From the IMG/VR virus record IMGVR_UViG_3300044609_000595, positions 46,320 through 110,319 of that record: DNA of 64,000 nucleotides. The stretch is one strand, 5' to 3'. Positions 1 through 64,000 of this stretch are shown here, one piece after another. This stretch comes from a virus. Below the pieces are notes generated by a model. The model ran no database searches. It had not been told where the DNA came from and saw nothing but the letters and a program-made list of their open reading frames with translations. How positions within the stretch are numbered: the first letter of the stretch is position 1; each line of letters starts with the position of its first letter. The translations under genes and the position numbers were made by a program.

Positions 1-345
1 AAGGGGGATAAATCGGATGGTATTCCAAATTTTCTTTCGGATGATGATACTTTTGTAACTGAAAAAAGACAAAAACCAATCAGTCAAAAGAAACTTAATA
101 TTTGGGTTGACCAAGATCCGTCTATGTTCTGTAAAACTAAATCAGAAATAGATAACTATCATCGCAATAGAACATTAATTGATTTAGATTATATTCCAGA
201 AGAGTTAGAACAAAAAATTCTAGATGAATTTGATGGTCTAAATAGCAATGTTAAACAAGTACCATTAGATTATTTTCGTAAAAATCAATTGAATGATTTA
301 ATGGAAAATTTTTATTTTCGTAGTTCGTCACCATTTAAAAAATGA
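1..345 (+). CDS. rnh: T4-type RNase H (5'-3' exonuclease), C-terminal part
   Basis: The frame is open from base 1, so the start lies outside the window; 114 residues are present. T4 RNase H removes RNA primers and short adjacent DNA from Okazaki fragments. The match rests on the early segment GIPNFLSDDDTFV (residues 7-19), which resembles the helix-hairpin-helix region of T4 RNase H, followed by an acidic and aromatic tail of the kind that contacts gp32 and the clamp. In T4, rnh also lies just upstream of the gp33/gp32 region. The stop overlaps the next start by four bases (ATGA). The family call is from memory of the motif. Confidence 0.8.
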   Translation, partial: KGDKSDGIPNFLSDDDTFVTEKRQKPISQKKLNIWVDQDPSMFCKTKSEIDNYHRNRTLIDLDYIPEELEQKILDEFDGLNSNVKQVPLDYFRKNQLNDLMENFYFRSSSPFKK

Positions 346-773
346 AACTGTTAATTTCAGAAGTGCTCCAAAAAGTGAGCAACGCAAAAACTAAAGCTGA
401 AAAAATTAAAATTCTTCAGCAACATAATACGAATGCTCTTCGTGCTATTCTAATTGCAAACTATGATGAAAGTGTAGTTTCTATGCTGCCTGAAGGTGAA
501 GTTCCTTTTACTCCAAACGATGCTCCTAAAGGTACAGAGCATACTGTATTAGAACAAGAATACCGTAAGCTATATCTTTTCTTTAAGGGTGGTTCTAGTA
601 TTAATCAAACCACTCGTGAGAATCTATTCATTCAAATGCTTGAAGGTCTGCAGGAAGAAGAAGCAGAGCTACTTGTTCTTGTGAAAGATAAAGGTCTCCA
701 GAAAAAATATAAACTCACTAAAGCTTGTGTAGAGGAAGCTTTCCCACAAATTCAGTGGGGAGGAAGGGCTTAA
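342..773 (+). CDS. conserved cyanophage hypothetical protein (DUF6433-like)
   Basis: A 143-residue soluble protein, mostly helical by composition, rich in Glu and Lys with no Cys pair or membrane segment. It resembles a family found in T4-like phages next to RNase H and gp33 (DUF6433, tentative). Function unknown. It overlaps rnh by four bases and its TAA shares one base with the next ATG, so it should be co-translated with both neighbours. The context is replication and late-transcription genes. Confidence 0.7.
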   Translation: MKLLISEVLQKVSNAKTKAEKIKILQQHNTNALRAILIANYDESVVSMLPEGEVPFTPNDAPKGTEHTVLEQEYRKLYLFFKGGSSINQTTRENLFIQMLEGLQEEEAELLVLVKDKGLQKKYKLTKACVEEAFPQIQWGGRA

Positions 774-1027
774 TGCGGATTCTTCATCAAAATTGTGATC
801 CTGAATTAGCAAAAGATAGAGGTTTACCTTACACTGCTTATCTTGTAGAGTATGAAATTGATGGAGCGATTGCATACGATATAGTTATCCCAGAAAAACA
901 ATTAGAAATTTTTGATTTTTATTGGGATAGATATAGAGAAGGTCTTAAAGGTTGGAAACAATCCGAAGGCAGAGTCAATCCAAAACTTTGGGGAAATAAA
1001 CCTAAGGAAGAAAAGAAGAGGCGCTAA
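773..1027 (+). CDS. conserved cyanophage hypothetical protein, 84 aa
   Basis: Start chosen at the ATG overlapping the previous stop (TAATG); an upstream in-frame TTG would intrude into the preceding gene. The product begins MRILHQNCDPELAKDRGLPY, has an aromatic middle (FDFYWDRYREGLKGW) and a very basic end (KPKEEKKRR). No catalytic motif seen. Such small basic proteins are common beside cyanophage replication genes; function not recognised. Confidence 0.65.
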   Translation: MRILHQNCDPELAKDRGLPYTAYLVEYEIDGAIAYDIVIPEKQLEIFDFYWDRYREGLKGWKQSEGRVNPKLWGNKPKEEKKRR

Positions 1028-1275
1028 TGGAAAGTAGTACTAAGAATACATTTTGTATTCAATATTGGAAAGTATTGGAACCAAAAGATGTAAGAGTCCT
1101 GAAAAGGATTACTAAAAATGGTAAACCAATATCCACAAAAAAATATTCTGAAGTATTCTTTTATAGTAATTTAAAAGATGCTATCCCAGATGCCAGACAT
1201 TTAATGGAAAATGGGTATGATATTAAAATCAGAAAATGTTGCCTAGGCACTAACGATAATTTTTGGCTGATGTAA
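1027..1275 (+). CDS. hypothetical protein, 82 aa
   Basis: Basic small protein starting MESSTKNTFCIQYWKVLEPK, with two adjacent Cys near the end (RKCCLG). The ATG overlaps the previous TAA by one base and its own TAA abuts the speD ATG, so it is embedded in a tightly packed operon. No family recognised. Confidence 0.55.
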   Translation: MESSTKNTFCIQYWKVLEPKDVRVLKRITKNGKPISTKKYSEVFFYSNLKDAIPDARHLMENGYDIKIRKCCLGTNDNFWLM

Positions 1276-1602
1276 ATGGGAAAGCATTACTTATTAAACT
1301 TATACGGATGCTCGTTGTCTTTACTTGACAACGAGTTTTTTCTCTGTGATCTACTAGAGAACGCTGCTGAAGCATGTGGCGCTCATGTATTACAAACAAT
1401 GTCACATCAATTTAAACCGCAGGGTGTAACAGCAATTTGTTTGTTATCTGAAAGTCATATTAGTATTCATACGTGGCCAGAGAAAGGGGAAGCAGCAGTC
1501 GATGTATTTACTTGCGGTGAATCAGAACCAAAGATTGCTTGTGACATTATCATTGAACAACTCAAAGCAATGGATTATACCTTAGAATATATTGATCGAT
1601 AG
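1276..1602 (+). CDS. speD: S-adenosylmethionine decarboxylase proenzyme (prokaryotic type)
   Basis: Makes decarboxylated SAM for spermidine synthesis; cyanophage copies are auxiliary metabolic genes and polyamines may help condense DNA. The 108-residue length fits the bacterial class 1B enzyme. Residues 58-69 read SESHISIHTWPE: Ser60 is the self-cleavage serine that becomes the pyruvoyl group (cleavage after Glu59), His65 the processing base and Cys80 (VFTCG) the catalytic acid. Their spacing equals that of Ser63, His68 and Cys83 in the Thermotoga enzyme, so the enzyme looks intact. It starts directly at the preceding stop and ends just before a terminator hairpin. Confidence 0.95.
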   Translation: MGKHYLLNLYGCSLSLLDNEFFLCDLLENAAEACGAHVLQTMSHQFKPQGVTAICLLSESHISIHTWPEKGEAAVDVFTCGESEPKIACDIIIEQLKAMDYTLEYIDR

Positions 1603-1608
1603 CTACAT

Positions 1609-1632
1609 GGGGGTTGACACCCCCCTTTTTTT
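1609..1632 (+). terminator. intrinsic terminator with a -35 box in its loop
   Basis: GGGGG (1609-1613) pairs with CCCCC after a loop that is exactly TTGACA (1614-1619), and seven T follow (1626-1632). It lies seven bases after the speD stop and should end the rnh-speD operon. The same loop is the -35 box of the next promoter. Confidence 0.75.
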
Positions 1633-1642
1633 GTGTTATGAT
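1614..1642 (+). promoter_or_regulatory. sigma-70-type early promoter
   Basis: TTGACA (1614-1619), 17-base spacer, TATGAT (1637-1642). The spacer is the 3' arm and T-tract of the terminator hairpin. The next ATG is at 1666, giving a short leader. It would drive the small gene at 1666, thyX, phoH and the exonuclease, using the host polymerase. Confidence 0.8.
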
Positions 1643-1665
1643 ATGGACAAATCTGCTGAGATTCT

Positions 1666-1968
1666 ATGGCATCTTTAAAGCGGGCTACTAAAATGCTTAC
1701 TAAAGCATTAGATAACCCAGTATACACACATGATCAACACGTTGAAATTCTCAAGCGTCGTCATGAAATTAAGAAACTACGTCAAAACCTACAAAACTAT
1801 GAGCGAGCAACCCGTGGATTTGGATACAACATCGACCCAACTATCTTTGAACAATCAGTCAGTGAAGTTAGTGACAGTGACTCCGAAAGCGGAGGAAGCG
1901 ATGGCGTATATTGCGAGGGTGAGCAACCCGAACAACCAGGAGAACCCGAAGATTTCGGGGCTGCTTAA
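1666..1968 (+). CDS. small basic protein overlapping thyX
   Basis: First gene after the early promoter; 100 residues. The first ~60 residues are basic and helical (LKRATKMLTKAL, ILKRRHEIKKLRQNLQNYER) and look like a genuine small phage protein. The last ~37 residues (Ser/Asp/Glu/Pro/Gly-rich) lie over the start of thyX in another frame and look like the by-product of overprinting. Function not recognised. Either the tail is tolerated, or the functional protein is shorter in related phages. Confidence 0.55.
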   Translation: MASLKRATKMLTKALDNPVYTHDQHVEILKRRHEIKKLRQNLQNYERATRGFGYNIDPTIFEQSVSEVSDSDSESGGSDGVYCEGEQPEQPGEPEDFGAA

Positions 1969-2491
1969 GTATTGTATTGAACATGGTCACTGGAGTGTCT
2001 TTGAACAGGCACACATGACCCTAGAGATTAATACTACTCGTGGTCTGGCAGCTCAAATTTTGCGCCACCGTTCGTTCACATATCAGGAATTTTCACAACG
2101 ATATGCTGACACTAATCTTCTGACTGAAGAGATTCCTTTGCCAGAACTTCGTCGTCAAGATACCAAGAATCGTCAGAACTCTATTGATGATCTTGATCCT
2201 GAACTTGTGATTGCTTTCCAGCGACGAATGAAAATGTTGTTTGCTGAAGCCCAAGAACTATATGATGATATGCTTGGTGCTGGTGTTGCTAAAGAGTGTG
2301 CTAGATTTGTACTGCCACTCGCTGTTCCCACAAGAATTTACATGACAGGATCTGTAAGGTCGTGGGTACACTACATAGAATTACGCTCAGCAAATGGTAC
2401 TCAAAAAGAGCACATGGAAATTGCTGAGATGTGTAAAGAAATTTTCTCTACACAATTCCCGACTGTCGCCCAAGCTTTGGAGTGGAACTGA
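1862..2491 (+). CDS. thyX: flavin-dependent thymidylate synthase ThyX
   Basis: Makes dTMP from dUMP with FAD, NADPH and methylene-tetrahydrofolate, supporting phage DNA synthesis. The ThyX signature RHRSFTYQEFSQRY is at residues 68-81, and the C-terminal segment RSWVHYIELR fits the substrate-binding arginine region. The GTG start at 1862 gives 209 residues beginning VKLVTVTP, where family members usually start; an in-frame ATG at 1799 would add 21 unconserved residues. The first ~100 bases overlap the preceding gene and are unusually rich in G/C-ending codons. Its TGA overlaps the next ATG. Confidence 0.93.
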   Translation: MKLVTVTPKAEEAMAYIARVSNPNNQENPKISGLLKYCIEHGHWSVFEQAHMTLEINTTRGLAAQILRHRSFTYQEFSQRYADTNLLTEEIPLPELRRQDTKNRQNSIDDLDPELVIAFQRRMKMLFAEAQELYDDMLGAGVAKECARFVLPLAVPTRIYMTGSVRSWVHYIELRSANGTQKEHMEIAEMCKEIFSTQFPTVAQALEWN

Positions 2492-2733
2492 TGCCTACTT
2501 ACCCCGTAATTCATAAAGAAACTGGAGAAACCCAGGAACTCTACCTGTCAATGAAAGAGTATGACCAATGGAAAAAAGACAATCCCGATTGGGATAAAGA
2601 CTGGTCTAAAGGTTGTGCTGGAGTAGGTGAAGTTGGAGACTGGAAAGATAAGATGAATAAAACTCACCCTGGCTGGGCTGATATTATGAAGAACAAGGTA
2701 GCGAAAGCTCCTGGTTCCCGTGTCAACTGGTAA
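2491..2733 (+). CDS. conserved phage hypothetical protein, 80 aa
   Basis: Starts MPTYPVIHKETGETQELYLS at an ATG overlapping the thyX stop. Trp/Asp/Lys-rich (DNPDWDKDWSKG, KTHPGWADIM). It resembles a small protein common in T4-like marine phages; the N-terminus recalls FmdB-type proteins but lacks their zinc cysteines. No function assigned. Confidence 0.6.
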   Translation: MPTYPVIHKETGETQELYLSMKEYDQWKKDNPDWDKDWSKGCAGVGEVGDWKDKMNKTHPGWADIMKNKVAKAPGSRVNW

Positions 2734-2750
2734 TTTTACAATAAACAATT

Positions 2751-3503
2751 ATGCCACGAGCAAGAAAAAGAAACACCCCCGACATTGCTGGTATGAGCAC
2801 CAAGCAAATGAAAAGGAAGAAGCCAATTAGTTCTGATTATCTTCTGAATATTGAACCGCTTACAGATAATCAGCGTATTATGTTTGAGGAGTATGGGCGA
2901 GGTCAAAACATCTTTGCCTATGGTGCTGCTGGAACTGGTAAAACATTCTTAGCTTTGTTCCTCGCTCTTCGTGATGTTCTAGATGAAAACACCCCATACG
3001 AAAAAGTATATGTGGTACGTTCTCTAGTCGCCACCAGAGAAATTGGCTTCCTTCCTGGTACACATGAAGACAAAGCATCACTTTATCAAATTCCATATAA
3101 GAATATGGTAAAGTATATGTTTGAAATGCCGAATGATGGAGCATTTGATATGCTTTATGAAAATTTAAAAGCACAGGAAACTGTCAGCTTTTGGTCTACT
3201 TCATTCCTTCGTGGTACTACACTTGATAAAGCTATTGTTATTGTAGATGAATGCCAAAACTTAAACTTCCACGAACTTGATTCTATCATCACTCGTGTTG
3301 GTGAAGATACTAAGATTATGTTCTGTGGTGATGCTAGTCAGTCTGACCTTCAGCGTAGCAATGAACGTTCGGGTATCATTGATTTCCAACGTATTCTTCA
3401 ACAGATGAAAGAGTTCTCGTTAGTAGAATATGGTGTTGATGATATTGTTCGATCTGGTCTTATCAAATCATATCTAATTGCAAAAATTAATCTAGGTCTC
3501 TAA
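2751..3503 (+). CDS. phoH: PhoH-like P-loop ATPase
   Basis: 250 residues. Walker A is GAAGTGKT (residues 58-65) and Walker B is VIVDE (around 163-167), with the sensor-like segment MFCGDASQSD further on, as in the PhoH family. PhoH is very common in marine phages; it is often tied to phosphate stress but its biochemical role in infection is unsettled (RNA or DNA helicase-like activity is suspected). The N-terminal ~25 residues are basic. The last base overlaps the exonuclease gene. Confidence 0.93.
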   Translation: MPRARKRNTPDIAGMSTKQMKRKKPISSDYLLNIEPLTDNQRIMFEEYGRGQNIFAYGAAGTGKTFLALFLALRDVLDENTPYEKVYVVRSLVATREIGFLPGTHEDKASLYQIPYKNMVKYMFEMPNDGAFDMLYENLKAQETVSFWSTSFLRGTTLDKAIVIVDECQNLNFHELDSIITRVGEDTKIMFCGDASQSDLQRSNERSGIIDFQRILQQMKEFSLVEYGVDDIVRSGLIKSYLIAKINLGL

Positions 3504-4195
3504 TGAAAATTTTTAATCATGTTGGTCTGATTGACCCAATCGAAATGAATACGGTGACTATTGATGGTAAGAGATACTATGTAACTCCCACCAACAAAAA
3601 ACATAAATCAGTTACCACTGTGATTAGTAATAACCCAGCAAAGAAAAAATCTTTGATGGAATGGAGAAAGCGGGTCGGTGAAGATAAGGCAAACCGAATC
3701 TCCACACGATCCGCTACCAGAGGCACACGGTATCATAAACTTACTGAGAATTATATTAACAATGAACATGATGATACTTTATATCAAGATGTTCCTTTGG
3801 TTTGGTTGATGTTCAATTCCTCACGTAAAATTCTTGATAACATAAATAACGTGTATCTACAAGAGGCCGCTTTATATTCTGATTATCTAAGAATCGCTGG
3901 ACGAGTTGATTGCATAGCAGAATATAATGGTAAACTTTCTATCATTGATTTCAAAACATCCGCTGAGGAAAAGAAAGAAGCATACCTTTATGATTATTAC
4001 GTTCAAGAAACAGCATACGCTTGTATGCTGCAAGAACTATATGGTCTGAAAGTTGAACAACTTGTTACAATCGTTGCTTGTGAAACTGGCGACGTTCAAG
4101 TTAGTATCGTGCCTCCTAAAAAAGAATACTTTGTTAAATTACAACAGTACATTAGGGAGTACGAAGAAACATATGAAAGAAACATTGGAGGATAA
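3503..4195 (+). CDS. PD-(D/E)XK exonuclease (RecB/MGME1-like)
   Basis: 230 residues with the RecB-nuclease motif order: His78 (GTRYHKL), Asp136 (GRVDCIAE), Asp149-Phe-Lys151 (IIDFKTS) and Gln168/Tyr172 (QETAY). These residues bind divalent metal and cut DNA. Cyanophages commonly encode this nuclease beside phoH; likely roles are recombination, replication or host DNA degradation, which the sequence cannot decide. It overlaps phoH by one base. Confidence 0.85.
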   Translation: MKIFNHVGLIDPIEMNTVTIDGKRYYVTPTNKKHKSVTTVISNNPAKKKSLMEWRKRVGEDKANRISTRSATRGTRYHKLTENYINNEHDDTLYQDVPLVWLMFNSSRKILDNINNVYLQEAALYSDYLRIAGRVDCIAEYNGKLSIIDFKTSAEEKKEAYLYDYYVQETAYACMLQELYGLKVEQLVTIVACETGDVQVSIVPPKKEYFVKLQQYIREYEETYERNIGG

Positions 4196-4199
4196 ATTT

Positions 4200-4418
4200 A
4201 TGACAGCTGCGAGATTTTCGCAGGATGTGGAGAAGATAGCTCACGAAAACTCAATGAATTATATTGATGCTATTGTCCACTACTGCGAAACAAATGAAAT
4301 TGAAATTGAATCAGTTCCCAAACTGATCTCTAAACCACTAAAAGAAAAACTGAAGTATGATGCTCAGAAGCTAAACTTCATGAAGAAAACATCTAGAGCA
4401 AAACTTATGCTTGTCTAA
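4200..4418 (+). CDS. 33: late transcription accessory protein gp33
   Basis: In T4, gp33 links the RNA polymerase flap to the sliding clamp and, with gp55, activates late promoters. The short product (72 residues) contains FSQDVEKIAHENSMNYIDAI and ESVPKLISKPLKEKLKYDAQ, matching cyanophage gp33 as I recall it. The ATG at 4200 has GGAGG eight bases upstream; an alternative ATG at 4173 adds nine residues and overlaps the exonuclease gene. The position between RNase H and gp32 follows T4 synteny, and the late boxes elsewhere in the window imply that it is used. Confidence 0.75.
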   Translation: MTAARFSQDVEKIAHENSMNYIDAIVHYCETNEIEIESVPKLISKPLKEKLKYDAQKLNFMKKTSRAKLMLV

Positions 4419-4420
4419 TC

Positions 4421-4762
4421 ATGTCCGACTTTTTTAAATCAGAATTAGTGAGGGGAGACATCCAAGAAATGGCAGAACTACAAAGGTTCTGCTTTCAATC
4501 TATGGTTGCCTTCCCTGTTCTTTCTTCAGAAAAGAAGATGGAATACTTTCAAATTATGGAAACACTTATAGAAAAACAAAAGATTTTCTATACTAGATTG
4601 TGTTTAAGTGACGACCCAGAAGCCGTTGAAATGGCTGAAAATATGAAGCAAGCTGCAGTAATGATGGGTGCCACACCAGATGATAACATGAATGTTATGT
4701 TCGATGATCTGCTGGTGAAGGTAAGCAAAATGAAAGAGCAGCTAGAGGCTCAGGGGGGTTGA
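4421..4762 (+). CDS. DUF1825 family protein
   Basis: 113 residues, helical, resembling the DUF1825 family of cyanobacteria (pattern: F-x-S-E-x-V, ...Y...M..L...QKIFY.R..LS.DPEA). Function unknown in host and phage. The match to a cyanobacterial family suggests a host-derived gene. Its TGA (4760-4762) lies inside the -35 box of the gp32 promoter, and its last codons form the 5' arm of that promoter's hairpin. Confidence 0.7.
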   Translation: MSDFFKSELVRGDIQEMAELQRFCFQSMVAFPVLSSEKKMEYFQIMETLIEKQKIFYTRLCLSDDPEAVEMAENMKQAAVMMGATPDDNMNVMFDDLLVKVSKMKEQLEAQGG

Positions 4763-4787
4763 CGCAGCCCTGAGCCCGTGTTATGAT
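4747..4787 (+). promoter_or_regulatory. gp32 promoter with -35 box in a hairpin loop
   Basis: TTGACG (4759-4764), 17-base spacer, TATGAT (4782-4787), 55 bases before the gp32 ATG. The -35 box sits in the 12-base loop of a perfect 9-bp stem, GGCTCAGGG (4747-4755) with CCCTGAGCC (4768-4776). No T-tract follows the stem, so it is not a classical terminator. Confidence 0.75.
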
Positions 4788-4842
4788 GATTAGGTGATCC
4801 AGCGTCACACAAGCCAAATCCAATTATCCAAGGAATATCCGT

Positions 4843-5724
4843 ATGTCATTTGCAGATCTTAAGCGCAAGTCTCAGAGCAGCTTTGAGTTTCTCCAGAAGG
4901 AACTTGAAAAGTCCAGCACCCAATCAGGTGCCGACGATAGGCTCTGGAAGCCCGAACTTGACGCTTCTGGTAACGGTTATGCTGTAATCCGTTTCCTGCC
5001 CGCTCCCGAAGGAGAGAGCGTACCCTGGGCAAAGATTTATAACCACGCATTTAAAGGTCCTGGTGGCTGGCTGATTGATAATTGTCCCACCACTAATGGT
5101 GACAAGTGCCCAGTCTGTGCTGCCAATACCAAGCTTTGGAATAGTGGTATTGAATCTGATAAAGAAGTTGCTCGTCAACGTAAGCGTAAGCTTTCTTATT
5201 ACAGCAACATCTATGTTGTCAACGATCCCAAGAATCCTGACAACAATGGAAAGGTAATGCTTTTCAAGTATGGCAAAAAGATTCACGATAAGATTCTTGC
5301 TGCTATGCAACCTGAGTTCCAAGATGAAACTCCTATCAACGTGTTTGATCTCTGGGAAGGTGCTAACTTTAAGATCAAGATCCGTACCATTGGTGGTTAT
5401 TGGAACTATGATGCTTCTGAGTTTGCTTCTCCCGCAGCTCTTAGTTCTGACGATGATGAGCTGGAACTGATTTGGAAGCAAGAGCATTCTCTGGAAGCAT
5501 TTACTTCTACTGATGAGTTTAAATCTTACGAGGAACTGGAAACTCGTATGTCTTCTGTACTTGGCACTGCTCCTGCAACCCGTCAGGCTCAGTATGATGA
5601 AGATGAAGAACCGACTCCTGTAGCTACAGCAACTGTGGCTCGTGATGTTGATCTTCCTTCTTTCAAGTCTGAAGATGATGATGATGCTCTCAGTTACTTT
5701 GCCCGACTGGCAGAGGAAGACTGA
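4843..5724 (+). CDS. 32: single-stranded DNA-binding protein gp32
   Basis: Coats ssDNA in replication, recombination and repair. 293 residues. Basic N-terminus (LKRKS) for cooperative binding; zinc ligands His68, Cys81, Cys89 and Cys92 (NHAF...CPTTNGDKCPVC) spaced as in T4 gp32; acidic C-terminal tail (DEDEEP, EDDDDALSYF) for recruiting partners. Codons are richer in C/G at third positions than in the tail genes, as expected for a highly expressed protein. It has its own promoter and terminator, so it is transcribed as a unit. Confidence 0.95.
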   Translation: MSFADLKRKSQSSFEFLQKELEKSSTQSGADDRLWKPELDASGNGYAVIRFLPAPEGESVPWAKIYNHAFKGPGGWLIDNCPTTNGDKCPVCAANTKLWNSGIESDKEVARQRKRKLSYYSNIYVVNDPKNPDNNGKVMLFKYGKKIHDKILAAMQPEFQDETPINVFDLWEGANFKIKIRTIGGYWNYDASEFASPAALSSDDDELELIWKQEHSLEAFTSTDEFKSYEELETRMSSVLGTAPATRQAQYDEDEEPTPVATATVARDVDLPSFKSEDDDDALSYFARLAEED

Positions 5725-5734
5725 TAAAACTAAA

Positions 5735-5758
5735 GGGGGTCGTAAGACCCCCTTTTTT
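5735..5758 (+). terminator. strong intrinsic terminator, probably bidirectional
   Basis: GGGGGTC (5735-5741), loop GTAA, GACCCCC (5746-5752), then six T. It ends gp32. Read from the minus strand the same stem is followed by a T-rich run (TTTAGTTTTATC), so it can also end the gp53 operon converging from the right. Confidence 0.9.
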
Positions 5759-6407
5759 ATACTCCAGTTTTTTTCAAGTCATTTGATATGTAATCAGATG
5801 ACTTACTATACAGATTAGTTTTTTTGAAATCAGCAATGAATGGTTCTATGTACTGTGGTTTCAGTAAATAAATTTCTCTCTTCTTTTCATTTTCATTTGA
5901 TTCATATTCAAATACAGTAACTGGATATGATATTTCACTACCAAGAACTTCTGCAACACCATTACCATTCCAGTATTTAAATGTTGATTCATGGAATGTT
6001 TCATCAACAATCAGACCACTCTTTAATACAATAGTTCCTTGACTATTCTTTACTTCTGTTGTTTCATAATGATGAATCTCTCCATATGGATTTTCGTAAT
6101 TTGATTCGATGTGTTTTCTTAAATCATATTCTGACAGAGGCATATCAAATAAAGGATTAATCATATTATTTGTTAATACAATTACCCAGTCCATGAAAGG
6201 ATCATTGTACATTTTTTCAGCAATGCTATCTAATCTTTCTCCATTTTTTACAGCATACTTTTTAAAGTATACAGAGTAAGAGAATACATCTGGATTAATT
6301 TGGTATCTTCTAAAGAAATTTTTTGCTCGTACAAAATCAGATTCCGAAAAAGGATAACGGATTGGTTTCGTATCGTATTCAATATCTGGTATGTTTCTGA
6401 AGTACAT
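5757..6407 (-). CDS. 53: baseplate wedge protein gp53
   Basis: Joins wedges around the hub in the T4 baseplate. 216 residues; the N-terminus MYFRNIPDIEYD and the LysM-like segment NGERLDSIAEKMYNDPFMDW followed by VIVLTNNMINP are characteristic of gp53. It is the last gene of the minus-strand late operon and its stop lies in the T-tract of the shared terminator. The gene upstream ends one base before its ATG. Confidence 0.9.
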   Translation of the reverse strand: MYFRNIPDIEYDTKPIRYPFSESDFVRAKNFFRRYQINPDVFSYSVYFKKYAVKNGERLDSIAEKMYNDPFMDWVIVLTNNMINPLFDMPLSEYDLRKHIESNYENPYGEIHHYETTEVKNSQGTIVLKSGLIVDETFHESTFKYWNGNGVAEVLGSEISYPVTVFEYESNENEKKREIYLLKPQYIEPFIADFKKTNLYSKSSDYISNDLKKTGV

Positions 6408-6408
6408 G

Positions 6409-7488
6409 TTAGTAACTATTGCCCTCTAGATTTACGTCGTTTGCAAATAGCAGTTTGGTTTCTTTAAAACTTACTGTCAATTGTGTTGATACTGGAGATC
6501 CACCTTGGTATGTAGCATAAGCACCATCAGGTGTATAGTTAACATCAACACCAGCAATAGCACATAACTTATACATTGGTAGATACTCGTGTATTTTTCC
6601 AGCTCTCATATAAGTTACTTGACACAACTTAGGAACTGTCAATAGAGCTACGGATTCTCCGCCAAATGATTGACCACCCAATTCAGGTAGCATTGCTTTT
6701 TTAAATGTGTTACAGATTGTTTTGATATTGATTGCTTCTCCTGCAGATTTGGGTGTCATTTTAAATGTCAATCCAAACGTCCTTAGATCAGCTCCTTGGT
6801 ATAGCATTTCAGTATTGGGATTTAAAATTGTTCCTGATACAGAACCCATAAATTGATCCAAACCAATGTTGGAACCAGTCATGCTATTGATTCCTTTCAG
6901 TGCAAGATCATAGAATTTAGATTTTGTCATCCCCTCTAATGCATCAATAGCAACTTCTGGCTCTGGTAATTTTCCACCAAGACCTCTCATCATTCCTACT
7001 GCTGCAGTACCAAAGTCTGCTCCACCCCATCTAGCACCATACTGAGATTGAATATCCTCTGGCATGTAAAGTACAATTGATGCAAAACCAGATGCTTTTT
7101 TTGCCTTCTCACTTGAACCAGATGCGTTATAAAAATTGTATGCATTAGATGCACTAAATTCATCGAGACCTCCCTGACCTTTACCTTTGCCGAAGGGAGG
7201 ATTATAATCAAAGAACTCAAACACTACATAATCAGTTTCTGATGCAGTTATATTACTAGGGTATCTTAAACTGCCAGTAGAAGTATTGTTTATTGATGGT
7301 TTTAATCTAATGGTGCCATCTGTTTTTGAATCAGCAGCAAATTCTGATAATGATGTAGTAGATTCTGCGTTTGCTCTGGCTGCAGCTTCAGTTACAGGAA
7401 TAATAGGTCTGCCCTCAGTATCTCGTACTCCAGTTGTACCTGGGGTTGTTGTTGGTAAACCAAATTCTCCTGGTGTGTAATCTGACAT
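6409..7488 (-). CDS. 48: baseplate tail tube cap gp48
   Basis: Caps the baseplate and, with gp54, starts tail tube polymerisation. 359 residues against 364 for T4 gp48. The C-terminal half has the tube-fold signature shared with gp54 and gp19 (PDGAYATYQGGSPVSTQLTV then SFKETKLLFANDV). The N-terminal ~60 residues are Thr/Gly/Ser-rich. The ATG overlaps the upstream stop by one base. Confidence 0.85.
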   Translation of the reverse strand: MSDYTPGEFGLPTTTPGTTGVRDTEGRPIIPVTEAAARANAESTTSLSEFAADSKTDGTIRLKPSINNTSTGSLRYPSNITASETDYVVFEFFDYNPPFGKGKGQGGLDEFSASNAYNFYNASGSSEKAKKASGFASIVLYMPEDIQSQYGARWGGADFGTAAVGMMRGLGGKLPEPEVAIDALEGMTKSKFYDLALKGINSMTGSNIGLDQFMGSVSGTILNPNTEMLYQGADLRTFGLTFKMTPKSAGEAINIKTICNTFKKAMLPELGGQSFGGESVALLTVPKLCQVTYMRAGKIHEYLPMYKLCAIAGVDVNYTPDGAYATYQGGSPVSTQLTVSFKETKLLFANDVNLEGNSY

Positions 7489-8351
7489 TACTTGATTCTC
7501 TCTATATCTTTCCTGTTGGTTCCTTTAACGATTCTTGTGCCTTTGATACGATCATTCCAGTATTGATTTGTTTCTTCCCAAACATATTCTTTTGGGTATT
7601 CAATTTTACCACCGCCTTTCATCAACACAAAATCTTCTACAGGAAGAGCAGAAGCAGTCACCCATTCTTGTTTTGCTAAATCTAAGAACAAACTTTTACA
7701 TCTTTTATAAAGATATTTATGAATGATTACCTTAGGAATGTCAATCATTCCCTTTTCTAGTTTATCAATAACTATTAATCTTTTCTTTGGTGCTAGATAA
7801 TGTAAATTGGCACCCCAAAATTCTCCTCCAGATACTTTCATCACATATAATAAAGGATACTTATCATAGTATGGAAGGTCTGGTGTCTCTGCTTTGTATT
7901 CAAAAAAGCATAGGTGTCCAGGAAATATTACACGACGATTTACATTTTGATCTTGATTAACTAACGCTCCAATCGAATCAAATTTCTCTTGCTCATTCAT
8001 GCGAGAGGGTTCTGTTTTGATTGAAGCACTTAAAGACTTTAGAGTTGTTTTATACCACGTTAAGCTTTTACTTTCTCCCTCAGTTTTATCTTTAATCTTT
8101 TCGAATATTGTTTGACTTGTTTGTTGTTTGCCTGCTTGGATAAACCCCTCGGTTTTACTAACAGCATCGGCTAACTCATTCATATCTTTGTATGAAGAGT
8201 AACGTTTTATGCCATACTTAGAAGCAAGAGCACGTATTTGATCACGAGTGTAATTACTTAAGGATGGTAACTCATGACCGCTCAAATAAGACCATCTATC
8301 AATAGCATCTTTAGCATATGATTTTGGTTTTAAATTATTCTTAGCTGCCAT
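7488..8351 (-). CDS. gp2-like protein (putative DNA end protector)
   Basis: 287 residues. The N-terminal ~60 residues carry a SAP-like helical motif (LPSLSNYTRDQIRALASKYG), often a DNA-binding module. The core has FPGHLCFFEYKAETPDLPYY, DKYPLL and GANLHYLAPKKR, a pattern I recall from marine phage proteins annotated as DNA end protector (T4 gp2). In T4, gene 2 lies next to gene 4, and here it follows gp4. If correct it binds packaged DNA ends and blocks RecBCD. The assignment is tentative; a structural virion protein is the alternative. Confidence 0.5.
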   Translation of the reverse strand: MAAKNNLKPKSYAKDAIDRWSYLSGHELPSLSNYTRDQIRALASKYGIKRYSSYKDMNELADAVSKTEGFIQAGKQQTSQTIFEKIKDKTEGESKSLTWYKTTLKSLSASIKTEPSRMNEQEKFDSIGALVNQDQNVNRRVIFPGHLCFFEYKAETPDLPYYDKYPLLYVMKVSGGEFWGANLHYLAPKKRLIVIDKLEKGMIDIPKVIIHKYLYKRCKSLFLDLAKQEWVTASALPVEDFVLMKGGGKIEYPKEYVWEETNQYWNDRIKGTRIVKGTNRKDIERIK

Positions 8352-8352
8352 G

Positions 8353-8790
8353 TTATACTCCTAGATGATCTTCTGTGAGGATTAAAAACTTCATCTGCCT
8401 ATCTTCACAGAAGTCTTCTGCTGCTGCCCACTTGGCACGATTCTTCATGTAGGTTAGGACTTCTCTTTTCCAAGCAGCAGTTTTTCTTTTTGGTTTTTCA
8501 ACTGGACCAGCAACTTGTTTCTTTGGTTTAACTTCTATCAAATACTTATTAATATTTCCTTCTTTACTTTTAACTTTGATGTAGAAGTCTGGAAAGTATC
8601 TATGAACTCTACCATCAGTAGGACAACGATAGGGAATAATTACTTCTTCACTTCCCCACTCTACAATACTATCGTTGCCATCACAAAACACCATAAATTT
8701 CCGCTCCCACATAGAACGGTAGATAATTCTCGTAGGGTTTCCTCTATATTTTTTTGGGTTCTTTGGTTTGTAAATACCAGAATACGCCAT
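8353..8790 (-). CDS. 4: head completion protein gp4
   Basis: 145 residues. T4 gp4 finishes filled heads before tail joining. The sequence RGNPTRIIYRSMWERKFMVF, then YFPDFYIKV, YLIEVKPKKQ and the end LTEDHLGV match gp4; the D/E-x-K pattern (PDFY...IEVKPK) is that of a TnsA/PD-(D/E)XK nuclease fold. First gene of the leftward operon, with a late box 23 bases upstream. Its start codon overlaps a rightward late promoter. Confidence 0.9.
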   Translation of the reverse strand: MAYSGIYKPKNPKKYRGNPTRIIYRSMWERKFMVFCDGNDSIVEWGSEEVIIPYRCPTDGRVHRYFPDFYIKVKSKEGNINKYLIEVKPKKQVAGPVEKPKRKTAAWKREVLTYMKNRAKWAAAEDFCEDRQMKFLILTEDHLGV

Positions 8791-8795
8791 AAATA
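8788..8795 (+). promoter_or_regulatory. late promoter box for gp54
   Basis: CATAAATA, 26 bases before the gp54 GTG, matches the T4-type late promoter (TATAAATA). It overlaps the complement of the gp4 start codon. Confidence 0.6.
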
Positions 8796-8812
8796 CATAT
8801 ACCCTCCATGTA

Positions 8813-8820
8813 TATTTAGA
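8813..8820 (-). promoter_or_regulatory. late promoter box for the gp4-gp53 operon
   Basis: On the minus strand the bases read TCTAAATA, the CTAAATA form of the late box, 23 bases before the gp4 ATG. It ends directly at the gp54 start codon, so the two late promoters are crossed and their transcripts overlap at the 5' ends. Confidence 0.55.
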
Positions 8821-9525
8821 GTGGCAAAGAACGATTCAATAGCTCAATTTATCAGCGTCATATCTCGTGGCGGTGGTATGTCCATGACAAATGGTTATGA
8901 CGTTGAGTTTGAACTGCCTTCTGAATTAGCACAAACAATTAGCAGCACGGTTAAAATTAATCCAAACACAAAAAATACTACTGAGCTTGGGTATTTAATT
9001 AGTTTACTGTGCGACGAAGCACAGCTTCCAAATATTCAAGCAGCAACTGCACAAATAACTGGAGTGCATATGGGAGAAGGCCAAGTTAGTTATCCCCACA
9101 CAAAACTATACAGTGACTTTAGTTTGAGCTGGATGTGCGATGCTAACATGACTCCATTAAAGTTTATTACCACTTGGCATAATTTCATTTTCAATGGATT
9201 ATCTACAGAGGAAATAAAAACTTTATCAAAAAATAAATTGAGCACTGTCAAAACTGTTAACCCAAATTTAATTAATAGAGCAGTTCGTTTACAATATCCA
9301 GAAAAATATTTGGCTACAGTTAGAGTAACCAAAACTGAAAAGGGAGCTAATGCTCCAAATAGTAGAGCACCAATTTCATATATCATGGAAGAATGTTATC
9401 CATATGCTATTGATGCAGTTCCTTTATCGTATGGCACTTCACAGATAACTAAAGTGACTGCTAATTTTTATTATAGAAAGCATACTGTGGCTTATAATGA
9501 TATCACCAATGGATATAAGGGATAA
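8821..9525 (+). CDS. 54: baseplate tail tube initiator gp54
   Basis: With gp48 it forms the platform on which the tube grows. 234 residues from the GTG at 8821 (VAKNDSIAQFISVISRGGGM); an internal ATG at 8878 would remove the conserved N-terminus. The C-terminal AIDAVPLSYGTSQITKVTAN and FYYRKHTV are typical of the gp54/tube fold. No clear Shine-Dalgarno precedes the GTG. It lies 26 bases after a late box and 31 bases from the divergent gp4 gene. Confidence 0.82.
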   Translation: MAKNDSIAQFISVISRGGGMSMTNGYDVEFELPSELAQTISSTVKINPNTKNTTELGYLISLLCDEAQLPNIQAATAQITGVHMGEGQVSYPHTKLYSDFSLSWMCDANMTPLKFITTWHNFIFNGLSTEEIKTLSKNKLSTVKTVNPNLINRAVRLQYPEKYLATVRVTKTEKGANAPNSRAPISYIMEECYPYAIDAVPLSYGTSQITKVTANFYYRKHTVAYNDITNGYKG

Positions 9526-9528
9526 ATA
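9521..9528 (+). promoter_or_regulatory. late promoter box for gp26 operon
   Basis: GATAAATA overlapping the gp54 stop codon, 26 bases before the gp26 ATG; matches the NATAAATA late box. Confidence 0.6.
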
Positions 9529-9553
9529 ATTACACGAATTGATTTAAAGATAC

Positions 9554-10267
9554 ATGGCATTACCTAAGCTTGGTGTACCTACATTTGAATTAGAATTACC
9601 CTCAACTAAAAAAGTTATTAAGTATAGACCTTTCATTGTTAAGGAAGAAAAGGTTTTATTGATTGCACTAGAATCGGAAGACGAAGATCAAATTTTTGCA
9701 GCGGTAAAAGATTTGATTAAAAATTGTGTGATTAGTAGAATCAAAGTAGATGATCTTCCTGCATTTGATTTGGAATATATTTTCTTGAGAATTCGTGCAG
9801 CAGCAGTAGGCGAAATTATTGATATGAATGTGACATGCACAGATGACAATGCCACTAGAGTTCAAACTCAAATTAATATTAATGATGTAGAAGTATACTT
9901 CCCAGAAGGTCATACCAATAAGGTCATGCTTACTGACAACTTGGGTATTGTTATGAAGTATCCTGGTATGCAACGTTTTATTGAAGCAGAATTTTTAGAA
10001 AAAGATATCAAGACAGAAGAAGTATTTAATTTCATTGCTGATTCTATTGAACAAATTTTTGATGCTGAAGAAGTTTATGATTCTTCTACCACATCCAAGA
10101 AAGAATTTCGAGAGTTTGTTGAAGGGTTAACAACAAAACAGTTTGAAGAAATTCAAAAATTTTATGAGACTATGCCCAAACTTCAACATAAATTTAAAGT
10201 AGTTAATCCAAATACTGGTGTCGAATCTGAGTACACTATTGAGGGTCTACAGAATTTTTTCGCATAG
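9554..10267 (+). CDS. 26: baseplate hub protein gp26 (tail assembly chaperone-like)
   Basis: 237 residues with the pattern of the T4 baseplate family PF12322 (FELELPSTKKVIKYRPFIVK EEK near the start; KQFEEIQKFYETMPKLQHKF near the end). In T4, gp26 is needed for hub assembly. Its place directly before the tape-measure-type gene is where other tailed phages have tail assembly chaperones. The final codons AAT TTT TTC GCA TAG contain the slippery heptamer T TTT TTC (10255-10261), and the -1 frame stays open into the next short reading frame. Confidence 0.82.
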   Translation: MALPKLGVPTFELELPSTKKVIKYRPFIVKEEKVLLIALESEDEDQIFAAVKDLIKNCVISRIKVDDLPAFDLEYIFLRIRAAAVGEIIDMNVTCTDDNATRVQTQININDVEVYFPEGHTNKVMLTDNLGIVMKYPGMQRFIEAEFLEKDIKTEEVFNFIADSIEQIFDAEEVYDSSTTSKKEFREFVEGLTTKQFEEIQKFYETMPKLQHKFKVVNPNTGVESEYTIEGLQNFFA

Positions 10268-10299
10268 CACTCTTCCAAAATAGTATGGAAGGGTACTAT
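10255..10299 (+). promoter_or_regulatory. putative -1 programmed frameshift site
   Basis: Slippery heptamer TTTTTTC (10255-10261) in the gp26 frame, one codon before the stop. Downstream, CTCTTCC (10270-10276) can pair with GGAAGGG (10287-10293), with one U-G pair, starting eight bases after the heptamer. ATAGTA (10280-10285) can also pair with TACTAT (10294-10299). The two helices interlock, but the connecting loop would be zero length, so they are more likely alternatives than a standard pseudoknot. Confidence 0.6.
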
Positions 10300-10446
10300 A
10301 AAACAAATTTTGCTTTGATGCAGTATCATAAATACTCTTTGACTGAGATTGAAAATTTGATGCCGTGGGAAAGAGAAGTATATACTTCTTTATTGATGCA
10401 GTATATTCAGGAAGAAAAAGCAAAACAAGAAGCAGCTAATCGATGA
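10285..10446 (+). CDS. 51: gp51-like frame, probably expressed as a gp26 frameshift extension
   Basis: If initiated at its own ATG it is 53 residues: MEGYYKTNFALMQYHKYSLT, then EIENLMPWEREVYTSLLMQY and an acidic/basic end. The 'x-MPWERE-x-Y' pattern is typical of the second part of tail assembly chaperones, placed before the tape measure. It is in the -1 frame relative to gp26 with no stop between them, so a frameshift would give a fusion of about 300 residues. No good ribosome-binding site precedes its ATG. It overlaps the next gene by four bases (ATGA). The name gp51 rests on position only. Confidence 0.65.
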   Translation: MEGYYKTNFALMQYHKYSLTEIENLMPWEREVYTSLLMQYIQEEKAKQEAANR

Positions 10447-13400
10447 TACCCGAAAAGGCGATAAAACCAATAAGAAAAAACGGCAGAGATAATACAGAAA
10501 TTGCTGTTGGAACTCTTATTGCTTATAGAGTTTTTCCACACACACAAGAAGGTATTCAAAAAGCAAAGGATACTATTGCTGCCAATGATAATTGGCTAGT
10601 TCCTTCATTGCTACCAGAATATTATGATGGTATTGATAGTGACTTGATGGTTGGCAAAGAGAATGATGCTATACGAGCGATCACTAGACAGTTAAAAGAA
10701 TTTTATGGTATATCTTCTGCTGGAACTGAAACTGCTGAAGATACTAAAACTCCAATAGAACCAGAACCAGTTGAGGAAATTAAAAAACCGCAGCAACGAA
10801 ATGTAAATCATCCTAAATTATATCCAGAACTACAAAAGTTTATTAAACCTCGCTATATGTGGGGTCAGAGAGGATTATATGATTTAAATTTTAAATCTGA
10901 TATTGATAAAGCAATTTATTATGCTGGGGCATCAAGTAAAAATAAACAGGGGGATATGATTTCCCCAAATGAAAAAAAATTAGCTATTAGAGAATGGATA
11001 TTTGCCGTTACTGGTTTAAATTATCGTGATGATTATGATGAATTAAAAGAATACAGAAAGAGAATTCTTGAGTATATTGTTACTGGTCTAAGAACAGATA
11101 CAATAGAAGATGATGGTGGGGAATTGATTATTCCACCAATCTATGATGGTCCATTTGATGAACCAAATCAAGAAGAAGACTATGATGAAGAGGAAGAAGA
11201 TGAAGAAGAACCAGAAGGTTTAGATGATCTACTTGATTTTGTTAAAGTAGAAGAAGAGCTACCTGAAGAAAAAGAAGTAGCAGAAAATATTGAAGAACAA
11301 ATTGTTGATGCTATAGAAGCGGATGATGATGAAGAAGGTGATATAGGATCGGAAGATGACATCCCAGATGAACTATTGCAGGATGAATTAGATCCAGAAT
11401 TTGTAGAGCAACTTGTTGTTACGGTAAACAAAAGAAAAAATAAACCAAGAAAACCAAGAACAGGAAGTTATGTAACTAACACTAAAATTTTTAAATTTTT
11501 AACCACAAATCTTTATAAAATTCAAGGTCAACTTGATAGTATTGATAAGTCATTACAGGAGCAAACACAATTAGTTCAAGCTAATTTACAAGTTACTTCT
11601 GGAATATATGAAAATTTAGATATACAAAATGAAATCATTGGTCAGAAACTAGATGCTATACTACAAGTTTTTAACAAGCAAACTGAAATATCTAAACAAT
11701 TTGCGGAGGATGAAGAGCGTCGATTAGCAGAACAAAGATTAGAAAATCAAGTTGATATTGCTGGAACAGAAACACCAGCAGATCTCAGAGGAAAGGGAGC
11801 AACTGGTAAAAAAAGACAGTCGAAAATTTCACAATACTATAGAAGAAAATTACTTAGACAAGCATATAGAAAATTACCAAAAAAACTTAGATCATTAAGA
11901 ACTGAAACAAGAAGACTACAAAAAATTCCTGGTAAAATTTCTGCAGGAATTAAATCTTCTGCTGCCAATAGAATTACTCGTATACTCCCTAAAAAAGTAT
12001 CAAACTTTACTAATAATTTGAGAGCATCTAGAGCAGCAGCTCAGGGGATGGGTGGTGTGTCGAAGTTAAAAGGTGTTGGTAGAAACATTCCTGGAATAAG
12101 ACAAGCACTTTCTGCGTTAGAATATTCTGAAAGGAAATCGGCTGGACAATCTGAGGTTCAGGCAATTGCAGGAGTGGGTGGATCACTCGCTGGGGCAGCC
12201 GCAGGAGCCGCTCTAGGCACGATGTTATTCCCTGGGGTGGGGACGGTAGCTGGTCTGTTGATCGGGGCTGCATTCAGCGCCGCAGGCAGTATGGCGGGGT
12301 CTAAAATTGCAGACATATCAACTGGAGCAGATAAAATAAATGGGGAGCATGAAGTTGGCGGACTAACCAAACCAGGAACAGCTATACTTCATGGCACAGA
12401 AGCAATCGTGGATCAAAATATTGCTAATATGCAACCAGTAGATCCAGTTGGTGGAACTATTCTTGCTGCAACAACTCAATACATTAATAAACTTGGACCA
12501 ATTGGTGCTCCTATTGCTCCTATGTTTGAGCAAGTAGCTGCTCCATTAGCAAAAGTATATGATGTACCAAGTACTTTGGTGCAAGCTAATGTGGGTGGTT
12601 CTTTACCATCACTTCAGTCTACTATAAAAAAAGTTAGAGATAAAAAAAAGAAAACTCCCGAAGAAAAGTTGGGAGCAATCGAAAAAGATCTTTTAGAAAC
12701 TAAAGATCCAGAGTCTTTTGCTGATAAACTTTTGAAGATGCTTGATCCAGAAGGAAAGTTCCAACAATTACTTAAAAATATAAATGCTACTACCACACCA
12801 ACAATAGATGGCGATTCTCTTATGGCTGAAGGTGGTTACGCAGTGGAAGCATCCGATGTAGGAGATAAATTTGGTGACAGAGGAGGAAAACATAGAGGTA
12901 TTGATATTGCAAGCAGTAGATTTACAATGGGTACACCTATCTCAATTATCAAACCAGGAACTGTAGTTGATGTTGGGAGACTTTCACAAGGATCTGGTGA
13001 TCCAGGTGGATGGGGAAATTTTGTAGTTGTTAAACATGATGATGGATTATATTCTTTGTATGGTCACTTAAGTGAAATTAATGCCGCAAAAGGACAAAGA
13101 TTGGAACCATCATCTGCTGGAGTCTTTCCAGTAATTGGTAAAATAGGAAGCACTGGAAGATCTACTGGAGCACATTTGCATTTGGAAGTTGGTACAGGAT
13201 GGTCTGGAGGAGTTTTAACTGGGCATATGAATCCTTTACCTATTGTTAATCAATTATTACGTGGTGGAGGAAATGTTAAAAAAATTGATAGACCAACGGG
13301 AACTCCAGTAAAAGTAGAAGGTCTTGGTCAACAAGGAATTATGGGAAATAAAAATCTTGGACAGGTTTCTGGTGTTGGTAATAAAGGATATTTGATTGTC

Positions 13401-14153
13401 CCTGGACATGGAGCAGGTGGTGGTGCTCCAGAAGAAAAACGTTTAGTGCAAATGTTAGCACAAAATGCGTACACAAATTTAAAAGCAAAGCATCCAAATG
13501 CAAATATTCAATATGTAAATCCAGATACTATGTTTGGTGATGATGATGCTGGCTGGAACAAGCAAAAAGAATGGTATAAACAAAAAGAAAAAGAAGGTTG
13601 GGAAATTTTAGAAGTGCATATGGATGCTTCAATGGAATCCAAACAAGGTAAAGGAAGAGGTGTAATTACTTCTAAAGCAGAATTAAACCCAGTTGAAAAA
13701 TATTTTGGTGAAAATTATGGAGCATTTGATAGAGGATTTAGAGATCTTGCTCTTCCTAATAGAGGAGGAAGTATTTTTGAATTGGGTAATATGTCTCCTG
13801 AATTACAACAATTAGTTAAATCTGGGAAAGTATCTAAAGAACAATTGAATGCTTTAACTGCGCCATTTGAAAGTTCTATTGCTGCTGGATTAAACTTACA
13901 ACAATCAATAGCTCCACCAACTCAAAGGCAGCCAGCTCAATCTAAGTATTACTTGAGACAAGGTGCAGATAAAAAAACAGATACTCAAATTATTATGATA
14001 CCCGCTAGTAGTAATGCAGGCAAGGCACTTGAAAAGAATGCAACTACAGAAGGTGTTAGGTTTAGTTATAATAAAAATTATAATACGTTCGACACTTCGG
14101 AAATACCTTCTTCCACAAGGGCACTTGTGCTGCGTCGTTTAGGTCTTAACTAA
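10443..14153 (+). CDS. tail tape-measure-type protein with M23 peptidase and amidase-like domains
   Basis: 1236 residues. Order: ~200 residues of unknown fold; very acidic stretch (~240-320); coiled-coil-like region (~355-440); basic region (~450-550); Gly/Ala zipper hydrophobic segment (~575-625); a GGLTKPGTAILHGTEAIVD motif like those of tape measure proteins (~640-655); then an M23/LytM domain (~800-930) with HRGID (His817, Asp821), LYGHL and His911-Leu-His913; then an amidase-like domain (~980-1130) with PGHG (His989), Glu997/998 and LEVHMDA (His1059). The first gene after the chaperone frames is usually the tape measure. The lytic domains should open peptidoglycan during DNA entry. The exact T4 equivalent is unclear. 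Confidence 0.75.
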   Translation: MIPEKAIKPIRKNGRDNTEIAVGTLIAYRVFPHTQEGIQKAKDTIAANDNWLVPSLLPEYYDGIDSDLMVGKENDAIRAITRQLKEFYGISSAGTETAEDTKTPIEPEPVEEIKKPQQRNVNHPKLYPELQKFIKPRYMWGQRGLYDLNFKSDIDKAIYYAGASSKNKQGDMISPNEKKLAIREWIFAVTGLNYRDDYDELKEYRKRILEYIVTGLRTDTIEDDGGELIIPPIYDGPFDEPNQEEDYDEEEEDEEEPEGLDDLLDFVKVEEELPEEKEVAENIEEQIVDAIEADDDEEGDIGSEDDIPDELLQDELDPEFVEQLVVTVNKRKNKPRKPRTGSYVTNTKIFKFLTTNLYKIQGQLDSIDKSLQEQTQLVQANLQVTSGIYENLDIQNEIIGQKLDAILQVFNKQTEISKQFAEDEERRLAEQRLENQVDIAGTETPADLRGKGATGKKRQSKISQYYRRKLLRQAYRKLPKKLRSLRTETRRLQKIPGKISAGIKSSAANRITRILPKKVSNFTNNLRASRAAAQGMGGVSKLKGVGRNIPGIRQALSALEYSERKSAGQSEVQAIAGVGGSLAGAAAGAALGTMLFPGVGTVAGLLIGAAFSAAGSMAGSKIADISTGADKINGEHEVGGLTKPGTAILHGTEAIVDQNIANMQPVDPVGGTILAATTQYINKLGPIGAPIAPMFEQVAAPLAKVYDVPSTLVQANVGGSLPSLQSTIKKVRDKKKKTPEEKLGAIEKDLLETKDPESFADKLLKMLDPEGKFQQLLKNINATTTPTIDGDSLMAEGGYAVEASDVGDKFGDRGGKHRGIDIASSRFTMGTPISIIKPGTVVDVGRLSQGSGDPGGWGNFVVVKHDDGLYSLYGHLSEINAAKGQRLEPSSAGVFPVIGKIGSTGRSTGAHLHLEVGTGWSGGVLTGHMNPLPIVNQLLRGGGNVKKIDRPTGTPVKVEGLGQQGIMGNKNLGQVSGVGNKGYLIVPGHGAGGGAPEEKRLVQMLAQNAYTNLKAKHPNANIQYVNPDTMFGDDDAGWNKQKEWYKQKEKEGWEILEVHMDASMESKQGKGRGVITSKAELNPVEKYFGENYGAFDRGFRDLALPNRGGSIFELGNMSPELQQLVKSGKVSKEQLNALTAPFESSIAAGLNLQQSIAPPTQRQPAQSKYYLRQGADKKTDTQIIMIPASSNAGKALEKNATTEGVRFSYNKNYNTFDTSEIPSSTRALVLRRLGLN

Positions 14154-14156
14154 ATA
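14149..14156 (+). promoter_or_regulatory. late promoter box
   Basis: ACTAAATA overlapping the preceding stop, 22 bases before the ATG at 14178; matches the CTAAATA late box. Confidence 0.5.
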
Positions 14157-14177
14157 TCAACATAGGAAAGTAATCTA

Positions 14178-16757
14178 ATGGCAGCAGGAACAGAAACAGC
14201 TATAGATACTAGGCAATATAATGGAACCAATTATGTTGGTAACATTGTAGAGAAAATTTTATTAGCTAGACAGTTAGCTAAAAACGAAAGACAATTTGCT
14301 GCTAAACAAGCAGAGCAAGCGGGCACATCATTAGAAGAAGCTGGTATTAAAAGGGGGCACTTTTTCAGAAGAGCTTTAGCAGGACAATTTGGTGGTAATT
14401 ATATTGATAAGAAGAAAGAACAACTTAAAAATGTAAATAAAAAATATAAAATAGCAAAACGTATAGGTAAAAATCCAAGATCAACTTTAAAATTTATTAA
14501 ACCTTTACTAGGAAGGAAGGTATCGTCAGCTCAAACAAAAATGTTTAGAGCAAAATTTGATTATGGTTATCAGGATAATATTAATAGACCTACACCCCAG
14601 AGTCCAATCGTTGGATCTAGAGTAAAGAAGATACAAAAAGCGACTGGTGGCAGAAGTAAAAGAGTTAGTAAAGAAGAGATACTATCTACTCTAACTGATA
14701 TTGTAGATTCTCTAAACAAGACAGCAGAATCTATTGGGAAAACTACAGCGGGAATTTCTGCTGGAATTGTTAGTGCTGCTAAAGCGCAAGTAGAATTAGT
14801 AGAACAATTAAAATTAAGAAATACAACGTTAGAAGATAAGCTTGATCAAATTGCTACTGCTATTTCAAATCAAACACAATCACAAAAACGTACAGTAGCA
14901 AAGATTACTGCTAAAAAACAAGAAGATAAATTAGAAGCAATTAAAGATATTGCTAAGACAGAAGTTCCTGATGACACTCAAACGGAGATTAATGAAACAA
15001 TATTATCTCAATTATCAGAAAATGTTGAGCCAACTACTAATATTATCAATGCTCCAACAATAGAAAGACCTGCTGGTGGGTATCCTTCTTTCTCTAGCAT
15101 AGCAAAGCCAGGAATGGATATACCACAAGCAGAAACTGGTGGTATTATTTCTGGTCCCGACAGTGGCTATCTTGCCAAGCTTCATGGCAATGAAATGGTA
15201 ATCCCCCTTGACAATAATTATACACAGGGAGAACCTAGTGCTATGGATGGCAAGGTAAGACCTAAGCCAAAGAAATTACCTACTTACGAAAAAGGTACAC
15301 CGAAGTCTTCTGTTGGAGGACGATTTGGATTTGGTATTACTAATATGACAGGAATTGCTTCTGGTGGAACAACGCAATCATCAGCAATGGCACAACCATT
15401 AGTAGATGCTATGTCACTACCAATGATGGCTGCTGGCGGTTCTATTTTAGCTGCTGTTTCTAGACTCACTAGTAGCCTAGGAAGCGAAGGAGAAAATATT
15501 GCTCCAGAGATAGAAAAAATATCAAGACCAATAGCAGATGTATTTGGACTGCCTCAATCAATTGTAAACAAAACTAAACCAAGTGTCACTGGTAAGCCAG
15601 GTGAAGGAAAAGATACTGAAGAAGATGGAGAATCTAAAAAAGATTTGCTAGCTAAAATGATGGATGGTTTTGGTTCATTCCTTAATAAACTTGGCGAAAG
15701 TATTAATACCACACCACCTCCACCACCAGGAGGAACAGCACAACCAGCAGATATTACTGGAAATGAAAAAGAATTATTAAAAAGATTGATGATTGCCGAA
15801 GCTGGTGGTGAAGGAATAGAAGGTATGGCTATGGTTGGTCAATCCGTTTTAAATAGAGCTTCTCTTATTCAATCTGGAACTGTTGGTGCAGGACAATTTA
15901 ATGCCGCCAGTGGTAGTGTAACTGATGTTATTCAAGGTAAAAATCAGTATCAACCATATGCAGAAGGAAAACTTAATAGAGCTTTGTCTGCTGAAGAAAA
16001 TGCTAGAGCAGAAGAAGCTTATAATTTATTGATGAATATGCCAGAATTTAAAAAAAGAATTAAACAGGCATTTAATTTATCTGACAGACAAGTTCAATTA
16101 GGTGCTGCCTCTACTGGATTTAGAAATTATGATGCTGGTGCTGGTACTGATACATCTCAGCAAGTAAATGAATTTAGAGCAGGAAGACATACATTTAATA
16201 CTGCAGGAAACGTTGGATTGAGAACAGCATCTTCTGATGTTAAAGTTGCTCAACCAACTACTACTCAACAAACTTCGCCTGGAACTGCAACACAATTGGG
16301 TCAAGCAATCACAAATAATTATGGATTGCAAGTGGGAGAAGAAAGACAATTTACTCACCCACAATATGGCGTAATTAAAGCACATAAAACTACAAAAGGT
16401 TTTGATTTTTATAGGGGTGCTGAAAAACTTAACATGGCTCCTTCAAAACCACAAGCAAAAAGTATTGTGGAGTATTTTGAATCAACCAATGGAGGTAGAG
16501 TTACTACTGGAATCGGTCCTCAAGCATCCATTGCTCCTCCACCAGGAGCAAACAAACAAGTGCAAACAGAAGCTATCGCTCAAGAGATAGATAGTAAAGC
16601 AGGTAGTGCAAATTTTGTTGCCATGATGATGCCAGGACAAACACCTAAGATGGCATCAACTTCACTACCTTCAACTGCAGAATCTACTGCTGCATCTCCA
16701 GGCACTAATCCTATTTTAAATTCTGGTTTATTCAATTCAGATATAATGGCTACCTAA
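14178..16757 (+). CDS. tail protein with SleB-type cell wall hydrolase domain
   Basis: 859 residues. The N-terminal third is basic and helical with a coiled coil (~160-270). Around residue 325 is SGPDSGYLAKLHGNEMVIPL, the 'GY..LHG.E.V.PL' motif of tape measure proteins, also present in the preceding gene. A proline run (TTPPPPPGG) links to a Hydrolase_2/SleB-like domain (~533-690) with AEAGGEGIEGMAMVGQSVLN, including the likely catalytic Glu541. Likely role: virion-associated peptidoglycan cleavage and/or tail-lumen protein. The similarity of the LHG motif regions suggests the two long genes share ancestry there. Confidence 0.75.
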   Translation: MAAGTETAIDTRQYNGTNYVGNIVEKILLARQLAKNERQFAAKQAEQAGTSLEEAGIKRGHFFRRALAGQFGGNYIDKKKEQLKNVNKKYKIAKRIGKNPRSTLKFIKPLLGRKVSSAQTKMFRAKFDYGYQDNINRPTPQSPIVGSRVKKIQKATGGRSKRVSKEEILSTLTDIVDSLNKTAESIGKTTAGISAGIVSAAKAQVELVEQLKLRNTTLEDKLDQIATAISNQTQSQKRTVAKITAKKQEDKLEAIKDIAKTEVPDDTQTEINETILSQLSENVEPTTNIINAPTIERPAGGYPSFSSIAKPGMDIPQAETGGIISGPDSGYLAKLHGNEMVIPLDNNYTQGEPSAMDGKVRPKPKKLPTYEKGTPKSSVGGRFGFGITNMTGIASGGTTQSSAMAQPLVDAMSLPMMAAGGSILAAVSRLTSSLGSEGENIAPEIEKISRPIADVFGLPQSIVNKTKPSVTGKPGEGKDTEEDGESKKDLLAKMMDGFGSFLNKLGESINTTPPPPPGGTAQPADITGNEKELLKRLMIAEAGGEGIEGMAMVGQSVLNRASLIQSGTVGAGQFNAASGSVTDVIQGKNQYQPYAEGKLNRALSAEENARAEEAYNLLMNMPEFKKRIKQAFNLSDRQVQLGAASTGFRNYDAGAGTDTSQQVNEFRAGRHTFNTAGNVGLRTASSDVKVAQPTTTQQTSPGTATQLGQAITNNYGLQVGEERQFTHPQYGVIKAHKTTKGFDFYRGAEKLNMAPSKPQAKSIVEYFESTNGGRVTTGIGPQASIAPPPGANKQVQTEAIAQEIDSKAGSANFVAMMMPGQTPKMASTSLPSTAESTAASPGTNPILNSGLFNSDIMAT

Positions 16758-16758
16758 T

Positions 16759-18192
16759 ATGTCAGAAAAAACACCATACGCTTCTAGTTTTATATTAAAA
16801 AAAGCAAATATAACTGATGTAAAAGGATCTAAAACAGTTGATATCACTGATTTAGTTGTCAGATTTGATTACTTCGAAAATATTTCACTGCCTACTGTGT
16901 CCGCTAAGCTAACTTTGGTTGATGCTGGAGCAAACTTGATTGCAAATTTACCTATACAAGGATTTGAAAAGGTAGATCTTGTCATCGAAGCATCAGATGA
17001 GCAGACATATCAATATAAAATGAGAGTATATAAAATTGGAAGTAGATTTACTGGCGATAGATTTCAAACTTATTCGCTAGGTTTGATTTCTGAAGAAGCA
17101 TTATTGAATGAAGGTGTTCGTGTAGCAAAAACATTAAAAGGAAAGCCAGATAAAATTGTATCAGATTTACTTAAGCAGTATTTAAAAACCAATAAAGATG
17201 TCATAGTTGATCCATCTGTCTATAATATTATCTTTAACCCAGGAAAAAAATCTCCATTTAGTATTATTGATAGCATCAAATTAAAATCTGTACCTCGTGG
17301 AGGAAATGTAGAACCAAAAACTAATAAAAATAAATCTAAATTTAATACAGGTGGCAATAAAACAGATGTAACTTCTTCTGTTCCACCAATATCAAATTCA
17401 GATTACACGAAAACAAAAGGCACTAGTGGCTATATGTTTTTCGAAAATCGTAGAGGATTTATTTTTAAATCAATTGATACATTATGTTCCGCAGACAAAT
17501 ACAATGGATCCCCTGCAGTAGCTACGTACATACAGGAAAATAATGACATTGGTGGTCCACCAAATAGAAAAATTATTGACATTGATTTTGTTGAAGAAAT
17601 TGACATTATGACAAAGTTAAGAATGGGAGCATTCTCATCGTTAATTTGTTTTTATAATTACAGCACAGGAAGATACGAAGAATATGTTTATTCTCTTGCT
17701 GATTCGTATGATAGCATGGGTCATTCTGGATCACAAAAAGGATTGCCTTATGGCCAAAAAGAATTATCTAAGTATCCCACTCGCATAATGAGTGCTCTTA
17801 TAGATCATGAAACTTGGTATGATGGTATTGATATAGCGTCACCCGAAAAAGCAGACGGTGCCAATGGTTCGACGACAAACTTTCCTGACTTTCAAAAACA
17901 TTACATGTCTCAGTCTATATCAAGAGTCAATTCTTTGGTTAATCAAAAGGTAAAAATTACCGTCACTGGAAATCCTAATTTAACAGTTGGAGATAAAATT
18001 GAAATTAAAATACCAAATCAAATTCCTTCCGCCGATAGAACTCAACAACAATATGATACGGAACATAGTGGAGTTTATTTAATTTCAGAAGTTAATCATG
18101 TCTTTATTCCTAAGGAAAAATTAACCACAACATTTTTGACATTAATTAGAGACTCATATGGTAGTCCCGATGGTACATCTAAAGTACAATAA
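16759..18192 (+). CDS. baseplate hub protein (gp27-like)
   Basis: 477 residues (T4 gp27 has 391). The N-terminal DITDLVVRFDYFENISLPTV and AKLTLVDAGANL followed by MRVYKIGSRF is a hub beta-barrel pattern, and the C-terminal VKITVTGNPNLTVGDKIEIK is typical of gp27-like hubs that hold the spike. It lies between the tail lumen genes and the gp5-like gene, as expected. A low-complexity Asn/Lys/Gly stretch (~175-205) looks like a loop. Its start follows the previous stop by one base. Confidence 0.75.
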   Translation: MSEKTPYASSFILKKANITDVKGSKTVDITDLVVRFDYFENISLPTVSAKLTLVDAGANLIANLPIQGFEKVDLVIEASDEQTYQYKMRVYKIGSRFTGDRFQTYSLGLISEEALLNEGVRVAKTLKGKPDKIVSDLLKQYLKTNKDVIVDPSVYNIIFNPGKKSPFSIIDSIKLKSVPRGGNVEPKTNKNKSKFNTGGNKTDVTSSVPPISNSDYTKTKGTSGYMFFENRRGFIFKSIDTLCSADKYNGSPAVATYIQENNDIGGPPNRKIIDIDFVEEIDIMTKLRMGAFSSLICFYNYSTGRYEEYVYSLADSYDSMGHSGSQKGLPYGQKELSKYPTRIMSALIDHETWYDGIDIASPEKADGANGSTTNFPDFQKHYMSQSISRVNSLVNQKVKITVTGNPNLTVGDKIEIKIPNQIPSADRTQQQYDTEHSGVYLISEVNHVFIPKEKLTTTFLTLIRDSYGSPDGTSKVQ

Positions 18193-18195
18193 ATA
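18188..18195 (+). promoter_or_regulatory. late promoter box for the gp5-like gene
   Basis: AATAAATA overlapping the preceding stop, 20 bases before the ATG at 18215. Confidence 0.5.
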
Positions 18196-18214
18196 AAAAT
18201 AAAACGTGTGATAT

Positions 18215-21139
18215 ATGGATCAAGCGTTATCATCATTATTTCCTGTACATCAAATAGGTTCTGACGGATTTAATTGGTGGGTTGGACAAGTAGAGAGCAA
18301 GAAAGGAGACGACCCTAAAGAATCTGGTAGGTATCGTGTACGTATTGTAGGTCAGCATCTAAAAGATTGTGATGCCGTTCCTACTAATGAATTGCCATGG
18401 GCAAATGTAATGATGCCCGTCACTACTCCATACACTGATGGATTAACTACGGGAGCTTCTGTTGGTCTCGAACCTGGATGTTGGGTACTTGGTTTTTATC
18501 TTGATAATGATAAACAAAAACCAATTATCATGGGATCAATTGGTCACACAAAATACTCAACAGTTTTAAAAAATATTGATCCCAATCCATCAGGTAAGTG
18601 TAAATCATTTACTACCTTCACATCTAATGAAGTAAAACCACAAGTACACTACCCAACAAAGGCACAGAGTGGTGTTGACAAAGAAACTAAAGCAAATGTT
18701 TCTTCTGCTGGTCCCCCTGCTGCAGATGGCGCTACTAAACCAGATGGTGCTCCCCCAGTTTTGCTAGCTGCTTTATCACAATACAGCGAAACAAATCCCA
18801 TTGGTGGTAAAAGTTGTAACATCATTGCCAATCCTAAATGTGGTCAAGAAAAAAATTTAAAAAATAGTATCACTAATATTATAGGTGATCTTCTTGCAGC
18901 TAATCAAGCTTCTAGTGGACAACTGGGAGATTATTATGTTAGTAAAGTTACTGGATTTTTGTATGATAAAGTAGAAATTGCTCGTTATCATATTAGTAGA
19001 CTTACTAGACTTGTTCGTAGCTTTGTTGCTAGAATTAAAGGAGAAGTTATTAAATATATTCGCAAAGGTGTTGATGAATTAGTTAAATTAATTATTGGTA
19101 CTGAAGCAGCCGTCGATGAATTAGGTAATGTAAATACAGGACCACTTGCTGATCCAGAAAAAGCTTTTAAACCAGTAACACCAAAAGGAAATAGATTAAA
19201 AACAATTAAGAAAATTTTTGATAAAATTTTTGCTCAACTTGGTTGTGCTATCGAAGATTTAACAGATAGAATAACTCAATTCATAACTGATCTTATCTTT
19301 GGATTTTTATCAGATCTTTTTTATCAAGCTACCTGTGCTATAGATACAATTGTTCAGGGTATTTTGAATGAAATACTTTCGTTGTTTGATGGTCTTATTG
19401 CACAAATTTTAGGACCACTTCAAGAACTCTTGGGAGTATTTGCTAACCCTTTAAATTTGATCGGTGGTATTCTTAATAATATATTAAGTTTACTAGGCAT
19501 TTCTTGTTCTGGACCAGCAGCAAACTGCGAAGCTATTCAAAAAAAATGTACTGATTGTGGTCAAAATAAAGAAGATGATTTAGATAGATTAATTAAAGCT
19601 ATTGAAGATGGTGCTTTAGATAATGGTGGTGGCGTTTGTGAAGAGGGAAGAACTGTACCTCCAGCAGAACCAACTGAGGTGGATTTTATCGGCGGTGTGT
19701 TTGAAGAATCAACTCCAGATGTAGCAGAAGAACCACCAGGAAATGAAAATACTCCAGATTCTTTCTTCCCTGGTGGTACAGACATTGCAGATGATGCTTT
19801 CCCAGAAGTAGGAACTCCAGAAGAATATGATGATCCATTTAATGATGATGATTTACCCACTCCATCTGGTGATTCTTTTCCTGATGCGGACGCAACGGAT
19901 AATCCATATTATAGTGTAACAGCTGACAAAACTGTAGTAAATGAAGGAGATACTGTAACATTTACTATCAGAACCATTAATGTTCCAGTAGGAACAGTAC
20001 TTAATTACACTTTGTCGGGTGCAAGTATCACCGCATCTGATATTGAAGGTGGAAATTTAACAGGTTCTGTAACAATGTCAACCAGTACAGAAGATGTACA
20101 GATTACAATTGCAGTAGATGATACTGTAGAAACTACGCCAGAAGCATTAACATTCTCAATTGATGATACAGAAGCTTCCGCTACGGTTATAATTGATTCT
20201 GAATTTGAGTTGGTTCCTGGGATCAATGACAATATTGTATTACAACCAACATATTCTGTGGTTGCTGACAAAGCAAGCTATAGTGAAGGCGAAGATATTA
20301 TCTACACTATTACTACAACTAATGTTACTGATGGAACAGTATTAAATTACACTCTAACTGGTGTTGATATTATTCCAAGTTTCTTTATTAATAATACATT
20401 GTCTGGCTCCTTTATTGTAGAAAATAATACGGCACAAGTAGTTGTTGGTATTGCCGAAAATATTGGATGGACTAATAATTATATTCTTTCTTTTATTATT
20501 AATAGTACTGGAGCATTTACTGATTCTGTTTTATTAGCTGATGAGAACGCTGTTGTTCCAGGACAAGATACCATTGGAACTGATGGTGGTATCAAGGAAC
20601 CTAAAATTGGAAAGCCTGTAGCTGGAACACCTATTACTGATGGTAATGGTTCTATTATTAGTATACCAATTTTAAATCCAGGTGATCCCTATCAAAAAGC
20701 ACCTCAAGTTATCATTACTGGAAAGGGATATGGTGCTACTGGAATAGCATTGTTAGATGATAAAGGATACGTATCTGAAATAAGAGTGACAAGAACTGGA
20801 GCAAATTACAAAGTAAATACTCCAACAGAAAGTAATACTCAATGCATCATAGATTCTTTCACTTTAATTTCTCCTGGTGTTGGATACGAAACTGCACCAA
20901 CAGTATACATTAATGGTGATCCGACCATTGCTAAAGCTATTGTTGAAAATGGTTATGTGATTAGTGTAGAAATTGTTGATAGAAATAAAACATATTTAAG
21001 TTTGCCTGAAGTTTTAATCTTGGGAGAGGACGGAGCTGGCGCTAAAGTATTGCCTAATTTATTCTGCCTAGATATACAAGAACTTGAACGTAAAGGATAC
21101 GCCAAGATCGGCACTGGTAAATATATCGATTGTCCATAA
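18215..21139 (+). CDS. 5: gp5-like baseplate hub/spike protein with Calx-beta-like repeats
   Basis: 974 residues. The N-terminal OB domain (~15-115) has WWVGQVESKKGDD, GRYRVRIVGQHLKDC, LPWANVMMPVTTPY and GCWVLGFYLDNDKQKPIIMG, as in gp5 of T4-like cyanophages. The middle has helices and Cys residues, then an acidic Pro-rich linker (~490-560). Two Calx-beta-like repeats follow (starting ~564 and ~679; YSVTADKTVVNEGD and YSVVADKASYSEGE). The C-terminus has repeated 'P.V.I.G.G.GA' beta motifs (~825-960). No T4-type lysozyme domain is evident; hydrolysis seems to have moved to the two upstream genes. Confidence 0.75.
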   Translation: MDQALSSLFPVHQIGSDGFNWWVGQVESKKGDDPKESGRYRVRIVGQHLKDCDAVPTNELPWANVMMPVTTPYTDGLTTGASVGLEPGCWVLGFYLDNDKQKPIIMGSIGHTKYSTVLKNIDPNPSGKCKSFTTFTSNEVKPQVHYPTKAQSGVDKETKANVSSAGPPAADGATKPDGAPPVLLAALSQYSETNPIGGKSCNIIANPKCGQEKNLKNSITNIIGDLLAANQASSGQLGDYYVSKVTGFLYDKVEIARYHISRLTRLVRSFVARIKGEVIKYIRKGVDELVKLIIGTEAAVDELGNVNTGPLADPEKAFKPVTPKGNRLKTIKKIFDKIFAQLGCAIEDLTDRITQFITDLIFGFLSDLFYQATCAIDTIVQGILNEILSLFDGLIAQILGPLQELLGVFANPLNLIGGILNNILSLLGISCSGPAANCEAIQKKCTDCGQNKEDDLDRLIKAIEDGALDNGGGVCEEGRTVPPAEPTEVDFIGGVFEESTPDVAEEPPGNENTPDSFFPGGTDIADDAFPEVGTPEEYDDPFNDDDLPTPSGDSFPDADATDNPYYSVTADKTVVNEGDTVTFTIRTINVPVGTVLNYTLSGASITASDIEGGNLTGSVTMSTSTEDVQITIAVDDTVETTPEALTFSIDDTEASATVIIDSEFELVPGINDNIVLQPTYSVVADKASYSEGEDIIYTITTTNVTDGTVLNYTLTGVDIIPSFFINNTLSGSFIVENNTAQVVVGIAENIGWTNNYILSFIINSTGAFTDSVLLADENAVVPGQDTIGTDGGIKEPKIGKPVAGTPITDGNGSIISIPILNPGDPYQKAPQVIITGKGYGATGIALLDDKGYVSEIRVTRTGANYKVNTPTESNTQCIIDSFTLISPGVGYETAPTVYINGDPTIAKAIVENGYVISVEIVDRNKTYLSLPEVLILGEDGAGAKVLPNLFCLDIQELERKGYAKIGTGKYIDCP

Positions 21140-22218
21140 TGAGCAAAAACGTACAAAAGCCTTCGCCAAATCAACAAGATTTCCAAGCGAAAGGAGCTGC
21201 TAGACCAGAAGGAGCTGATGAATTAGAAAAGGGACAGTTTTGTAACGCAGATTTTAATGTCATCACAACCAAACATGGTTGGACGATGGGAACTTACTCC
21301 AATAATGATGGAACATCTGGTTATATTCTTACTAATGGTACATCAATTTTCCATTTTGATACTGCTGGTAACATTATTCTTTCTACAGGCAAACCTGCTC
21401 AAGCTGGTTGTGGTGGCAAAGTAATTATTAGAGCAGAAGATAAACAAGAAAAAGCAAAAACCACAAGCATTCATATCACGGGAAACGATGACCAAAAGAC
21501 TCGAAAGCCTGATGGTTCTGGTGGAGAAACTGTAGAAGAGTATCCTCCGTATTCTTTGTTTGTTGAAGGTGACATTGCGATTGAATCTCAGGGTGGAGAA
21601 GTTGCTATTAAAGGAGATAACATTACTTTAAATGCAACAAATGTACTTACTCTAAGAGCTGGCGAAGCAATTAATCTAGAGGCTGGTCAAGGAGGAGGAA
21701 AAGTTAACGTTCTTGCTGGCGATTATAATATTAATGCTTCATTTTCAAACAACACTATTACTGGTGGGCATTATATTGATAACACAGGAGAGACAACAGT
21801 TAATCAAGTTGTTCCTGGAACTACAACCTCTATCAATACTTTAGGTGGAGTGAATTATCTTGTTCGTGGTGCATATAACGTCGGTATTCTTGGAGATTAT
21901 AACGTAGCAGCAAAAGGAAATATTTTATTTGGTTCTTTGACAGGTGGTTTGGGTACTAGAATTGTCGGCAAATCATATGAATTTGTTGGTGGAAATAAAA
22001 AAAGTATCATCATGGGTAAACCATTGTCTGGTATAGATCCTCCAACAGAAACATATCAGCAAACTATTTCTGGTGCAGCAGCAGTTTCGTATGCTCTCAG
22101 AACCACTCAAAAAATAGAAAATAAAAGCTTAGGCGGATGGTCTTTGTTAACATCAGGACCAGTAGATATTAAAGGTAGCTTAGTTACAATCAAAGGAGCT
22201 TCTATTTTCCTGAATTGA
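21139..22218 (+). CDS. beta-helical tail spike (gp5 C-terminal-like)
   Basis: 359 residues from the ATG overlapping the preceding stop by one base; an upstream TTG at 21130 is a weaker choice. After an N-terminal domain (GWTMGTYSNNDGTSGYIL) come short repeats such as VAIKGDNITLNATNVLTLRA and GEAINLEAGQGGGKVNVLAG, the pattern of the triple-stranded beta-helix of gp5/VgrG spikes. In T4 this helix belongs to gp5 itself; here it is a separate protein. Its stop lies at the start of a 73-base repeat. Confidence 0.75.
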   Translation: MSKNVQKPSPNQQDFQAKGAARPEGADELEKGQFCNADFNVITTKHGWTMGTYSNNDGTSGYILTNGTSIFHFDTAGNIILSTGKPAQAGCGGKVIIRAEDKQEKAKTTSIHITGNDDQKTRKPDGSGGETVEEYPPYSLFVEGDIAIESQGGEVAIKGDNITLNATNVLTLRAGEAINLEAGQGGGKVNVLAGDYNINASFSNNTITGGHYIDNTGETTVNQVVPGTTTSINTLGGVNYLVRGAYNVGILGDYNVAAKGNILFGSLTGGLGTRIVGKSYEFVGGNKKSIIMGKPLSGIDPPTETYQQTISGAAAVSYALRTTQKIENKSLGGWSLLTSGPVDIKGSLVTIKGASIFLN

Positions 22219-22289
22219 AATTCAAAACTCAATTACATGAAATCGGGAAAAAAATTCCCAGTAAAAAATCAATAAAAAAGTTGAGTATA
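22217..22289 (+). repeat. dispersed 73-base repeat, copy 1
   Basis: Aligns without gaps to 25215-25287 with 53 of 73 bases identical. Core: ATGAAA, GGGAAAAAA, AAAAATC, AAAAAAGT, GAG. It overlaps the spike gene stop and is non-coding apart from a 12-codon mini frame starting at 22237 (MKSGKKFPVKNQ). It lies just upstream of the tRNA region; function unknown. Confidence 0.7.
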
Positions 22290-22341
22290 GTTATCCTGAA
22301 CCCTGACAGAGCCATCCTACTGAGATTTCTTGGGTTTGTCA

Positions 22342-22381
22342 AGGGGTTGACAGGCCGCCCCTGATGGTGCTACTATAAATA
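22342..22381 (+). promoter_or_regulatory. overlapping early and late promoters in a hairpin context
   Basis: TTGACA (22347-22352) and TACTAT (22371-22376), spacer 18, form an early promoter; TATAAATA (22374-22381) is a perfect late box overlapping it. The -35 lies in the loop of AGGGG (22342-22346) / CCCCT (22358-22362). Serves the small gene at 22403 and probably the tRNAs. Confidence 0.65.
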
Positions 22382-22402
22382 CATACACGGGTCGAGGAAA
22401 CG

Positions 22403-22534
22403 ATGAAAGTTCCAAACTGGCAACACCACAGCAAGAAAGAACAGAAGCGCCACCTCAAGCCCCAAGCATTGAGAGCTGCTAAAAAGCGTAGGCAGGCACT
22501 GAAGAACCTCTTGACAGCAACAGGACGAATATGA
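22403..22534 (+). CDS. very basic small protein, 43 aa
   Basis: Starts MKVPNWQHHSKKEQKRHLKP and continues with an Arg/Lys/Ala-rich helix (RAAKKRRQALKNLL). GAGGAAA precedes the ATG and a perfect late box lies 22 bases upstream, which supports expression. The charge suggests nucleic acid binding or a capsid-associated peptide. No family recognised. Confidence 0.55.
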   Translation: MKVPNWQHHSKKEQKRHLKPQALRAAKKRRQALKNLLTATGRI

Positions 22535-22551
22535 TACCATAGATCGGTATC
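22533..22551 (+). other. hairpin before the first tRNA
   Basis: GATACC (22533-22538) pairs with GGTATC (22546-22551) around a 7-base loop, eight bases before the first tRNA. Possible processing signal; no T-tract. Confidence 0.4.
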
Positions 22552-22558
22552 TATTCAT

Positions 22559-22630
22559 GGGAATATAGCTTAATGGTTAGAGCGGGCTCCTTATAAGGGC
22601 TTAGTCTGGGTTCAACTCCCAGTATTCCTA
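22559..22630 (+). tRNA. tRNA-Ile (anticodon UAU)
   Basis: Acceptor GGGAATA/TATTCCT, D arm GCTT..GAGC, anticodon loop CTTATAA (anticodon TAT, 22592-22594), T arm CTGGG-TTCAACT-CCCAG, discriminator A. It reads AUA, a codon favoured by this AT-rich phage. The anticodon stem has two wobble pairs. Confidence 0.85.
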
Positions 22631-22636
22631 CCTAAT

Positions 22637-22709
22637 GCTGGTTTAGCAATCTGGCGAATGCAATCGACTCATAATCGATGGGAGGCGAGTTCGATCCTCG
22701 CAACCAGCA
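22637..22709 (+). tRNA. tRNA with CAU anticodon (Met, or Ile if lysidine-modified)
   Basis: Acceptor GCTGGTT/AACCAGC, anticodon stem ATCGA/TCGAT with loop CTCATAA (CAT at 22670-22672), T arm GCGAG-TTCGATC-CTCGC, discriminator A. Elongator Met is favoured because the preceding tRNA already reads AUA. Confidence 0.85.
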
Positions 22710-22710
22710 C

Positions 22711-22744
22711 TTGACAATCTCAGCAAACCATGCTATGATTGTCA
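22711..22744 (+). promoter_or_regulatory. early promoter folded in an inverted repeat
   Basis: TTGACA (22711-22716), 17 bases, TATGAT (22734-22739), between two tRNAs. TGACAATC (22712-22719) is a perfect inverted match of GATTGTCA (22737-22744), so the -35 box pairs with bases at the end of the -10 box. Likely drives tRNA-Leu(UAA) and the genes after it. Confidence 0.7.
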
Positions 22745-22752
22745 GATACCAC

Positions 22753-22836
22753 GGGGATGTGGTGGAAGTGGTAGACACACCAGACTTAAAATCTGTTGGG
22801 AGTAATCCCGTGGGGGTTCAAGTCCCCCCGTCCCTA
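22753..22836 (+). tRNA. tRNA-Leu (anticodon UAA)
   Basis: Class II tRNA with a long variable arm (GGGAGTAATCCC). Anticodon loop CTTAAAA (TAA at 22787-22789), T arm GGGGG-TTCAAGT-CCCCC, acceptor 22753-22759/22829-22835 with G-U pairs, discriminator A. Confidence 0.9.
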
Positions 22837-22854
22837 TTATTTTAATAATTGTTT

Positions 22855-23496
22855 ATGACATATCAAATATATGACTTGTTTCCAACACCATTGTTTACCC
22901 AACAAAATTTTCTTTCTGAAGAACATCTTAAACAAGTACAAAATCTCATAATTAATTCTGAATTTTTTGATCATTCTGATGATAACTATGGAGTTAATCC
23001 AACTGCATCTAAAAATATTTTAAAATCACTTCCTGAAGTTAAACAGGAAATTATGGAAACATTTAAAGAATATGCTAGAAATATTCTTCGAATAGATTTT
23101 AGCATAGATTTTGCGATGGGATCTTGTTGGGGTACTTTGACAAAACCAGGACAAAAATCTAAACCTCATATACATTCAAATTATTATTACAGTGGTTGTT
23201 ATTATATTTCTGATGAACCATCAGCCATAGAATTTCATTTGGGACCCTCGGTTTATAATCATCATGAACGTTTTATGTTTAAGTATCTTGAACATAATGC
23301 ATACAATAATAACAAATTAATTTATTATCCAGTTAAAAATGAAATCATATTTTTTCCAGCTTATTTGAAACATCAAATAACTAAAAATACATCAGATAAA
23401 AATAGATACTCAGTAGCGTTTAATATTCATCCATCTGGAGTTTATGGACGCCACGATAGTCAGTTACACATTCAAGTTATTGATGATTTAGATTAA
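22855..23496 (+). CDS. 2OG-Fe(II) oxygenase family protein
   Basis: 213 residues from the ATG at 22855, 18 bases after tRNA-Leu. The pattern KSKPHIHSNYYYSGCYYISD, then FFPAYLKHQITKNT and DKNRYSVAFN, is that of the 2OG-FeII_Oxy_5 group (PF13759): iron ligands probably His105 or His107 and His173, and Arg184 for 2-oxoglutarate. Such genes are frequent in cyanophages; the substrate is unknown. Three other oxygenases of different subfamilies lie at 45922-48668. Confidence 0.8.
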   Translation: MTYQIYDLFPTPLFTQQNFLSEEHLKQVQNLIINSEFFDHSDDNYGVNPTASKNILKSLPEVKQEIMETFKEYARNILRIDFSIDFAMGSCWGTLTKPGQKSKPHIHSNYYYSGCYYISDEPSAIEFHLGPSVYNHHERFMFKYLEHNAYNNNKLIYYPVKNEIIFFPAYLKHQITKNTSDKNRYSVAFNIHPSGVYGRHDSQLHIQVIDDLD

Positions 23497-23502
23497 AACC
23501 TG

Positions 23503-23510
23503 CTTAAATA
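23503..23510 (+). promoter_or_regulatory. weak late promoter box
   Basis: CTTAAATA, 22 bases before the ATG at 23532; departs from the late consensus at one or two positions. Confidence 0.35.
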
Positions 23511-23531
23511 GTAATGAACAGGTTGTGTAAC

Positions 23532-23798
23532 ATGAAATACATTCTTTCCCAATCTTATTGCTTCTATATGGGAGAAGTTGTTAGAATGTATTTTATCCAA
23601 GGTATGCCATATACCTTCGACGAACTTCCTGCTCTTATTCAAGACCACCCATCAGTTCAAACTGAAGCATTGAGTAATCGTGATTTTGATGACGAAGATT
23701 TGTATACTTGGTCCAATTATTTGATGATGGAAGAAGCCCACCCTCTAATGTTTGAATTAGAATTTGAAAATCCTGAGTTATTGCCTAAAGATGATTAA
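23532..23798 (+). CDS. hypothetical protein, 88 aa
   Basis: Acidic protein (FDDEDLYTW, ELEFENPELLPKDD). Start uncertain: ATG at 23514, 23532 or 23586. The last is preceded by GGGAGAAG and gives MYFIQGMPYTFDELPALIQD; 23532 is used because it suits the upstream late-like box. It overlaps cpeT by eight bases, hinting at coupling. Function not recognised. Confidence 0.5.
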   Translation: MKYILSQSYCFYMGEVVRMYFIQGMPYTFDELPALIQDHPSVQTEALSNRDFDDEDLYTWSNYLMMEEAHPLMFELEFENPELLPKDD

Positions 23799-24312
23799 CG
23801 AATTTTTTAGATTAATTGAAGGACGTTTTGAAAATAAAACTCAAGCAATGACATATCCTTCGAGATATGCTATGATTAGAGTTACCCATGTCAATCTTGG
23901 TGGTGGTTTAATTTATGGAGAACAAGCTTACAATTATCAACTAAATAAACCGTACCGTCAATTTGTTCTTCGGCCTGTAGAAGAAAACGGTCAAATTCAT
24001 ATCTATAATTATGAATTGATTGATAAAGAAAACTACACTGGCTTCAAAAGACTTGACGAAATAGACCAGGATGTGCTAAGATTAAGGAGTGGTTGCGATG
24101 TCTTCATGACACCAAAAAACAATTCTTTCGTGGGGGGTATCCAAGGATGTGATTGTATGGTAGACTGGATGGGTCGTCAAACCTACCTCCAAAACGAAAT
24201 TGAGATAACACCATCTCATTATTATGTTATGGATCGTGGATTCTGTGCTGAACATAAACATCAGCTCTGGGGTTCTAAATATGGTAGGTTTGAATTTGTT
24301 AGAATGTCATGA
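23791..24312 (+). CDS. cpeT: CpeT/CpcT-type phycobiliprotein lyase
   Basis: 173 residues. The start FFRLIEGRFENKTQAMTYPS and the segment RPYR-x-FVLRP resemble the CpeT family (PF06206), whose members attach bilins to Cys residues of phycoerythrin or phycocyanin. The internal RSGCDVFMTPKNNSFVGG and GCDCMVDW, and FCAEHKHQLWGSKYGRFEFV at the end, also fit. Known as a cyanophage auxiliary metabolic gene; phage copies may alter or bind pigments rather than catalyse attachment. Suggests a phycobilin-bearing Synechococcus host or ancestor. Confidence 0.85.
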   Translation: MINEFFRLIEGRFENKTQAMTYPSRYAMIRVTHVNLGGGLIYGEQAYNYQLNKPYRQFVLRPVEENGQIHIYNYELIDKENYTGFKRLDEIDQDVLRLRSGCDVFMTPKNNSFVGGIQGCDCMVDWMGRQTYLQNEIEITPSHYYVMDRGFCAEHKHQLWGSKYGRFEFVRMS

Positions 24313-24710
24313 AAAATCCTTGGAAAGCTTTAATAGCTAAAGCAAAAACAGCAGCCAGACCTGGACAAGAGAAAAAAAATGGTATCAAACGAACTGAACC
24401 ATTAGATGTTACTATTGATGAACTTTATTTGAGAAATCAATTTGCTGAACAAAATGGTAAATGTTATTGGACTGAATTTCCCATAGACCCCTTTGGTGTG
24501 TATGAAAAAAGTAATCCACTAAGTCCAAGTTTAGAAAGGCTTGATGAATCATTGGGATATATTCCTGGAAACGTAGTCATTGCTTTAAGGTTATTTAATC
24601 TTGGTAGGCAAAGATGTCCAGAAAAAAAATTTAGAAATCAAGTAGAAAAATTAAAAAAACATTTTCAAGGAAAGCAAGTGACTTCTAATTTACATAATTT
24701 TTTGTGTTAA
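24309..24710 (+). CDS. HNH-like endonuclease family protein
   Basis: 133 residues, basic. The core GKCYWTEFPID then PSLERLDESLGYIPGNVVIA follows the spacing of HNH nucleases (C..T...D, PS.DR.D...GY..GN), but the first His is not clear and only one Cys of a zinc pair is present. It may be a degenerate or atypical homing-type nuclease. Its position between cpeT and tRNA-Thr, a mobile-gene hotspot, fits. It overlaps cpeT by four bases. Confidence 0.65.
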   Translation: MKNPWKALIAKAKTAARPGQEKKNGIKRTEPLDVTIDELYLRNQFAEQNGKCYWTEFPIDPFGVYEKSNPLSPSLERLDESLGYIPGNVVIALRLFNLGRQRCPEKKFRNQVEKLKKHFQGKQVTSNLHNFLC

Positions 24711-24720
24711 ATAATTATAT

Positions 24721-24792
24721 GCCCTTGTAGCTCAGTGGTAGAGCAACGGTTTTGTAAACCGTTGGTCGTCTGTTCGAATCAGATCGGGGGCT
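24721..24792 (+). tRNA. tRNA-Thr (anticodon UGU)
   Basis: Acceptor GCCCTTG/CGGGGGC (two G-U pairs), D arm GCTC..GAGC, anticodon stem ACGGT/ACCGT with loop TTTGTAA (TGT at 24753-24755), T loop TTCGAAT, discriminator T. Confidence 0.92.
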
Positions 24793-25116
24793 TTGGTAGT
24801 CGTTAGGCACATAGCTTAGAAAGACGCCAAACGTAGGTGCCAAAACCGCTCCTCAGTCCTAGTATTCTGTGTCTGAGTGAATGTAAAGAGTGGGGACATA
24901 GGTAAAGTCCTCGACGCCTACCACAACTTCTGGTAGTCTATTGGTAAGGACGGGTGGACAACACACATGGAAACTAGGTTCGATTCCTAGACAGAGGAAA
25001 TAAGGTAAGGAAAGTAAAAGGAGCATGGGAACCGTATGGAGATACCGCACCTGCCTTGTTAACACCCCTCAAGCCTATCTCGGGACGCCGAATGATGCTC
25101 AAACAGAGGGGTCACT
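24793..25116 (+). ncRNA. structured non-coding stretch between tRNA genes
   Basis: 324 bases with no convincing reading frame. It holds several possible helices: GGCAC/GTGCC (24807-24841), CTCAG/CTGAG (24852-24887), a tRNA-like piece (24927-24998), GAGCAT/ATGCTC (25021-25100) and CCCCTC/GAGGGG (25065-25112). It is less AT-rich than the surroundings, as structured RNA would be. Either a string of decayed tRNA genes or an unrecognised phage RNA. Confidence 0.4.
24927..24998 (+). pseudogene. degenerate tRNA-like sequence
   Basis: D arm GTCT-ATTGGTAA-GGAC and a perfect T arm CTAGG-TTCGATT-CCTAG (24974-24990) are present; the acceptor CTTCTGG/ACAGAGG pairs with one wobble and one mismatch. The anticodon arm (24952-24968) has a mismatched stem and no U at position 33, so decoding is unlikely. 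Probably a tRNA remnant or a tRNA mimic. Confidence 0.5.
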
Positions 25117-25196
25117 GCCCAAGTGGTGAAATTGGTATACACGCATGACTTAGGATCATGTGCTTCGGCGTGGAGGTTCGAGTCCTCTCTTGGGCA
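25117..25196 (+). tRNA. tRNA-Leu (anticodon UAG)
   Basis: Class II tRNA. Acceptor GCCCAAG/CTTGGGC, anticodon stem CATGA/TCATG with loop CTTAGGA (TAG at 25151-25153), variable arm TGCTTCGGCG, T loop TTCGAGT, discriminator A. Confidence 0.92.
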
Positions 25197-25197
25197 C

Positions 25198-25217
25198 TTC
25201 GGATTCTGTAATCCGAA
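25198..25217 (+). other. perfect hairpin after tRNA-Leu
   Basis: TTCGGATT/AATCCGAA, 8 bp with loop CTGT, starting two bases after the tRNA. No T-tract, so a processing or stability hairpin is likelier than a terminator. Its 3' arm overlaps the start of repeat copy 2. Confidence 0.55.
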
Positions 25218-25287
25218 ATTGAAAAACTAAATCCATGAAACGGGGAAAAAATTCTCCGCCAAAAAATCGTCAAAAAAGTCGAGGGTA
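25215..25287 (+). repeat. dispersed 73-base repeat, copy 2
   Basis: Ungapped match (53/73) to 22217-22289. It contains a 17-codon mini frame (MKRGKNSPPKNRQKSRG) starting at 25235 and ending at the repeat's edge; copy 1 has the same frame but stops after 12 codons. It lies between tRNA-Leu and a 47-residue gene. Confidence 0.7.
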
Positions 25288-25292
25288 AAAAA

Positions 25293-25436
25293 ATGAGCTT
25301 ACTTTCTAAAAAAGATCACGAAATAGTCATCGAGGCACTAGAAACCCTAATTCAATCAAAAGAGGAATCTGACGATAAATTTGAATACTATAATTTACTC
25401 AATTGGGTAAAACTTAAATCAAAAGATAAATTTTGA
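25293..25436 (+). CDS. small helical protein, 47 aa
   Basis: MSLLSKKDHEIVIEALETLI, then a charged helix (QSKEESDDKFEYY) and a basic end. The frame fills the space between repeat copy 2 and tRNA-Asn. No clear ribosome site, since the leader is A-rich; expression is uncertain. No family recognised. Confidence 0.45.
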   Translation: MSLLSKKDHEIVIEALETLIQSKEESDDKFEYYNLLNWVKLKSKDKF

Positions 25437-25443
25437 TAATTAT

Positions 25444-25515
25444 TGGAGTGTAGCTCAGTGGTAGAGCGGTCGGCTGTTAACCGATTGGTCGTAGGTTCGA
25501 ATCCCACCACTCCAG
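25444..25515 (+). tRNA. tRNA-Asn (anticodon GUU)
   Basis: Acceptor TGGAGTG/CACTCCA, D arm GCTC..GAGC, anticodon loop CTGTTAA (GTT at 25476-25478), T loop TTCGAAT with one A-C mismatch in the T stem, discriminator G. Confidence 0.93.
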
Positions 25516-25556
25516 TTGGCGATACTGTCAAACCAGACCCCTTCCGTGTGACTTTG

Positions 25557-25584
25557 AAACCTCCCTTCTATGGGGGGTTTTATT
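25557..25584 (+). terminator. intrinsic terminator before the giant structural gene
   Basis: AAACCTCCC (25557-25565), loop TTCTAT, GGGGGGTTT (25572-25580), one G-T pair, followed by a short T-rich run (TATT). It separates the tRNA transcription unit from the late structural operon. Confidence 0.8.
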
Positions 25585-25585
25585 G

Positions 25586-25593
25586 TATAAATA
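25586..25593 (+). promoter_or_regulatory. late promoter of the adsorption operon
   Basis: Perfect T4-type late box TATAAATA, directly after the terminator and 40 bases before the ATG at 25634. Probably starts the long late transcript covering the tail fibre genes. Confidence 0.75.
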
Positions 25594-25633
25594 CTCGTAA
25601 GAAGAAAAACGTAACTACAAGGTCTGAGTAATT

Positions 25634-28600
25634 ATGGCTCTTACAAGACTTGATAATCTTTACTCAAGTAAAACTGGCAGATATTTATATGTTTCACCAG
25701 ATGATTTTAATGCTACTGATGAATTAGACAATCGAGGAAATTCTCCTCTACGTCCATTTAAAACAATCCAGAGAGCCTTTATCGAAGTAGCTCGTTATTC
25801 ATACCTCCCAGGTAGAAATAACGATAGATTTGACCAGTTCAGCATCATGTTGATGCCTGGTAATCACTATATCGACAACCGCCCAGGTGTAGTTGGTGTT
25901 ACTAACACAGAACCAAGATATCTTGACGGTGCTAATTTAATCGAAGCAAACCGCCAAGAAATTATTGACAGAGCATTTGCTGAAATTGCTGTTGAATATG
26001 ACGAATCTCTTTGGGGAACTGATTGGGTAGTTCCTGGGGATCCCATCAACAGCGATTTAAACAGAGGATTCGATTCATATAGATTAATCCAAAAAAATCG
26101 TTTAGACATTATTGATGAAGCCTTCAACACAATGTTGGCTTTTAATCCAGGATTTGAAGTTCCTAATGGTGATGCAAAATGTAAGAGAGATATTGGATAT
26201 TTTGTTGATGCCGTATCTTTAGACATCCTTTTGGGTGGCAGTAACAAGTATACTCGCAAGTTTATTCAAAATTATTTTAATTCCACTGGCACTGCTTGGC
26301 TTTCCAACACGTTACAAGGTGAGCAAACGCAATCAATTCAAGCATTTAATGCTGCCAGAGATTTGATGAATGAAGCTGTAACCAATCAGCTAGATTACAA
26401 AGATTTAACTCTTACTGCAGATCCCCTAGTTGGTTCTAATGTAAATATAAATTCTTGTGCAAACATCAGATCTGCTATTACTTCTCTCACTACATTAGTT
26501 ACTGATAGAATTACTGCAAATTCTCTAAATGGTCTTCCTGCAGAAACCCCAGGCATCTTAATCGGTCCAGGTCAATCAATTTGCCAACGTGATATTGGCT
26601 ATATTGTTGATGCTGTTGTTGCTGACCTTAAAACTGGTGGAAATAGCAATTCAGTTCAAGCTGCTAGATCATATTTTGATAGAAATGGTGATCCAATTGC
26701 CAATGGTTTGATTGGAGAAGAATCTCAATCAATTATTGCATTCGATGCAGCTAAAGTTATGATGAAAAAGGCTGTAACCAACCAGCTGTATTCTAAAGAT
26801 TTAACTTTGCTAGAAGGTCCTTCTATTGCAAACGCTTCCACAGAGATTCAACCAATTCTTCCTTCTGGCAATGAATTAAGCTGTGTTGATGTTCAAAATA
26901 GCATCGAAACTCTAATTGCTATTATCACTAGTGTAATTGCTGATGGTAATTTAACCAGTCTAGCTGATATTCAAATTACTGGTGATATTCCTGTATTTAA
27001 TTACAATCAAGCTTTAGAAGAGTGGAATGACAACAGCATTCTAGATCTTTCTAACCCAGATAACGTTCTCTACAAATTTAACGCTGCCACTGGCGGTGCT
27101 ATCGTGCCCAGAGGCTGCTCTCTAATCGGCTACGACCTGCGTAGAACTATTGTACGACCTCTTTATGTACCTGATCCTGCAGACGGCACACAGGCCCGTA
27201 CATCGATCTTTAACCTAACTGGTGGTTGCTACATTTGGCAGTTTACAATTAAGGATGGTGATCTTTCTGCTAATTCTCCTTTGTTTGATGAAACAAATGG
27301 TGTAGGTAAAGTATATTTCCAAAAAGGAAATACAGTAAATCTTGCGATACCTGAGTATTCGCACCATAAGATTACTATCATGACTTATGCTGATAGTGAT
27401 GATTTAACAGATTATTACACTAAAATTGGCAGGGCGTTTGCTAAATTCCAGCCATCTATTGATAATGCTGGAGAATTTGATGCTCTAGTACAAGAAAATA
27501 GAATTGTAGGACCTTTATCAGATACTAGAAGAATTGACAGCATTCAAGTGTTTGATTCTTCTCCAGCAGGAACCTTAACTCTTCGTGTAACCACTAAGAT
27601 TGACCATGGTTACTTTGTAGACCAATATGTTGCTATTTTAAATACTGGATTAGATGAAGCTATCAACGGTACAGTAAAAGTTACTGCAATTGACAATAGC
27701 AATCCTAGAGTATTTGAATACGAAATTAATGCAACTACTGCTGCTCTTGGATTAGTTAGCGGTCAAATTTATACTGCTGCTAGCGGTCTTAGTACCAATG
27801 CAGTTTCTCAAGCAGAAATTGACTCAGTAGAATCTGCTTCTCCATATGTATTCAACTGCTCAATTCGCTCCACCTGGGGTATTTGTGGCATGTGGGCGGA
27901 TGGATCTAAAGCAACTGGATTCAAGTCGATGGTTGTTGCCCAGTATACTGGTGTTTCACTACAGAGAGATGACAGAGCATTTATTCGTTATGATAGATTT
28001 ACCAATACTTGGAATCAAGCATCACTGACTGATGCGTTTGCTACTGTAGCTTATCACACCAAGGGCGATGCTTACTGGAAGGATGACTGGAGAAACTTCC
28101 ACATTCGTGCTTCTGACGATTCCTTCATTCAGTGTGTTTCGGTCTTTGCTGTAGGATTCTTTGATCACTTCTTAATGGAATCTGGTGGTGACATGTCCAT
28201 CACCAACTCCAACTCCAACTTCGGTAATACTTCACTTCACGCTGTAGGATTTAAAGGATTCTCGTTCAATCAGGATAAAGGTGGTTATATCACTGATATT
28301 ATCCCACCAAGAACTATTAATAGTTCACCAAGCAACGAAGAAAAAATACAGTATTATACGCTTGATATTCAAGCATCTAATGCACAAAACAATCATACCA
28401 GACTTTATATTGGTTCAGATGATGCTACCGATCCAGCAGATCGCCCAGCAGCAACAGTAAGTGGTTACAGAATTGGTGCCAGAAGTAATGAAAAACTTTA
28501 TGTAAAATTAGATGATGGAACATATAATGTTACCCTTGAACCAAATGGTTTTGTTTCTTATAAAGCATCGCTAGAAACTCTAAACCCAGCTGGTATTCAA

Positions 28601-31600
28601 ATTGATAACGTAGCTCAAGACGCTGCTAATAGAATTGAAGATAACAAAACATTAATTCAAAACGAAGCTTACAATTATATCATTGCTAAGTATCCATATC
28701 TACTAACCAGACAAAGCATCACAATTGCTAAATGTGAAAGAGACATCGGCTATTTTGTTGATGCTGTAGTACAAGATCTTAGACTTGGTGGTAATGTAAA
28801 CACCATTCAAGCTGCCGAAGGTTATTACGTTGGTGGTTCTTTAGCCTACATTAATAGTGAATTAGACGAAACTATCGAAGCTCTTGATTATGTCAAGAAC
28901 ATGTGTATCGCAGCAATGCGTAACTTTGATGTTCTTATTAGAAATTGTGAGACAGAAGCTGGTTCTGCGATTGTAAATGTTGGTGATACAACAGGTCTTC
29001 TGGTTGGTATGTCAGTTGCTGAATACAATCCATCAGCATTTGTCAATAATAAACTGACTAGTGGGATTTCCCCAATCACTTCTAATATTCCAACAAATAC
29101 TTACATTAAGAGAATTCTTGATGATCAAAGAATTGAATTAGGAGAATCTTCTTCCAAATTAACCGCTGGCAATACAATTGATGCTCAGCAATCATCATCA
29201 ACTGCATACCTCTATTTTGATTATCAATTCGGTGCATGGTCTAGCCTACAACCAACCAAAGATGATAGCTTAATTCAAGATACCAATTATCCAGAATGTG
29301 CTGATATTGCAACTACGATTTCACAATATTTTAGTGACATATTTGTTGTAATAAATCAAGGATTAACTCCTCTTGGTGGCAGAGAAATTGATGCACATAA
29401 CTTAATTTTAGCAAACAAAGAATTGATTGCTGAAGTTGCTGTTGACAGAATGTTAACAAATTATCCTGGTTTTGTTATTCCAAACGGAAATCAAAACTGT
29501 GTGGATGATATTATTGATGTTATGGAAGCAATTGCTTTTAACGTCAAATATGGTGGTAATAATAAAGTATATGAAGCTGGCGAAATTTATATCAGTGGAC
29601 AGCATGTTGAAGGAGAGGAAGATCAAGCAGTTTATGCATTCTTGCAGGCTAAAGACATTGCCATTCAAGTAATGAGAAATGAACCAGTAACTATTACTGG
29701 TTCAACTAGAACTCAATTTATTGATTCTACTATTGTAGTAGATCCACAATCACCAACTTGTGCAAATATTGCTTCTGCAATTACGAACTTAACTTCTATT
29801 ATTACACAATCTATTGGCACATCAACAGTTTCTGGTAGCTTAGTTGGAATTACTAAATCAATTCCAACTATCACATCAGTAAATAAAATTGAACCAATTA
29901 TTGATTTTAATGGTCTTTCTAAGAGAGCAACATTATTCACAATTAACACTGGGGAAGCAACTTCCAACCCACACCAATTTGAAACTGGAACTCCAGTTAA
30001 ACTTATTCCTAAGGCAAAAGAAGGAACTAATCCAGATAAGAGAGTTATTCGTCTACCAAAAGGATTTAGCACCAACACCAAGTATTATGTAATTGCTCCT
30101 GGTAGATTTACTCAGCCAGAAGATTACTCTGGCACCACATATTTTGATGGCTCGGATCAGACCAAATTGATGCTGGCTGCTACAAAAGAGAATGCTGCTG
30201 CTGGTATCTTTATTTACTCACCAGAAACAGATTCTGTAGATCCTGATGTAGAAATTGAAGTTCAAAGATACATTCTTGACAATACATATGATCTACACAA
30301 ATACAGATGTAATGTTGCTGGTGCTGGAGAAATTGAAACTGACGTTGCACATATCTTTGATCTTCCTAGCAATTCAGTAACTCCTCAGCTAGTATTCTTC
30401 CGTGTTGCAAATGATATTCTTGGTTCCGATCTTCCAGAAATCGCTGGTGCAGGAACTATCAATACACAAACATATTATTATGCTAGATTTATCTCACCAA
30501 AGAAATTTAGTATTCACACAACATTTGCTGATGCAATTGCTGGAGTAAATGCGGTTTCGTTTGTTCCTGGTAGTGGGCAGAACTTCTATGTATTTGCTAA
30601 CAAGCGTACCAGCCCACTAAGATTTGAAGCTGCTCCTAGAGATGAAGATGGACTATTACTGAATACCAGTGGTCTTTGGTACTTACAAGTTAAAGATGAA
30701 ACATCAAGCAATCCAAATACAGAAAGCATTCTGTATCGTTTCAAGGATATTGCTGCTTACGGTCCTGGTTCTGGCAAAATAAGAACACTTGATACTTGGT
30801 TTACTAGATTACAAGATACCAGAGGTAAAGAAGATCGTGTTTATAGATTACGTTATGTAATTCCTAAGTATCTTGAAACTGTTCGTGATCCTCTCAACGG
30901 TTTTGTTATCAAAGTTCGTACAGACGATAAGAGACGTTTAGTTCCACAAAAATTTGTACTTAAGCCAATTGGCGGTGCTCCATCTGTAGCTAGATTTGAC
31001 AACCCAGAACAGATTGGCGAAAGAATTGGCTATACCAAAACTGAACTTCTCGAAGATTATGGTATTGCTAATCCTACTTACGATCCATACTTAGCACCTA
31101 AAGTAATTGGTAGCGAAAGAACTCAGAGTAAGATTGCCTTTACAATTCAGTCTGCTAGAAAAATTGAAGATGAAAGTACAGAATATCTAGAAATCACCGC
31201 ATTTGATCATGCTATCACGAATGAAGGACTGAAAAATGAAATTTTCAGTGTTGTTGAAATTAATTTCCCTCAGGGTGGAACATTCTCGGTTAATAATGTT
31301 GGCGCTGGATTATCAAATCTAGTAACCTGGAATGGCTTCTCTAGTGGAAGTGGTTATATCCAAGGATATTTCGAAGAAAATAATAATTATTATCTAGTAA
31401 TCAAAAATATCACTGGTCAGATTAAATATAGCAGCATTGTTTCTACTAGATTTACTCAGGGTGATGTATTTGCTGATCTAATGGCTAAACCCAATAGCAT
31501 GGGTGATCCGAATGGCAAGGATAAGTCTGATCGCAGAGATTATCTGTACAGAATTGAAGGAGCCAATGTTTATACTTTAGTTCCAGGAGATATTATTACT

Positions 31601-34600
31601 GATGATGCTAATAATCAGTATAGAATTGAAAATGTTCGTGACGCTGGAAATCTTGAAGATAGTTTCTACATCTTCGACATCGACACAATTCAAGAGAGAA
31701 TTGCTGGTCAACAAGATGGTATTTACTATCTAACTTGCCTTCGTGGTAACATTTCTCCATTCCCAACTGGAGCTGGTGTTGGTACAAACTTCAGAAACTT
31801 TAAGTTCTCGCAGCCAATTTCACAACTATATCCACAGAATTATAAGAATGATCCTACGTGGTTCAAGCAAGTTAATTCTGTATACAATGATCCCCCTGCA
31901 TCTATTGCTGCAGCAGACAACTATATTCATGGTTTAGTTACTATCAACGATGCTAAAAATAGCGAAACTAAAGAATTGGTTCAGGATTTAATTCTGCAGC
32001 CAGCATTAACTAATTTCACTTTTGTTAAGGCAGAATCTTTAAGTTCCGCAACTTTAAATCCAGTTGGTGGTTCTAATATCATCGAAGCTCAGGAAGGTAA
32101 TGCTACTTCTGGTTCGGAAGATAGATACATTCCTATTGCTGGTGATTCTGATTTCCCAACCGAAGGAAAACTTTATGTAGAACTACGTAGACCTTCTATT
32201 GCACGTTCGGGCAACCATACATTTGAATACCTAGGTTTCGGTCCTGGTAACTACTCAACTGGCTTCCCACTTCGCCAGGAAGTTGTTCTTGCCGATGTTC
32301 AAGACTTCTATGCTCAGTCTAAGAGAGAAGACGGTGGTATCGTATTCTATACTGGTCTAAACTCCAACGGCGATCTTTACATTGGCAACAGAAAAGTCAA
32401 CGCTATTACTGGCGAAGAAACTTTCCTTGAAAGAGCAGTTCTAGAAGAATCTGCTGATGACGGTGGAGATGATTTGGGTGGTCTAGTTACAACCTTCGAC
32501 ACTCCTGTAACATTTAATGATAGAATTACTGTTGAAGGTAATGCTAATTTTAACAATCCTGTAGAGATTAGTGTTGCTGCAAACGAAGGAACTCCTCTTA
32601 GAATCTTCAGTGTAGTTAATGCTGATCTTGGCGATGATATTACATTAGGAAGAGCACAATTCCCTCAATCTAATGATGGTGACATTACTCTAGGTAAGAA
32701 TAGAATTAATGCTGCAGTATATGGAATTACTCCAAGACAAGTTCTTGGTTTAGATGGTCAAGCATATTCTATTAGAACTCACTTTGTAAATGGTCTTGGA
32801 CCATCGAATACAACTCCAGATCAAAATGCAACATTCAGTTCTCTGCAGGCAGTATCCTATAGTTCTACTCAAAATCCAAAGCCAGGTGATATTTTACTAA
32901 AAGGCAGTGAAGTAGGACGTTCAGGTTCACTTGGTTGGATATATGCCAACTATTATGCTGAAATTGCTGATGCCAGCATTCAAACAATTGTTAGTGATGG
33001 CATTCGCATGACAATTGAATGGGCTCCTGGCATAACAAATGCTGATGTTAACGTCATTGCAGGTGCTCAGCTAAGAATTACAAACTTCGGCACGAATCCA
33101 AATCTTAACGGCATTTGGACTGTTCTTTCTAATGGATTTAGTTCCAGTGGTACTTCATGCCAAATTCAAATTATTATAACTCCAGCAGTTGGTGTTCTTT
33201 ATACTTGGTCTACCGTTCCTGGTGCCAAGATGGAAGTTGCCCGCTCCAATTGGAAGGAAACTGGACTACTTGGTGCAGAAGCACTCAGAACTGAGACAGA
33301 AACCTGGGGCGATTATAAGTTAGGTATCAACACTCTTTCTAGAGCTTCTGATCTTGCTTACTTGAATGGATTTGTTCAAACTCAAACACAACCAAGAGCT
33401 AATCTTGATGTTGTTGGTGATGCATTTATTAGCGGTACAAATACTGCAATTACTGTAACAAATACAGGAAATCAAGTTAAGACTACAACTAAACTAGATA
33501 ATGCTTTCTTAGTTGGTGGAAATAGTGCTTCTCCAAACCAAGCTGCAACACTAAGAGTTGCAACTATTGATATCCCATCTGGTAGTAGAGCAACAACTAC
33601 TTATAGAGACGGTGGAAGATTTGGTATTAATACAACAATTAATACTAATGCATCAACTGATCTAGATAGAAACTTAGTTGTTGTTGGTGATGGTAGAATT
33701 ACAGGCAATCTGTTAATTCAAGATGATATTAGTGTAAACGGTGGAGATATTAACACCACTAACAATGTATTCAATTTTGTTAACAATAATGCTACTATAT
33801 TGAATATTGCTGGTAGCGGTGAAATCTTTAGCATTGGTAATAATGCTGCTGGCTCACAAAATGTTAATATTGGCAATAATGCTTCATCTCAAGTAATTGA
33901 AATTGGTGGCAATGCAACAATTACCAGACTTGGTATTCACAAAAATTCTCTTGACGCTAGCGTTGATATTGCCTCTGTAAATGATAATGCTGCTAACAAG
34001 GCAAACATCGTTATTGGTGGTGCCTGGGGCAATCTGAACAGCCAAACAACAATTGGTACATTCCAAACCAAGGTTGCTGGTCAACTTGAAATTGGTACTA
34101 AGTATGCTCCAGGAACAAGCACTGCTAGATTGTTCACTCAAGCAAGAACAGTAAATCTATTTGATGGAGACCAAACAACTACAGTTAACTTTGGTCCAAA
34201 CGCTACCAAGATGTCAATTGGTTCTGTTGGTGGTAATACTTACATCAGAAACACTCTCAATGTTGATGCTAGCACAATTCTTAATTCTGAATTGAGACTA
34301 TCTGGTGGTCTCAAGTCTGGCATCATTCAAATTCAAAGAGGAAGATTCTCTACAACTCCAGCTGCTCATGTTGTTGGTAGCCTAGAGAATCCAAATATTG
34401 ATTTCTATAGATACGAAACATTAGGTAGAAAAATTGATACTGCTGGTGAAACTTTATGGGGTGGTCCAGCATTCTTGATTGCTGGTGGTCAAATTGCAGG
34501 AATTGATACTATTGGTGCCGTAAGTCCATCCAGATTACCAGGAACATATACTTTTATTGCTCCAACGGGTGGAACTGGCACTGGCGCTACTTTCAACATT

Positions 34601-36226
34601 ACAATTACAATTGTAGGCGAAATTAGTATTGAATTAGTAAGTGCTGGTACTGGATACAGCGATAATGATGTTTTAACTGTAACAGATAATTTACTCGGTG
34701 GTGGTGGAGCGCCTGCTCTAACATTCCAAGTAAACGGAGTAAATGCTGCTGGTTCTAATTTCTACTTACCAATCACTGTACCAGCTACAACCGATTTTGC
34801 AATTGGTGATCTACTGTTAATTGACAGAGGAAATGCTATTTCTCCAGATGCTGTTGGTGATGGTAGTGGTGGTCAAATCACTGGATTGAGAAATCAAGCC
34901 TACAGTGAAATTGTTCGTGTGGTTGGTTTAACAAACGTTAGCAATCCTTCTGATATAAATGGCTACCGAATTGAAGTTGTTCGTGCTCAAGAAGGAACTC
35001 AAGCAAGAACAGATCACCCAGATGCTTGTGTAATTGCTAAGCTTAATAAGCAAGCAAATGCTAGCTTTATTACTGGATCTGATCTTGATGGTAACGGTGT
35101 ATTAGAATTCCCACCAAATGGTATTACCGCAAATGGTAATAATGTAAACATTGGAGTTGCTGAATTTGGTGGTGTTATTACAACCAATGATTTCTTCCGC
35201 TTGAGTGATTCAGAAATTGTTAAAGTTGCCCAAGTTGTTAGCACCGAAATTCAATCATTAATTATTACTGATGGTGGTGTACCAGAATCCGAAGTATTTA
35301 AAGTTGAATCTACAACTGGTAATACTAAGCTACTAGGAAACCTATCTGTTGGTTTTGGATTCAATAAGTTAACGGTAGACGGAAGCACTGGCAATACTAA
35401 TATTGCTGGAACTCTTACCTCTAATGGCACTCTAACTCTTCGTGGTTCTACCGTAGTTAATAACCAATTCTTTACTATCACAAATGGTGGAGCTACTGGA
35501 GTTACTGAAAGAACTACATTCCAAATTGATAGTGCTAATGGCAATCTAACTCTAAATGGTGGTTCGATTAACATCTACGGTACAGATGGAACTACTCCAA
35601 GACTTACATTCAATAATTCTTCTGGTGATTTTACAACTTATGGTTCGTTCTCTGCTCTTGGCACAGGAACCAGCACATTTGGCGGAGGAATTCTTGTTCA
35701 AGGAGATGCCACTATCAATGGTGGAGATCTAACTGTAAATTCTGGAGGAGCTTTATCATTCAAGGTAAGCAATGATAGATCAGTTACTTTAGCTGGCATT
35801 CCTTACTTCTACAACCAAAATGGTGGTAGAAAGTGGATTTATACCGATGAAAGCGTAATTGATGCTACATCAAATATTAATATCTTTGTTAATGCTCTAA
35901 GCAATACCTTAATTAAGCTACCAAGTAATCCTAGAATGGGTGATATGATTAGAATTGTTGATGTTGGAGGAAACCTCAACAACATTAATAGCCTTGTCGT
36001 TAGAGCACCTGATGGCATTCGTGTACAAGGAACGTTAACAAATACAGCAAGAACTCTTCTTACTGGAGTTGGCTCCTCAACTACCTTTATAAATTATAAT
36101 GGAGGCGAATTAGTTGTTCAAACTCCATTTGCTGGATTTGCCTTGGTTTACCTATCCCAAGCTAATCCCGATGGAACTGCTGGCGGTCCTTCATCTAAGG
36201 TAGGTTGGTATTTAACCGAAGTATAA
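25634..36226 (+). CDS. giant virion structural protein (VrlC-like, beta-helix)
   Basis: 3530 residues in one uninterrupted frame. The N-terminus (KTGRYLYVSPDDFNATDELD, then GNSPLRPFKTIQRAF) is typical of the large cyanophage structural protein often named VrlC and has the start pattern of right-handed beta-helix proteins. A ~35-residue motif (C.RDIGY.VDAV..D...GGN......A..Y) recurs near residues 180, 314, 1031 and 1285, the last copy being divergent. A beta-helix-like core lies around 810-900. From ~2300 onward there are Gly/Asn/Thr-rich fibre repeats (GTLTSNGTLTLRG). It is likely a tail fibre or baseplate-attached host-recognition protein; no T4 equivalent can be named. Confidence 0.75.
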   Translation: MALTRLDNLYSSKTGRYLYVSPDDFNATDELDNRGNSPLRPFKTIQRAFIEVARYSYLPGRNNDRFDQFSIMLMPGNHYIDNRPGVVGVTNTEPRYLDGANLIEANRQEIIDRAFAEIAVEYDESLWGTDWVVPGDPINSDLNRGFDSYRLIQKNRLDIIDEAFNTMLAFNPGFEVPNGDAKCKRDIGYFVDAVSLDILLGGSNKYTRKFIQNYFNSTGTAWLSNTLQGEQTQSIQAFNAARDLMNEAVTNQLDYKDLTLTADPLVGSNVNINSCANIRSAITSLTTLVTDRITANSLNGLPAETPGILIGPGQSICQRDIGYIVDAVVADLKTGGNSNSVQAARSYFDRNGDPIANGLIGEESQSIIAFDAAKVMMKKAVTNQLYSKDLTLLEGPSIANASTEIQPILPSGNELSCVDVQNSIETLIAIITSVIADGNLTSLADIQITGDIPVFNYNQALEEWNDNSILDLSNPDNVLYKFNAATGGAIVPRGCSLIGYDLRRTIVRPLYVPDPADGTQARTSIFNLTGGCYIWQFTIKDGDLSANSPLFDETNGVGKVYFQKGNTVNLAIPEYSHHKITIMTYADSDDLTDYYTKIGRAFAKFQPSIDNAGEFDALVQENRIVGPLSDTRRIDSIQVFDSSPAGTLTLRVTTKIDHGYFVDQYVAILNTGLDEAINGTVKVTAIDNSNPRVFEYEINATTAALGLVSGQIYTAASGLSTNAVSQAEIDSVESASPYVFNCSIRSTWGICGMWADGSKATGFKSMVVAQYTGVSLQRDDRAFIRYDRFTNTWNQASLTDAFATVAYHTKGDAYWKDDWRNFHIRASDDSFIQCVSVFAVGFFDHFLMESGGDMSITNSNSNFGNTSLHAVGFKGFSFNQDKGGYITDIIPPRTINSSPSNEEKIQYYTLDIQASNAQNNHTRLYIGSDDATDPADRPAATVSGYRIGARSNEKLYVKLDDGTYNVTLEPNGFVSYKASLETLNPAGIQIDNVAQDAANRIEDNKTLIQNEAYNYIIAKYPYLLTRQSITIAKCERDIGYFVDAVVQDLRLGGNVNTIQAAEGYYVGGSLAYINSELDETIEALDYVKNMCIAAMRNFDVLIRNCETEAGSAIVNVGDTTGLLVGMSVAEYNPSAFVNNKLTSGISPITSNIPTNTYIKRILDDQRIELGESSSKLTAGNTIDAQQSSSTAYLYFDYQFGAWSSLQPTKDDSLIQDTNYPECADIATTISQYFSDIFVVINQGLTPLGGREIDAHNLILANKELIAEVAVDRMLTNYPGFVIPNGNQNCVDDIIDVMEAIAFNVKYGGNNKVYEAGEIYISGQHVEGEEDQAVYAFLQAKDIAIQVMRNEPVTITGSTRTQFIDSTIVVDPQSPTCANIASAITNLTSIITQSIGTSTVSGSLVGITKSIPTITSVNKIEPIIDFNGLSKRATLFTINTGEATSNPHQFETGTPVKLIPKAKEGTNPDKRVIRLPKGFSTNTKYYVIAPGRFTQPEDYSGTTYFDGSDQTKLMLAATKENAAAGIFIYSPETDSVDPDVEIEVQRYILDNTYDLHKYRCNVAGAGEIETDVAHIFDLPSNSVTPQLVFFRVANDILGSDLPEIAGAGTINTQTYYYARFISPKKFSIHTTFADAIAGVNAVSFVPGSGQNFYVFANKRTSPLRFEAAPRDEDGLLLNTSGLWYLQVKDETSSNPNTESILYRFKDIAAYGPGSGKIRTLDTWFTRLQDTRGKEDRVYRLRYVIPKYLETVRDPLNGFVIKVRTDDKRRLVPQKFVLKPIGGAPSVARFDNPEQIGERIGYTKTELLEDYGIANPTYDPYLAPKVIGSERTQSKIAFTIQSARKIEDESTEYLEITAFDHAITNEGLKNEIFSVVEINFPQGGTFSVNNVGAGLSNLVTWNGFSSGSGYIQGYFEENNNYYLVIKNITGQIKYSSIVSTRFTQGDVFADLMAKPNSMGDPNGKDKSDRRDYLYRIEGANVYTLVPGDIITDDANNQYRIENVRDAGNLEDSFYIFDIDTIQERIAGQQDGIYYLTCLRGNISPFPTGAGVGTNFRNFKFSQPISQLYPQNYKNDPTWFKQVNSVYNDPPASIAAADNYIHGLVTINDAKNSETKELVQDLILQPALTNFTFVKAESLSSATLNPVGGSNIIEAQEGNATSGSEDRYIPIAGDSDFPTEGKLYVELRRPSIARSGNHTFEYLGFGPGNYSTGFPLRQEVVLADVQDFYAQSKREDGGIVFYTGLNSNGDLYIGNRKVNAITGEETFLERAVLEESADDGGDDLGGLVTTFDTPVTFNDRITVEGNANFNNPVEISVAANEGTPLRIFSVVNADLGDDITLGRAQFPQSNDGDITLGKNRINAAVYGITPRQVLGLDGQAYSIRTHFVNGLGPSNTTPDQNATFSSLQAVSYSSTQNPKPGDILLKGSEVGRSGSLGWIYANYYAEIADASIQTIVSDGIRMTIEWAPGITNADVNVIAGAQLRITNFGTNPNLNGIWTVLSNGFSSSGTSCQIQIIITPAVGVLYTWSTVPGAKMEVARSNWKETGLLGAEALRTETETWGDYKLGINTLSRASDLAYLNGFVQTQTQPRANLDVVGDAFISGTNTAITVTNTGNQVKTTTKLDNAFLVGGNSASPNQAATLRVATIDIPSGSRATTTYRDGGRFGINTTINTNASTDLDRNLVVVGDGRITGNLLIQDDISVNGGDINTTNNVFNFVNNNATILNIAGSGEIFSIGNNAAGSQNVNIGNNASSQVIEIGGNATITRLGIHKNSLDASVDIASVNDNAANKANIVIGGAWGNLNSQTTIGTFQTKVAGQLEIGTKYAPGTSTARLFTQARTVNLFDGDQTTTVNFGPNATKMSIGSVGGNTYIRNTLNVDASTILNSELRLSGGLKSGIIQIQRGRFSTTPAAHVVGSLENPNIDFYRYETLGRKIDTAGETLWGGPAFLIAGGQIAGIDTIGAVSPSRLPGTYTFIAPTGGTGTGATFNITITIVGEISIELVSAGTGYSDNDVLTVTDNLLGGGGAPALTFQVNGVNAAGSNFYLPITVPATTDFAIGDLLLIDRGNAISPDAVGDGSGGQITGLRNQAYSEIVRVVGLTNVSNPSDINGYRIEVVRAQEGTQARTDHPDACVIAKLNKQANASFITGSDLDGNGVLEFPPNGITANGNNVNIGVAEFGGVITTNDFFRLSDSEIVKVAQVVSTEIQSLIITDGGVPESEVFKVESTTGNTKLLGNLSVGFGFNKLTVDGSTGNTNIAGTLTSNGTLTLRGSTVVNNQFFTITNGGATGVTERTTFQIDSANGNLTLNGGSINIYGTDGTTPRLTFNNSSGDFTTYGSFSALGTGTSTFGGGILVQGDATINGGDLTVNSGGALSFKVSNDRSVTLAGIPYFYNQNGGRKWIYTDESVIDATSNINIFVNALSNTLIKLPSNPRMGDMIRIVDVGGNLNNINSLVVRAPDGIRVQGTLTNTARTLLTGVGSSTTFINYNGGELVVQTPFAGFALVYLSQANPDGTAGGPSSKVGWYLTEV

Positions 36227-36227
36227 T

Positions 36228-37475
36228 ATGGCTTTTTATCAGCAAACAAGAACAGCTAAAGCTGCCGCTATTGGCACAATCATGCCCTGGACTGGGGGTG
36301 TATCAAACATCCCCAAAGGCTGGATTCTTTGTGATGGAACACCAATAACGGCAGCAAGTTATCCCCTTTTGGCTAGAGCAATTGGGGATACTTATAATAA
36401 TGGTCCATCATCATTTGCAGGTAGTTTTCCAAATTATGCTGGCAATATAGTTCTTCCTAATTTAACTAATAAAACCCTTATTGATATTGAAACTTCTTAT
36501 TTTGGGGCTGGAGGAACTGGAGAAACACAAGATTTAGATTCAAAAGCAGCCACTGCTGTCACACCTCTCATTGGAGCCAATACAGACAATGGAGTAAAAA
36601 CAATTTATAATGATATTACTACTGATGTAGTTTTTACTCTTAATGACAGATCAGGATATTCTGGAAGAGCTTCTGGCAATACAATTGGTGGTGGCGAAGG
36701 AGTAAGTAAAACTGTGTATATTAGCCCAAGAAAATTGGGAAGAGATCATATTAAACCACACAATCATCCTGGAAGATATGAATCTCTTAGTTATACTAAC
36801 CCACAACGACCTGGAGCAGGAGTAATTCCTTACTCTTCATTCACATATCAATTTTATTCTTACATTGATTATGATGATGGAGATATTTTATATGGTGGCT
36901 CTTCTGACACTGAAACTGGAGTTTCGATTACTTTTGAAGGTCCTAATGCTAGAGGTGATGTCAATGGGTTTGGAAATGGAAGCCCTGGAAGAGTTGTTGC
37001 TGGGATCAATGCAGAAAATCCTCCAATCAATTACACTCCATTTAATGTTAAATTAAGTCCACTGCAAACGTTCATGACCAACCCTGCAGTTGATCAATCT
37101 ACTCCTATACCATATGGTTTGCAAGGAGTTAATCTTAATTTACCTGCTGGATCCAGAAATTATTATCCAGATATTACAAATTCTATAACACAAGCTAATA
37201 CATTTGATACACTAACAACTCCAGCAGCGTATGATTTTAATCAAATTACTCAAAGTCCTGGAACATCTGATGTAATAGTGCCACACATTCATGATGAATT
37301 TGACGTAGAATTTGTCAGGGGAACTTTAAGACCAAATAGTACTATTACTGTTAATGTAGAGGCACCTAATGCTAATCTAAGTTTAGATAATCAATCTAAT
37401 CAAGCTGCTTTGCAAATTAACTTTAATACGTCGCAGCCAGGATTAACATGTATATACATCATTAGAGCATACTAA
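36228..37475 (+). CDS. tail collar domain fibre protein
   Basis: 415 residues. The phage tail collar pattern (PF07484) is near the start: AIGTIMPWTGG, IPKGWILCDGTPITAASYPL, AIGDTYN. His-containing turns (HIKPHNHPG, VPHIHDEFD) may bind metal as in T4 gp12. It ends CIYIIRAY, a C-terminal motif shared with two other collar proteins here. It starts one base after the giant gene. Likely a short tail fibre or distal tip. Confidence 0.8.
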   Translation: MAFYQQTRTAKAAAIGTIMPWTGGVSNIPKGWILCDGTPITAASYPLLARAIGDTYNNGPSSFAGSFPNYAGNIVLPNLTNKTLIDIETSYFGAGGTGETQDLDSKAATAVTPLIGANTDNGVKTIYNDITTDVVFTLNDRSGYSGRASGNTIGGGEGVSKTVYISPRKLGRDHIKPHNHPGRYESLSYTNPQRPGAGVIPYSSFTYQFYSYIDYDDGDILYGGSSDTETGVSITFEGPNARGDVNGFGNGSPGRVVAGINAENPPINYTPFNVKLSPLQTFMTNPAVDQSTPIPYGLQGVNLNLPAGSRNYYPDITNSITQANTFDTLTTPAAYDFNQITQSPGTSDVIVPHIHDEFDVEFVRGTLRPNSTITVNVEAPNANLSLDNQSNQAALQINFNTSQPGLTCIYIIRAY

Positions 37476-37476
37476 A

Positions 37477-38361
37477 ATGGCAAATTACGCTAGAGAAAGA
37501 TCTAAATTTGGTGGTTATGTTGGATCTATACAAATCCACACTAGTGCTGGATTAGGATCTGACCCATCTTCTGCTGTATTTAATGATATTTTGCCAGCTG
37601 GATTTTTGCGATGCAATGGAAGTATTTTAGAAGCACGAGATTACTTATCGTTATCACAAATTCTTGGTGTTGGTGATGCATCAAGATTTGCTAAAGAAGG
37701 AGCACTACTCAGAAATGCAGATCCAACTACAGGAGATTTGGGAACATTTCAATTACCTGATTTAGGATCTAAAGTTATTATTCCTAGTAGAGGATCTGGA
37801 GATTATGTTAATGATGTGGTAGATTCTACGGGAGAACCCAGAGTTGGACCAGAAATATCTGCTTTTAGTAATGTTGGAAATAGGATTGAAATAGGTTACA
37901 TTGGAAATTTTAGGGGCCAGGCTCAAACAAATATTGATTTAAATTCTAACTCTACTTATGACATGCCAAGAAGCACTGTTTCTGCAGCATTAGATATTAA
38001 CAATTTTCAAGGTCATGCACATAATTCCACAGCAACTTATTTAAATTATACTACAAATCATGCTGCTGGAGAACCAGCGGGAGCTGTCGGGTCTGGTAAA
38101 GATAATGGAGAACTCACTGGTAATAGTGGAGCGGGAATGTATCTTGATCTTACTCAACCAAATACTTCAGCTGAATCATTGCATTCTCATAGATTAAGTA
38201 AACCAGCTATTTACACACACAATTTTAGATATTCTTTTGGAAATTTTGATATCCCAGCAGATCAAGTATCATCATATGTTGATGTTGATTTTACCAGAGA
38301 TAGAAAATTAGACACTACAGTTTCTCCATTTATTTTAGTGGAATATATTATTAAGTATTAA
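37477..38361 (+). CDS. tail collar-like fibre protein
   Basis: 294 residues. Divergent collar pattern: LPAGFLRCNGSILEARDYLS, LGTFQLPDLGSKVIIPSRG. His pairs (QGHAHNST, SLHSHRLSKP) resemble the metal-binding His of gp12-type tips. It ends FILVEYIIKY. It follows the previous stop by one base. Smallest of the three collar proteins; probably a fibre component. Confidence 0.75.
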   Translation: MANYARERSKFGGYVGSIQIHTSAGLGSDPSSAVFNDILPAGFLRCNGSILEARDYLSLSQILGVGDASRFAKEGALLRNADPTTGDLGTFQLPDLGSKVIIPSRGSGDYVNDVVDSTGEPRVGPEISAFSNVGNRIEIGYIGNFRGQAQTNIDLNSNSTYDMPRSTVSAALDINNFQGHAHNSTATYLNYTTNHAAGEPAGAVGSGKDNGELTGNSGAGMYLDLTQPNTSAESLHSHRLSKPAIYTHNFRYSFGNFDIPADQVSSYVDVDFTRDRKLDTTVSPFILVEYIIKY

Positions 38362-38363
38362 TC

Positions 38364-39737
38364 ATGGCAATTATCTGGAATACTAGGGATAATTCTGGCG
38401 GGTTTGGCGGATATACTAATGGTGCTTGGAGTTCTTTTATGAACACCTATGCCGTTAGATTTACTTCCGCATCTTCTGGTACTGGTAGTGCTTTTAATGG
38501 TAGTACATTTAATAGAAGTTATTCTGTTTATTTTCCCAATTCAGGAAATTACACAATTACAGCTGCAGCAGATGATAACGGCAGTTTAAATGTAGGTGGT
38601 GTAAATTGTTCTGTAGCTGGGTTCAGTGGATCTTCATCTACTACTAGATTTTATAATAGAGGAACATACACTGTTTCGTTATCTGTTTACAATCAATCAA
38701 ACGGAAATGATTTTTCATCGAATCCATATGGAATTGCAGTTACTATTGATGCTCCACCAGTTCCTCCACCGCCATCAGTAACATTTTCAGTAAGCCCAAA
38801 TTCTATATGTAATGGAAGCACTGCAACTCTTTCTTGGTCAGTTTCTGGAATAGTTGATAGTGTGAGCATTAATAATGGTATTGGGTCTGTAGCAACATCA
38901 GGATCTAGACTTGTTGCTCCTTCTAGCAATACAACTTATACTTTAACTGCATCTGGCGAAGGTGGAACTAATTCGCAATCGATAAATTTACAGATAAAAC
39001 AGCCAACTCAAACTAGCATAACAGTAGATGATCCTACTATTATTAGAGGTGAAACAACCACATTGAGGTGGGTAACGACAGGAGAATCTACATCAGCAAC
39101 TATTTCTCCTGGCATTGGATCAGTGAATATAAATGGTTTAGCTAACATTTCTCCAACAGAAACAGTAACATATCAAATTTATGCTACTGGAGTTTGTACT
39201 GATGATTCCGATACAGTGACTGTAACTGTTTATCAGCCACCGACTGCTAGTTTAAGTGGACCAGAATCTCTCGATTATGGTCAGCAAGGAACTTTAATAT
39301 ATGAAGCAACTTATGCAGACTCAAATCTAGAAATTCAGCCAGTTTATAATTATAAAACAGGATCTGTAAATGGCACTATTATCACACTACCAACAGGAGC
39401 TAGTTCATCAGGAACTGTAGATACTGAAATACCATATAATGATAATGGACCATTTTCGGTCGAATATACTATAATTGCAATGGGCAATGGAGGACAAGAA
39501 TCTGATAATATTTTAATACCTATAAATGTTGACGAAACTCCAGAAAATTTTTTAGTTCCCGAATCAGAAGAATTATTTAAAGATCAGGAACCAATTTATA
39601 CACCTGATGCCACAATAACATCATATGAAATTTTGGTAAATAATATAGATGTTCCTGTAGAAATTAAATCAAATAGACCCATACAGGTTGAAATTAATGA
39701 TGACCAAGTTTGGAATTCAATTAGACCCATAGAATAA
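38364..39737 (+). CDS. adhesin-like protein with Ig-like repeats, paralog 1
   Basis: 457 residues. A novel ~130-residue N-terminal part, a proline linker (PPVPPPPSV), two Ig-like repeats (~135-210 and ~215-290; SICNGSTATLSWSVSG, TIIRGETTTLRWVTTG), then a ~165-residue C-terminal module (from GPESLDYGQQGTL to the end DQVWNSIRPIE) that recurs in the next two genes. Likely a virion decoration or receptor-binding protein. The stop overlaps the next ATG by one base. Confidence 0.7.
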   Translation: MAIIWNTRDNSGGFGGYTNGAWSSFMNTYAVRFTSASSGTGSAFNGSTFNRSYSVYFPNSGNYTITAAADDNGSLNVGGVNCSVAGFSGSSSTTRFYNRGTYTVSLSVYNQSNGNDFSSNPYGIAVTIDAPPVPPPPSVTFSVSPNSICNGSTATLSWSVSGIVDSVSINNGIGSVATSGSRLVAPSSNTTYTLTASGEGGTNSQSINLQIKQPTQTSITVDDPTIIRGETTTLRWVTTGESTSATISPGIGSVNINGLANISPTETVTYQIYATGVCTDDSDTVTVTVYQPPTASLSGPESLDYGQQGTLIYEATYADSNLEIQPVYNYKTGSVNGTIITLPTGASSSGTVDTEIPYNDNGPFSVEYTIIAMGNGGQESDNILIPINVDETPENFLVPESEELFKDQEPIYTPDATITSYEILVNNIDVPVEIKSNRPIQVEINDDQVWNSIRPIE

Positions 39738-41404
39738 TGCCGATTAACATAGTTGCAAATTCATCTCAAAGTGTATCAATACCCGAAGACGCTGCTAACG
39801 TCAACATTAAGCTATTTGGGGGTAGTGGTGGAGGAGAATTTGTTGATCAATATACTCTTGTTTCTACCGCTGGAACCAGTGGAGGAATAACATCGTTTAT
39901 TGGATTAAATGCTAATGGTGGTCAAGGAGGAGGAATTGGTGGCAAAAATCAAGGTGGTAATGGAGGTTCGGCAAATCAAACTGTAAATTGGAGTTCTTTG
40001 GGAGCTTCTGTTAGCACTGTGAATGGTTCTTCTGGACAATTATCTGCTGGAGGTACTGGCGGAACCATACCTGGATATTCTTCGATCAATGGTGGCAATG
40101 GCACTCCACTTCAGGTTAGTTACACTTCTAATGTTTATCATGTTTTTAACGATGATACAGATACACATATAGTTACCCAAAGTAGTCCAGATATTATTGT
40201 TGGTTTTGAATCACAATATGCTCCAGGTGCCCCCTGCAATACTAGTCTTGCTTACAAACATTATAGTGTCAATTTTGTTGCTCCATATGATGACGCAAAT
40301 TATTCGATCAATATTTTTAGTGTTTGTCAACAAGCTGCAGCGGGTGGTACAGCAGGACCTTTTTATGTTTATGGTATAGATTACAAAACTAGATTTGGGT
40401 TTAGAATTTGGTTTTGTAGAGCAGGAAATAATAGTTATGTTAGGTGTTTTTCCTTTACCACTACTGGCAATAGAACTCCGTTGGTTGGTAGAGGCGGTGG
40501 TGGTTCTGGATTTATTGAAGCAAATATAAGTAGAGCACAACTTATTGAAAGTAGCATATATCGTCCTGGCACTTCACATCAATTAACTATTGGTGGTGCG
40601 GGATCGAGAGGTGGCACAACTGCAGAAAATGGATCGAGTGGAAGAGCATTTTTGACTATCGTTTTAGAGCCAAGAATATCTGTGTCTTTGGATGATACAA
40701 CGATAATTCGTGGAGAGTGTACGACCTTACGATGGTCTGTTACAGGTGATGTTAGTCAGGTATCTATATCTCCTGGTATAGGCACAGTAAATATTAGTGG
40801 AACCAGGCAAGTATGTCCAACAGAAACTGTAACATATATTGTTACTGCTACTGGAATGGGTGGTACTGACGTAAAACAGGTAACATTAACCGTCTATCAA
40901 CCACCAACAGTTAACTTATCTGGACCAGAATCTCTTAATTATGGTCAGCAAGGAACTTTGGTTTATGAATCTACTGACGTAGATGTTAGTTTTGTATTAG
41001 AACCAACGTATACCTACAGAAATGGTTCTACTGGAGGAGCAATGTTTAATACTAATTTACCGTTGGGTGCTATTTCAAACGGAACAATAACCACAAATAT
41101 ACCATATAATGATTATGGTCCCACTAGCGTAACATATACTTTGACTGGTACTGGAAATGGCGGTCAAGAAACAAAACAAATAACAGTACCAATTATTATT
41201 GATGAAACACCAGAAAACTTTTTAGTTCCCGAAACTGATGATGCATTTAAATCTCAAGAACCTATCTACAGTCCAAATTCAGATGTAACATCTTATGAAA
41301 TTATAGTTGATGGTGTAGATATTCCTGTGGAAATTAAAGCTGATAAACCAATATTGGTTGAAATTAATAATGACGATACTTGGGATCAAATCAGGAGTAT
41401 ATAA
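39737..41404 (+). CDS. adhesin-like protein, Gly-rich with Ig-like repeat, paralog 2
   Basis: 555 residues. Gly-rich N-terminal portion (KLFGGSGGGEFV, GANGGQGGGIGGKNQGGNGG) with an inserted ~140-residue segment, one Ig-like repeat (~310-390; TIIRGECTTLRWSVTG), then the shared C-terminal module (GPESLNYGQQGTL to TWDQIRSI). The second half matches paralogs 1 and 3 closely while the N-termini differ, which suggests swapping of recognition domains on a common anchor. Confidence 0.7.
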   Translation: MPINIVANSSQSVSIPEDAANVNIKLFGGSGGGEFVDQYTLVSTAGTSGGITSFIGLNANGGQGGGIGGKNQGGNGGSANQTVNWSSLGASVSTVNGSSGQLSAGGTGGTIPGYSSINGGNGTPLQVSYTSNVYHVFNDDTDTHIVTQSSPDIIVGFESQYAPGAPCNTSLAYKHYSVNFVAPYDDANYSINIFSVCQQAAAGGTAGPFYVYGIDYKTRFGFRIWFCRAGNNSYVRCFSFTTTGNRTPLVGRGGGGSGFIEANISRAQLIESSIYRPGTSHQLTIGGAGSRGGTTAENGSSGRAFLTIVLEPRISVSLDDTTIIRGECTTLRWSVTGDVSQVSISPGIGTVNISGTRQVCPTETVTYIVTATGMGGTDVKQVTLTVYQPPTVNLSGPESLNYGQQGTLVYESTDVDVSFVLEPTYTYRNGSTGGAMFNTNLPLGAISNGTITTNIPYNDYGPTSVTYTLTGTGNGGQETKQITVPIIIDETPENFLVPETDDAFKSQEPIYSPNSDVTSYEIIVDGVDIPVEIKADKPILVEINNDDTWDQIRSI

Positions 41405-41406
41405 CA

Positions 41407-43107
41407 ATGGCAACGTTTAGTCAGACATATACTAGTAATACATCTGTAACTATACCAGCGTTTTCTCAAGACATTACTTTGGTTGTTGTTGGAGCCAGTG
41501 GAGGAAGTGGAGGTTATGATGCTGGTTCTCCTGGAGGTTCTAGTGGACCTGGCAGATATGGTGTATTTACTTTACCAAATTCTATAGGTAGAACTCTTAC
41601 TTTTAGTATGGGCGGACAAGGTTCCAATGGAGTAAGTAGTCAAAGTAGTGCTCCAGGGGGAAGTGGTGGCAGTGGAGTTGCTTCTGGTGGAACAGGTGGT
41701 CGTGCTGGTCCTAGTGGATCATCTGGTGGCGGTGGTGGCGGTGGTGGTGCCACTGGTGTTTATGATAGTTATTCCAATTCTTGGATCATTGTTGCTGGCG
41801 GCGGTGGCGGCGGCGGTGGAGCTGCATATCCAAGCGTTCCTGGCATAGACGGTGGAGCTGGTCTTGGATGGGGAGGCTCTGGTGGAACTGTCCCCACAAT
41901 TAGTAGTGGAGGATCTGGTGGGAATTGTCCTACTGATGGATCTGGTGGTGGCGGCGGTGGTGGTGGAGCCAGTGGTGGTGGTGGTGGAAACAATGGTTAT
42001 GATGCTGGTTCTGGTAATGTAAGAGCTGGTGGTGGCGGTGGCGGTGGGTCTGGATATAGATCTGCGTATTGCACATGGACTGGAGGAACCGCAACATATT
42101 TTGGTAGTGGATATGTTACCCTCAGTTATACATTATCTCCTCCAACTATTTCTTTTTCTGTATCTCCTACTTCAATTATTAGAGGCCAAACTGCTACATT
42201 ATCTTGGAATGTCACTGGAAATATTGATAGTATTAGTATTAATCAAGGTATTGGTGCGGTAAATTCTTCTGGAACGTTAACAGTATCTCCACAAAATACA
42301 ACTTTATATACTATAACTGCTACTGGTCCTGGAGGAACAGTATCTTCAACAGCTAATCTAACAGTTTATATTCCACCACAAACGACACTATCTTTAGATG
42401 ATTCTTCTATAATTAGGGGAGAATGTACAACATTAAGGTGGGTCACTACTGGCGATGCTACTTCAGCAACTATAAATCCAGCAATTGGACCAGTTAATAT
42501 TAATGGATTAAGGCAAGTGTGTCCCACCGAAACTATAACCTACGATATTTTTGTTACTGGTACTGGAGGTACAGATTCTGACAGTATAACTTTAACAGTT
42601 TATCAACCACCAACAGTTAATTTGTCTGGTCCAGAATCTTTAAATTATGGTCAACAAGGAACTTTAACATATGAAGCAACTTATGTAGATATATCATTAG
42701 TAATAACACCAACATACACATTTAGGGGGTCTACCGTAACTGGAACTTCAGTAAATTTATCCACAGGAGATTCAGTAAATAGTACGATTCAAACTCAAAT
42801 ACCCTATGGAGATACTGGACCATTTTCTGTAACTTATACCATAGTTGCTACAGGAAATGGTGGTCAAGAAACAAAACAAATTATTATTCCCATAAATATT
42901 GATGAAACACCAGAAAATTTTTTAGTACCCGAGTCGGAAGAATTATACAAAGATCAAAATCCAATTTATACTCCAGATACAATTCTAACTAATTACAAAA
43001 TATTAATTGGGGGAGTTGACATTCCTGTTGAAATCAAAGCAGATAAACCGATTTTGGTAGATTTAAATGAACAAGATGCTTGGGAACAAATAAGGAGAAT
43101 AGAATAG
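41407..43107 (+). CDS. adhesin-like protein with polyglycine runs, paralog 3
   Basis: 566 residues from the ATG at 41407. The N-terminal ~240 residues contain several pure Gly runs of seven to eight (DNA 41725-41748, 41797-41820, 41944-41967, 42028-42048), separated by short variable segments. This recalls the polyglycine-II layers of T4-like gp38 adhesins, though homology is not shown. Two Ig-like repeats (~250-400) and the shared C-terminal module (to EQIRRIE) follow. Probably a receptor-binding tip. Confidence 0.7.
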   Translation: MATFSQTYTSNTSVTIPAFSQDITLVVVGASGGSGGYDAGSPGGSSGPGRYGVFTLPNSIGRTLTFSMGGQGSNGVSSQSSAPGGSGGSGVASGGTGGRAGPSGSSGGGGGGGGATGVYDSYSNSWIIVAGGGGGGGGAAYPSVPGIDGGAGLGWGGSGGTVPTISSGGSGGNCPTDGSGGGGGGGGASGGGGGNNGYDAGSGNVRAGGGGGGGSGYRSAYCTWTGGTATYFGSGYVTLSYTLSPPTISFSVSPTSIIRGQTATLSWNVTGNIDSISINQGIGAVNSSGTLTVSPQNTTLYTITATGPGGTVSSTANLTVYIPPQTTLSLDDSSIIRGECTTLRWVTTGDATSATINPAIGPVNINGLRQVCPTETITYDIFVTGTGGTDSDSITLTVYQPPTVNLSGPESLNYGQQGTLTYEATYVDISLVITPTYTFRGSTVTGTSVNLSTGDSVNSTIQTQIPYGDTGPFSVTYTIVATGNGGQETKQIIIPINIDETPENFLVPESEELYKDQNPIYTPDTILTNYKILIGGVDIPVEIKADKPILVDLNEQDAWEQIRRIE

Positions 43108-45915
43108 ATGGCATATCAGTTTTCTAGTGATCCACTCTTTGTAAGAGAAGGTGATGTAATCCAATTTAAGTATAAAGCGCCTGATACGTGGGATACGACA
43201 GAAACTGTCACTATTCAGGTTGGTCTTCTTACGCAATTTTGGTTTATTACTACAATCCCAGAAGACTTTCAGCCAGATCCTTTCCCATTACAACCAGTAG
43301 CAAATGCTGATTTAGATACTGTTTATACTTACGGAGATGGAACAAGACCTGGAGAAAATATTATTGTTGTTTCTGGTTTAACTCCAACAACAGTAGTTCC
43401 TATATCCGTTTCAGCTAATGACTTTCCTGATATTAACAGATATTCTGTAAGTATTAACGGAGGTGCTTTTGTATTACTTCCAGAAAATACTACTGTACAA
43501 AATGGAGACACAATTCAATTAAGAGCAAGAACTTTTAATTCGCCCGCACAAACTCTTAGAATAAGTTTAACTGTTGGATTGGCTCAAGAAACTTGGGAAT
43601 TAACTACAAAACAAACTCCAATCAATAAACCAAATCCAGCTCCAGTATTTACGCCATTAAATAATCTTCCTTTAAATTCTCCTGTATACAGTAACGTAGT
43701 TGTAGTACAGGGATTAACTGGTTCTGGACAAGTTAGTGCTGGTTTTGGTACATTAGTTGGTGTTTCTAGTACAAATACAACACAAACCAATGCCGAAGGA
43801 TATGATGTTTTATCTGGTGTAACGTTTGCTTCTTCTGCCACTATTTCAAATGGTAAATACTTACAATTATTAGCAACGTCTCCAATTAATCCGAACACAT
43901 CATTACCAATCGCTGTAGATATTGCTGAGGGAATTGGAGTAAGTACGTGGACAATACAAACAGGTGCTGCATTATCTACAACTCCTACCAATTTCAGTTT
44001 CCCGAATATAACTAATGTAGCTCCAGGAGTAACTGTTCAATCTCAATCCAGACCTGTAGGTGGAATTGGTGGATTGAGTGCTGGTGTTTCTGTTCCAGTT
44101 GAATTAGTTTCCACTAGTGGCACAGAGCCAAGAATTAGAATTAATGATGGATCTATTGGAGTATTCCCGACAACTGTGCAGAATGGGGATGTTATTACTT
44201 TATACAATAAATCATCAACAACTTTTGGTGGAAATGTAGAAACTGCAATTAAAGTTGGAACAAGAATTATTACTACTTGGAGTATTGACACTTACTTAAC
44301 TCCAGACTCAATTCCATCATTCACTGCTCCTCCTAATTTAACAAATAGAGTACCAGATACATTTATTTCTAGTGCTGTTGTAGGACTGACAGATTTTAAC
44401 GTTCCAATTACTATCACTGCTACCAATGGAGCATTAATTTCTATTGATTATGACACACCAGTTGCTGGACCAAGAACTTTTGATCCACTAGTAAATCAGT
44501 TAATTTTCTTAGTTTTAAAGACACAAAACGCTTTGAGTGCTAGTTCCAGTACCACAGTAACTATTGGAGATGCTACACCATTTACGTGGACAGTATCAAC
44601 ATATGCTGTTGCTCCTCCCCCTCCATCTAATCTTAGCACTTGGTACAGCATTAAAACTAAAAAATATGATGGTTTTTCGATTGGAACTGTTGTACAAATA
44701 TTGAAAGAAAACGTTGTCAATGAATATGGTGATATTGAAGATAGATTCCCAGGATTCCTTGAATGTGATGGAAGTTCTTATCCAGTCGCACAATATTCTG
44801 ATTTATGGAACATTATCGGTAATACTTATGGTGGTAATGGAGATTATAATGAGACTACATTAACCTACAGTGGCACATTTAATGTTCCTGATTACAGAAA
44901 TAAAAGAATATGTGGAATTGGAGCACTAGATGCTAACTTTGGTGGTTCTCCTTTCTTACCTGTTGACACAGGCAGTATTAATCAAGTTGGATCCACTGGA
45001 GGATATTGGTATATTGACAGATCTGGCATTGCTGGCCCATTACCTTTAGAACAAGTTTATACTGGAGGAACCGAAAGTCCATTCTTTAGTTTAGGAACAG
45101 TCAAAACTATCGGAACCGAGCAACTTACAGGGGAATTGACATTTAATATTACTGGATCAATTAATGCTATTCTTGGTCCAGTTGGAGAAATTAGTGTGAA
45201 TGTTCCAGCACACGATCACGTTTATTGGTCTTCTACTGTAGAATCTGATTCTGGAGAGCCAGTAATACCATGGGGCACTAGAGCCATGTATGGTTTTAGT
45301 GGATCTTCGAGTTCTTATAGTGGTAGAGGAGTTGCTGACTCTGCTGGTCAATCTTCAGTTATTTCTCAGTTTAGAAATATTGCTGGATCTACATTTATTT
45401 CTGAGGTACAAAGAACTGGACTGGAATTTGACAGTATACTTCCACTTGATTCTAGTGAAGATATTAAATTTGGTAACTGGTGGGCTAGCCCAATTTCCAC
45501 ACTCCAAAGTCTTGCTGGTGGTAGAATATATGATACTGGATCAGCTGCTGCTAACGATGCTGGTGTTATTGATACGCAAGCATCTACAATGAGAATTTCT
45601 CCGTATGCTTCTCCAGGAACATTAAAAACACACTCACACCTCATGAGTCTTGATGCTGCTACTAATCCACAAACAGACTTTACCTATGGTAATGTTAATG
45701 GAGTAGGAACAAAATATGCAGGATCTCTTCCAACAGCAAATACTTCTCTAGAAGTTACTTTTAACCAAAGTGAAGTTCTTCTTGAATTAAATCCAGCTAC
45801 ATTTACTTTCAACTCTAGTATCAAACCAATTCCTACTGTAGAATTGCAACCAACTAAAACTGTACCACTCGTAACACCATTCCACAAAGTAAAATATATA
45901 ATAAAAGCATACTAA
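43108..45915 (+). CDS. tail collar fibre protein with N-terminal beta repeats
   Basis: 935 residues. The first ~510 residues hold four to five repeats of a ~100-residue beta unit ending in a T-W-x-I/L-x-T pattern (ETWELTT, STWTIQT, TTWSIDT, FTWTVST). A tail collar domain follows (~530-600; RFPGFLECDGSSYPVAQYSD, GTFNVPDYRNKRICGIG), then a long C-terminal region with NVPAHDHVYW and KTHSHLMSLD, ending KVKYIIKAY. Same C-terminal motif as the other collar proteins. Probably a major fibre subunit. Confidence 0.78.
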   Translation: MAYQFSSDPLFVREGDVIQFKYKAPDTWDTTETVTIQVGLLTQFWFITTIPEDFQPDPFPLQPVANADLDTVYTYGDGTRPGENIIVVSGLTPTTVVPISVSANDFPDINRYSVSINGGAFVLLPENTTVQNGDTIQLRARTFNSPAQTLRISLTVGLAQETWELTTKQTPINKPNPAPVFTPLNNLPLNSPVYSNVVVVQGLTGSGQVSAGFGTLVGVSSTNTTQTNAEGYDVLSGVTFASSATISNGKYLQLLATSPINPNTSLPIAVDIAEGIGVSTWTIQTGAALSTTPTNFSFPNITNVAPGVTVQSQSRPVGGIGGLSAGVSVPVELVSTSGTEPRIRINDGSIGVFPTTVQNGDVITLYNKSSTTFGGNVETAIKVGTRIITTWSIDTYLTPDSIPSFTAPPNLTNRVPDTFISSAVVGLTDFNVPITITATNGALISIDYDTPVAGPRTFDPLVNQLIFLVLKTQNALSASSSTTVTIGDATPFTWTVSTYAVAPPPPSNLSTWYSIKTKKYDGFSIGTVVQILKENVVNEYGDIEDRFPGFLECDGSSYPVAQYSDLWNIIGNTYGGNGDYNETTLTYSGTFNVPDYRNKRICGIGALDANFGGSPFLPVDTGSINQVGSTGGYWYIDRSGIAGPLPLEQVYTGGTESPFFSLGTVKTIGTEQLTGELTFNITGSINAILGPVGEISVNVPAHDHVYWSSTVESDSGEPVIPWGTRAMYGFSGSSSSYSGRGVADSAGQSSVISQFRNIAGSTFISEVQRTGLEFDSILPLDSSEDIKFGNWWASPISTLQSLAGGRIYDTGSAAANDAGVIDTQASTMRISPYASPGTLKTHSHLMSLDAATNPQTDFTYGNVNGVGTKYAGSLPTANTSLEVTFNQSEVLLELNPATFTFNSSIKPIPTVELQPTKTVPLVTPFHKVKYIIKAY

Positions 45916-45921
45916 AATATT

Positions 45922-46596
45922 ATGACTGTGCAACCATACAGACCTCTCGAATTGATGAGAGATCCAAAGCTGACTAAATTTGAATTAACAGATTTTATCG
46001 GTGTCTGGGAAAATTTTGTTCCAGCAAATTTTTGTGATCAACTGATAGAATTTTTTGAGCATACTATTAACAATACTGCAGATTATATTGAACCATCTAG
46101 CCCAGTTCCAGAAAAACAAACGGAAGCTTTGGTATTGAACGGTGATGTTCAATATAAAGGTAATTTAAATAGAAAAGATACTTCCATTCTATTAAACTAC
46201 ACCAATGACACTTATAGCTATCAGGTAAATCAATTTTTGAAATCATGTGTTTTACATTACATTGATAATTTTTCTCAATTGAGTAAACTTGCCATGATTT
46301 CTTCTGACATCAAATTCCAAAAAACAGAACCAGAAGGTGGATATCATTTATGGCATTATGAAAATGCTGCTCTCGAATATGCTGCCAGAGAATTAACGTG
46401 GATGGTTTATTTAAATGATATTCCTGACGGAGAAGGAGAAACTGAATTTTTATATCAGCGTAGAAGAATTAAACCAACCAAAGGAACTGTAGTTATATTC
46501 CCTGCTGGAATGACTCACGTACATAAGGGTAATACAATATTCACGACGAATAAATACATTTTGACTGGATGGTATATAAAAACTGCTAGAGTTTAA
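45922..46596 (+). CDS. 2OG-Fe(II) oxygenase (prolyl 4-hydroxylase-like)
   Basis: 224 residues. YHLWHYEN places iron ligands at His145 and Glu147 (HxE rather than the usual HxD), the distal His is 199 or 201 (MTHVHKGN) and Lys211 (NKYILTGW) may bind 2-oxoglutarate. LTWMVYLND and GEGETEF are typical of the P4Hc-like fold. It lies six bases after the last collar gene, so it may hydroxylate fibre proteins; host or small-molecule substrates remain possible. Confidence 0.82.
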   Translation: MTVQPYRPLELMRDPKLTKFELTDFIGVWENFVPANFCDQLIEFFEHTINNTADYIEPSSPVPEKQTEALVLNGDVQYKGNLNRKDTSILLNYTNDTYSYQVNQFLKSCVLHYIDNFSQLSKLAMISSDIKFQKTEPEGGYHLWHYENAALEYAARELTWMVYLNDIPDGEGETEFLYQRRRIKPTKGTVVIFPAGMTHVHKGNTIFTTNKYILTGWYIKTARV

Positions 46597-46598
46597 AT

Positions 46599-47507
46599 AT
46601 GGAACAACAAATGTTAAAGCCGAATATTGAGATTGATTTTCTCAATAAGTATATTTTTACTCCATCAGACGATTTAACGTCTTCTGTTGCCAGTGTTAAA
46701 ACCATCGATGAAAATCTATTAGTAAAATTCTTTGATAATATTGATCCATTTTGGCATACTGAAAACGATCAACTACAATATTTCATTCAATATAATAATG
46801 GAGAATATTTTTGTCAAAGAAGAAAATTAAAATATGATTTTGCTACTAAAACTAGTTACTGGCAAACATATAACTTAAAAAATATTCCTGCAGATAAAAT
46901 TAATCAATTAGTTGAAAGAATTGAGGCGTTTGTTATTCTTAATGCCGATGTCAAAAAGTTTTTAGCTATCAATGAAGTTAAAGAAGTTGGTCAAGAATCT
47001 CTTTTCTACGAAAGAAGATTGCTTAAAAAGCTTGCTGAAAAAAACTCTATGCTATCAGCATCTGATTGGAGAGTTCTTCCTGACGTAGTTGATACTTATC
47101 CTGGTGAAAAAGACATGTGGATGAAGTGGAGAAATACTCTACGTCAAGAAGTAATTCAAAGACCAGAAAATTTTGAAAATCCACTAGAATTTCTAAAGTA
47201 TCTTTATGATTTAAAATATCCAGTTGATCCAAAACTATATTTTAAAATGTATCCAGAAGGAAAAGATGAAGAAGGAAACGAAGTAGAATATCTTTCAACT
47301 CCAGAACAATGGGTTAGATACGATGTTGAAGCATCTACTGACTTCATCACTGCTAACGCTGTTAGAGTATTGAATTACACTAAAGGTTATATCGAAGCTA
47401 GAATTAGAGTTAAGAAAAATATTCTTAATGTTCTTAAAGAGTTTGATGTCAGCGACATTTATCCTGAGTATGATATTGATAAATTTGAAGAGGAAACTGC
47501 GGAATGA
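46599..47507 (+). CDS. tail fibre assembly chaperone-like protein
   Basis: 302 residues. A central segment SASDWRVLPD with PGEKDMWMKWRNTLRQEV fits the phage tail assembly chaperone pattern (PF16778: '..DWRVLPD.....W..YR..LR'). The ends are helical and charged. It lies among fibre genes and between two oxygenases. It probably helps fold or trimerise a fibre; which one cannot be told. It overlaps the next gene by four bases. Confidence 0.6.
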   Translation: MEQQMLKPNIEIDFLNKYIFTPSDDLTSSVASVKTIDENLLVKFFDNIDPFWHTENDQLQYFIQYNNGEYFCQRRKLKYDFATKTSYWQTYNLKNIPADKINQLVERIEAFVILNADVKKFLAINEVKEVGQESLFYERRLLKKLAEKNSMLSASDWRVLPDVVDTYPGEKDMWMKWRNTLRQEVIQRPENFENPLEFLKYLYDLKYPVDPKLYFKMYPEGKDEEGNEVEYLSTPEQWVRYDVEASTDFITANAVRVLNYTKGYIEARIRVKKNILNVLKEFDVSDIYPEYDIDKFEEETAE

Positions 47508-48160
47508 TATTAGAAATTGAATTATTACAAGATTATGAAATTCTAACAATCCAAAATCTTTTAAGCACAGCAGCATATAAGCCAGGAAAACTCTCCACTG
47601 GAGAAAACACTGACGTTAAAGTATCTGCTGTGGTTGATCAAAATACTTTAGAGTACAAAAAAGTATACGAAATTTTATCTAGAGCAATCTCTAATAATAT
47701 TACTTTTTCTTCTTTATTATCAACTAAAAAAATAACACCACCTGTCATCGTAAACTACGAAACGGGTGGTTTTTATGATTGGCATATTGATGAAATAGAA
47801 ATAGGTAGTGTTTTAACTCACTACAGTATGACAATATTTTTAAATAATCCAGATGAATATGGTGGCGGTGAATTAATTTTAATTAGAGATGGTAAAGAAG
47901 AACAATACAAATTGCAGGCAGGTAAAGCTTTAATATATTCTACTGGTATGCTACATAAAGTTGCTCCTGTTAAAACAGGAAACAGATTAGTTTCTGTTTC
48001 TTGGTTAGAATCATTGATTAAAGATGAATTTGTTAGAAACTGTATATTCAATCTTGGTAAAATCAACAAGGAACTTCTGAACGATAAAGTAGATAGTAAC
48101 AAGGTATTGAGTTTGGAACAACTTAGAATTAATATGTTGAGGCAGTATGGAAACTTTTAG
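47504..48160 (+). CDS. PKHD-type 2OG-Fe(II) hydroxylase (PiuC-like)
   Basis: 218 residues. YDWHIDE gives His94-x-Asp96, GMLHKVAPV gives His151, and GNRLVSVSWLES gives Arg161 for 2-oxoglutarate: a complete active site. EYGGGELIL and LQAGKALIYSTGMLHKV are standard for PKHD hydroxylases, common in cyanophages. In bacteria PiuC is linked to iron uptake; the phage role is unknown. It overlaps both neighbours (4 and 14 bases), so it is co-translated with the chaperone and the next oxygenase. Confidence 0.88.
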   Translation: MILEIELLQDYEILTIQNLLSTAAYKPGKLSTGENTDVKVSAVVDQNTLEYKKVYEILSRAISNNITFSSLLSTKKITPPVIVNYETGGFYDWHIDEIEIGSVLTHYSMTIFLNNPDEYGGGELILIRDGKEEQYKLQAGKALIYSTGMLHKVAPVKTGNRLVSVSWLESLIKDEFVRNCIFNLGKINKELLNDKVDSNKVLSLEQLRINMLRQYGNF

Positions 48161-48668
48161 TAGAGATCAAATTCTATCATATAGAAATATTTTTTCTGTA
48201 GATGATTACTGGAAAATAATAGAATATGTAAATAGACCTCAGTGGGCATTTGGTCATGGTTCAAATAATTCTGAACCAACTACACCATTTTGGGTTATGA
48301 ATTTGAATGACGAACCATTCTTTACAGACTATCTACTAAATATTATACAAGAAAAAACAAATAAAAAGTTTGATCTGGAACGAGTGTATGCCAACGGGCA
48401 TATGTTCGGAACTCAAGGAGAACCTCATCAAGATGGTTATTCTGAAAACGCTAGAACATTTTTATTTTATGCTGTAAAAAATTGGAGAGTTGATTGGTCT
48501 GGAAAAACTGTTTATATATTAAATAGAAATGAACAACATTATGAATTACCTGAACCAAATAAAGGAGTTCTTTTTCCAGGTAAAATGTTTCATTATGCTG
48601 AACAAACAACTAGAAAATTTACTGGTCTTAGAGTCACAATAGCTTGGAAATTGCACATAAAGGAGTAA
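48147..48668 (+). CDS. 2OG-Fe(II) oxygenase, short form
   Basis: 173 residues. GEPHQDGYSE gives His94-x-Asp96, FPGKMFHYAEQT gives His149 and GLRVTIAWKL gives Arg162. The sequence around FLFYAVKNWRVDWSGKT is a characteristic cyanophage 2OG-oxygenase type. Substrate unknown. The 14-base overlap with the preceding hydroxylase suggests that the two act in the same process. Confidence 0.82.
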   Translation: METFSRDQILSYRNIFSVDDYWKIIEYVNRPQWAFGHGSNNSEPTTPFWVMNLNDEPFFTDYLLNIIQEKTNKKFDLERVYANGHMFGTQGEPHQDGYSENARTFLFYAVKNWRVDWSGKTVYILNRNEQHYELPEPNKGVLFPGKMFHYAEQTTRKFTGLRVTIAWKLHIKE

Positions 48669-48669
48669 A

Positions 48670-49014
48670 ATGATAATTTCAGAATACAATTGCATTTACT
48701 TTGATGATATGGTAGCTAAGTATGTCACCATGCTTGGCAAACCAGTAATTTTTATTAGAGCCTACGGGTGGAATAACGGTGCTGAGGAACAAAAAATTCA
48801 ACAGTCAAAAGAAATATACAAAAACTCACTGCCATTAGATGTATACACAACAATGGATCAATGTGAATTTTCTGTGATTGAAATTGCTGATGTTGAAGAA
48901 GCAATTCAATTTTGTGAAGATAGTTTCCCTGAGTCATCTGACAAATGTGATCCAGAACTTTATGTACATTATAAAGTTTTTAATGCCCAAGGACAAGTTG
49001 TAGCAAGTAACTAA
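48670..49014 (+). CDS. hypothetical protein, 114 aa
   Basis: Starts MIISEYNCIYFDDMVAKYVT; acidic, alpha/beta-looking, with scattered Cys (NCIYF, DQCEF, FCEDSF, DKCDP). No motif recognised. It follows the oxygenase stop by one base and precedes the next start by one base, so it belongs to the late operon. Confidence 0.6.
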   Translation: MIISEYNCIYFDDMVAKYVTMLGKPVIFIRAYGWNNGAEEQKIQQSKEIYKNSLPLDVYTTMDQCEFSVIEIADVEEAIQFCEDSFPESSDKCDPELYVHYKVFNAQGQVVASN

Positions 49015-49015
49015 A

Positions 49016-49936
49016 ATGTTTTCTGATAAATTTACTGAAATAAAGAACTATAGTTTGGTTCATAAAAAATATTTGGATACTTCTTCCATAATGCCTTGGA
49101 GATATACTTCTGTGTTTGATAGTAATTACAAACCAGAAATTAGTGAAGAAGTTAAGAATAAATTTCAGCTATTTTTTTATTATAGATTGCAATACGCTGC
49201 TCAAATTTTAGAAGATGATAGAAAATATCTAGAAATAACTCACGAGAATAATATCGTTAAAGAGTATAGAGCAATTAATCCAATCAAATTGCCATTTTTT
49301 ATTGATTCTGGCGAATGGAATCATTTCATTCATACGCTAGAAATTTCTAATTTGGATAATTGTAGACAAAGAATATTTGATTATGTTGGTGAATCTGTTG
49401 TGATGGCAAGTATTACTTCAGTGACATACGATTCAAATTGTAACGCCACTGGATTATATTTTCTTCATGATCCATCAATTTCATTAAATCATTCGGAATT
49501 GGCAAATAAACTTTGTAATGCGTCGTATTCAATTAATAGGGCAACCCCAACCGTATACATTAATCCACTTAATAATCAAATTAGTTATAATATATCTTTG
49601 CCATATGGCGCTAGGTCATTTAGATATGCTAAAATTTCTGGAAAAACTATGTTTGATTCTTCTGAATGTATTCCAACTAGAATAAAAAATCAACCACAGA
49701 CAAATAGAGTAATTAATACTTTGGTAGAGCATAAATTGATTACTGATGAAATGGTAGATTATATAAAGGAAGTTATTCCAGAAGATACTAAACTTGAGTT
49801 TGAGTATTCTATTGATGAAGATGGAAGTTTAATTGATATTATTGCTAAAAATATTGTGATTGAAGAATTTCATGATGTCGCTAAAGAAAATGATCATCCA
49901 ATGTATGATATATTTGAAAAAAGAAACTTAATTTGA
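49016..49936 (+). CDS. hypothetical protein, 306 aa
   Basis: Last gene of the late adsorption operon. Opening MFSDKFTEIKNYSLVHKKYL; a middle resembling mixed alpha/beta (FFIDSGEWNHFIHTLEI; YNISLPYGARSFRYAKIS) and an acidic end. No catalytic motif or membrane segment seen. The context suggests a virion or fibre-related role. A terminator follows 29 bases after the stop. Confidence 0.6.
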   Translation: MFSDKFTEIKNYSLVHKKYLDTSSIMPWRYTSVFDSNYKPEISEEVKNKFQLFFYYRLQYAAQILEDDRKYLEITHENNIVKEYRAINPIKLPFFIDSGEWNHFIHTLEISNLDNCRQRIFDYVGESVVMASITSVTYDSNCNATGLYFLHDPSISLNHSELANKLCNASYSINRATPTVYINPLNNQISYNISLPYGARSFRYAKISGKTMFDSSECIPTRIKNQPQTNRVINTLVEHKLITDEMVDYIKEVIPEDTKLEFEYSIDEDGSLIDIIAKNIVIEEFHDVAKENDHPMYDIFEKRNLI

Positions 49937-49965
49937 ATGTCAGGAGACAATCACACTACTGGCAC

Positions 49966-49990
49966 AGGGGGTTGACGGACCCTCTTTTTT
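49966..49990 (+). terminator. intrinsic terminator containing the next -35 box
   Basis: AGGGGGT (49966-49972) pairs with ACCCTCT (49979-49985), one G-T pair, loop TGACGG, then a T run to 49990. It ends the late adsorption operon. Its loop carries most of the -35 box of the helicase promoter. Confidence 0.78.
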
Positions 49991-50002
49991 GTGAGATACT
50001 AT
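49972..50002 (+). promoter_or_regulatory. early promoter of the helicase operon
   Basis: TTGACG (49972-49977) with either GATACT at 17 bases (49995-50000) or TACTAT at 19 bases (49997-50002) as -10. The helicase ATG is at 50024. Confidence 0.65.
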
Positions 50003-50023
50003 CTGTATCGAAACGCTTTTGAC

Positions 50024-51250
50024 ATGCAACTCCGCCCCCACCAGCAGCGAGCACTTGACGCCCTCCAGAAATACCAGTTCGGGCAGATCATCGCTCCAAC
50101 TGGTGCTGGCAAAACTCTTATTATGATTTTCGATGCCATGCGTCGGATGCGTGAATCTACCACACCACAGACCATTGTGATCTGTGCCCCCCGTATCCTT
50201 CTAGCAGAGCAATTGTCCAGTGAGTTTCTTGAGTTTATTGATAATGCTAACGTTATTCACGTTCACAGTGGAGAGACGCATCATAAAAGCACCACCAACC
50301 CGCAAGTAATTGCTACTTGGGATGAGGTTGTTGATAATCATAAACTTATCTTCACTACTTACAATTCTCTGCGTCGTCTCAACGAGTCTGAGATCAATAT
50401 CGACGTTGCCTATTTTGATGAAGCACACAATGCAGTCCGTACCGACTTTTTTGATTCTGTGGCATCTTGCAATGCTACTAATTACTATTATTTTACTGCT
50501 ACACCCAAGCATCGTCGTTCTTCTCTTGGAACTGGCATGAACAACAGCATGGTTTTTGGTCAGATCATTGCCAACGTTCCTGCACCTGAACTTGTGGATC
50601 AGGGAAGCATTCTGCGTCCTACCATTCAGATTCATGAAGTTGATTATGAGCGTCAGAAAGGTCTCACCGCTGCCGACAACGACGCCAGCACCCTGATCGA
50701 CATGATCGACGGACTGGACGCTAGGAACGCCCAGAAGGTGCTTGTGGCTGCTCCCAGCAGCAAAGTCTTGTGGCAGATGCTGTCGAGCACCAAGGTGCTC
50801 TCAGACCTCGCTCAGCGTGGTTTTGATGTTCTTCACATCACCAGCAAGTTTGGTGCTTATGTCAACCAAACCAAAGTTGATCGTGAGACATTCTTCGATA
50901 CCTTCAACACCTGGGGTCAAGATCCTGAGCGTAAGTTTATCATCTTCCACTACAGCATTCTGTCCGAAGGTATCAACGTTCATGGTCTGACTCACACCAT
51001 TCTGCTTCGCAATCTTCCCATCGTTGAGATGGCACAAACCATCGGTCGTGTTATTCGTCTTAACAAAGATGATGCAAAAGACATTGCTTGTGGTAAGATT
51101 GAGGCAGGTAATTTCGATATGTATCGGAAATCCACAGGGTTTGTGACCGTCCCTGTGTTCAAGAACTACGGTAAGAAAACACAGCATCGTCTGGAAGAAG
51201 TCGTAGATACCATTTTTGTTAAAGGTCAACCCGCTATTGATGTTCGCTAA
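50024..51250 (+). CDS. superfamily 2 DNA/RNA helicase (UvsW/ResIII-like)
   Basis: 408 residues from the ATG at 50024; an upstream frame extension would run into the promoter. Opening MQLRPHQQRALDAL is the Q-like motif; Walker A APTGAGKT (24-31); DEAH-type box YFDEAHNA; motif III FTATPKH; motif VI QTIGRVIRLN. T4 UvsW handles recombination and branched DNA; cyanophages carry a shorter helicase of this kind. It could also act on RNA. Third positions are richer in C and G than in the fibre genes. Confidence 0.85.
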   Translation: MQLRPHQQRALDALQKYQFGQIIAPTGAGKTLIMIFDAMRRMRESTTPQTIVICAPRILLAEQLSSEFLEFIDNANVIHVHSGETHHKSTTNPQVIATWDEVVDNHKLIFTTYNSLRRLNESEINIDVAYFDEAHNAVRTDFFDSVASCNATNYYYFTATPKHRRSSLGTGMNNSMVFGQIIANVPAPELVDQGSILRPTIQIHEVDYERQKGLTAADNDASTLIDMIDGLDARNAQKVLVAAPSSKVLWQMLSSTKVLSDLAQRGFDVLHITSKFGAYVNQTKVDRETFFDTFNTWGQDPERKFIIFHYSILSEGINVHGLTHTILLRNLPIVEMAQTIGRVIRLNKDDAKDIACGKIEAGNFDMYRKSTGFVTVPVFKNYGKKTQHRLEEVVDTIFVKGQPAIDVR

Positions 51251-51257
51251 TTACCCC

Positions 51258-51446
51258 ATGTATGAAACTCTTACAGAATTTGAAAGAGCCCTTGCTCGAT
51301 TCGGAGACAAAGTTGCTCTTATTGCTGGACTTGAAGTATCTGATAAAATCTCTCCCGAAGAAGCTTATCAGCAAATTAAAACTCTCTATAAAGAACTTAA
51401 ACAACTTAGGAAAAAAGAAAAATCTGAGTGGGATGGAGAATACTAA
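51258..51446 (+). CDS. small helical protein, 62 aa
   Basis: MYETLTEFERALARFGDKVA, then a basic coiled-coil-like end (IKTLYKELKQLRKKEKSEW). It starts seven bases after the helicase stop and overlaps the next gene by 14 bases. No family recognised; conserved position after the helicase would argue for a replication or repair accessory role. Confidence 0.55.
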   Translation: MYETLTEFERALARFGDKVALIAGLEVSDKISPEEAYQQIKTLYKELKQLRKKEKSEWDGEY

Positions 51447-51594
51447 TAAGCAGAGAACTTGTGCTCGCTGCCAGCAAACAAAACCAATGACAAAAGATTA
51501 CTACGAAATCGTCAAAACTTTCCGCTCTGGTTTCTCTTATTATTGTAATGATTGCTCAGTTGAAATGAAGAAAACTAAGGCACCACCTAAATAA
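51433..51594 (+). CDS. small zinc-ribbon protein, 53 aa
   Basis: Two Cys pairs, TCARCQQT (Cys10, Cys13) and YCNDCS, about 25 residues apart, form a probable zinc ribbon; the rest is basic (MKKTKAPPK). The ATG at 51433 overlaps the previous gene. Such mini zinc fingers are common in T4-like phages and may bind DNA, RNA or polymerase. Function unknown. Confidence 0.6.
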   Translation: MENTNKQRTCARCQQTKPMTKDYYEIVKTFRSGFSYYCNDCSVEMKKTKAPPK

Positions 51595-51613
51595 TTTTAC
51601 TTGGAGAAAATCT

Positions 51614-51931
51614 ATGTTATCATCTCAAACTCGACTGCGATTGGAAGAAATTTGTTCTAGAATTAAAAAGGGCGAACCAGTCTCATTCGAGGAAATGACA
51701 TGGGCACAGAAATGGGCGGATCACAATAGAAGTGCTGCCACAATTCTAAGCAAAGCAAGAAGAATTAGTATTCAGGGTGAGGCAGAGGAAGGTAGTTTAG
51801 ATGAACTACTTCAAGGTCTCGATCTCGGTGATCCAGATCCATCTAATCATTTGATTGGTCCCCAAGATCCAGAAACTCTTGGTGAATGGTTCAAGCAAGA
51901 CAAAAGAGATGACTGGAGACAGAGGGATTGA
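51614..51931 (+). CDS. hypothetical protein, 105 aa
   Basis: MLSSQTRLRLEEICSRIKKG start with GGAGAAA upstream. Helical first half (FEEMTWAQKWADHNRSAATI), acidic Leu/Asp/Pro second half. No motif recognised. The next gene starts two bases after its stop. Confidence 0.6.
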   Translation: MLSSQTRLRLEEICSRIKKGEPVSFEEMTWAQKWADHNRSAATILSKARRISIQGEAEEGSLDELLQGLDLGDPDPSNHLIGPQDPETLGEWFKQDKRDDWRQRD

Positions 51932-51933
51932 TC

Positions 51934-52197
51934 ATGAACATATATTATTACTACGCCATCATTGCTGTCGCTGCTGTCATTGCTTATATGATGGCAGTTG
52001 ATAAAAATGTGGCGATTTTTATTGATTTGATGATACGCTACGCTTGGGTTCAAGTCAAGCGAGCATGGTGGATTGTCAGATTTCACCCAATCAACCCAAT
52101 CCCACGCTGGACTCTCAACTGGAGAGTCGAGAGGATGACCAGGCAACTGGAAAAAGATCTTAAGATCAACACAAAGGACTTGACAGACCCCGACTGA
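51934..52197 (+). CDS. small membrane protein, 87 aa
   Basis: N-terminal transmembrane segment (YYYYAIIAVAAVIAYMM, residues ~4-20) followed by a second weakly hydrophobic stretch and a basic cytoplasmic-type tail with Trp (RAWWIVRF, RWTLNWRVERM). Probably an inner-membrane early protein. Its last codons overlap the -35 box of the promoter at 52180. Confidence 0.6.
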   Translation: MNIYYYYAIIAVAAVIAYMMAVDKNVAIFIDLMIRYAWVQVKRAWWIVRFHPINPIPRWTLNWRVERMTRQLEKDLKINTKDLTDPD

Positions 52198-52208
52198 GCT
52201 GCTACGAT
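52180..52208 (+). promoter_or_regulatory. early promoter
   Basis: TTGACA (52180-52185), 17 bases, TACGAT (52203-52208), 23 bases before the ATG at 52231. It has no T-tract hairpin, unlike the composite elements. Confidence 0.7.
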
Positions 52209-52230
52209 ACCAGTATCAACAAAATTCGCC

Positions 52231-52413
52231 ATGACAAAGTACGACAGACTAATGGATGCTATTAAAGATCATCTGTATGGTTACTACATCAGTGGTCAGC
52301 AAAAAGATGGGTGGGATGAAGCAGATGCTAAAGAATCTGCTCATATGATTCTTCAGGCAGTTGAAGAGTATCAATCTTCTCCTCTAGCTAAAAACTGGAG
52401 GGCATCTGACTGA
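52231..52413 (+). CDS. small early protein, 60 aa
   Basis: MTKYDRLMDAIKDHLYGYYI start; amphipathic helical protein (ADAKESAHMILQAVEEYQSS). First gene after the early promoter at 52180; its stop shares one base with the next ATG. Unknown function. Confidence 0.55.
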   Translation: MTKYDRLMDAIKDHLYGYYISGQQKDGWDEADAKESAHMILQAVEEYQSSPLAKNWRASD

Positions 52414-52562
52414 TGGGACATTTAAAAGTGATGAATCTCCTCAATTCGTTGGCATCAGCTAAACAAATTTTGGGTGAGATGGGAGAGTATGATGATTATG
52501 ACTTGGTGGAGCTTCTCGAAATGAAATACGAGAAGATCTACGTTCAACTATCCAAAAACTGA
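52413..52562 (+). CDS. small early protein, 49 aa
   Basis: MGHLKVMNLLNSLASAKQIL, then an acidic helix (GEYDDYDLVELLEMKYEKI). The ATG overlaps the preceding TGA (TGATG). Helical; unknown function. Confidence 0.5.
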   Translation: MGHLKVMNLLNSLASAKQILGEMGEYDDYDLVELLEMKYEKIYVQLSKN

Positions 52563-52574
52563 CTTTACTTTATC

Positions 52575-52802
52575 ATGGACATCCGTATTCACAACAAGTC
52601 TGGCGACTACGTTTCTATTGAAGATTACATTCAAGAAATGGAAAGCACCATCATTACTCTTCAAGCAACCATTGTTCAGCTTGAGTATCAAATGAAGACT
52701 CACACTCCAGCGGAACCCAAGGAAGCTCCCAAAACTGATTACGAAAAACTCAAAGAAGAAATTCTCGAAGAAGTAAACCTTGTTATTTCAGATCTGCTAT
52801 GA
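52575..52802 (+). CDS. small coiled-coil-like early protein, 75 aa
   Basis: MDIRIHNKSGDYVSIEDYIQ followed by heptad-like helix (STIITLQATIVQLEYQM) and a second acidic helix. First of an 11-gene overlapping chain; overlaps the next gene by four bases. Unknown function. Confidence 0.55.
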   Translation: MDIRIHNKSGDYVSIEDYIQEMESTIITLQATIVQLEYQMKTHTPAEPKEAPKTDYEKLKEEILEEVNLVISDLL

Positions 52803-53185
52803 CATTCTCAGAACCTGTTCTTGGCACTGCCACTAAAAAAATCAAACTTAACTGGTGGGAATACTGGATTGGTCATTGTTGGATGACTGGATGGCAAAGT
52901 ATTGGCGGAGCATTTCGTATCTGGTCAGATTTGATGACAGATAACTTTGCTGACTATGCTCTACCACGAACTGTAGAAGATCCATTTGAGGAGTGTCGTG
53001 ATTGGTTTTGGGTATCTCTTGGTGAAGATAATGTATATCCCCGAGAGTTTCTTGAGTATCTACAGCAGATGGTGGATGACATTGAGACAGGTAAAGAAGA
53101 ACTGATTCCACTGGACGAAGATTTCTTTGAACGCTTGAAAGAACTTGTTGCTGATGTTGATTTAGAAGAGGATGATTTACGATAA
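52799..53185 (+). CDS. Trp-rich early protein, 128 aa
   Basis: Trp-rich N-terminal half (LNWWEYWIGHCWMTGWQS) that may contact membrane or protein, and an acidic C-terminal helix ending DLEEDDLR. It overlaps the next gene by 14 bases. Not recognised. Confidence 0.55.
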   Translation: MTFSEPVLGTATKKIKLNWWEYWIGHCWMTGWQSIGGAFRIWSDLMTDNFADYALPRTVEDPFEECRDWFWVSLGEDNVYPREFLEYLQQMVDDIETGKEELIPLDEDFFERLKELVADVDLEEDDLR

Positions 53186-53666
53186 CGACAAGCTAAACGA
53201 AATTTACCACGCCACTTGGCCAAATTTAGGATGGGCAAACCGTATGACTGAACACAATCTCCCTGTGCCCGATGATATGTGCTGGGTTAATCTTACTCAA
53301 GAAGAAATACAAGAACTTCGTAACAAAAAACACGAACTTACTGAATACGGAAAAGAACAACTGAAGAAACTTATGACACACGAAGAAATGCTTGATGAAG
53401 CAGAGCGTCGTGAGAAAAGCAATCGTGTTCTTCAACGATATAATGATTACTACAATATGGAATGTGCTGGACTTCCTCACGGCACACCAATCACACCAGA
53501 ACATCAACAAATGATTACACTCCAGTGTATGATTGATGCTCTACGTTGTGAGAACCTCAACCGTGAGTATAATGAGATTGCTATCACAGATATTGAAGAT
53601 CTGATTGAACAATTAGACAATCAGGCAACCAAGTTTTTACAACGAGTGAGGGAAAACAATGAGTGA
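53172..53666 (+). CDS. early protein, 164 aa
   Basis: Helical, charged protein (LTQEEIQELRNKKHEL; EEMLDEAERREKSNRV) with a C-terminal helix (DIEDLIEQLDNQATKFLQRV). No motif found. Chain overlaps of 14 and 8 bases with its neighbours. Confidence 0.55.
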   Translation: MIYDNDKLNEIYHATWPNLGWANRMTEHNLPVPDDMCWVNLTQEEIQELRNKKHELTEYGKEQLKKLMTHEEMLDEAERREKSNRVLQRYNDYYNMECAGLPHGTPITPEHQQMITLQCMIDALRCENLNREYNEIAITDIEDLIEQLDNQATKFLQRVRENNE

Positions 53667-53961
53667 TAAACCATTCTATCGTTTCTTTGCCATTGATTAC
53701 TTCGCCACAGGTGAAGGTAGGTCTTATTGGTTGAAGATCTGCCGTAACTATATTCCTATTGATGGGAGAGATCGTGAATATGAAAAGTTTGCCATGTTTG
53801 TTGGCGATGATCATTATCTTCACGGTTTTGACGAACTCACAGAAGAAGAGTTTATGGAGAAATATGCTGAACTGATTCCACATCATGTAAAAGTTCATGT
53901 ACATCGTAGAGACCAACCCTTCTTTACTTGGGAAACACACTTACACTTTAACTATTCATGA
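53659..53961 (+). CDS. early protein, 100 aa
   Basis: MSDKPFYRFFAIDYFATGEG start; aromatic and His-rich (YHH-type cluster LIPHHVKVHVHRRDQPFF). Might bind metal, but no family is recognised. Overlaps the next gene by four bases. Confidence 0.55.
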   Translation: MSDKPFYRFFAIDYFATGEGRSYWLKICRNYIPIDGRDREYEKFAMFVGDDHYLHGFDELTEEEFMEKYAELIPHHVKVHVHRRDQPFFTWETHLHFNYS

Positions 53962-54158
53962 CTGACAAAGAACTCCACAACCCAGACGAGTTTTTGCTTG
54001 ACAATATCAAAGCATACCATTACGAGGTGATGGATGAGGGGCACCATGTCTGGATGGCATTCTATTTTGAGGATAATAGGACTGGGCACTTGAATATTTT
54101 CACGAATGGTGGTAAGATCAAAACACGTTATGAGGAATGGACTGATGACCTTGATTGA
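53958..54158 (+). CDS. early protein, 66 aa
   Basis: MTDKELHNPDEFLLDNIKAY; acidic with His residues (EGHHVWMAFYF). Overlaps the next gene by 14 bases. Not recognised. Confidence 0.5.
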   Translation: MTDKELHNPDEFLLDNIKAYHYEVMDEGHHVWMAFYFEDNRTGHLNIFTNGGKIKTRYEEWTDDLD

Positions 54159-54501
54159 AAAAATCAAATTGGCGTGGGAGATTTTCTTCCCACCCATGTC
54201 TACTGAAGATAATTCAACTCTCGAAGTCGATGTAGATCAAAAAGCATTTTCTATCACAATTGATGAACTGTTTGATGTGGTTACAAAAATCGTAGCACAT
54301 CCTCATACTGCTATTGTTTCTCACGACAAGCACAGAGCAGCAAAGATCTTCCTTGCCCTACAAGATTATATTGGTAATCACGTTCAAGGGATTGAAGGTT
54401 TTGGTCATTTTGTATACTCAGAACCCGCTCTTGATTTTGATACCTTTGTGGAGAATAACTTCAATGAAAAAGAACTGGAACAAATTCATAGCATGGGTTG
54501 A
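54145..54501 (+). CDS. early protein, 118 aa
   Basis: MTLIEKIKLAWEIFFPPMST start at the ATG within the previous gene's end. Mixed alpha/beta with an acidic end. No motif recognised. It overlaps the next gene by 38 bases, the longest overlap in this chain. Confidence 0.55.
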   Translation: MTLIEKIKLAWEIFFPPMSTEDNSTLEVDVDQKAFSITIDELFDVVTKIVAHPHTAIVSHDKHRAAKIFLALQDYIGNHVQGIEGFGHFVYSEPALDFDTFVENNFNEKELEQIHSMG

Positions 54502-54685
54502 AGATGCTTATTGGGCATGTGGTAATGTAATTCATTTTCGTACTGACATTTACGAAACTAAAATAGATTACTGTGCCTTTTGGGAAGAAATAAACTGTGG
54601 GTGGTATCAAATGTATATCTATCCATATGATGATTGGTATAACCCTACCATATCAAAAGAACGTAAATTCAGAATAGGAAAATGA
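54464..54685 (+). CDS. early protein, 73 aa
   Basis: Start at the ATG at 54464 (MKKNWNKFIAWVEDAYWACG); Trp/Tyr-rich (CAFWEEINCGWYQMYIYPYD) with a basic end. Not recognised. Overlaps both neighbours. Confidence 0.5.
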   Translation: MKKNWNKFIAWVEDAYWACGNVIHFRTDIYETKIDYCAFWEEINCGWYQMYIYPYDDWYNPTISKERKFRIGK

Positions 54686-54888
54686 CTGACAGAGCACAAA
54701 AATTAATGGATTCCGTTTGGCAAGAGCGGAACACATGGGCGGACAGCGAGCAAAAACTCGTTGCCGCCATTATTCGTAAGACAATGGAATATGTGAAAAC
54801 CATGACAGCACAAAAGTTAAACAACTTGACAGTGCTGGATAGGAGTGATATGATGGCATTATCCAAAGAAGTGGAGAATCTCCCATGA
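54682..54888 (+). CDS. small helical early protein, 68 aa
   Basis: MTDRAQKLMDSVWQERNTWA. Resembles the proteins at 60520 and 60723 in layout: N-terminal MTxxA helix, central '(A)A-I/L-R' helix, C-terminal acidic helix ending in E-x-L. Probably one of a small paralog family. Its 3' part contains an early promoter. Confidence 0.5.
   Translation: MTDRAQKLMDSVWQERNTWADSEQKLVAAIIRKTMEYVKTMTAQKLNNLTVLDRSDMMALSKEVENLP
54836..54864 (+). promoter_or_regulatory. early promoter inside a coding region
   Basis: TTGACA (54836-54841), 17 bases, TATGAT (54859-54864), inside the end of the gene at 54682 and 21 bases before the ATG at 54885. Consensus quality equals the intergenic promoters, so probably real. 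Confidence 0.6.
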
Positions 54889-55133
54889 AACTGTTTGACT
54901 ATTTCCATCAATACGATTATGGTCACGAATGGTATTTGAATGTATTTTGTACCAGATTGTTTAACCTGTTTCAGTTTAACTTAGATTGGTCTGCTTGGGC
55001 ATGTAGACCCATTTTTCTGCTGAATATTTTTGGTGAAAGTTTGTTTGGGTTTAATATTTCTGTCTACAAATTTTCATTCTCTTTTGATTTCCTCGCTTAT
55101 CGTCAACGTCAGTTAGATTGGTATCGCCAATGA
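54885..55133 (+). CDS. aromatic early protein, 82 aa
   Basis: MKLFDYFHQYDYGHEWYLNV; very rich in Phe, Trp and Tyr (IFGESLFGFNISVYKFSFSF). Similar in layout to the protein at 59888 (MKLFxY start, FG-x-x-(I/L) and S-F-x-F-(D/E)-F near the end), so likely a distant paralog. Soluble or membrane-associated is unclear. Confidence 0.5.
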   Translation: MKLFDYFHQYDYGHEWYLNVFCTRLFNLFQFNLDWSAWACRPIFLLNIFGESLFGFNISVYKFSFSFDFLAYRQRQLDWYRQ

Positions 55134-55495
55134 ACTTTCCAGCGTTTTTAAATAAATGGATAATTGGATTTGAACCGATTAAGTATACAATTTTTTGGTA
55201 TTGGTATCGTCTTATCAATCATGATAACTGGCGTATGGATGACCACCAACGATATGCTGATTTCTGGTTAAATCTCAATCATGGTTGGGATCATATGAAT
55301 TATGTTCATAAATTTGAAGAATACTGGGGTAAAGGTTCTTATCCACCAGAACGTATCATAGTATCAGAAGAAACATATGATGCTTTGATTGAACGTATTA
55401 ATGCTCCACCCGATCCAAAAGTACAAGAGAGATTTCGTGAGATATTAAACAAAAAAGCACCCTGGGACGATGACTATGAGCAACCCACTACTTGA
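55130..55495 (+). CDS. early protein with a TacA-like antitoxin C-terminus
   Basis: 121 residues from the ATG at 55130. The N-terminal half is Trp/Tyr-rich (FWYWYRLINHDNWRMDDHQR). The C-terminal ~40 residues (RIIVSEETYDALIERINAPP, then a helix ending LNKKAPWDDD) follow the toxin-binding tail of DUF1778/TacA antitoxins, e.g. Salmonella TacA 'FNDEQYEEFINLLDAP...LLARKPQWD' as I recall it. The antitoxin's ribbon-helix-helix DNA-binding part is missing. It might neutralise a host GNAT-type toxin; that is inference. Confidence 0.55.
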   Translation: MNFPAFLNKWIIGFEPIKYTIFWYWYRLINHDNWRMDDHQRYADFWLNLNHGWDHMNYVHKFEEYWGKGSYPPERIIVSEETYDALIERINAPPDPKVQERFREILNKKAPWDDDYEQPTT

Positions 55496-55994
55496 TAAAT
55501 TTGACGAAATATACGGAAAATCTAAGGTAGAAACTGAGAAAGAAACTAAGGAAGAACCTGTAGATAAAAGAAAAGAAATTCTTGAAGAAGCAGAAGAAGA
55601 ATTTGATAGAATCATAGGCGGTAACATCCCATTTACTATATCAAATACTCCTATTAATTCTATTTCTGCCCCAGCAAAAGGAACACTTTCTATTAACGGT
55701 GGGGGTGAACTAACAGTATTTGATGGTAGCAATAATGTTGTGATACCTACAGGAACTGTAAGTAATGGTTCTTTACACATGGATGGTAGTTGGGTGACGC
55801 CAAATACCATAACATCTCATGTTGTTAAACAAAAGATGTTTACTATAGATCCTCAAAATGAAATAGAAGAACAATTTTGTAGAATTCTTCGTGATGTCAC
55901 CGATAAAAGAGCAATTATAACAGGATTGACTGTTAATTCTGACGGTGGCGGAAGATTAAATTACTCTATTGAAATCGCTGGGACATATCCGTAA
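55470..55994 (+). CDS. hypothetical protein, 174 aa
   Basis: Start at ATG 55470 or 55476 (MSNPLLDKFDEIYG). An acidic/basic helical N-terminus (KETKEEPVDKRKEILEEAEE) is followed by a beta-rich domain (KGTLSINGGGELTVFDGSNN; SGG-type turns), unusual for an early gene and reminiscent of virion proteins. Last gene before the rnlA promoter. It overlaps the TacA-like gene by 26 bases. Not recognised. Confidence 0.55.
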   Translation: MTMSNPLLDKFDEIYGKSKVETEKETKEEPVDKRKEILEEAEEEFDRIIGGNIPFTISNTPINSISAPAKGTLSINGGGELTVFDGSNNVVIPTGTVSNGSLHMDGSWVTPNTITSHVVKQKMFTIDPQNEIEEQFCRILRDVTDKRAIITGLTVNSDGGGRLNYSIEIAGTYP

Positions 55995-56007
55995 AACTTA
56001 TCAGTGC

Positions 56008-56036
56008 TTGACAGACCACGATCACCCTGTTATTTT
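56008..56036 (+). promoter_or_regulatory. early promoter of the RNA repair operon
   Basis: TTGACA (56008-56013), 17 bases, TATTTT (56031-56036), 21 bases before the ATG at 56057. The -10 is weaker than elsewhere. Confidence 0.55.
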
Positions 56037-56056
56037 AATTGAAATTAATCAAGACC

Positions 56057-57226
56057 ATGAACTACGATTTTCCTGAAATTAATCATATTGACGATGTGAT
56101 TCCTCACATTGAAGATCTCCCTGAGTTCAAGGTGATGGTCAAGGATTGGTACACTGTCATCAATTATATGGTGGCGTTTGATGAAACGTTCTCGCTTGTT
56201 CGTGAGCGTAGTCATCATAACATGAAGATTCGCCGTGAATGTCGTGGTCTAATCTTTGATACTGCTACTGGGAAACTGATCTCTCGCCCTTACCATAAAT
56301 TCTTTAATGTGGGTGAGCGAGAAGAAACTGCTATTAACAAGGTTAATCTGTATGAACCTCATGTAGTTCTGGAGAAGTTGGACGGTTCTATGATCCGTCC
56401 GATTCCTACAAAAGAAGGTTTTCGTCTTGCTACCAAAGCAGGTGTTACTGATGTAGCAATGAATGCTGAGGTGTTTATTGCTGACAAGACTAACTATCGT
56501 GAGTTCATTCTTGAACTAATTGATGATCGTAAGACACCAATCTTTGAGTGGTGTTCTCGTAAGAATCGTATCGTTGTAGATTATCCTGAAGATCGTCTTA
56601 TTCTCACTGCTATTCGTGATAACGAAAATGGTAGTTATGTGCCGTATTATAAAATGGTATCGGCAGCTGGTTACGCTGACATTCCTGTTGTAAAAGCACT
56701 TGCTGGACTTGCTGTTCAAAACATTGATTTGTTTGTCAATCAGGTTCGGGAATGGGATGATGGCGAGGGTGTTGTACTACGATTTGATAGTGGGCACATG
56801 GTTAAAGTAAAAGCAGATGAGTATGTGCTTCGACACAAATCTAAAGAGCAGATCAGTCAGGAGAAAAACGTCCTCCAGACCATCCTAAATGACTCTGTAG
56901 ACGACGTTGTGCCGTTGCTCACCCCTGACGACGCTACCCGTCTTAAAGCATTCCAGACGGCTTTCTGGGCGTCTGTGGACGATTTGGCGTATGAAATGGC
57001 ACAGATTTATCTGGGTGGTAATACCGTGTATCCCGATAAGAAAGATTTCGCTGTGGAATTTGTTCAAAAACGGATCTTGCCGATTCATGCTCCGATCATG
57101 TATGCTATGAAAGGTGGCAAGGGTTCCCGTGCTACCATTATAGATATGATCAGCAAGTCGCTAACGACTCAAACTAAAATTGAACAAAATCGCTGGTTGT
57201 GGGGAGGTCTCAAATGGAATGTGTGA
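56057..57226 (+). CDS. rnlA: T4 RNA ligase 1-like protein
   Basis: 389 residues (T4 Rnl1 has 374). Nucleotidyltransferase motif I is KLDGS at Lys107-Ser111, with RECRGLIFD before it; motif IV GEGVVLRF and motif V MVKVKADEYV follow. The C-terminal helical part fits the tRNA-specific domain of Rnl1. In T4 it reseals tRNA cut by the host nuclease PrrC, after end healing by Pnkp; the next two genes encode the two Pnkp activities. It overlaps the kinase gene by 13 bases. Confidence 0.9.
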   Translation: MNYDFPEINHIDDVIPHIEDLPEFKVMVKDWYTVINYMVAFDETFSLVRERSHHNMKIRRECRGLIFDTATGKLISRPYHKFFNVGEREETAINKVNLYEPHVVLEKLDGSMIRPIPTKEGFRLATKAGVTDVAMNAEVFIADKTNYREFILELIDDRKTPIFEWCSRKNRIVVDYPEDRLILTAIRDNENGSYVPYYKMVSAAGYADIPVVKALAGLAVQNIDLFVNQVREWDDGEGVVLRFDSGHMVKVKADEYVLRHKSKEQISQEKNVLQTILNDSVDDVVPLLTPDDATRLKAFQTAFWASVDDLAYEMAQIYLGGNTVYPDKKDFAVEFVQKRILPIHAPIMYAMKGGKGSRATIIDMISKSLTTQTKIEQNRWLWGGLKWNV

Positions 57227-57723
57227 TGCTATGTGGTATACCAACGTCAGGTAAATCTACATTTGTTGAACGTCTTCTCAAAACAGATTATTGGAAAAAT
57301 TGTGTAGTGCTGTCCACAGATTACTACATTGATTACTATGCCAAGAAACTTGGGAAGACATACAATGAAGTGTTTGATGATTACATTGATGAAGCAACTC
57401 AAAGCATGAACAAATGCTTGGCACATGCTATCGAAAATGAGAAGCATATCATCTGGGATCAAACTAATCTTGGTGTGAAAGCACGAAGAAAGAAACTGAA
57501 TAAACTTCCGTCACATTGTCACAGAGGAGCAATCTATTTTGAAGTTCCTTTGGAAGAAGCAATGGAACGTAATGAACACCGTGAAGGTAAGTTCATTCCA
57601 AAAAGCATTCTTCATAGAATGTATCACCAATTTGAAATTCCCACTGTAGCAGAAGGATTTGATTATGTCGAATGTGGAACTGAAGAAATGCTTCGTCTTC
57701 GATCTCGATGGCACTATTTGTGA
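57214..57723 (+). CDS. polynucleotide 5'-kinase (PseT N-terminal-like)
   Basis: 169 residues. P-loop CGIPTSGKST (Gly8-Thr16), Asp-containing LSTDYYIDY, and a lid-like ERNEHREGKFIP with arginines, as in the kinase domain of T4 Pnkp. It phosphorylates 5'-OH RNA or DNA ends for ligation. The 3'-phosphatase half of T4 PseT is a separate gene here, overlapping this one by 59 bases. The start at 57214 follows GGGGAGG, a strong ribosome site. Confidence 0.88.
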   Translation: MECVMLCGIPTSGKSTFVERLLKTDYWKNCVVLSTDYYIDYYAKKLGKTYNEVFDDYIDEATQSMNKCLAHAIENEKHIIWDQTNLGVKARRKKLNKLPSHCHRGAIYFEVPLEEAMERNEHREGKFIPKSILHRMYHQFEIPTVAEGFDYVECGTEEMLRLRSRWHYL

Positions 57724-58126
57724 TGTTCGCCATCGAAGACAATTTGTAGCAACGAAACCCCGTAACTGGGATGCTTGGAATGCTGGTCTGGTAAATGATA
57801 CACCTAATATAGCAGTTCAAATAGTATTTCAAGCACTTCGTAATGATCAGGAAGTTGACTTGATTATTGTTTCTGGTCGTTCAGATGACTACAAGGAACA
57901 AACGATCAAGTGGTTGACTGACAACGAAATCTTCTACGATGAGATCTATATGAGAAAGTACAAGGATCATCGTGATGATGCTGTTGTCAAAGGTGAAATT
58001 GCTGACGAAATTGAGAAGACCCATCAAATTCTTGGTGTGTTTGATGATCGGCAGCGTGTTGTCAACATGTGGATCGAGCGTGGCATCTGGGTGTTTGATG
58101 TGGGGCAAGGCAAGGGACAGTTTTGA
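57665..58126 (+). CDS. HAD-type 3'-phosphatase (PseT C-terminal-like)
   Basis: 153 residues from the ATG at 57665. HAD motif I FDLDGTICD (Asp13, Asp15), motif II IIVSGRSD and acidic motif GVFDDRQRVV, as in the phosphatase domain of T4 Pnkp, which removes 2',3'-cyclic or 3'-phosphate from broken RNA. Pnkp is a single protein in T4; here the halves are split but translationally linked by the overlap. A composite terminator/promoter follows. Confidence 0.88.
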   Translation: MSNVELKKCFVFDLDGTICDVRHRRQFVATKPRNWDAWNAGLVNDTPNIAVQIVFQALRNDQEVDLIIVSGRSDDYKEQTIKWLTDNEIFYDEIYMRKYKDHRDDAVVKGEIADEIEKTHQILGVFDDRQRVVNMWIERGIWVFDVGQGKGQF

Positions 58127-58136
58127 AACTGACACA

Positions 58137-58158
58137 GGGGCTTGACAGCCCCTTTTTT
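58137..58158 (+). terminator. intrinsic terminator with TTGACA as its loop
   Basis: GGGGC (58137-58141), loop TTGACA, GCCCC (58148-58152), then six T (58153-58158). It ends the RNA repair operon ten bases after the phosphatase stop. Confidence 0.85.
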
Positions 58159-58170
58159 ATGGTCTATACT
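58142..58170 (+). promoter_or_regulatory. early promoter of the terminal gene chain
   Basis: TTGACA (58142-58147), 17 bases made of the hairpin arm and T-tract, TATACT (58165-58170); the first ATG is at 58194. It probably drives the chain of overlapping genes that runs past the window end. Confidence 0.85.
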
Positions 58171-58193
58171 GTTTTCAGTTCAAACAAAAACAC

Positions 58194-58394
58194 ATGTCCA
58201 GTTCTTCCTCTTCCTCCAGCGGTATCGGTTTCCCTGGTCTGCTGACTGTTCTGTTTGTTGGTCTGAAACTTACTGGTCATATCACTTGGCCCTGGGTGTG
58301 GGTGCTGTCTCCGCTGTGGATTAGTGCTCTTATCTTTCTTTGTGCTGTTGCCACTATCGTGATTGTTGGTGTCATTACTGGTGCTTTCAAATGA
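58194..58394 (+). CDS. small membrane protein, 66 aa
   Basis: Opens with a run of eight serines (MSSSSSSSSGIGF), then two transmembrane segments (~14-28 and ~38-62; LLTVLFVGLKL, ALIFLCAVATIVIVGVI) separated by a Trp-rich turn (WPWVWV). First gene of the terminal early operon; it overlaps the next by four bases. Function unknown; an inner-membrane factor acting early is plausible. Confidence 0.65.
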   Translation: MSSSSSSSSGIGFPGLLTVLFVGLKLTGHITWPWVWVLSPLWISALIFLCAVATIVIVGVITGAFK

Positions 58395-58573
58395 AACCAA
58401 AGTATCATGTGATTCTTGAAATGGCAATCGAGCAGGGTGTTCAGCGTGGTTGGCGTCTTGCTCACAAACATGTAGAAAATCCTGAAGAGTATGTAATCAT
58501 TGAGCGTATTAATGATGAAGTGATGTCTGCTATTACTGACTATTTTACCTTTGAAGATTTTGATTTCGTATGA
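58391..58573 (+). CDS. small early protein, 60 aa
   Basis: MKPKYHVILEMAIEQGVQRG, acidic C-terminal half (ITDYFTFEDFDFV). It overlaps the ligase gene by four bases. Not recognised; helical. Confidence 0.55.
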   Translation: MKPKYHVILEMAIEQGVQRGWRLAHKHVENPEEYVIIERINDEVMSAITDYFTFEDFDFV

Positions 58574-59613
58574 ACACCGTCCGTAAACTTGCTTCGATCA
58601 AACCTATCACCTACATCAAACCCATTGAGGGTGCTGATGCTATTGAGTGTGCCATTGTTGATGGTGGTTGGCCAGTAGTTGTCAAGAAGGGTGAGTATAA
58701 TGTTGGTGATATTGCTATCTACCTTGAGATTGATAGTTGGGTTCCTCACGAACTCGCTCCATTCCTCAGTAAGGGTCAAGAACCCCGTGAGTATAATGGT
58801 GTGAAAGGTGAACGCCTCAAAACTGTTAAACTTCGTGGTCAAGTAAGTCAGGGTCTTTTGCTGCCGATTGAACTTACTTTCTGGCGTGATATTGGCACCG
58901 ACCTTACCGAATCGCTGGGTATTCAGAAGTGGGAACCGCCCATCCCTGCTCAACTTCAGGGAACGATGAAGGGTAACTTCCCCCACTTCATTCCTAAAAC
59001 TGACCAGGAGCGTTGCCAGAACCTTCGTAAAGACATCTTTGAGGAGCACGAAGGTGAAACCTATGAAGTAACTCTCAAACTTGATGGTAGCAGCACCACT
59101 ATCTACATCAAAGATGGTGAAGTTGGTGTGTGTTCTCGGAACATTGACTTGAAGGAAACTGAAGGTAATAGTTTCTGGAAAGCAGCACGGGACCAGAATA
59201 TCATCGAACCTTTGCTTGAACTGAGCAAAGAGAAAGGTGAAGAGTATGCCATCCAAGGTGAGTTGATTGGTGAGGGTATTCAGGGTAATCCCGAAAAACT
59301 CAAAGGTCAGCGTTTCTATCTGTTTGACATCTACAGCATCACTGAAGGTCGTTATTTTGAACCATTTGAGCGTTATACCGTTCTTGACCAACTGAGGATG
59401 CTTGGTGCTGATGTGGAGCATGTTCCTATCATTGACCAACACGTTTTTGTTACCCAACAATACGAAACCATTGACGACCTTCTTAACTTTGCTGAAGGTC
59501 CATCGCTGAATCCACAAACCAAACGTGAAGGTATCGTATTCAAATCGTGGGATAGTGATTTCACTTTCAAAGCGATTGCTAACTCGTATCTCCTAAAGCA
59601 TAAAGACCGATGA
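58570..59613 (+). CDS. RNA ligase, DRB0094 (Deinococcus Rnl) type
   Basis: 347 residues. N-terminal OB-like domain (~1-120; WPVVVKKGEYNVGDIAIYLE), then motif I KLDGSS (Lys170), motif III-like YLFDIYSI, motif IV EGIVFKS and motif V FKAIAN. The N-terminal OB placement is characteristic of the DRB0094 family, which in Deinococcus seals 3'-OH/5'-phosphate RNA nicks in duplexes. A second RNA ligase besides Rnl1 implies a different substrate. Codons are C/G-ending more often than in the small genes around it. Confidence 0.85.
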   Translation: MNTVRKLASIKPITYIKPIEGADAIECAIVDGGWPVVVKKGEYNVGDIAIYLEIDSWVPHELAPFLSKGQEPREYNGVKGERLKTVKLRGQVSQGLLLPIELTFWRDIGTDLTESLGIQKWEPPIPAQLQGTMKGNFPHFIPKTDQERCQNLRKDIFEEHEGETYEVTLKLDGSSTTIYIKDGEVGVCSRNIDLKETEGNSFWKAARDQNIIEPLLELSKEKGEEYAIQGELIGEGIQGNPEKLKGQRFYLFDIYSITEGRYFEPFERYTVLDQLRMLGADVEHVPIIDQHVFVTQQYETIDDLLNFAEGPSLNPQTKREGIVFKSWDSDFTFKAIANSYLLKHKDR

Positions 59614-59891
59614 ATGAAGAAGAACTCCCAGTATCAAACGAATTCATCACATTCGTAAAAATTCAACTGAACCACGAACAAAAGCAACAACTCAATCGTT
59701 TCCTAAATTTCCACTATCTTGGTGATGTTCACTGTAATGAATATGATGAGAACTTCAAACTTGTTCCCAAATATCCAGAGAAAGAAACTGAAGAGTTCAA
59801 AGATGCTTTTTGGAGAGCAAATATGTGTGTAGATTATCAAGTCAAAGTGGTTTATGATGTGAATGGTAATTGTAAATTGGAGTTGCTATGA
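59610..59891 (+). CDS. early protein, 93 aa
   Basis: MNEEELPVSNEFITFVKIQL; acidic N-terminus, mixed content (VDYQVKVVYDVNGNCKLELL). ATGA overlaps on both sides. Not recognised. Confidence 0.5.
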   Translation: MNEEELPVSNEFITFVKIQLNHEQKQQLNRFLNFHYLGDVHCNEYDENFKLVPKYPEKETEEFKDAFWRANMCVDYQVKVVYDVNGNCKLELL

Positions 59892-60145
59892 AGTTATTTC
59901 AATACGATAAGAAAGTTTGGGAAGGTGGTGAAACCTCACACACTTGGCAGTTTGGTATCATCAAAAATCATTCATTCCTGTGGGTGAATTATGAAAATCC
60001 TACCGCTCATCATTGGTCTTCTGGTGGATTTCATATCACACTTTCTTTTCTTGCCAGTTCTTTTTTTGGTGTAGAACTTAATAACGACAAACAATCTCTT
60101 GCTTTTGAATTTTTCACAGAATACTTTGATGGGTGGAATGAATGA
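59888..60145 (+). CDS. early protein, 85 aa
   Basis: MKLFQYDKKVWEGGETSHTW; aromatic and His-rich (TAHHWSSGGFHITLSFL). The C-terminal layout (FFGVELNNDKQSLAFEFFTE) recalls the protein at 54885, suggesting paralogy. Unknown function. Confidence 0.5.
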   Translation: MKLFQYDKKVWEGGETSHTWQFGIIKNHSFLWVNYENPTAHHWSSGGFHITLSFLASSFFGVELNNDKQSLAFEFFTEYFDGWNE

Positions 60146-60366
60146 CTAACCAACAACGAGCAGAAGAACTCTTAAAAGTTATTTGTAAAAGTGAAGCACA
60201 CAATACTGCTTGGATGCTTCAAGAAGTTCTTCAACAACTTCGTAAGCAACTATCAGGAACGAATAAGATTGATTTTACTGATGAACTGGATGTAATGTTT
60301 AATGCTGGATGGGATGAATGTCTCAAAGAGATTGATGCCATTTGTGATGAACTTTTAGAACTATGA
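60142..60366 (+). CDS. small helical early protein, 74 aa
   Basis: MTNQQRAEELLKVICKSEAH; helical throughout, ending IDAICDELLEL. Similar in layout to the proteins at 54682, 60520 and 60723. ATGA overlaps on both sides. Confidence 0.5.
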   Translation: MTNQQRAEELLKVICKSEAHNTAWMLQEVLQQLRKQLSGTNKIDFTDELDVMFNAGWDECLKEIDAICDELLEL

Positions 60367-60527
60367 TACTAAAAGATAGGATTGTATATTATAGTGCTTG
60401 GGTAGTTTGGATTTCTTGTTGTCTATCTCCTACATTTTTTGTTGCATATCTTTCGCATCAACAGTATGATTTTGATATAAAAATGAATGAATTAAGAACA
60501 GAACTTATAGGAGTAAAAAATGACTAA
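60363..60527 (+). CDS. small membrane protein, 54 aa
   Basis: One transmembrane segment (YSAWVVWISCCLSPTFFVAY, ~10-29) followed by a charged helix (QQYDFDIKMNELRTEL). Its ends overlap the neighbours by 4 and 8 bases, which supports it as a real gene. Unknown function. Confidence 0.5.
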   Translation: MILKDRIVYYSAWVVWISCCLSPTFFVAYLSHQQYDFDIKMNELRTELIGVKND

Positions 60528-60726
60528 CACAGCATACCAAATCTGGGAAACATTCAAAGCAGAATTGATTGTAGAACCCACAGATGATATGAAAGAAGCA
60601 TTAGCATCTTCTATCCGTGTGATTTCTTCTATCATTCATAGAGATGGAGTGCTTGCAAATGAACCTTGGCTTACTCATACTGCTCAAGAACTAAATGAGA
60701 TTGCTGATGATATGGAGGCACTATGA
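60520..60726 (+). CDS. small helical early protein, 68 aa
   Basis: MTNTAYQIWETFKAELIVEP with GGAG upstream; three predicted helices ending LNEIADDMEAL. Adjacent to and similar in plan to the protein at 60723 (LELADELEKL end). Likely tandem paralogs. Unknown function. Confidence 0.5.
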   Translation: MTNTAYQIWETFKAELIVEPTDDMKEALASSIRVISSIIHRDGVLANEPWLTHTAQELNEIADDMEAL

Positions 60727-60893
60727 CTGAAAGAGCAAAAAAGATTATGGAAGCATACGAAGCAGAGGATACATACAACTTTCCAAAGGATGGAGTTGTT
60801 GCTGCTCTTCGTAAAGTTGTAGAGGAACTCAAGTATATCGGTATTACTGAAAAGAACATCCTTGAACTTGCTGATGAACTGGAAAAACTATGA
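60723..60893 (+). CDS. small helical early protein, 56 aa
   Basis: MTERAKKIMEAYEAEDTYNF; central VAALRKVVEELKY and C-terminal NILELADELEKL helices. Resembles 60520 and 54682. ATGA overlaps on both sides. Unknown function. Confidence 0.5.
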   Translation: MTERAKKIMEAYEAEDTYNFPKDGVVAALRKVVEELKYIGITEKNILELADELEKL

Positions 60894-61111
60894 AAAACTT
60901 TAATGAAATCACTTGGGCAGTTTTGTCTTTCTTTTTTATTATAATCGTTGCTGGTGCTATCATCACCTATGATGCCCAACAACAACGAGTATTATTCCAA
61001 CAAACATACAATAAAAACTTGGAGTGTCGTCAAGCACTCAAAGACCAAACAGTAGGAAGAGTGAATGAGATTTGTGGCGATGTTCCTGCTATTGGAGCTT
61101 TTGTGAAATGA
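60890..61111 (+). CDS. small membrane protein, 73 aa
   Basis: N-terminal transmembrane segment (~8-26; WAVLSFFFIIIVAGAIITY) that could be a signal anchor, then a soluble part with two Cys (LECRQAL, EICGDV) that may form a disulfide in the periplasm. ATGA overlaps on both sides. Unknown function. Confidence 0.55.
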   Translation: MKNFNEITWAVLSFFFIIIVAGAIITYDAQQQRVLFQQTYNKNLECRQALKDQTVGRVNEICGDVPAIGAFVK

Positions 61112-61293
61112 GAGAAGTAAAGTTTACTACAATCACCCGTGTGATTGACCCTAAGACACGAATCCATTACATTGATGCCATTGATGAGGATGGTATTCAC
61201 TGGATGGCACAGATGGATCATAAAACAGAACCACATCTGTGCTTCATAAGAGAATGGAGAAAAGACCCACAGCAACCCAGAATCTATGATTAA
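61108..61293 (+). CDS. early protein, 61 aa
   Basis: Start at the ATG at 61108 (MREVKFTTITRVIDPKTRIH). Beta-like pattern with His and Trp (EDGIHWMAQMDHKTEPHLCF). Overlaps its neighbours by 4 and 8 bases. Not recognised. Confidence 0.5.
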   Translation: MREVKFTTITRVIDPKTRIHYIDAIDEDGIHWMAQMDHKTEPHLCFIREWRKDPQQPRIYD

Positions 61294-61453
61294 AATTCAA
61301 AAAACTTACCATCTTGCACTTACAGAAGACCAAGCAAAAGAACTCTACCAACTTCTACGAACTGAAAGGGATAGTGGATGTCTAACACCTGATAAAGAAC
61401 TGGTGCTTGTTTATCACGAACTCAAAAACCTCTTTGATACTGGAATACGATGA
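61286..61453 (+). CDS. small helical early protein, 55 aa
   Basis: MIKIQKTYHLALTEDQAKEL, then a second helix (KELVLVYHELKNLFDTGIR). Stop and next start overlap as ATGA. Not recognised. Confidence 0.45.
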   Translation: MIKIQKTYHLALTEDQAKELYQLLRTERDSGCLTPDKELVLVYHELKNLFDTGIR

Positions 61454-61704
61454 CTGATATATCCCCAGAACTTATGGATGAAATAGTTGATAGGATGGTG
61501 AAAAAACACCAAGCACAAAAACTCTACCATAGATTGTATGATGAACTTGGTTATGATTTTGATACTTGTAATGATATTGTAGATTTGGTGGAAGATTGGT
61601 TGCCTAAGGAACAATCTGCTGCTGGTTCTCAGAACGTAAATACTGAGTTACTTGTGGAAGGATTTAATCACTGTTTACAAAAAATGAAGGAGATGTTACG
61701 ATGA
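61450..61704 (+). CDS. small helical early protein, 84 aa
   Basis: MTDISPELMDEIVDRMVKKH; helical, with acidic middle (YDFDTCNDIVDLVEDWLP) and C-terminal helix. Chain overlaps of four bases on both sides. Not recognised. Confidence 0.5.
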   Translation: MTDISPELMDEIVDRMVKKHQAQKLYHRLYDELGYDFDTCNDIVDLVEDWLPKEQSAAGSQNVNTELLVEGFNHCLQKMKEMLR

Positions 61705-61868
61705 CTAAAGAACAAATAGAGCAACTGCGAGCACTGATTCAGTGTGAGATTAACTATGCCTTACAGGAAGAAAGTGGGTATCGTTTCTCCTATGAAACCA
61801 AAGAGTTTAATGATACAGCATGGGAAACCTTCATAGATAGTTTCAAATTTAGAATGACAACAACATGA
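61701..61868 (+). CDS. small early protein, 55 aa
   Basis: MTKEQIEQLRALIQCEINYA; helical, with a Phe-rich second half (TAWETFIDSFKFRMTT). ATGA overlaps on both sides. Not recognised. Confidence 0.45.
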   Translation: MTKEQIEQLRALIQCEINYALQEESGYRFSYETKEFNDTAWETFIDSFKFRMTTT

Positions 61869-62035
61869 CCGAACAAACTAAATCTATCCTTGCTGGAATG
61901 CAAATCGAAAACATTTGTAAATTACTTGATGGTGAGGTACAATACTACCAATGCTCCGATCTTCATTCAGAGCACAAGAAAATTGTAATTATCTACGACA
62001 AAAAGAAGAGAGGTGATAGCCTTGGGAATGTTTGA
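61865..62035 (+). CDS. small early protein, 56 aa
   Basis: MTEQTKSILAGMQIENICKL; Cys and His residues (YYQCSDLHSEHKK) then a basic beta-like end. Its 8-base overlap with the next gene and ATGA with the previous support it. Not recognised. Confidence 0.45.
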   Translation: MTEQTKSILAGMQIENICKLLDGEVQYYQCSDLHSEHKKIVIIYDKKKRGDSLGNV

Positions 62036-62417
62036 TTATTTTAGATCATCATATGATCTAGGAGAACAATTTACGAATGTAGAGTGTCAAACCAAAGACA
62101 TGGAGGAGGGTATTGGCGGCACCATGTCACACTACTGGTTAGATCCCAGTGGAGTTTTGTGGTATCCAGATTATGTTGGTACAAATACATTTGAGGTTAT
62201 TGAGGAAGATGATCCTAGATATGATCAAACTAGGAAGTTTTTAAACTTCGAATGGGTGCCGACAGGAAAACGTGGCGTATATAGACCATATCTTATAACA
62301 AGATATGTTGAAGTATATCCTGCCGCTTGGCAGGGACAATGGGAGGACTGGCCCAGGTTGAAAATCCACTTCAAACGTGGTATACTACAAGACTACGAGG
62401 AGGTTACTCGATCATGA
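62028..62417 (+). CDS. conserved cyanophage hypothetical protein, 129 aa
   Basis: Start at ATG 62028 (MFDYFRSSYDLGEQFTNVEC). Trp/Tyr/Pro-rich beta protein (HYWLDPSGVLWYPDYVG; GKRGVYRPYLITRY). This protein type recurs in T4-like cyanophages by my recollection; function unknown. It contains the promoter of the next gene near its end. Confidence 0.6.
   Translation: MFDYFRSSYDLGEQFTNVECQTKDMEEGIGGTMSHYWLDPSGVLWYPDYVGTNTFEVIEEDDPRYDQTRKFLNFEWVPTGKRGVYRPYLITRYVEVYPAAWQGQWEDWPRLKIHFKRGILQDYEEVTRS
62358..62386 (+). promoter_or_regulatory. early promoter inside a coding region
   Basis: TTGAAA (62358-62363), 17 bases, TATACT (62381-62386), 28 bases before the AT-hook gene ATG at 62414. Confidence 0.55.
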
Positions 62418-62791
62418 CTGACACAAACGACAAATTTCCCCACACTGGCTTCCCCATCCGCCTGGAGCACCAGGATGGCAAGGAACGTAGAATCTGCTGG
62501 TTTCAATGCCAGAACCATCTTGACAAGCATCTGACTCGTTACAAGATCAAAGCAAAGGATGTTACCATCCTCTATCAAGATCCTGCTCTAGCCATGCCAC
62601 TTCCTGTAGTGGACAAGGAAGAACCTGTAGAAACACCGAAGAAACGTGGCAGAAAACCCAAGCAGCAACTATTCTCTTCACTAGACCAATTCTTTGAACC
62701 AAATGAAAAAACTGTGGCACCTGTGGGCACTAGCACTGGGGGAGAAAGCACACAAAAAAGACGACGTGGCCGACCGAGTAGCAATCGTTAG
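62414..62791 (+). CDS. AT-hook DNA-binding protein, 125 aa
   Basis: Two AT-hook-like motifs: KKRGRKPK (RGRKP at 78-82) and KRRRGRPSS (RGRP at 118-121). The N-terminal ~60 residues form a compact domain (HTGFPIRLEHQDGKERRICW). AT-hooks bind the minor groove of AT-rich DNA, so it may bind phage DNA or host promoters. It has its own promoter. Its last 89 bases overlap the next gene. Confidence 0.7.
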   Translation: MTDTNDKFPHTGFPIRLEHQDGKERRICWFQCQNHLDKHLTRYKIKAKDVTILYQDPALAMPLPVVDKEEPVETPKKRGRKPKQQLFSSLDQFFEPNEKTVAPVGTSTGGESTQKRRRGRPSSNR

Positions 62792-62930
62792 GACTATTAT
62801 ATTTGTCACATATTTCGTGACAAATGCCTTTATCATCGCTGGTGTAGTTCGACACTGGAATGATCAACCAGCACAAATTATTATTGAAGGAGTACCTGAT
62901 GAGCAACCAACAAGAGCAAACTTTCTATGA
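62703..62930 (+). CDS. small membrane protein overlapping the AT-hook gene, 75 aa
   Basis: MKKLWHLWALALGEKAHKKD start, then a transmembrane segment (~32-52; TIIFVTYFVTNAFIIAGVV) and a Pro/Glu-rich tail. The first 29 codons lie in another frame of the AT-hook gene. The ATG at 62703 is the first Met after the frame opens. The hydrophobic segment falls outside the overlap, which supports a real gene. Confidence 0.5.
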   Translation: MKKLWHLWALALGEKAHKKDDVADRVAIVRTIIFVTYFVTNAFIIAGVVRHWNDQPAQIIIEGVPDEQPTRANFL

Positions 62931-63120
62931 TGAGGGAGCATTTTATTTGAAGCAAACTCCGTATGGACTTTGGCACTCTTTTGACAAAGATGGGAAGCCT
63001 ATCATCACTTCTCTCACAGAAGAAGAATGTGTTAATGCTACTCGATGCTATCTTAAATGGCTTCAAGAAGGATTCCCCGAAGCACAAACACACGAAGGAG
63101 TGGTGGGAGGTAAATTGTGA
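62899..63120 (+). CDS. early protein, 73 aa
   Basis: Start ATG 62899, with GAAGGAG nearby, giving MSNQQEQTFYDEGAFYLKQT. Aromatic, soluble, no motif. It overlaps the preceding gene by 32 bases and the next by four (GTGA). Confidence 0.5.
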   Translation: MSNQQEQTFYDEGAFYLKQTPYGLWHSFDKDGKPIITSLTEEECVNATRCYLKWLQEGFPEAQTHEGVVGGKL

Positions 63121-63341
63121 CTGAAGCAACTGTAATTTATCCAAAATACGAAGAATACAAAGACACTATTGTAATTGATTTTGGAAAAAATGGAATCAGT
63201 AGTTATTATATGGATAATTGGGATTTGAATGAACTGTATGAATATCTTCAAGAAAAATTTCAAAGACATCCAATTAGTAATGCAGAGCAAGTGTTAAATA
63301 AAGTTCAAGAAATTTTTATTCAGTATCATACACAGAAATGA
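63117..63341 (+). CDS. early protein, 74 aa, GTG start
   Basis: GTG start overlapping the previous stop as GTGA, giving (M)TEATVIYPKYEEYKDTIVID. Tyr-rich, mixed alpha/beta, with a C-terminal helix (NAEQVLNKVQEIFIQY). Not recognised. Confidence 0.5.
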   Translation: MTEATVIYPKYEEYKDTIVIDFGKNGISSYYMDNWDLNELYEYLQEKFQRHPISNAEQVLNKVQEIFIQYHTQK

Positions 63342-63505
63342 AAAAAATCAATGAACAAATATATCATGTTTTGGACCCAACAACACCTTGGCATGATTGG
63401 TTGTGTTACTGTGAAATCTGTCATCAGTTACAAATTGTGAATCAACCCAGTCTCGGGCGATTTATGCGTTATCGTAATTACTTGAAAGAAGTTGGTGTTC
63501 TATGA
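63338..63505 (+). CDS. small Cys-containing early protein, 55 aa
   Basis: MKKINEQIYHVLDPTTPWHD; LCYCEICHQL contains a Cys-x-Cys-x2-Cys-His cluster that could bind metal. Basic end. ATGA overlaps on both sides. Not recognised. Confidence 0.45.
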   Translation: MKKINEQIYHVLDPTTPWHDWLCYCEICHQLQIVNQPSLGRFMRYRNYLKEVGVL

Positions 63506-64000
63506 ACATTTTTGTCACAAATCAGTTTCCTGCCGAAAGTGCTATTTGCTTACCAGACAAACATATTGTCAAAATGCCGTTGGAATGTTGCCAGATGCTC
63601 AGCATCGTTGCTTCTTCTTGGTATCATAATTACGGTCCATTACATAAAAAAGATGGTACACCATATGCCACAAAGAAAGGTGCATTTCGTAACCACCCCT
63701 GCACACAATGGGCAGCACAAACAATTGACAATGCTTATTGGTTAATTAAACATGGCATGAATTTATGTGATGAATATATTATTCGTTATAACAAAGTTCA
63801 TTCATGCTATAATACTTTACTTGAAGCATATTATCTGTTTCCGAAAGGTAAGATTACCAACGTAACACCATTCGCCCGTGCTATGCCAGATGAATTTAAA
63901 CTTGACACAAGCATTGACACTTTTACTGCTTACAAGATGTATATTTCGTCCAAACCTTGGGTTGCATCTAATTATCTTCGTATGCCAGAACGTAAGCCTG
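63502..64000 (+). CDS. conserved phage protein, 3' end outside window
   Basis: 166 codons to the window edge. MNIFVTNQFPAESAICLPDK, then HIVKMPLECCQMLSIV, FRNHPCTQWAAQTIDN-type segment, CDEYIIRY and TPFARAMPDEFK: a pattern I recall from a widespread phage family of unknown function ('DKH.VKM.LE..Q', 'HP...W', 'CDEY..RY.K.H', 'AMP.E'). The invariant His, Asp and Arg look catalytic. No function is claimed. Confidence 0.65.
   Translation, partial: MNIFVTNQFPAESAICLPDKHIVKMPLECCQMLSIVASSWYHNYGPLHKKDGTPYATKKGAFRNHPCTQWAAQTIDNAYWLIKHGMNLCDEYIIRYNKVHSCYNTLLEAYYLFPKGKITNVTPFARAMPDEFKLDTSIDTFTAYKMYISSKPWVASNYLRMPERKP

Follow-up and report, generated by a model that had tools for sequence, protein, structure and literature searches.

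Gene order and probable slip site at the end of gp26

In the window, by which we mean the whole 64,000-nucleotide stretch of DNA from a T4-like cyanophage that was analysed, gp26 lies on the plus strand at 9554..10267, and its unshifted product ("G", 237 aa) matches both PF12322 T4_baseplate (E 1.4e-69) and phrog_150 (E 2e-77). The 3' end of gp26 reads AAT at 10253-55, TTT at 56-58, TTC at 59-61, GCA at 62-64 and TAG, the 0-frame stop, at 65-67 (10265..10267), and these codon positions agree with an earlier note, made from the letters of the sequence, in placing a slippery heptamer T_TTT_TTC (10255..10261, plus strand; X_XXY_YYZ in the 0-frame register) one codon before the gp26 stop. After a -1 slip at this site, reading would continue as CGC (10261-63) ATA GCA CTC TTC CAA AAT AGT ATG and onwards, and the -1 frame, which the note had described as free of stops through the frame starting at 10285, is indeed open to 10446. 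This plus-strand segment (10261..10446) comprises 61 open codons and a stop (10444-10446) that overlaps the start codon, an ATG at 10443, of the gene that follows, and it runs through the ATG at 10285..10287 that is usually taken as the start of gp51 and is probably unused. The segment, matching phrog_634 from its first residue (E 5.7e-27) and found in 559 phage records, would form the C-terminal domain of a predicted 297-aa gp26-51 fusion ("GT"). The gp26 part would end in ...GLQNFFA when unshifted vs ...GLQNFFR after the -1 slip, and the predicted tryptic peptides of the window protein are VVNPNTGVESEYTIEGLQNFFA at the unshifted C terminus and, in the fusion, VVNPNTGVESEYTIEGLQNFFR followed by IALFQNSMEGYYK. 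Among the 19,637 codons of the window's ATG ORFs of >=100 aa, the gp26 heptamer is the only in-frame T_TTT_TTC/T, a rarity which, with the conservation described below, makes it more than a chance occurrence.

The next gene (10443..14153, plus strand) encodes 1236 aa with a Peptidase_M23 domain (PF01551, E 1e-17, residues 816-916) and a hydrophobic Gly/Ala-rich stretch, and it is likely the tape measure gene, whose product is the candidate client of a chaperone encoded upstream; its matches to several tape measure PHROGs are weak and come mostly through the peptidase domain. Around residues 230-300 the same protein is acidic and of low complexity.

Conservation of the heptamer and of the -1 frame

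The earlier note had raised the question of whether the heptamer and the open -1 frame are conserved in other cyanophages, and both proved to be present, with the heptamer in frame, in all of the 162 IMG/VR relatives that three scans recovered and whose gp26 end is intact. The first set held 80 loci, 78 of them with an intact gp26 end, and T_TTT_TTC or T_TTT_TTT was found in 78/78, with a -1 frame running open into the same domain in all; the later scans, seeded with distant relatives, added the heptamer and the open -1 frame in 84/84 more, the two sets overlapping in lineage. The slip site, with its open -1 frame, is also common to 15 named phages, namely the Kyanoviridae S-CAM1, P-SSM2, P-SSM5, S-N03, S-H38, BUCT-ZZ01, DSL-LC02, Melnitz and C48C1, the Vibrio phages V09, D479 and EniLVp02, Aeromonas phage AP1, Stenotrophomonas phage YB07 and Rhizobium phage RHph_Y68, with T_TTT_TTG in the Rhizobium-type member; of the named phages seen, Synechococcus phage S-CAM1 comes closest to the window (gp26 73% identical). 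The frameshift form thus occurs in cyanophages and also in T4's own family, the Straboviridae, in its Vibrio and Aeromonas phages. In some relatives the gp26 stop is shifted to 10, 13, 16 or 31 nt past the heptamer start and the heptamer is kept, and neither a missing slippery run nor an interrupted -1 frame was found among the relatives of the cyanophage/Schizotequatrovirus/Ceceduovirus group. In 57 loci, nonredundant at 5%, the slip codons are always NNT TTT TTN, even though TTT makes up 440 of the 621 gp26 Phe codons (71%) and T-ending codons are 38% of the total; these counts ignore shared ancestry, but synonymous sites around the slip site are near saturation.

The pattern of substitution changes at the same point. 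Over codons 1-8 past the heptamer, in close pairs, the -1 frame has pN 0.069 and pS 0.294, and the same bases give pN/pS values of 0.153/0.108 in the 0 frame and 0.143/0.013 in the +1 frame; 5' of the heptamer, stops interrupt the -1 frame and its codons evolve without constraint (pN/pS 1.67, all pairs). Coding constraint, as judged from these comparisons, moves to the -1 frame at the heptamer, and the segment that follows is under purifying selection. Together with the conserved heptamer and the open frame, this switch in selection supports the proposal of the earlier note that a -1 frameshift joins gp26 to the gp51-like frame.

It could be argued that gp51 is a separate small gene, translated from ATG 10285 or by re-initiation, with the T run being incidental; after all, this ATG sits in the right frame in the window, gp51 is annotated as a gene in records, and other lineages have an ATG at -1 codon 7 (a large clade) or at codon 4 (P-SSM2), or TAATG at codon 3 (KVP40-like phages). 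We consider this very improbable, given that the heptamer is invariant, that the conserved peptide FFRIALFHNSLE begins at the heptamer, ahead of any likely start codon, and that ATG, GTG and TTG are all absent from the first 16 codons of the -1 frame in 25 of 72 distinct loci, besides the fact that in T4 gp51 the domain is present only fused to a gp26-like part. In addition, a Shine-Dalgarno sequence was looked for in the window 5' of 10285 and none was found. Since ATG 10285 is almost specific to the window phage, with Leu in its place in close relatives, the cyanophage "gp51" would usually not be a separate gene but the end of a frameshifted one. In the lineages with an ATG at -1 codon 3, 4 or 7, re-initiation may contribute and could add a free C-terminal domain.

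In a large marine clade (L143, L151 and many of L140-L215), the ATG at -1 codon 7, which lies about 20 nt past the heptamer, is conserved, often with another at codon 4.

The earlier note had also stated that T4-type phages are usually annotated with separate gp26 and gp51 genes, and the records examined do show gp51 as separate, with inconsistent starts, or omit it. D479 and C48C1 have "baseplate hub assembly catalyst" genes that are 30-35 aa long, and S-CAM1 and ACG-2014d have no annotated gp51. These 30-35-aa "catalyst" genes (L091:3283-3387, L115:2100-2192) begin midway through the conserved -1 domain and are annotation artefacts of the unrecognised frameshift; reading the locus as frameshifted corrects this error in the annotation of cyanophage gp51.

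A related -1-frame segment without the canonical heptamer was found in 17 Ackermannviridae-type loci and two Vibrio phages. In the Ackermannviridae the segment follows gp26 (L089:3225-3405, L085:3285-3465, L093-L107), is similar to the cyanophage segment at E 2e-4, and has no start codon before codon 15. The junction sequence is ATTTTCATTTAATTTTTG, and the junction ATTTTCATTTAATTTTTGAAATTGATTTA is strictly conserved over at least its first 29 bases among loci that are only about 70% identical in gp26.

The two Vibrio phages, K364 and VPALA (L086:3200-3410, L088:3150-3375), have possible -1 segments after CTTTTTGCGTAATG and CTTTTCAGATAA, which are weaker slip sites, and the similarity of these segments to the cyanophage segment is not significant.

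RNA structure and the nature of the probable slip

Downstream of the heptamer, after a 7-nt spacer, a 9-bp hairpin is predicted on the plus strand between 10269..10277 and 10286..10294, both arms resting on pair counts and on a fold z of -3.0 vs synonymous shuffles, and a weaker outer helix pairs 10264..10267 with 10296..10299, its outermost pair being broken in a third of relatives. Of the stimulatory helices suggested in the earlier note, the stem stands, and the loop-loop helix clashes with the outer helix. A pseudoknot was tried and rejected: the loop-loop helix reuses the bases of the outer stem and leaves a loop of zero length, as the note had already objected against a standard H-type pseudoknot, and the hairpin explains the energies. 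Because of these shared 10264-67/10296-99 bases and the zero-length loop, a plain hairpin is likely the better model of the stimulator. Across the 57 loci, with shuffles preserving the -1-frame protein as the reference, the 66 nt past the heptamer fold more strongly than expected (mean z -1.97, SE 0.21); the following 66 nt show no excess folding (z -0.25, SE 0.16). In the hairpin, 87.9% of cells are paired and two pairs are changed on both sides, a modest covariation, and RNAalifold gave only 7 consensus pairs from 19 sequences because three members have the stem one column out of register. Other lineages have differing hairpins at the same place, and some are without any.

This RNA structure also bears on whether the slip might take place in transcription on the T run and not on the ribosome. 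Every member does have a run of 6-7 T, but programmed transcriptional slippage usually needs about nine or more A/T, so that the run is short by the usual standard; moreover, it never changes register against the 0 frame, TTC predominates over TTT as the second codon, and the RNA structure is enriched downstream at a ribosomal spacing. We therefore give transcriptional slippage next to no credence, even less than a separate gp51.

Frameshifting of the -1 type in tail chaperone genes is well known. From the conserved heptamer and open frame, the switch in coding constraint, the loci without a start codon and the RNA folding, gp26 and the "gp51" segment are almost certainly a frameshift pair of the lambda G/GT type. 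It is highly probable that the locus is one recoded G/GT gene in which a predicted minority of ribosomes slip with the help of the hairpin and make the fusion, and of which T4 would have the two-gene equivalent. The majority of ribosomes would terminate at TAG 10265-67 and release gp26 of 237 aa ("G"), and a minority would slip -1 at T_TTT_TTC, aided by the hairpin 7 nt downstream, and go on to the 297-aa gp26-51 fusion ("GT"). If lambda is taken as the model, numerous copies of gp26 would attach to the putative tape measure protein, the product of the next gene, and a few copies of the fusion would bring tail-tube subunits to it by means of their C-terminal helical domain, both proteins leaving once the tail is finished. 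What we infer from this body of comparisons is the synthesis of the fusion, how it stands in amount to gp26, and the mechanism of the chaperone.

Proposed chaperone function and the gp26/gp51 pair of T4

The window pair resembles lambda gpG/gpGT, and the P2 and HK97 counterparts, in having a short product and a rare -1 extension, a slip site towards the 3' end of the first ORF, a second ORF that in many members is without a start of its own, and a long candidate tape measure gene after the pair. It differs from them in that sequence similarity was not found, the heptamer is another one and the window gp26 is larger (237 aa), besides belonging to the T4 superfamily, T4 itself being described as lacking the frameshift (PMC5009743).

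A further reading accepts the frameshift and takes gp26 and the fusion as structural baseplate hub proteins instead of chaperones. The family names point that way (phrog_150 "baseplate hub", phrog_634 "baseplate hub assembly catalyst"), and so does some genetic work which located gp26 in the T4 hub (PMC3004832); nevertheless, we regard a structural role as unlikely, since the G/GT layout ahead of a long candidate tape measure gene is the chaperone pattern, and since T4 gp51 is needed for assembly and yet absent from the particle, gp26 and gp51 of T4 both being listed as hub assembly chaperones (PMC3004832). In the record of phage Konradin, too, both gp26 and gp51 are labelled tape measure assembly chaperones, and the chaperone idea is therefore not wholly new. 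In Foldseek, a model of gp26 matched 2ob9, the chaperone of HK97, weakly (probability 0.60, E 1.2), a link in fold that is no more than suggestive; the T4-type gp51 model gave no meaningful match in the PDB, and the gp26 profile no match to PDB sequences.

As to T4 itself, PF12322 and phrog_150 match both T4 gp26 and T4 gp51. T4 gp26 (208 aa) ends in ...GLKEFFELL, at the place that corresponds to the slip, and T4 gp51 (249 aa) matches phrog_150 over nearly its full length, PF12322 in residues 1-201 and phrog_634 in its C-terminal part. An HMM of the virtual fusion finds T4 gp51 at 40 bits, with an alignment that passes through the junction, vs 21 bits for each part alone, and nine other T4 proteins fell below the reporting limit with the same HMM; the annotated cyanophage gp51 by itself spans only the last part of T4 gp51. 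By these profile matches, T4 gp51 is a gp26 paralogue which has the -1 segment as its C terminus and is colinear with the whole virtual fusion. A joint alignment of gp51, gp26 and the segments misaligned the gp26 C terminus and was set aside. In predicted structures, gp26 and T4-type gp51 share the order of their secondary-structure elements, with extra C-terminal helices in gp51, and Foldseek with the T4-type gp51 model against predicted viral structures found both gp51 and gp26 proteins, a result in line with a shared fold.

Given that T4 gp51 is colinear with the fusion and that T4 gp26 ends at the slip position, T4 seems to have one gene for G (gp26) and another for GT (gp51). The T4 pair is thus like the window's predicted products in belonging to the same protein family, and unlike them in coming from two divergent genes with no frameshift; gp26 and gp51 are divergent in Krischvirus and Muldoonvirus as well, and in tandem in Pseudotevenvirus. 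Most simply, the common ancestor would have had a frameshift pair, and the T4 branch would have exchanged it for a duplicated pair, with the direction of this change being one that we infer. We lean, with some reserve, towards a frameshift ancestral to the T4 superfamily, a duplication into gp26 and gp51 in T4 and its near relatives, and a shift at a non-canonical site in the Ackermannviridae.

A two-gene replacement of G/GT has already been argued for Bacillus phage 0305phi8-36 (PMC2147016), where a gene duplication supplies G and GT and no frameshift is involved, a situation like the one that we propose for T4; that phage is of another lineage, whereas here the frameshifted and the two-gene forms stand in one recognisable protein family. 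In the open-licence literature we found no report of a gp26/gp51 frameshift in the T4 superfamily, and a major review describes tail-chaperone frameshifting as a widely conserved feature of long-tailed phages, "except T4" (PMC5009743). Our results bear on this exception, in that T4 gp26 and gp51 look like a two-gene replacement of the frameshift form, and, if this is true, the essential and long-unexplained gp51 of T4 would be T4's GT chaperone.
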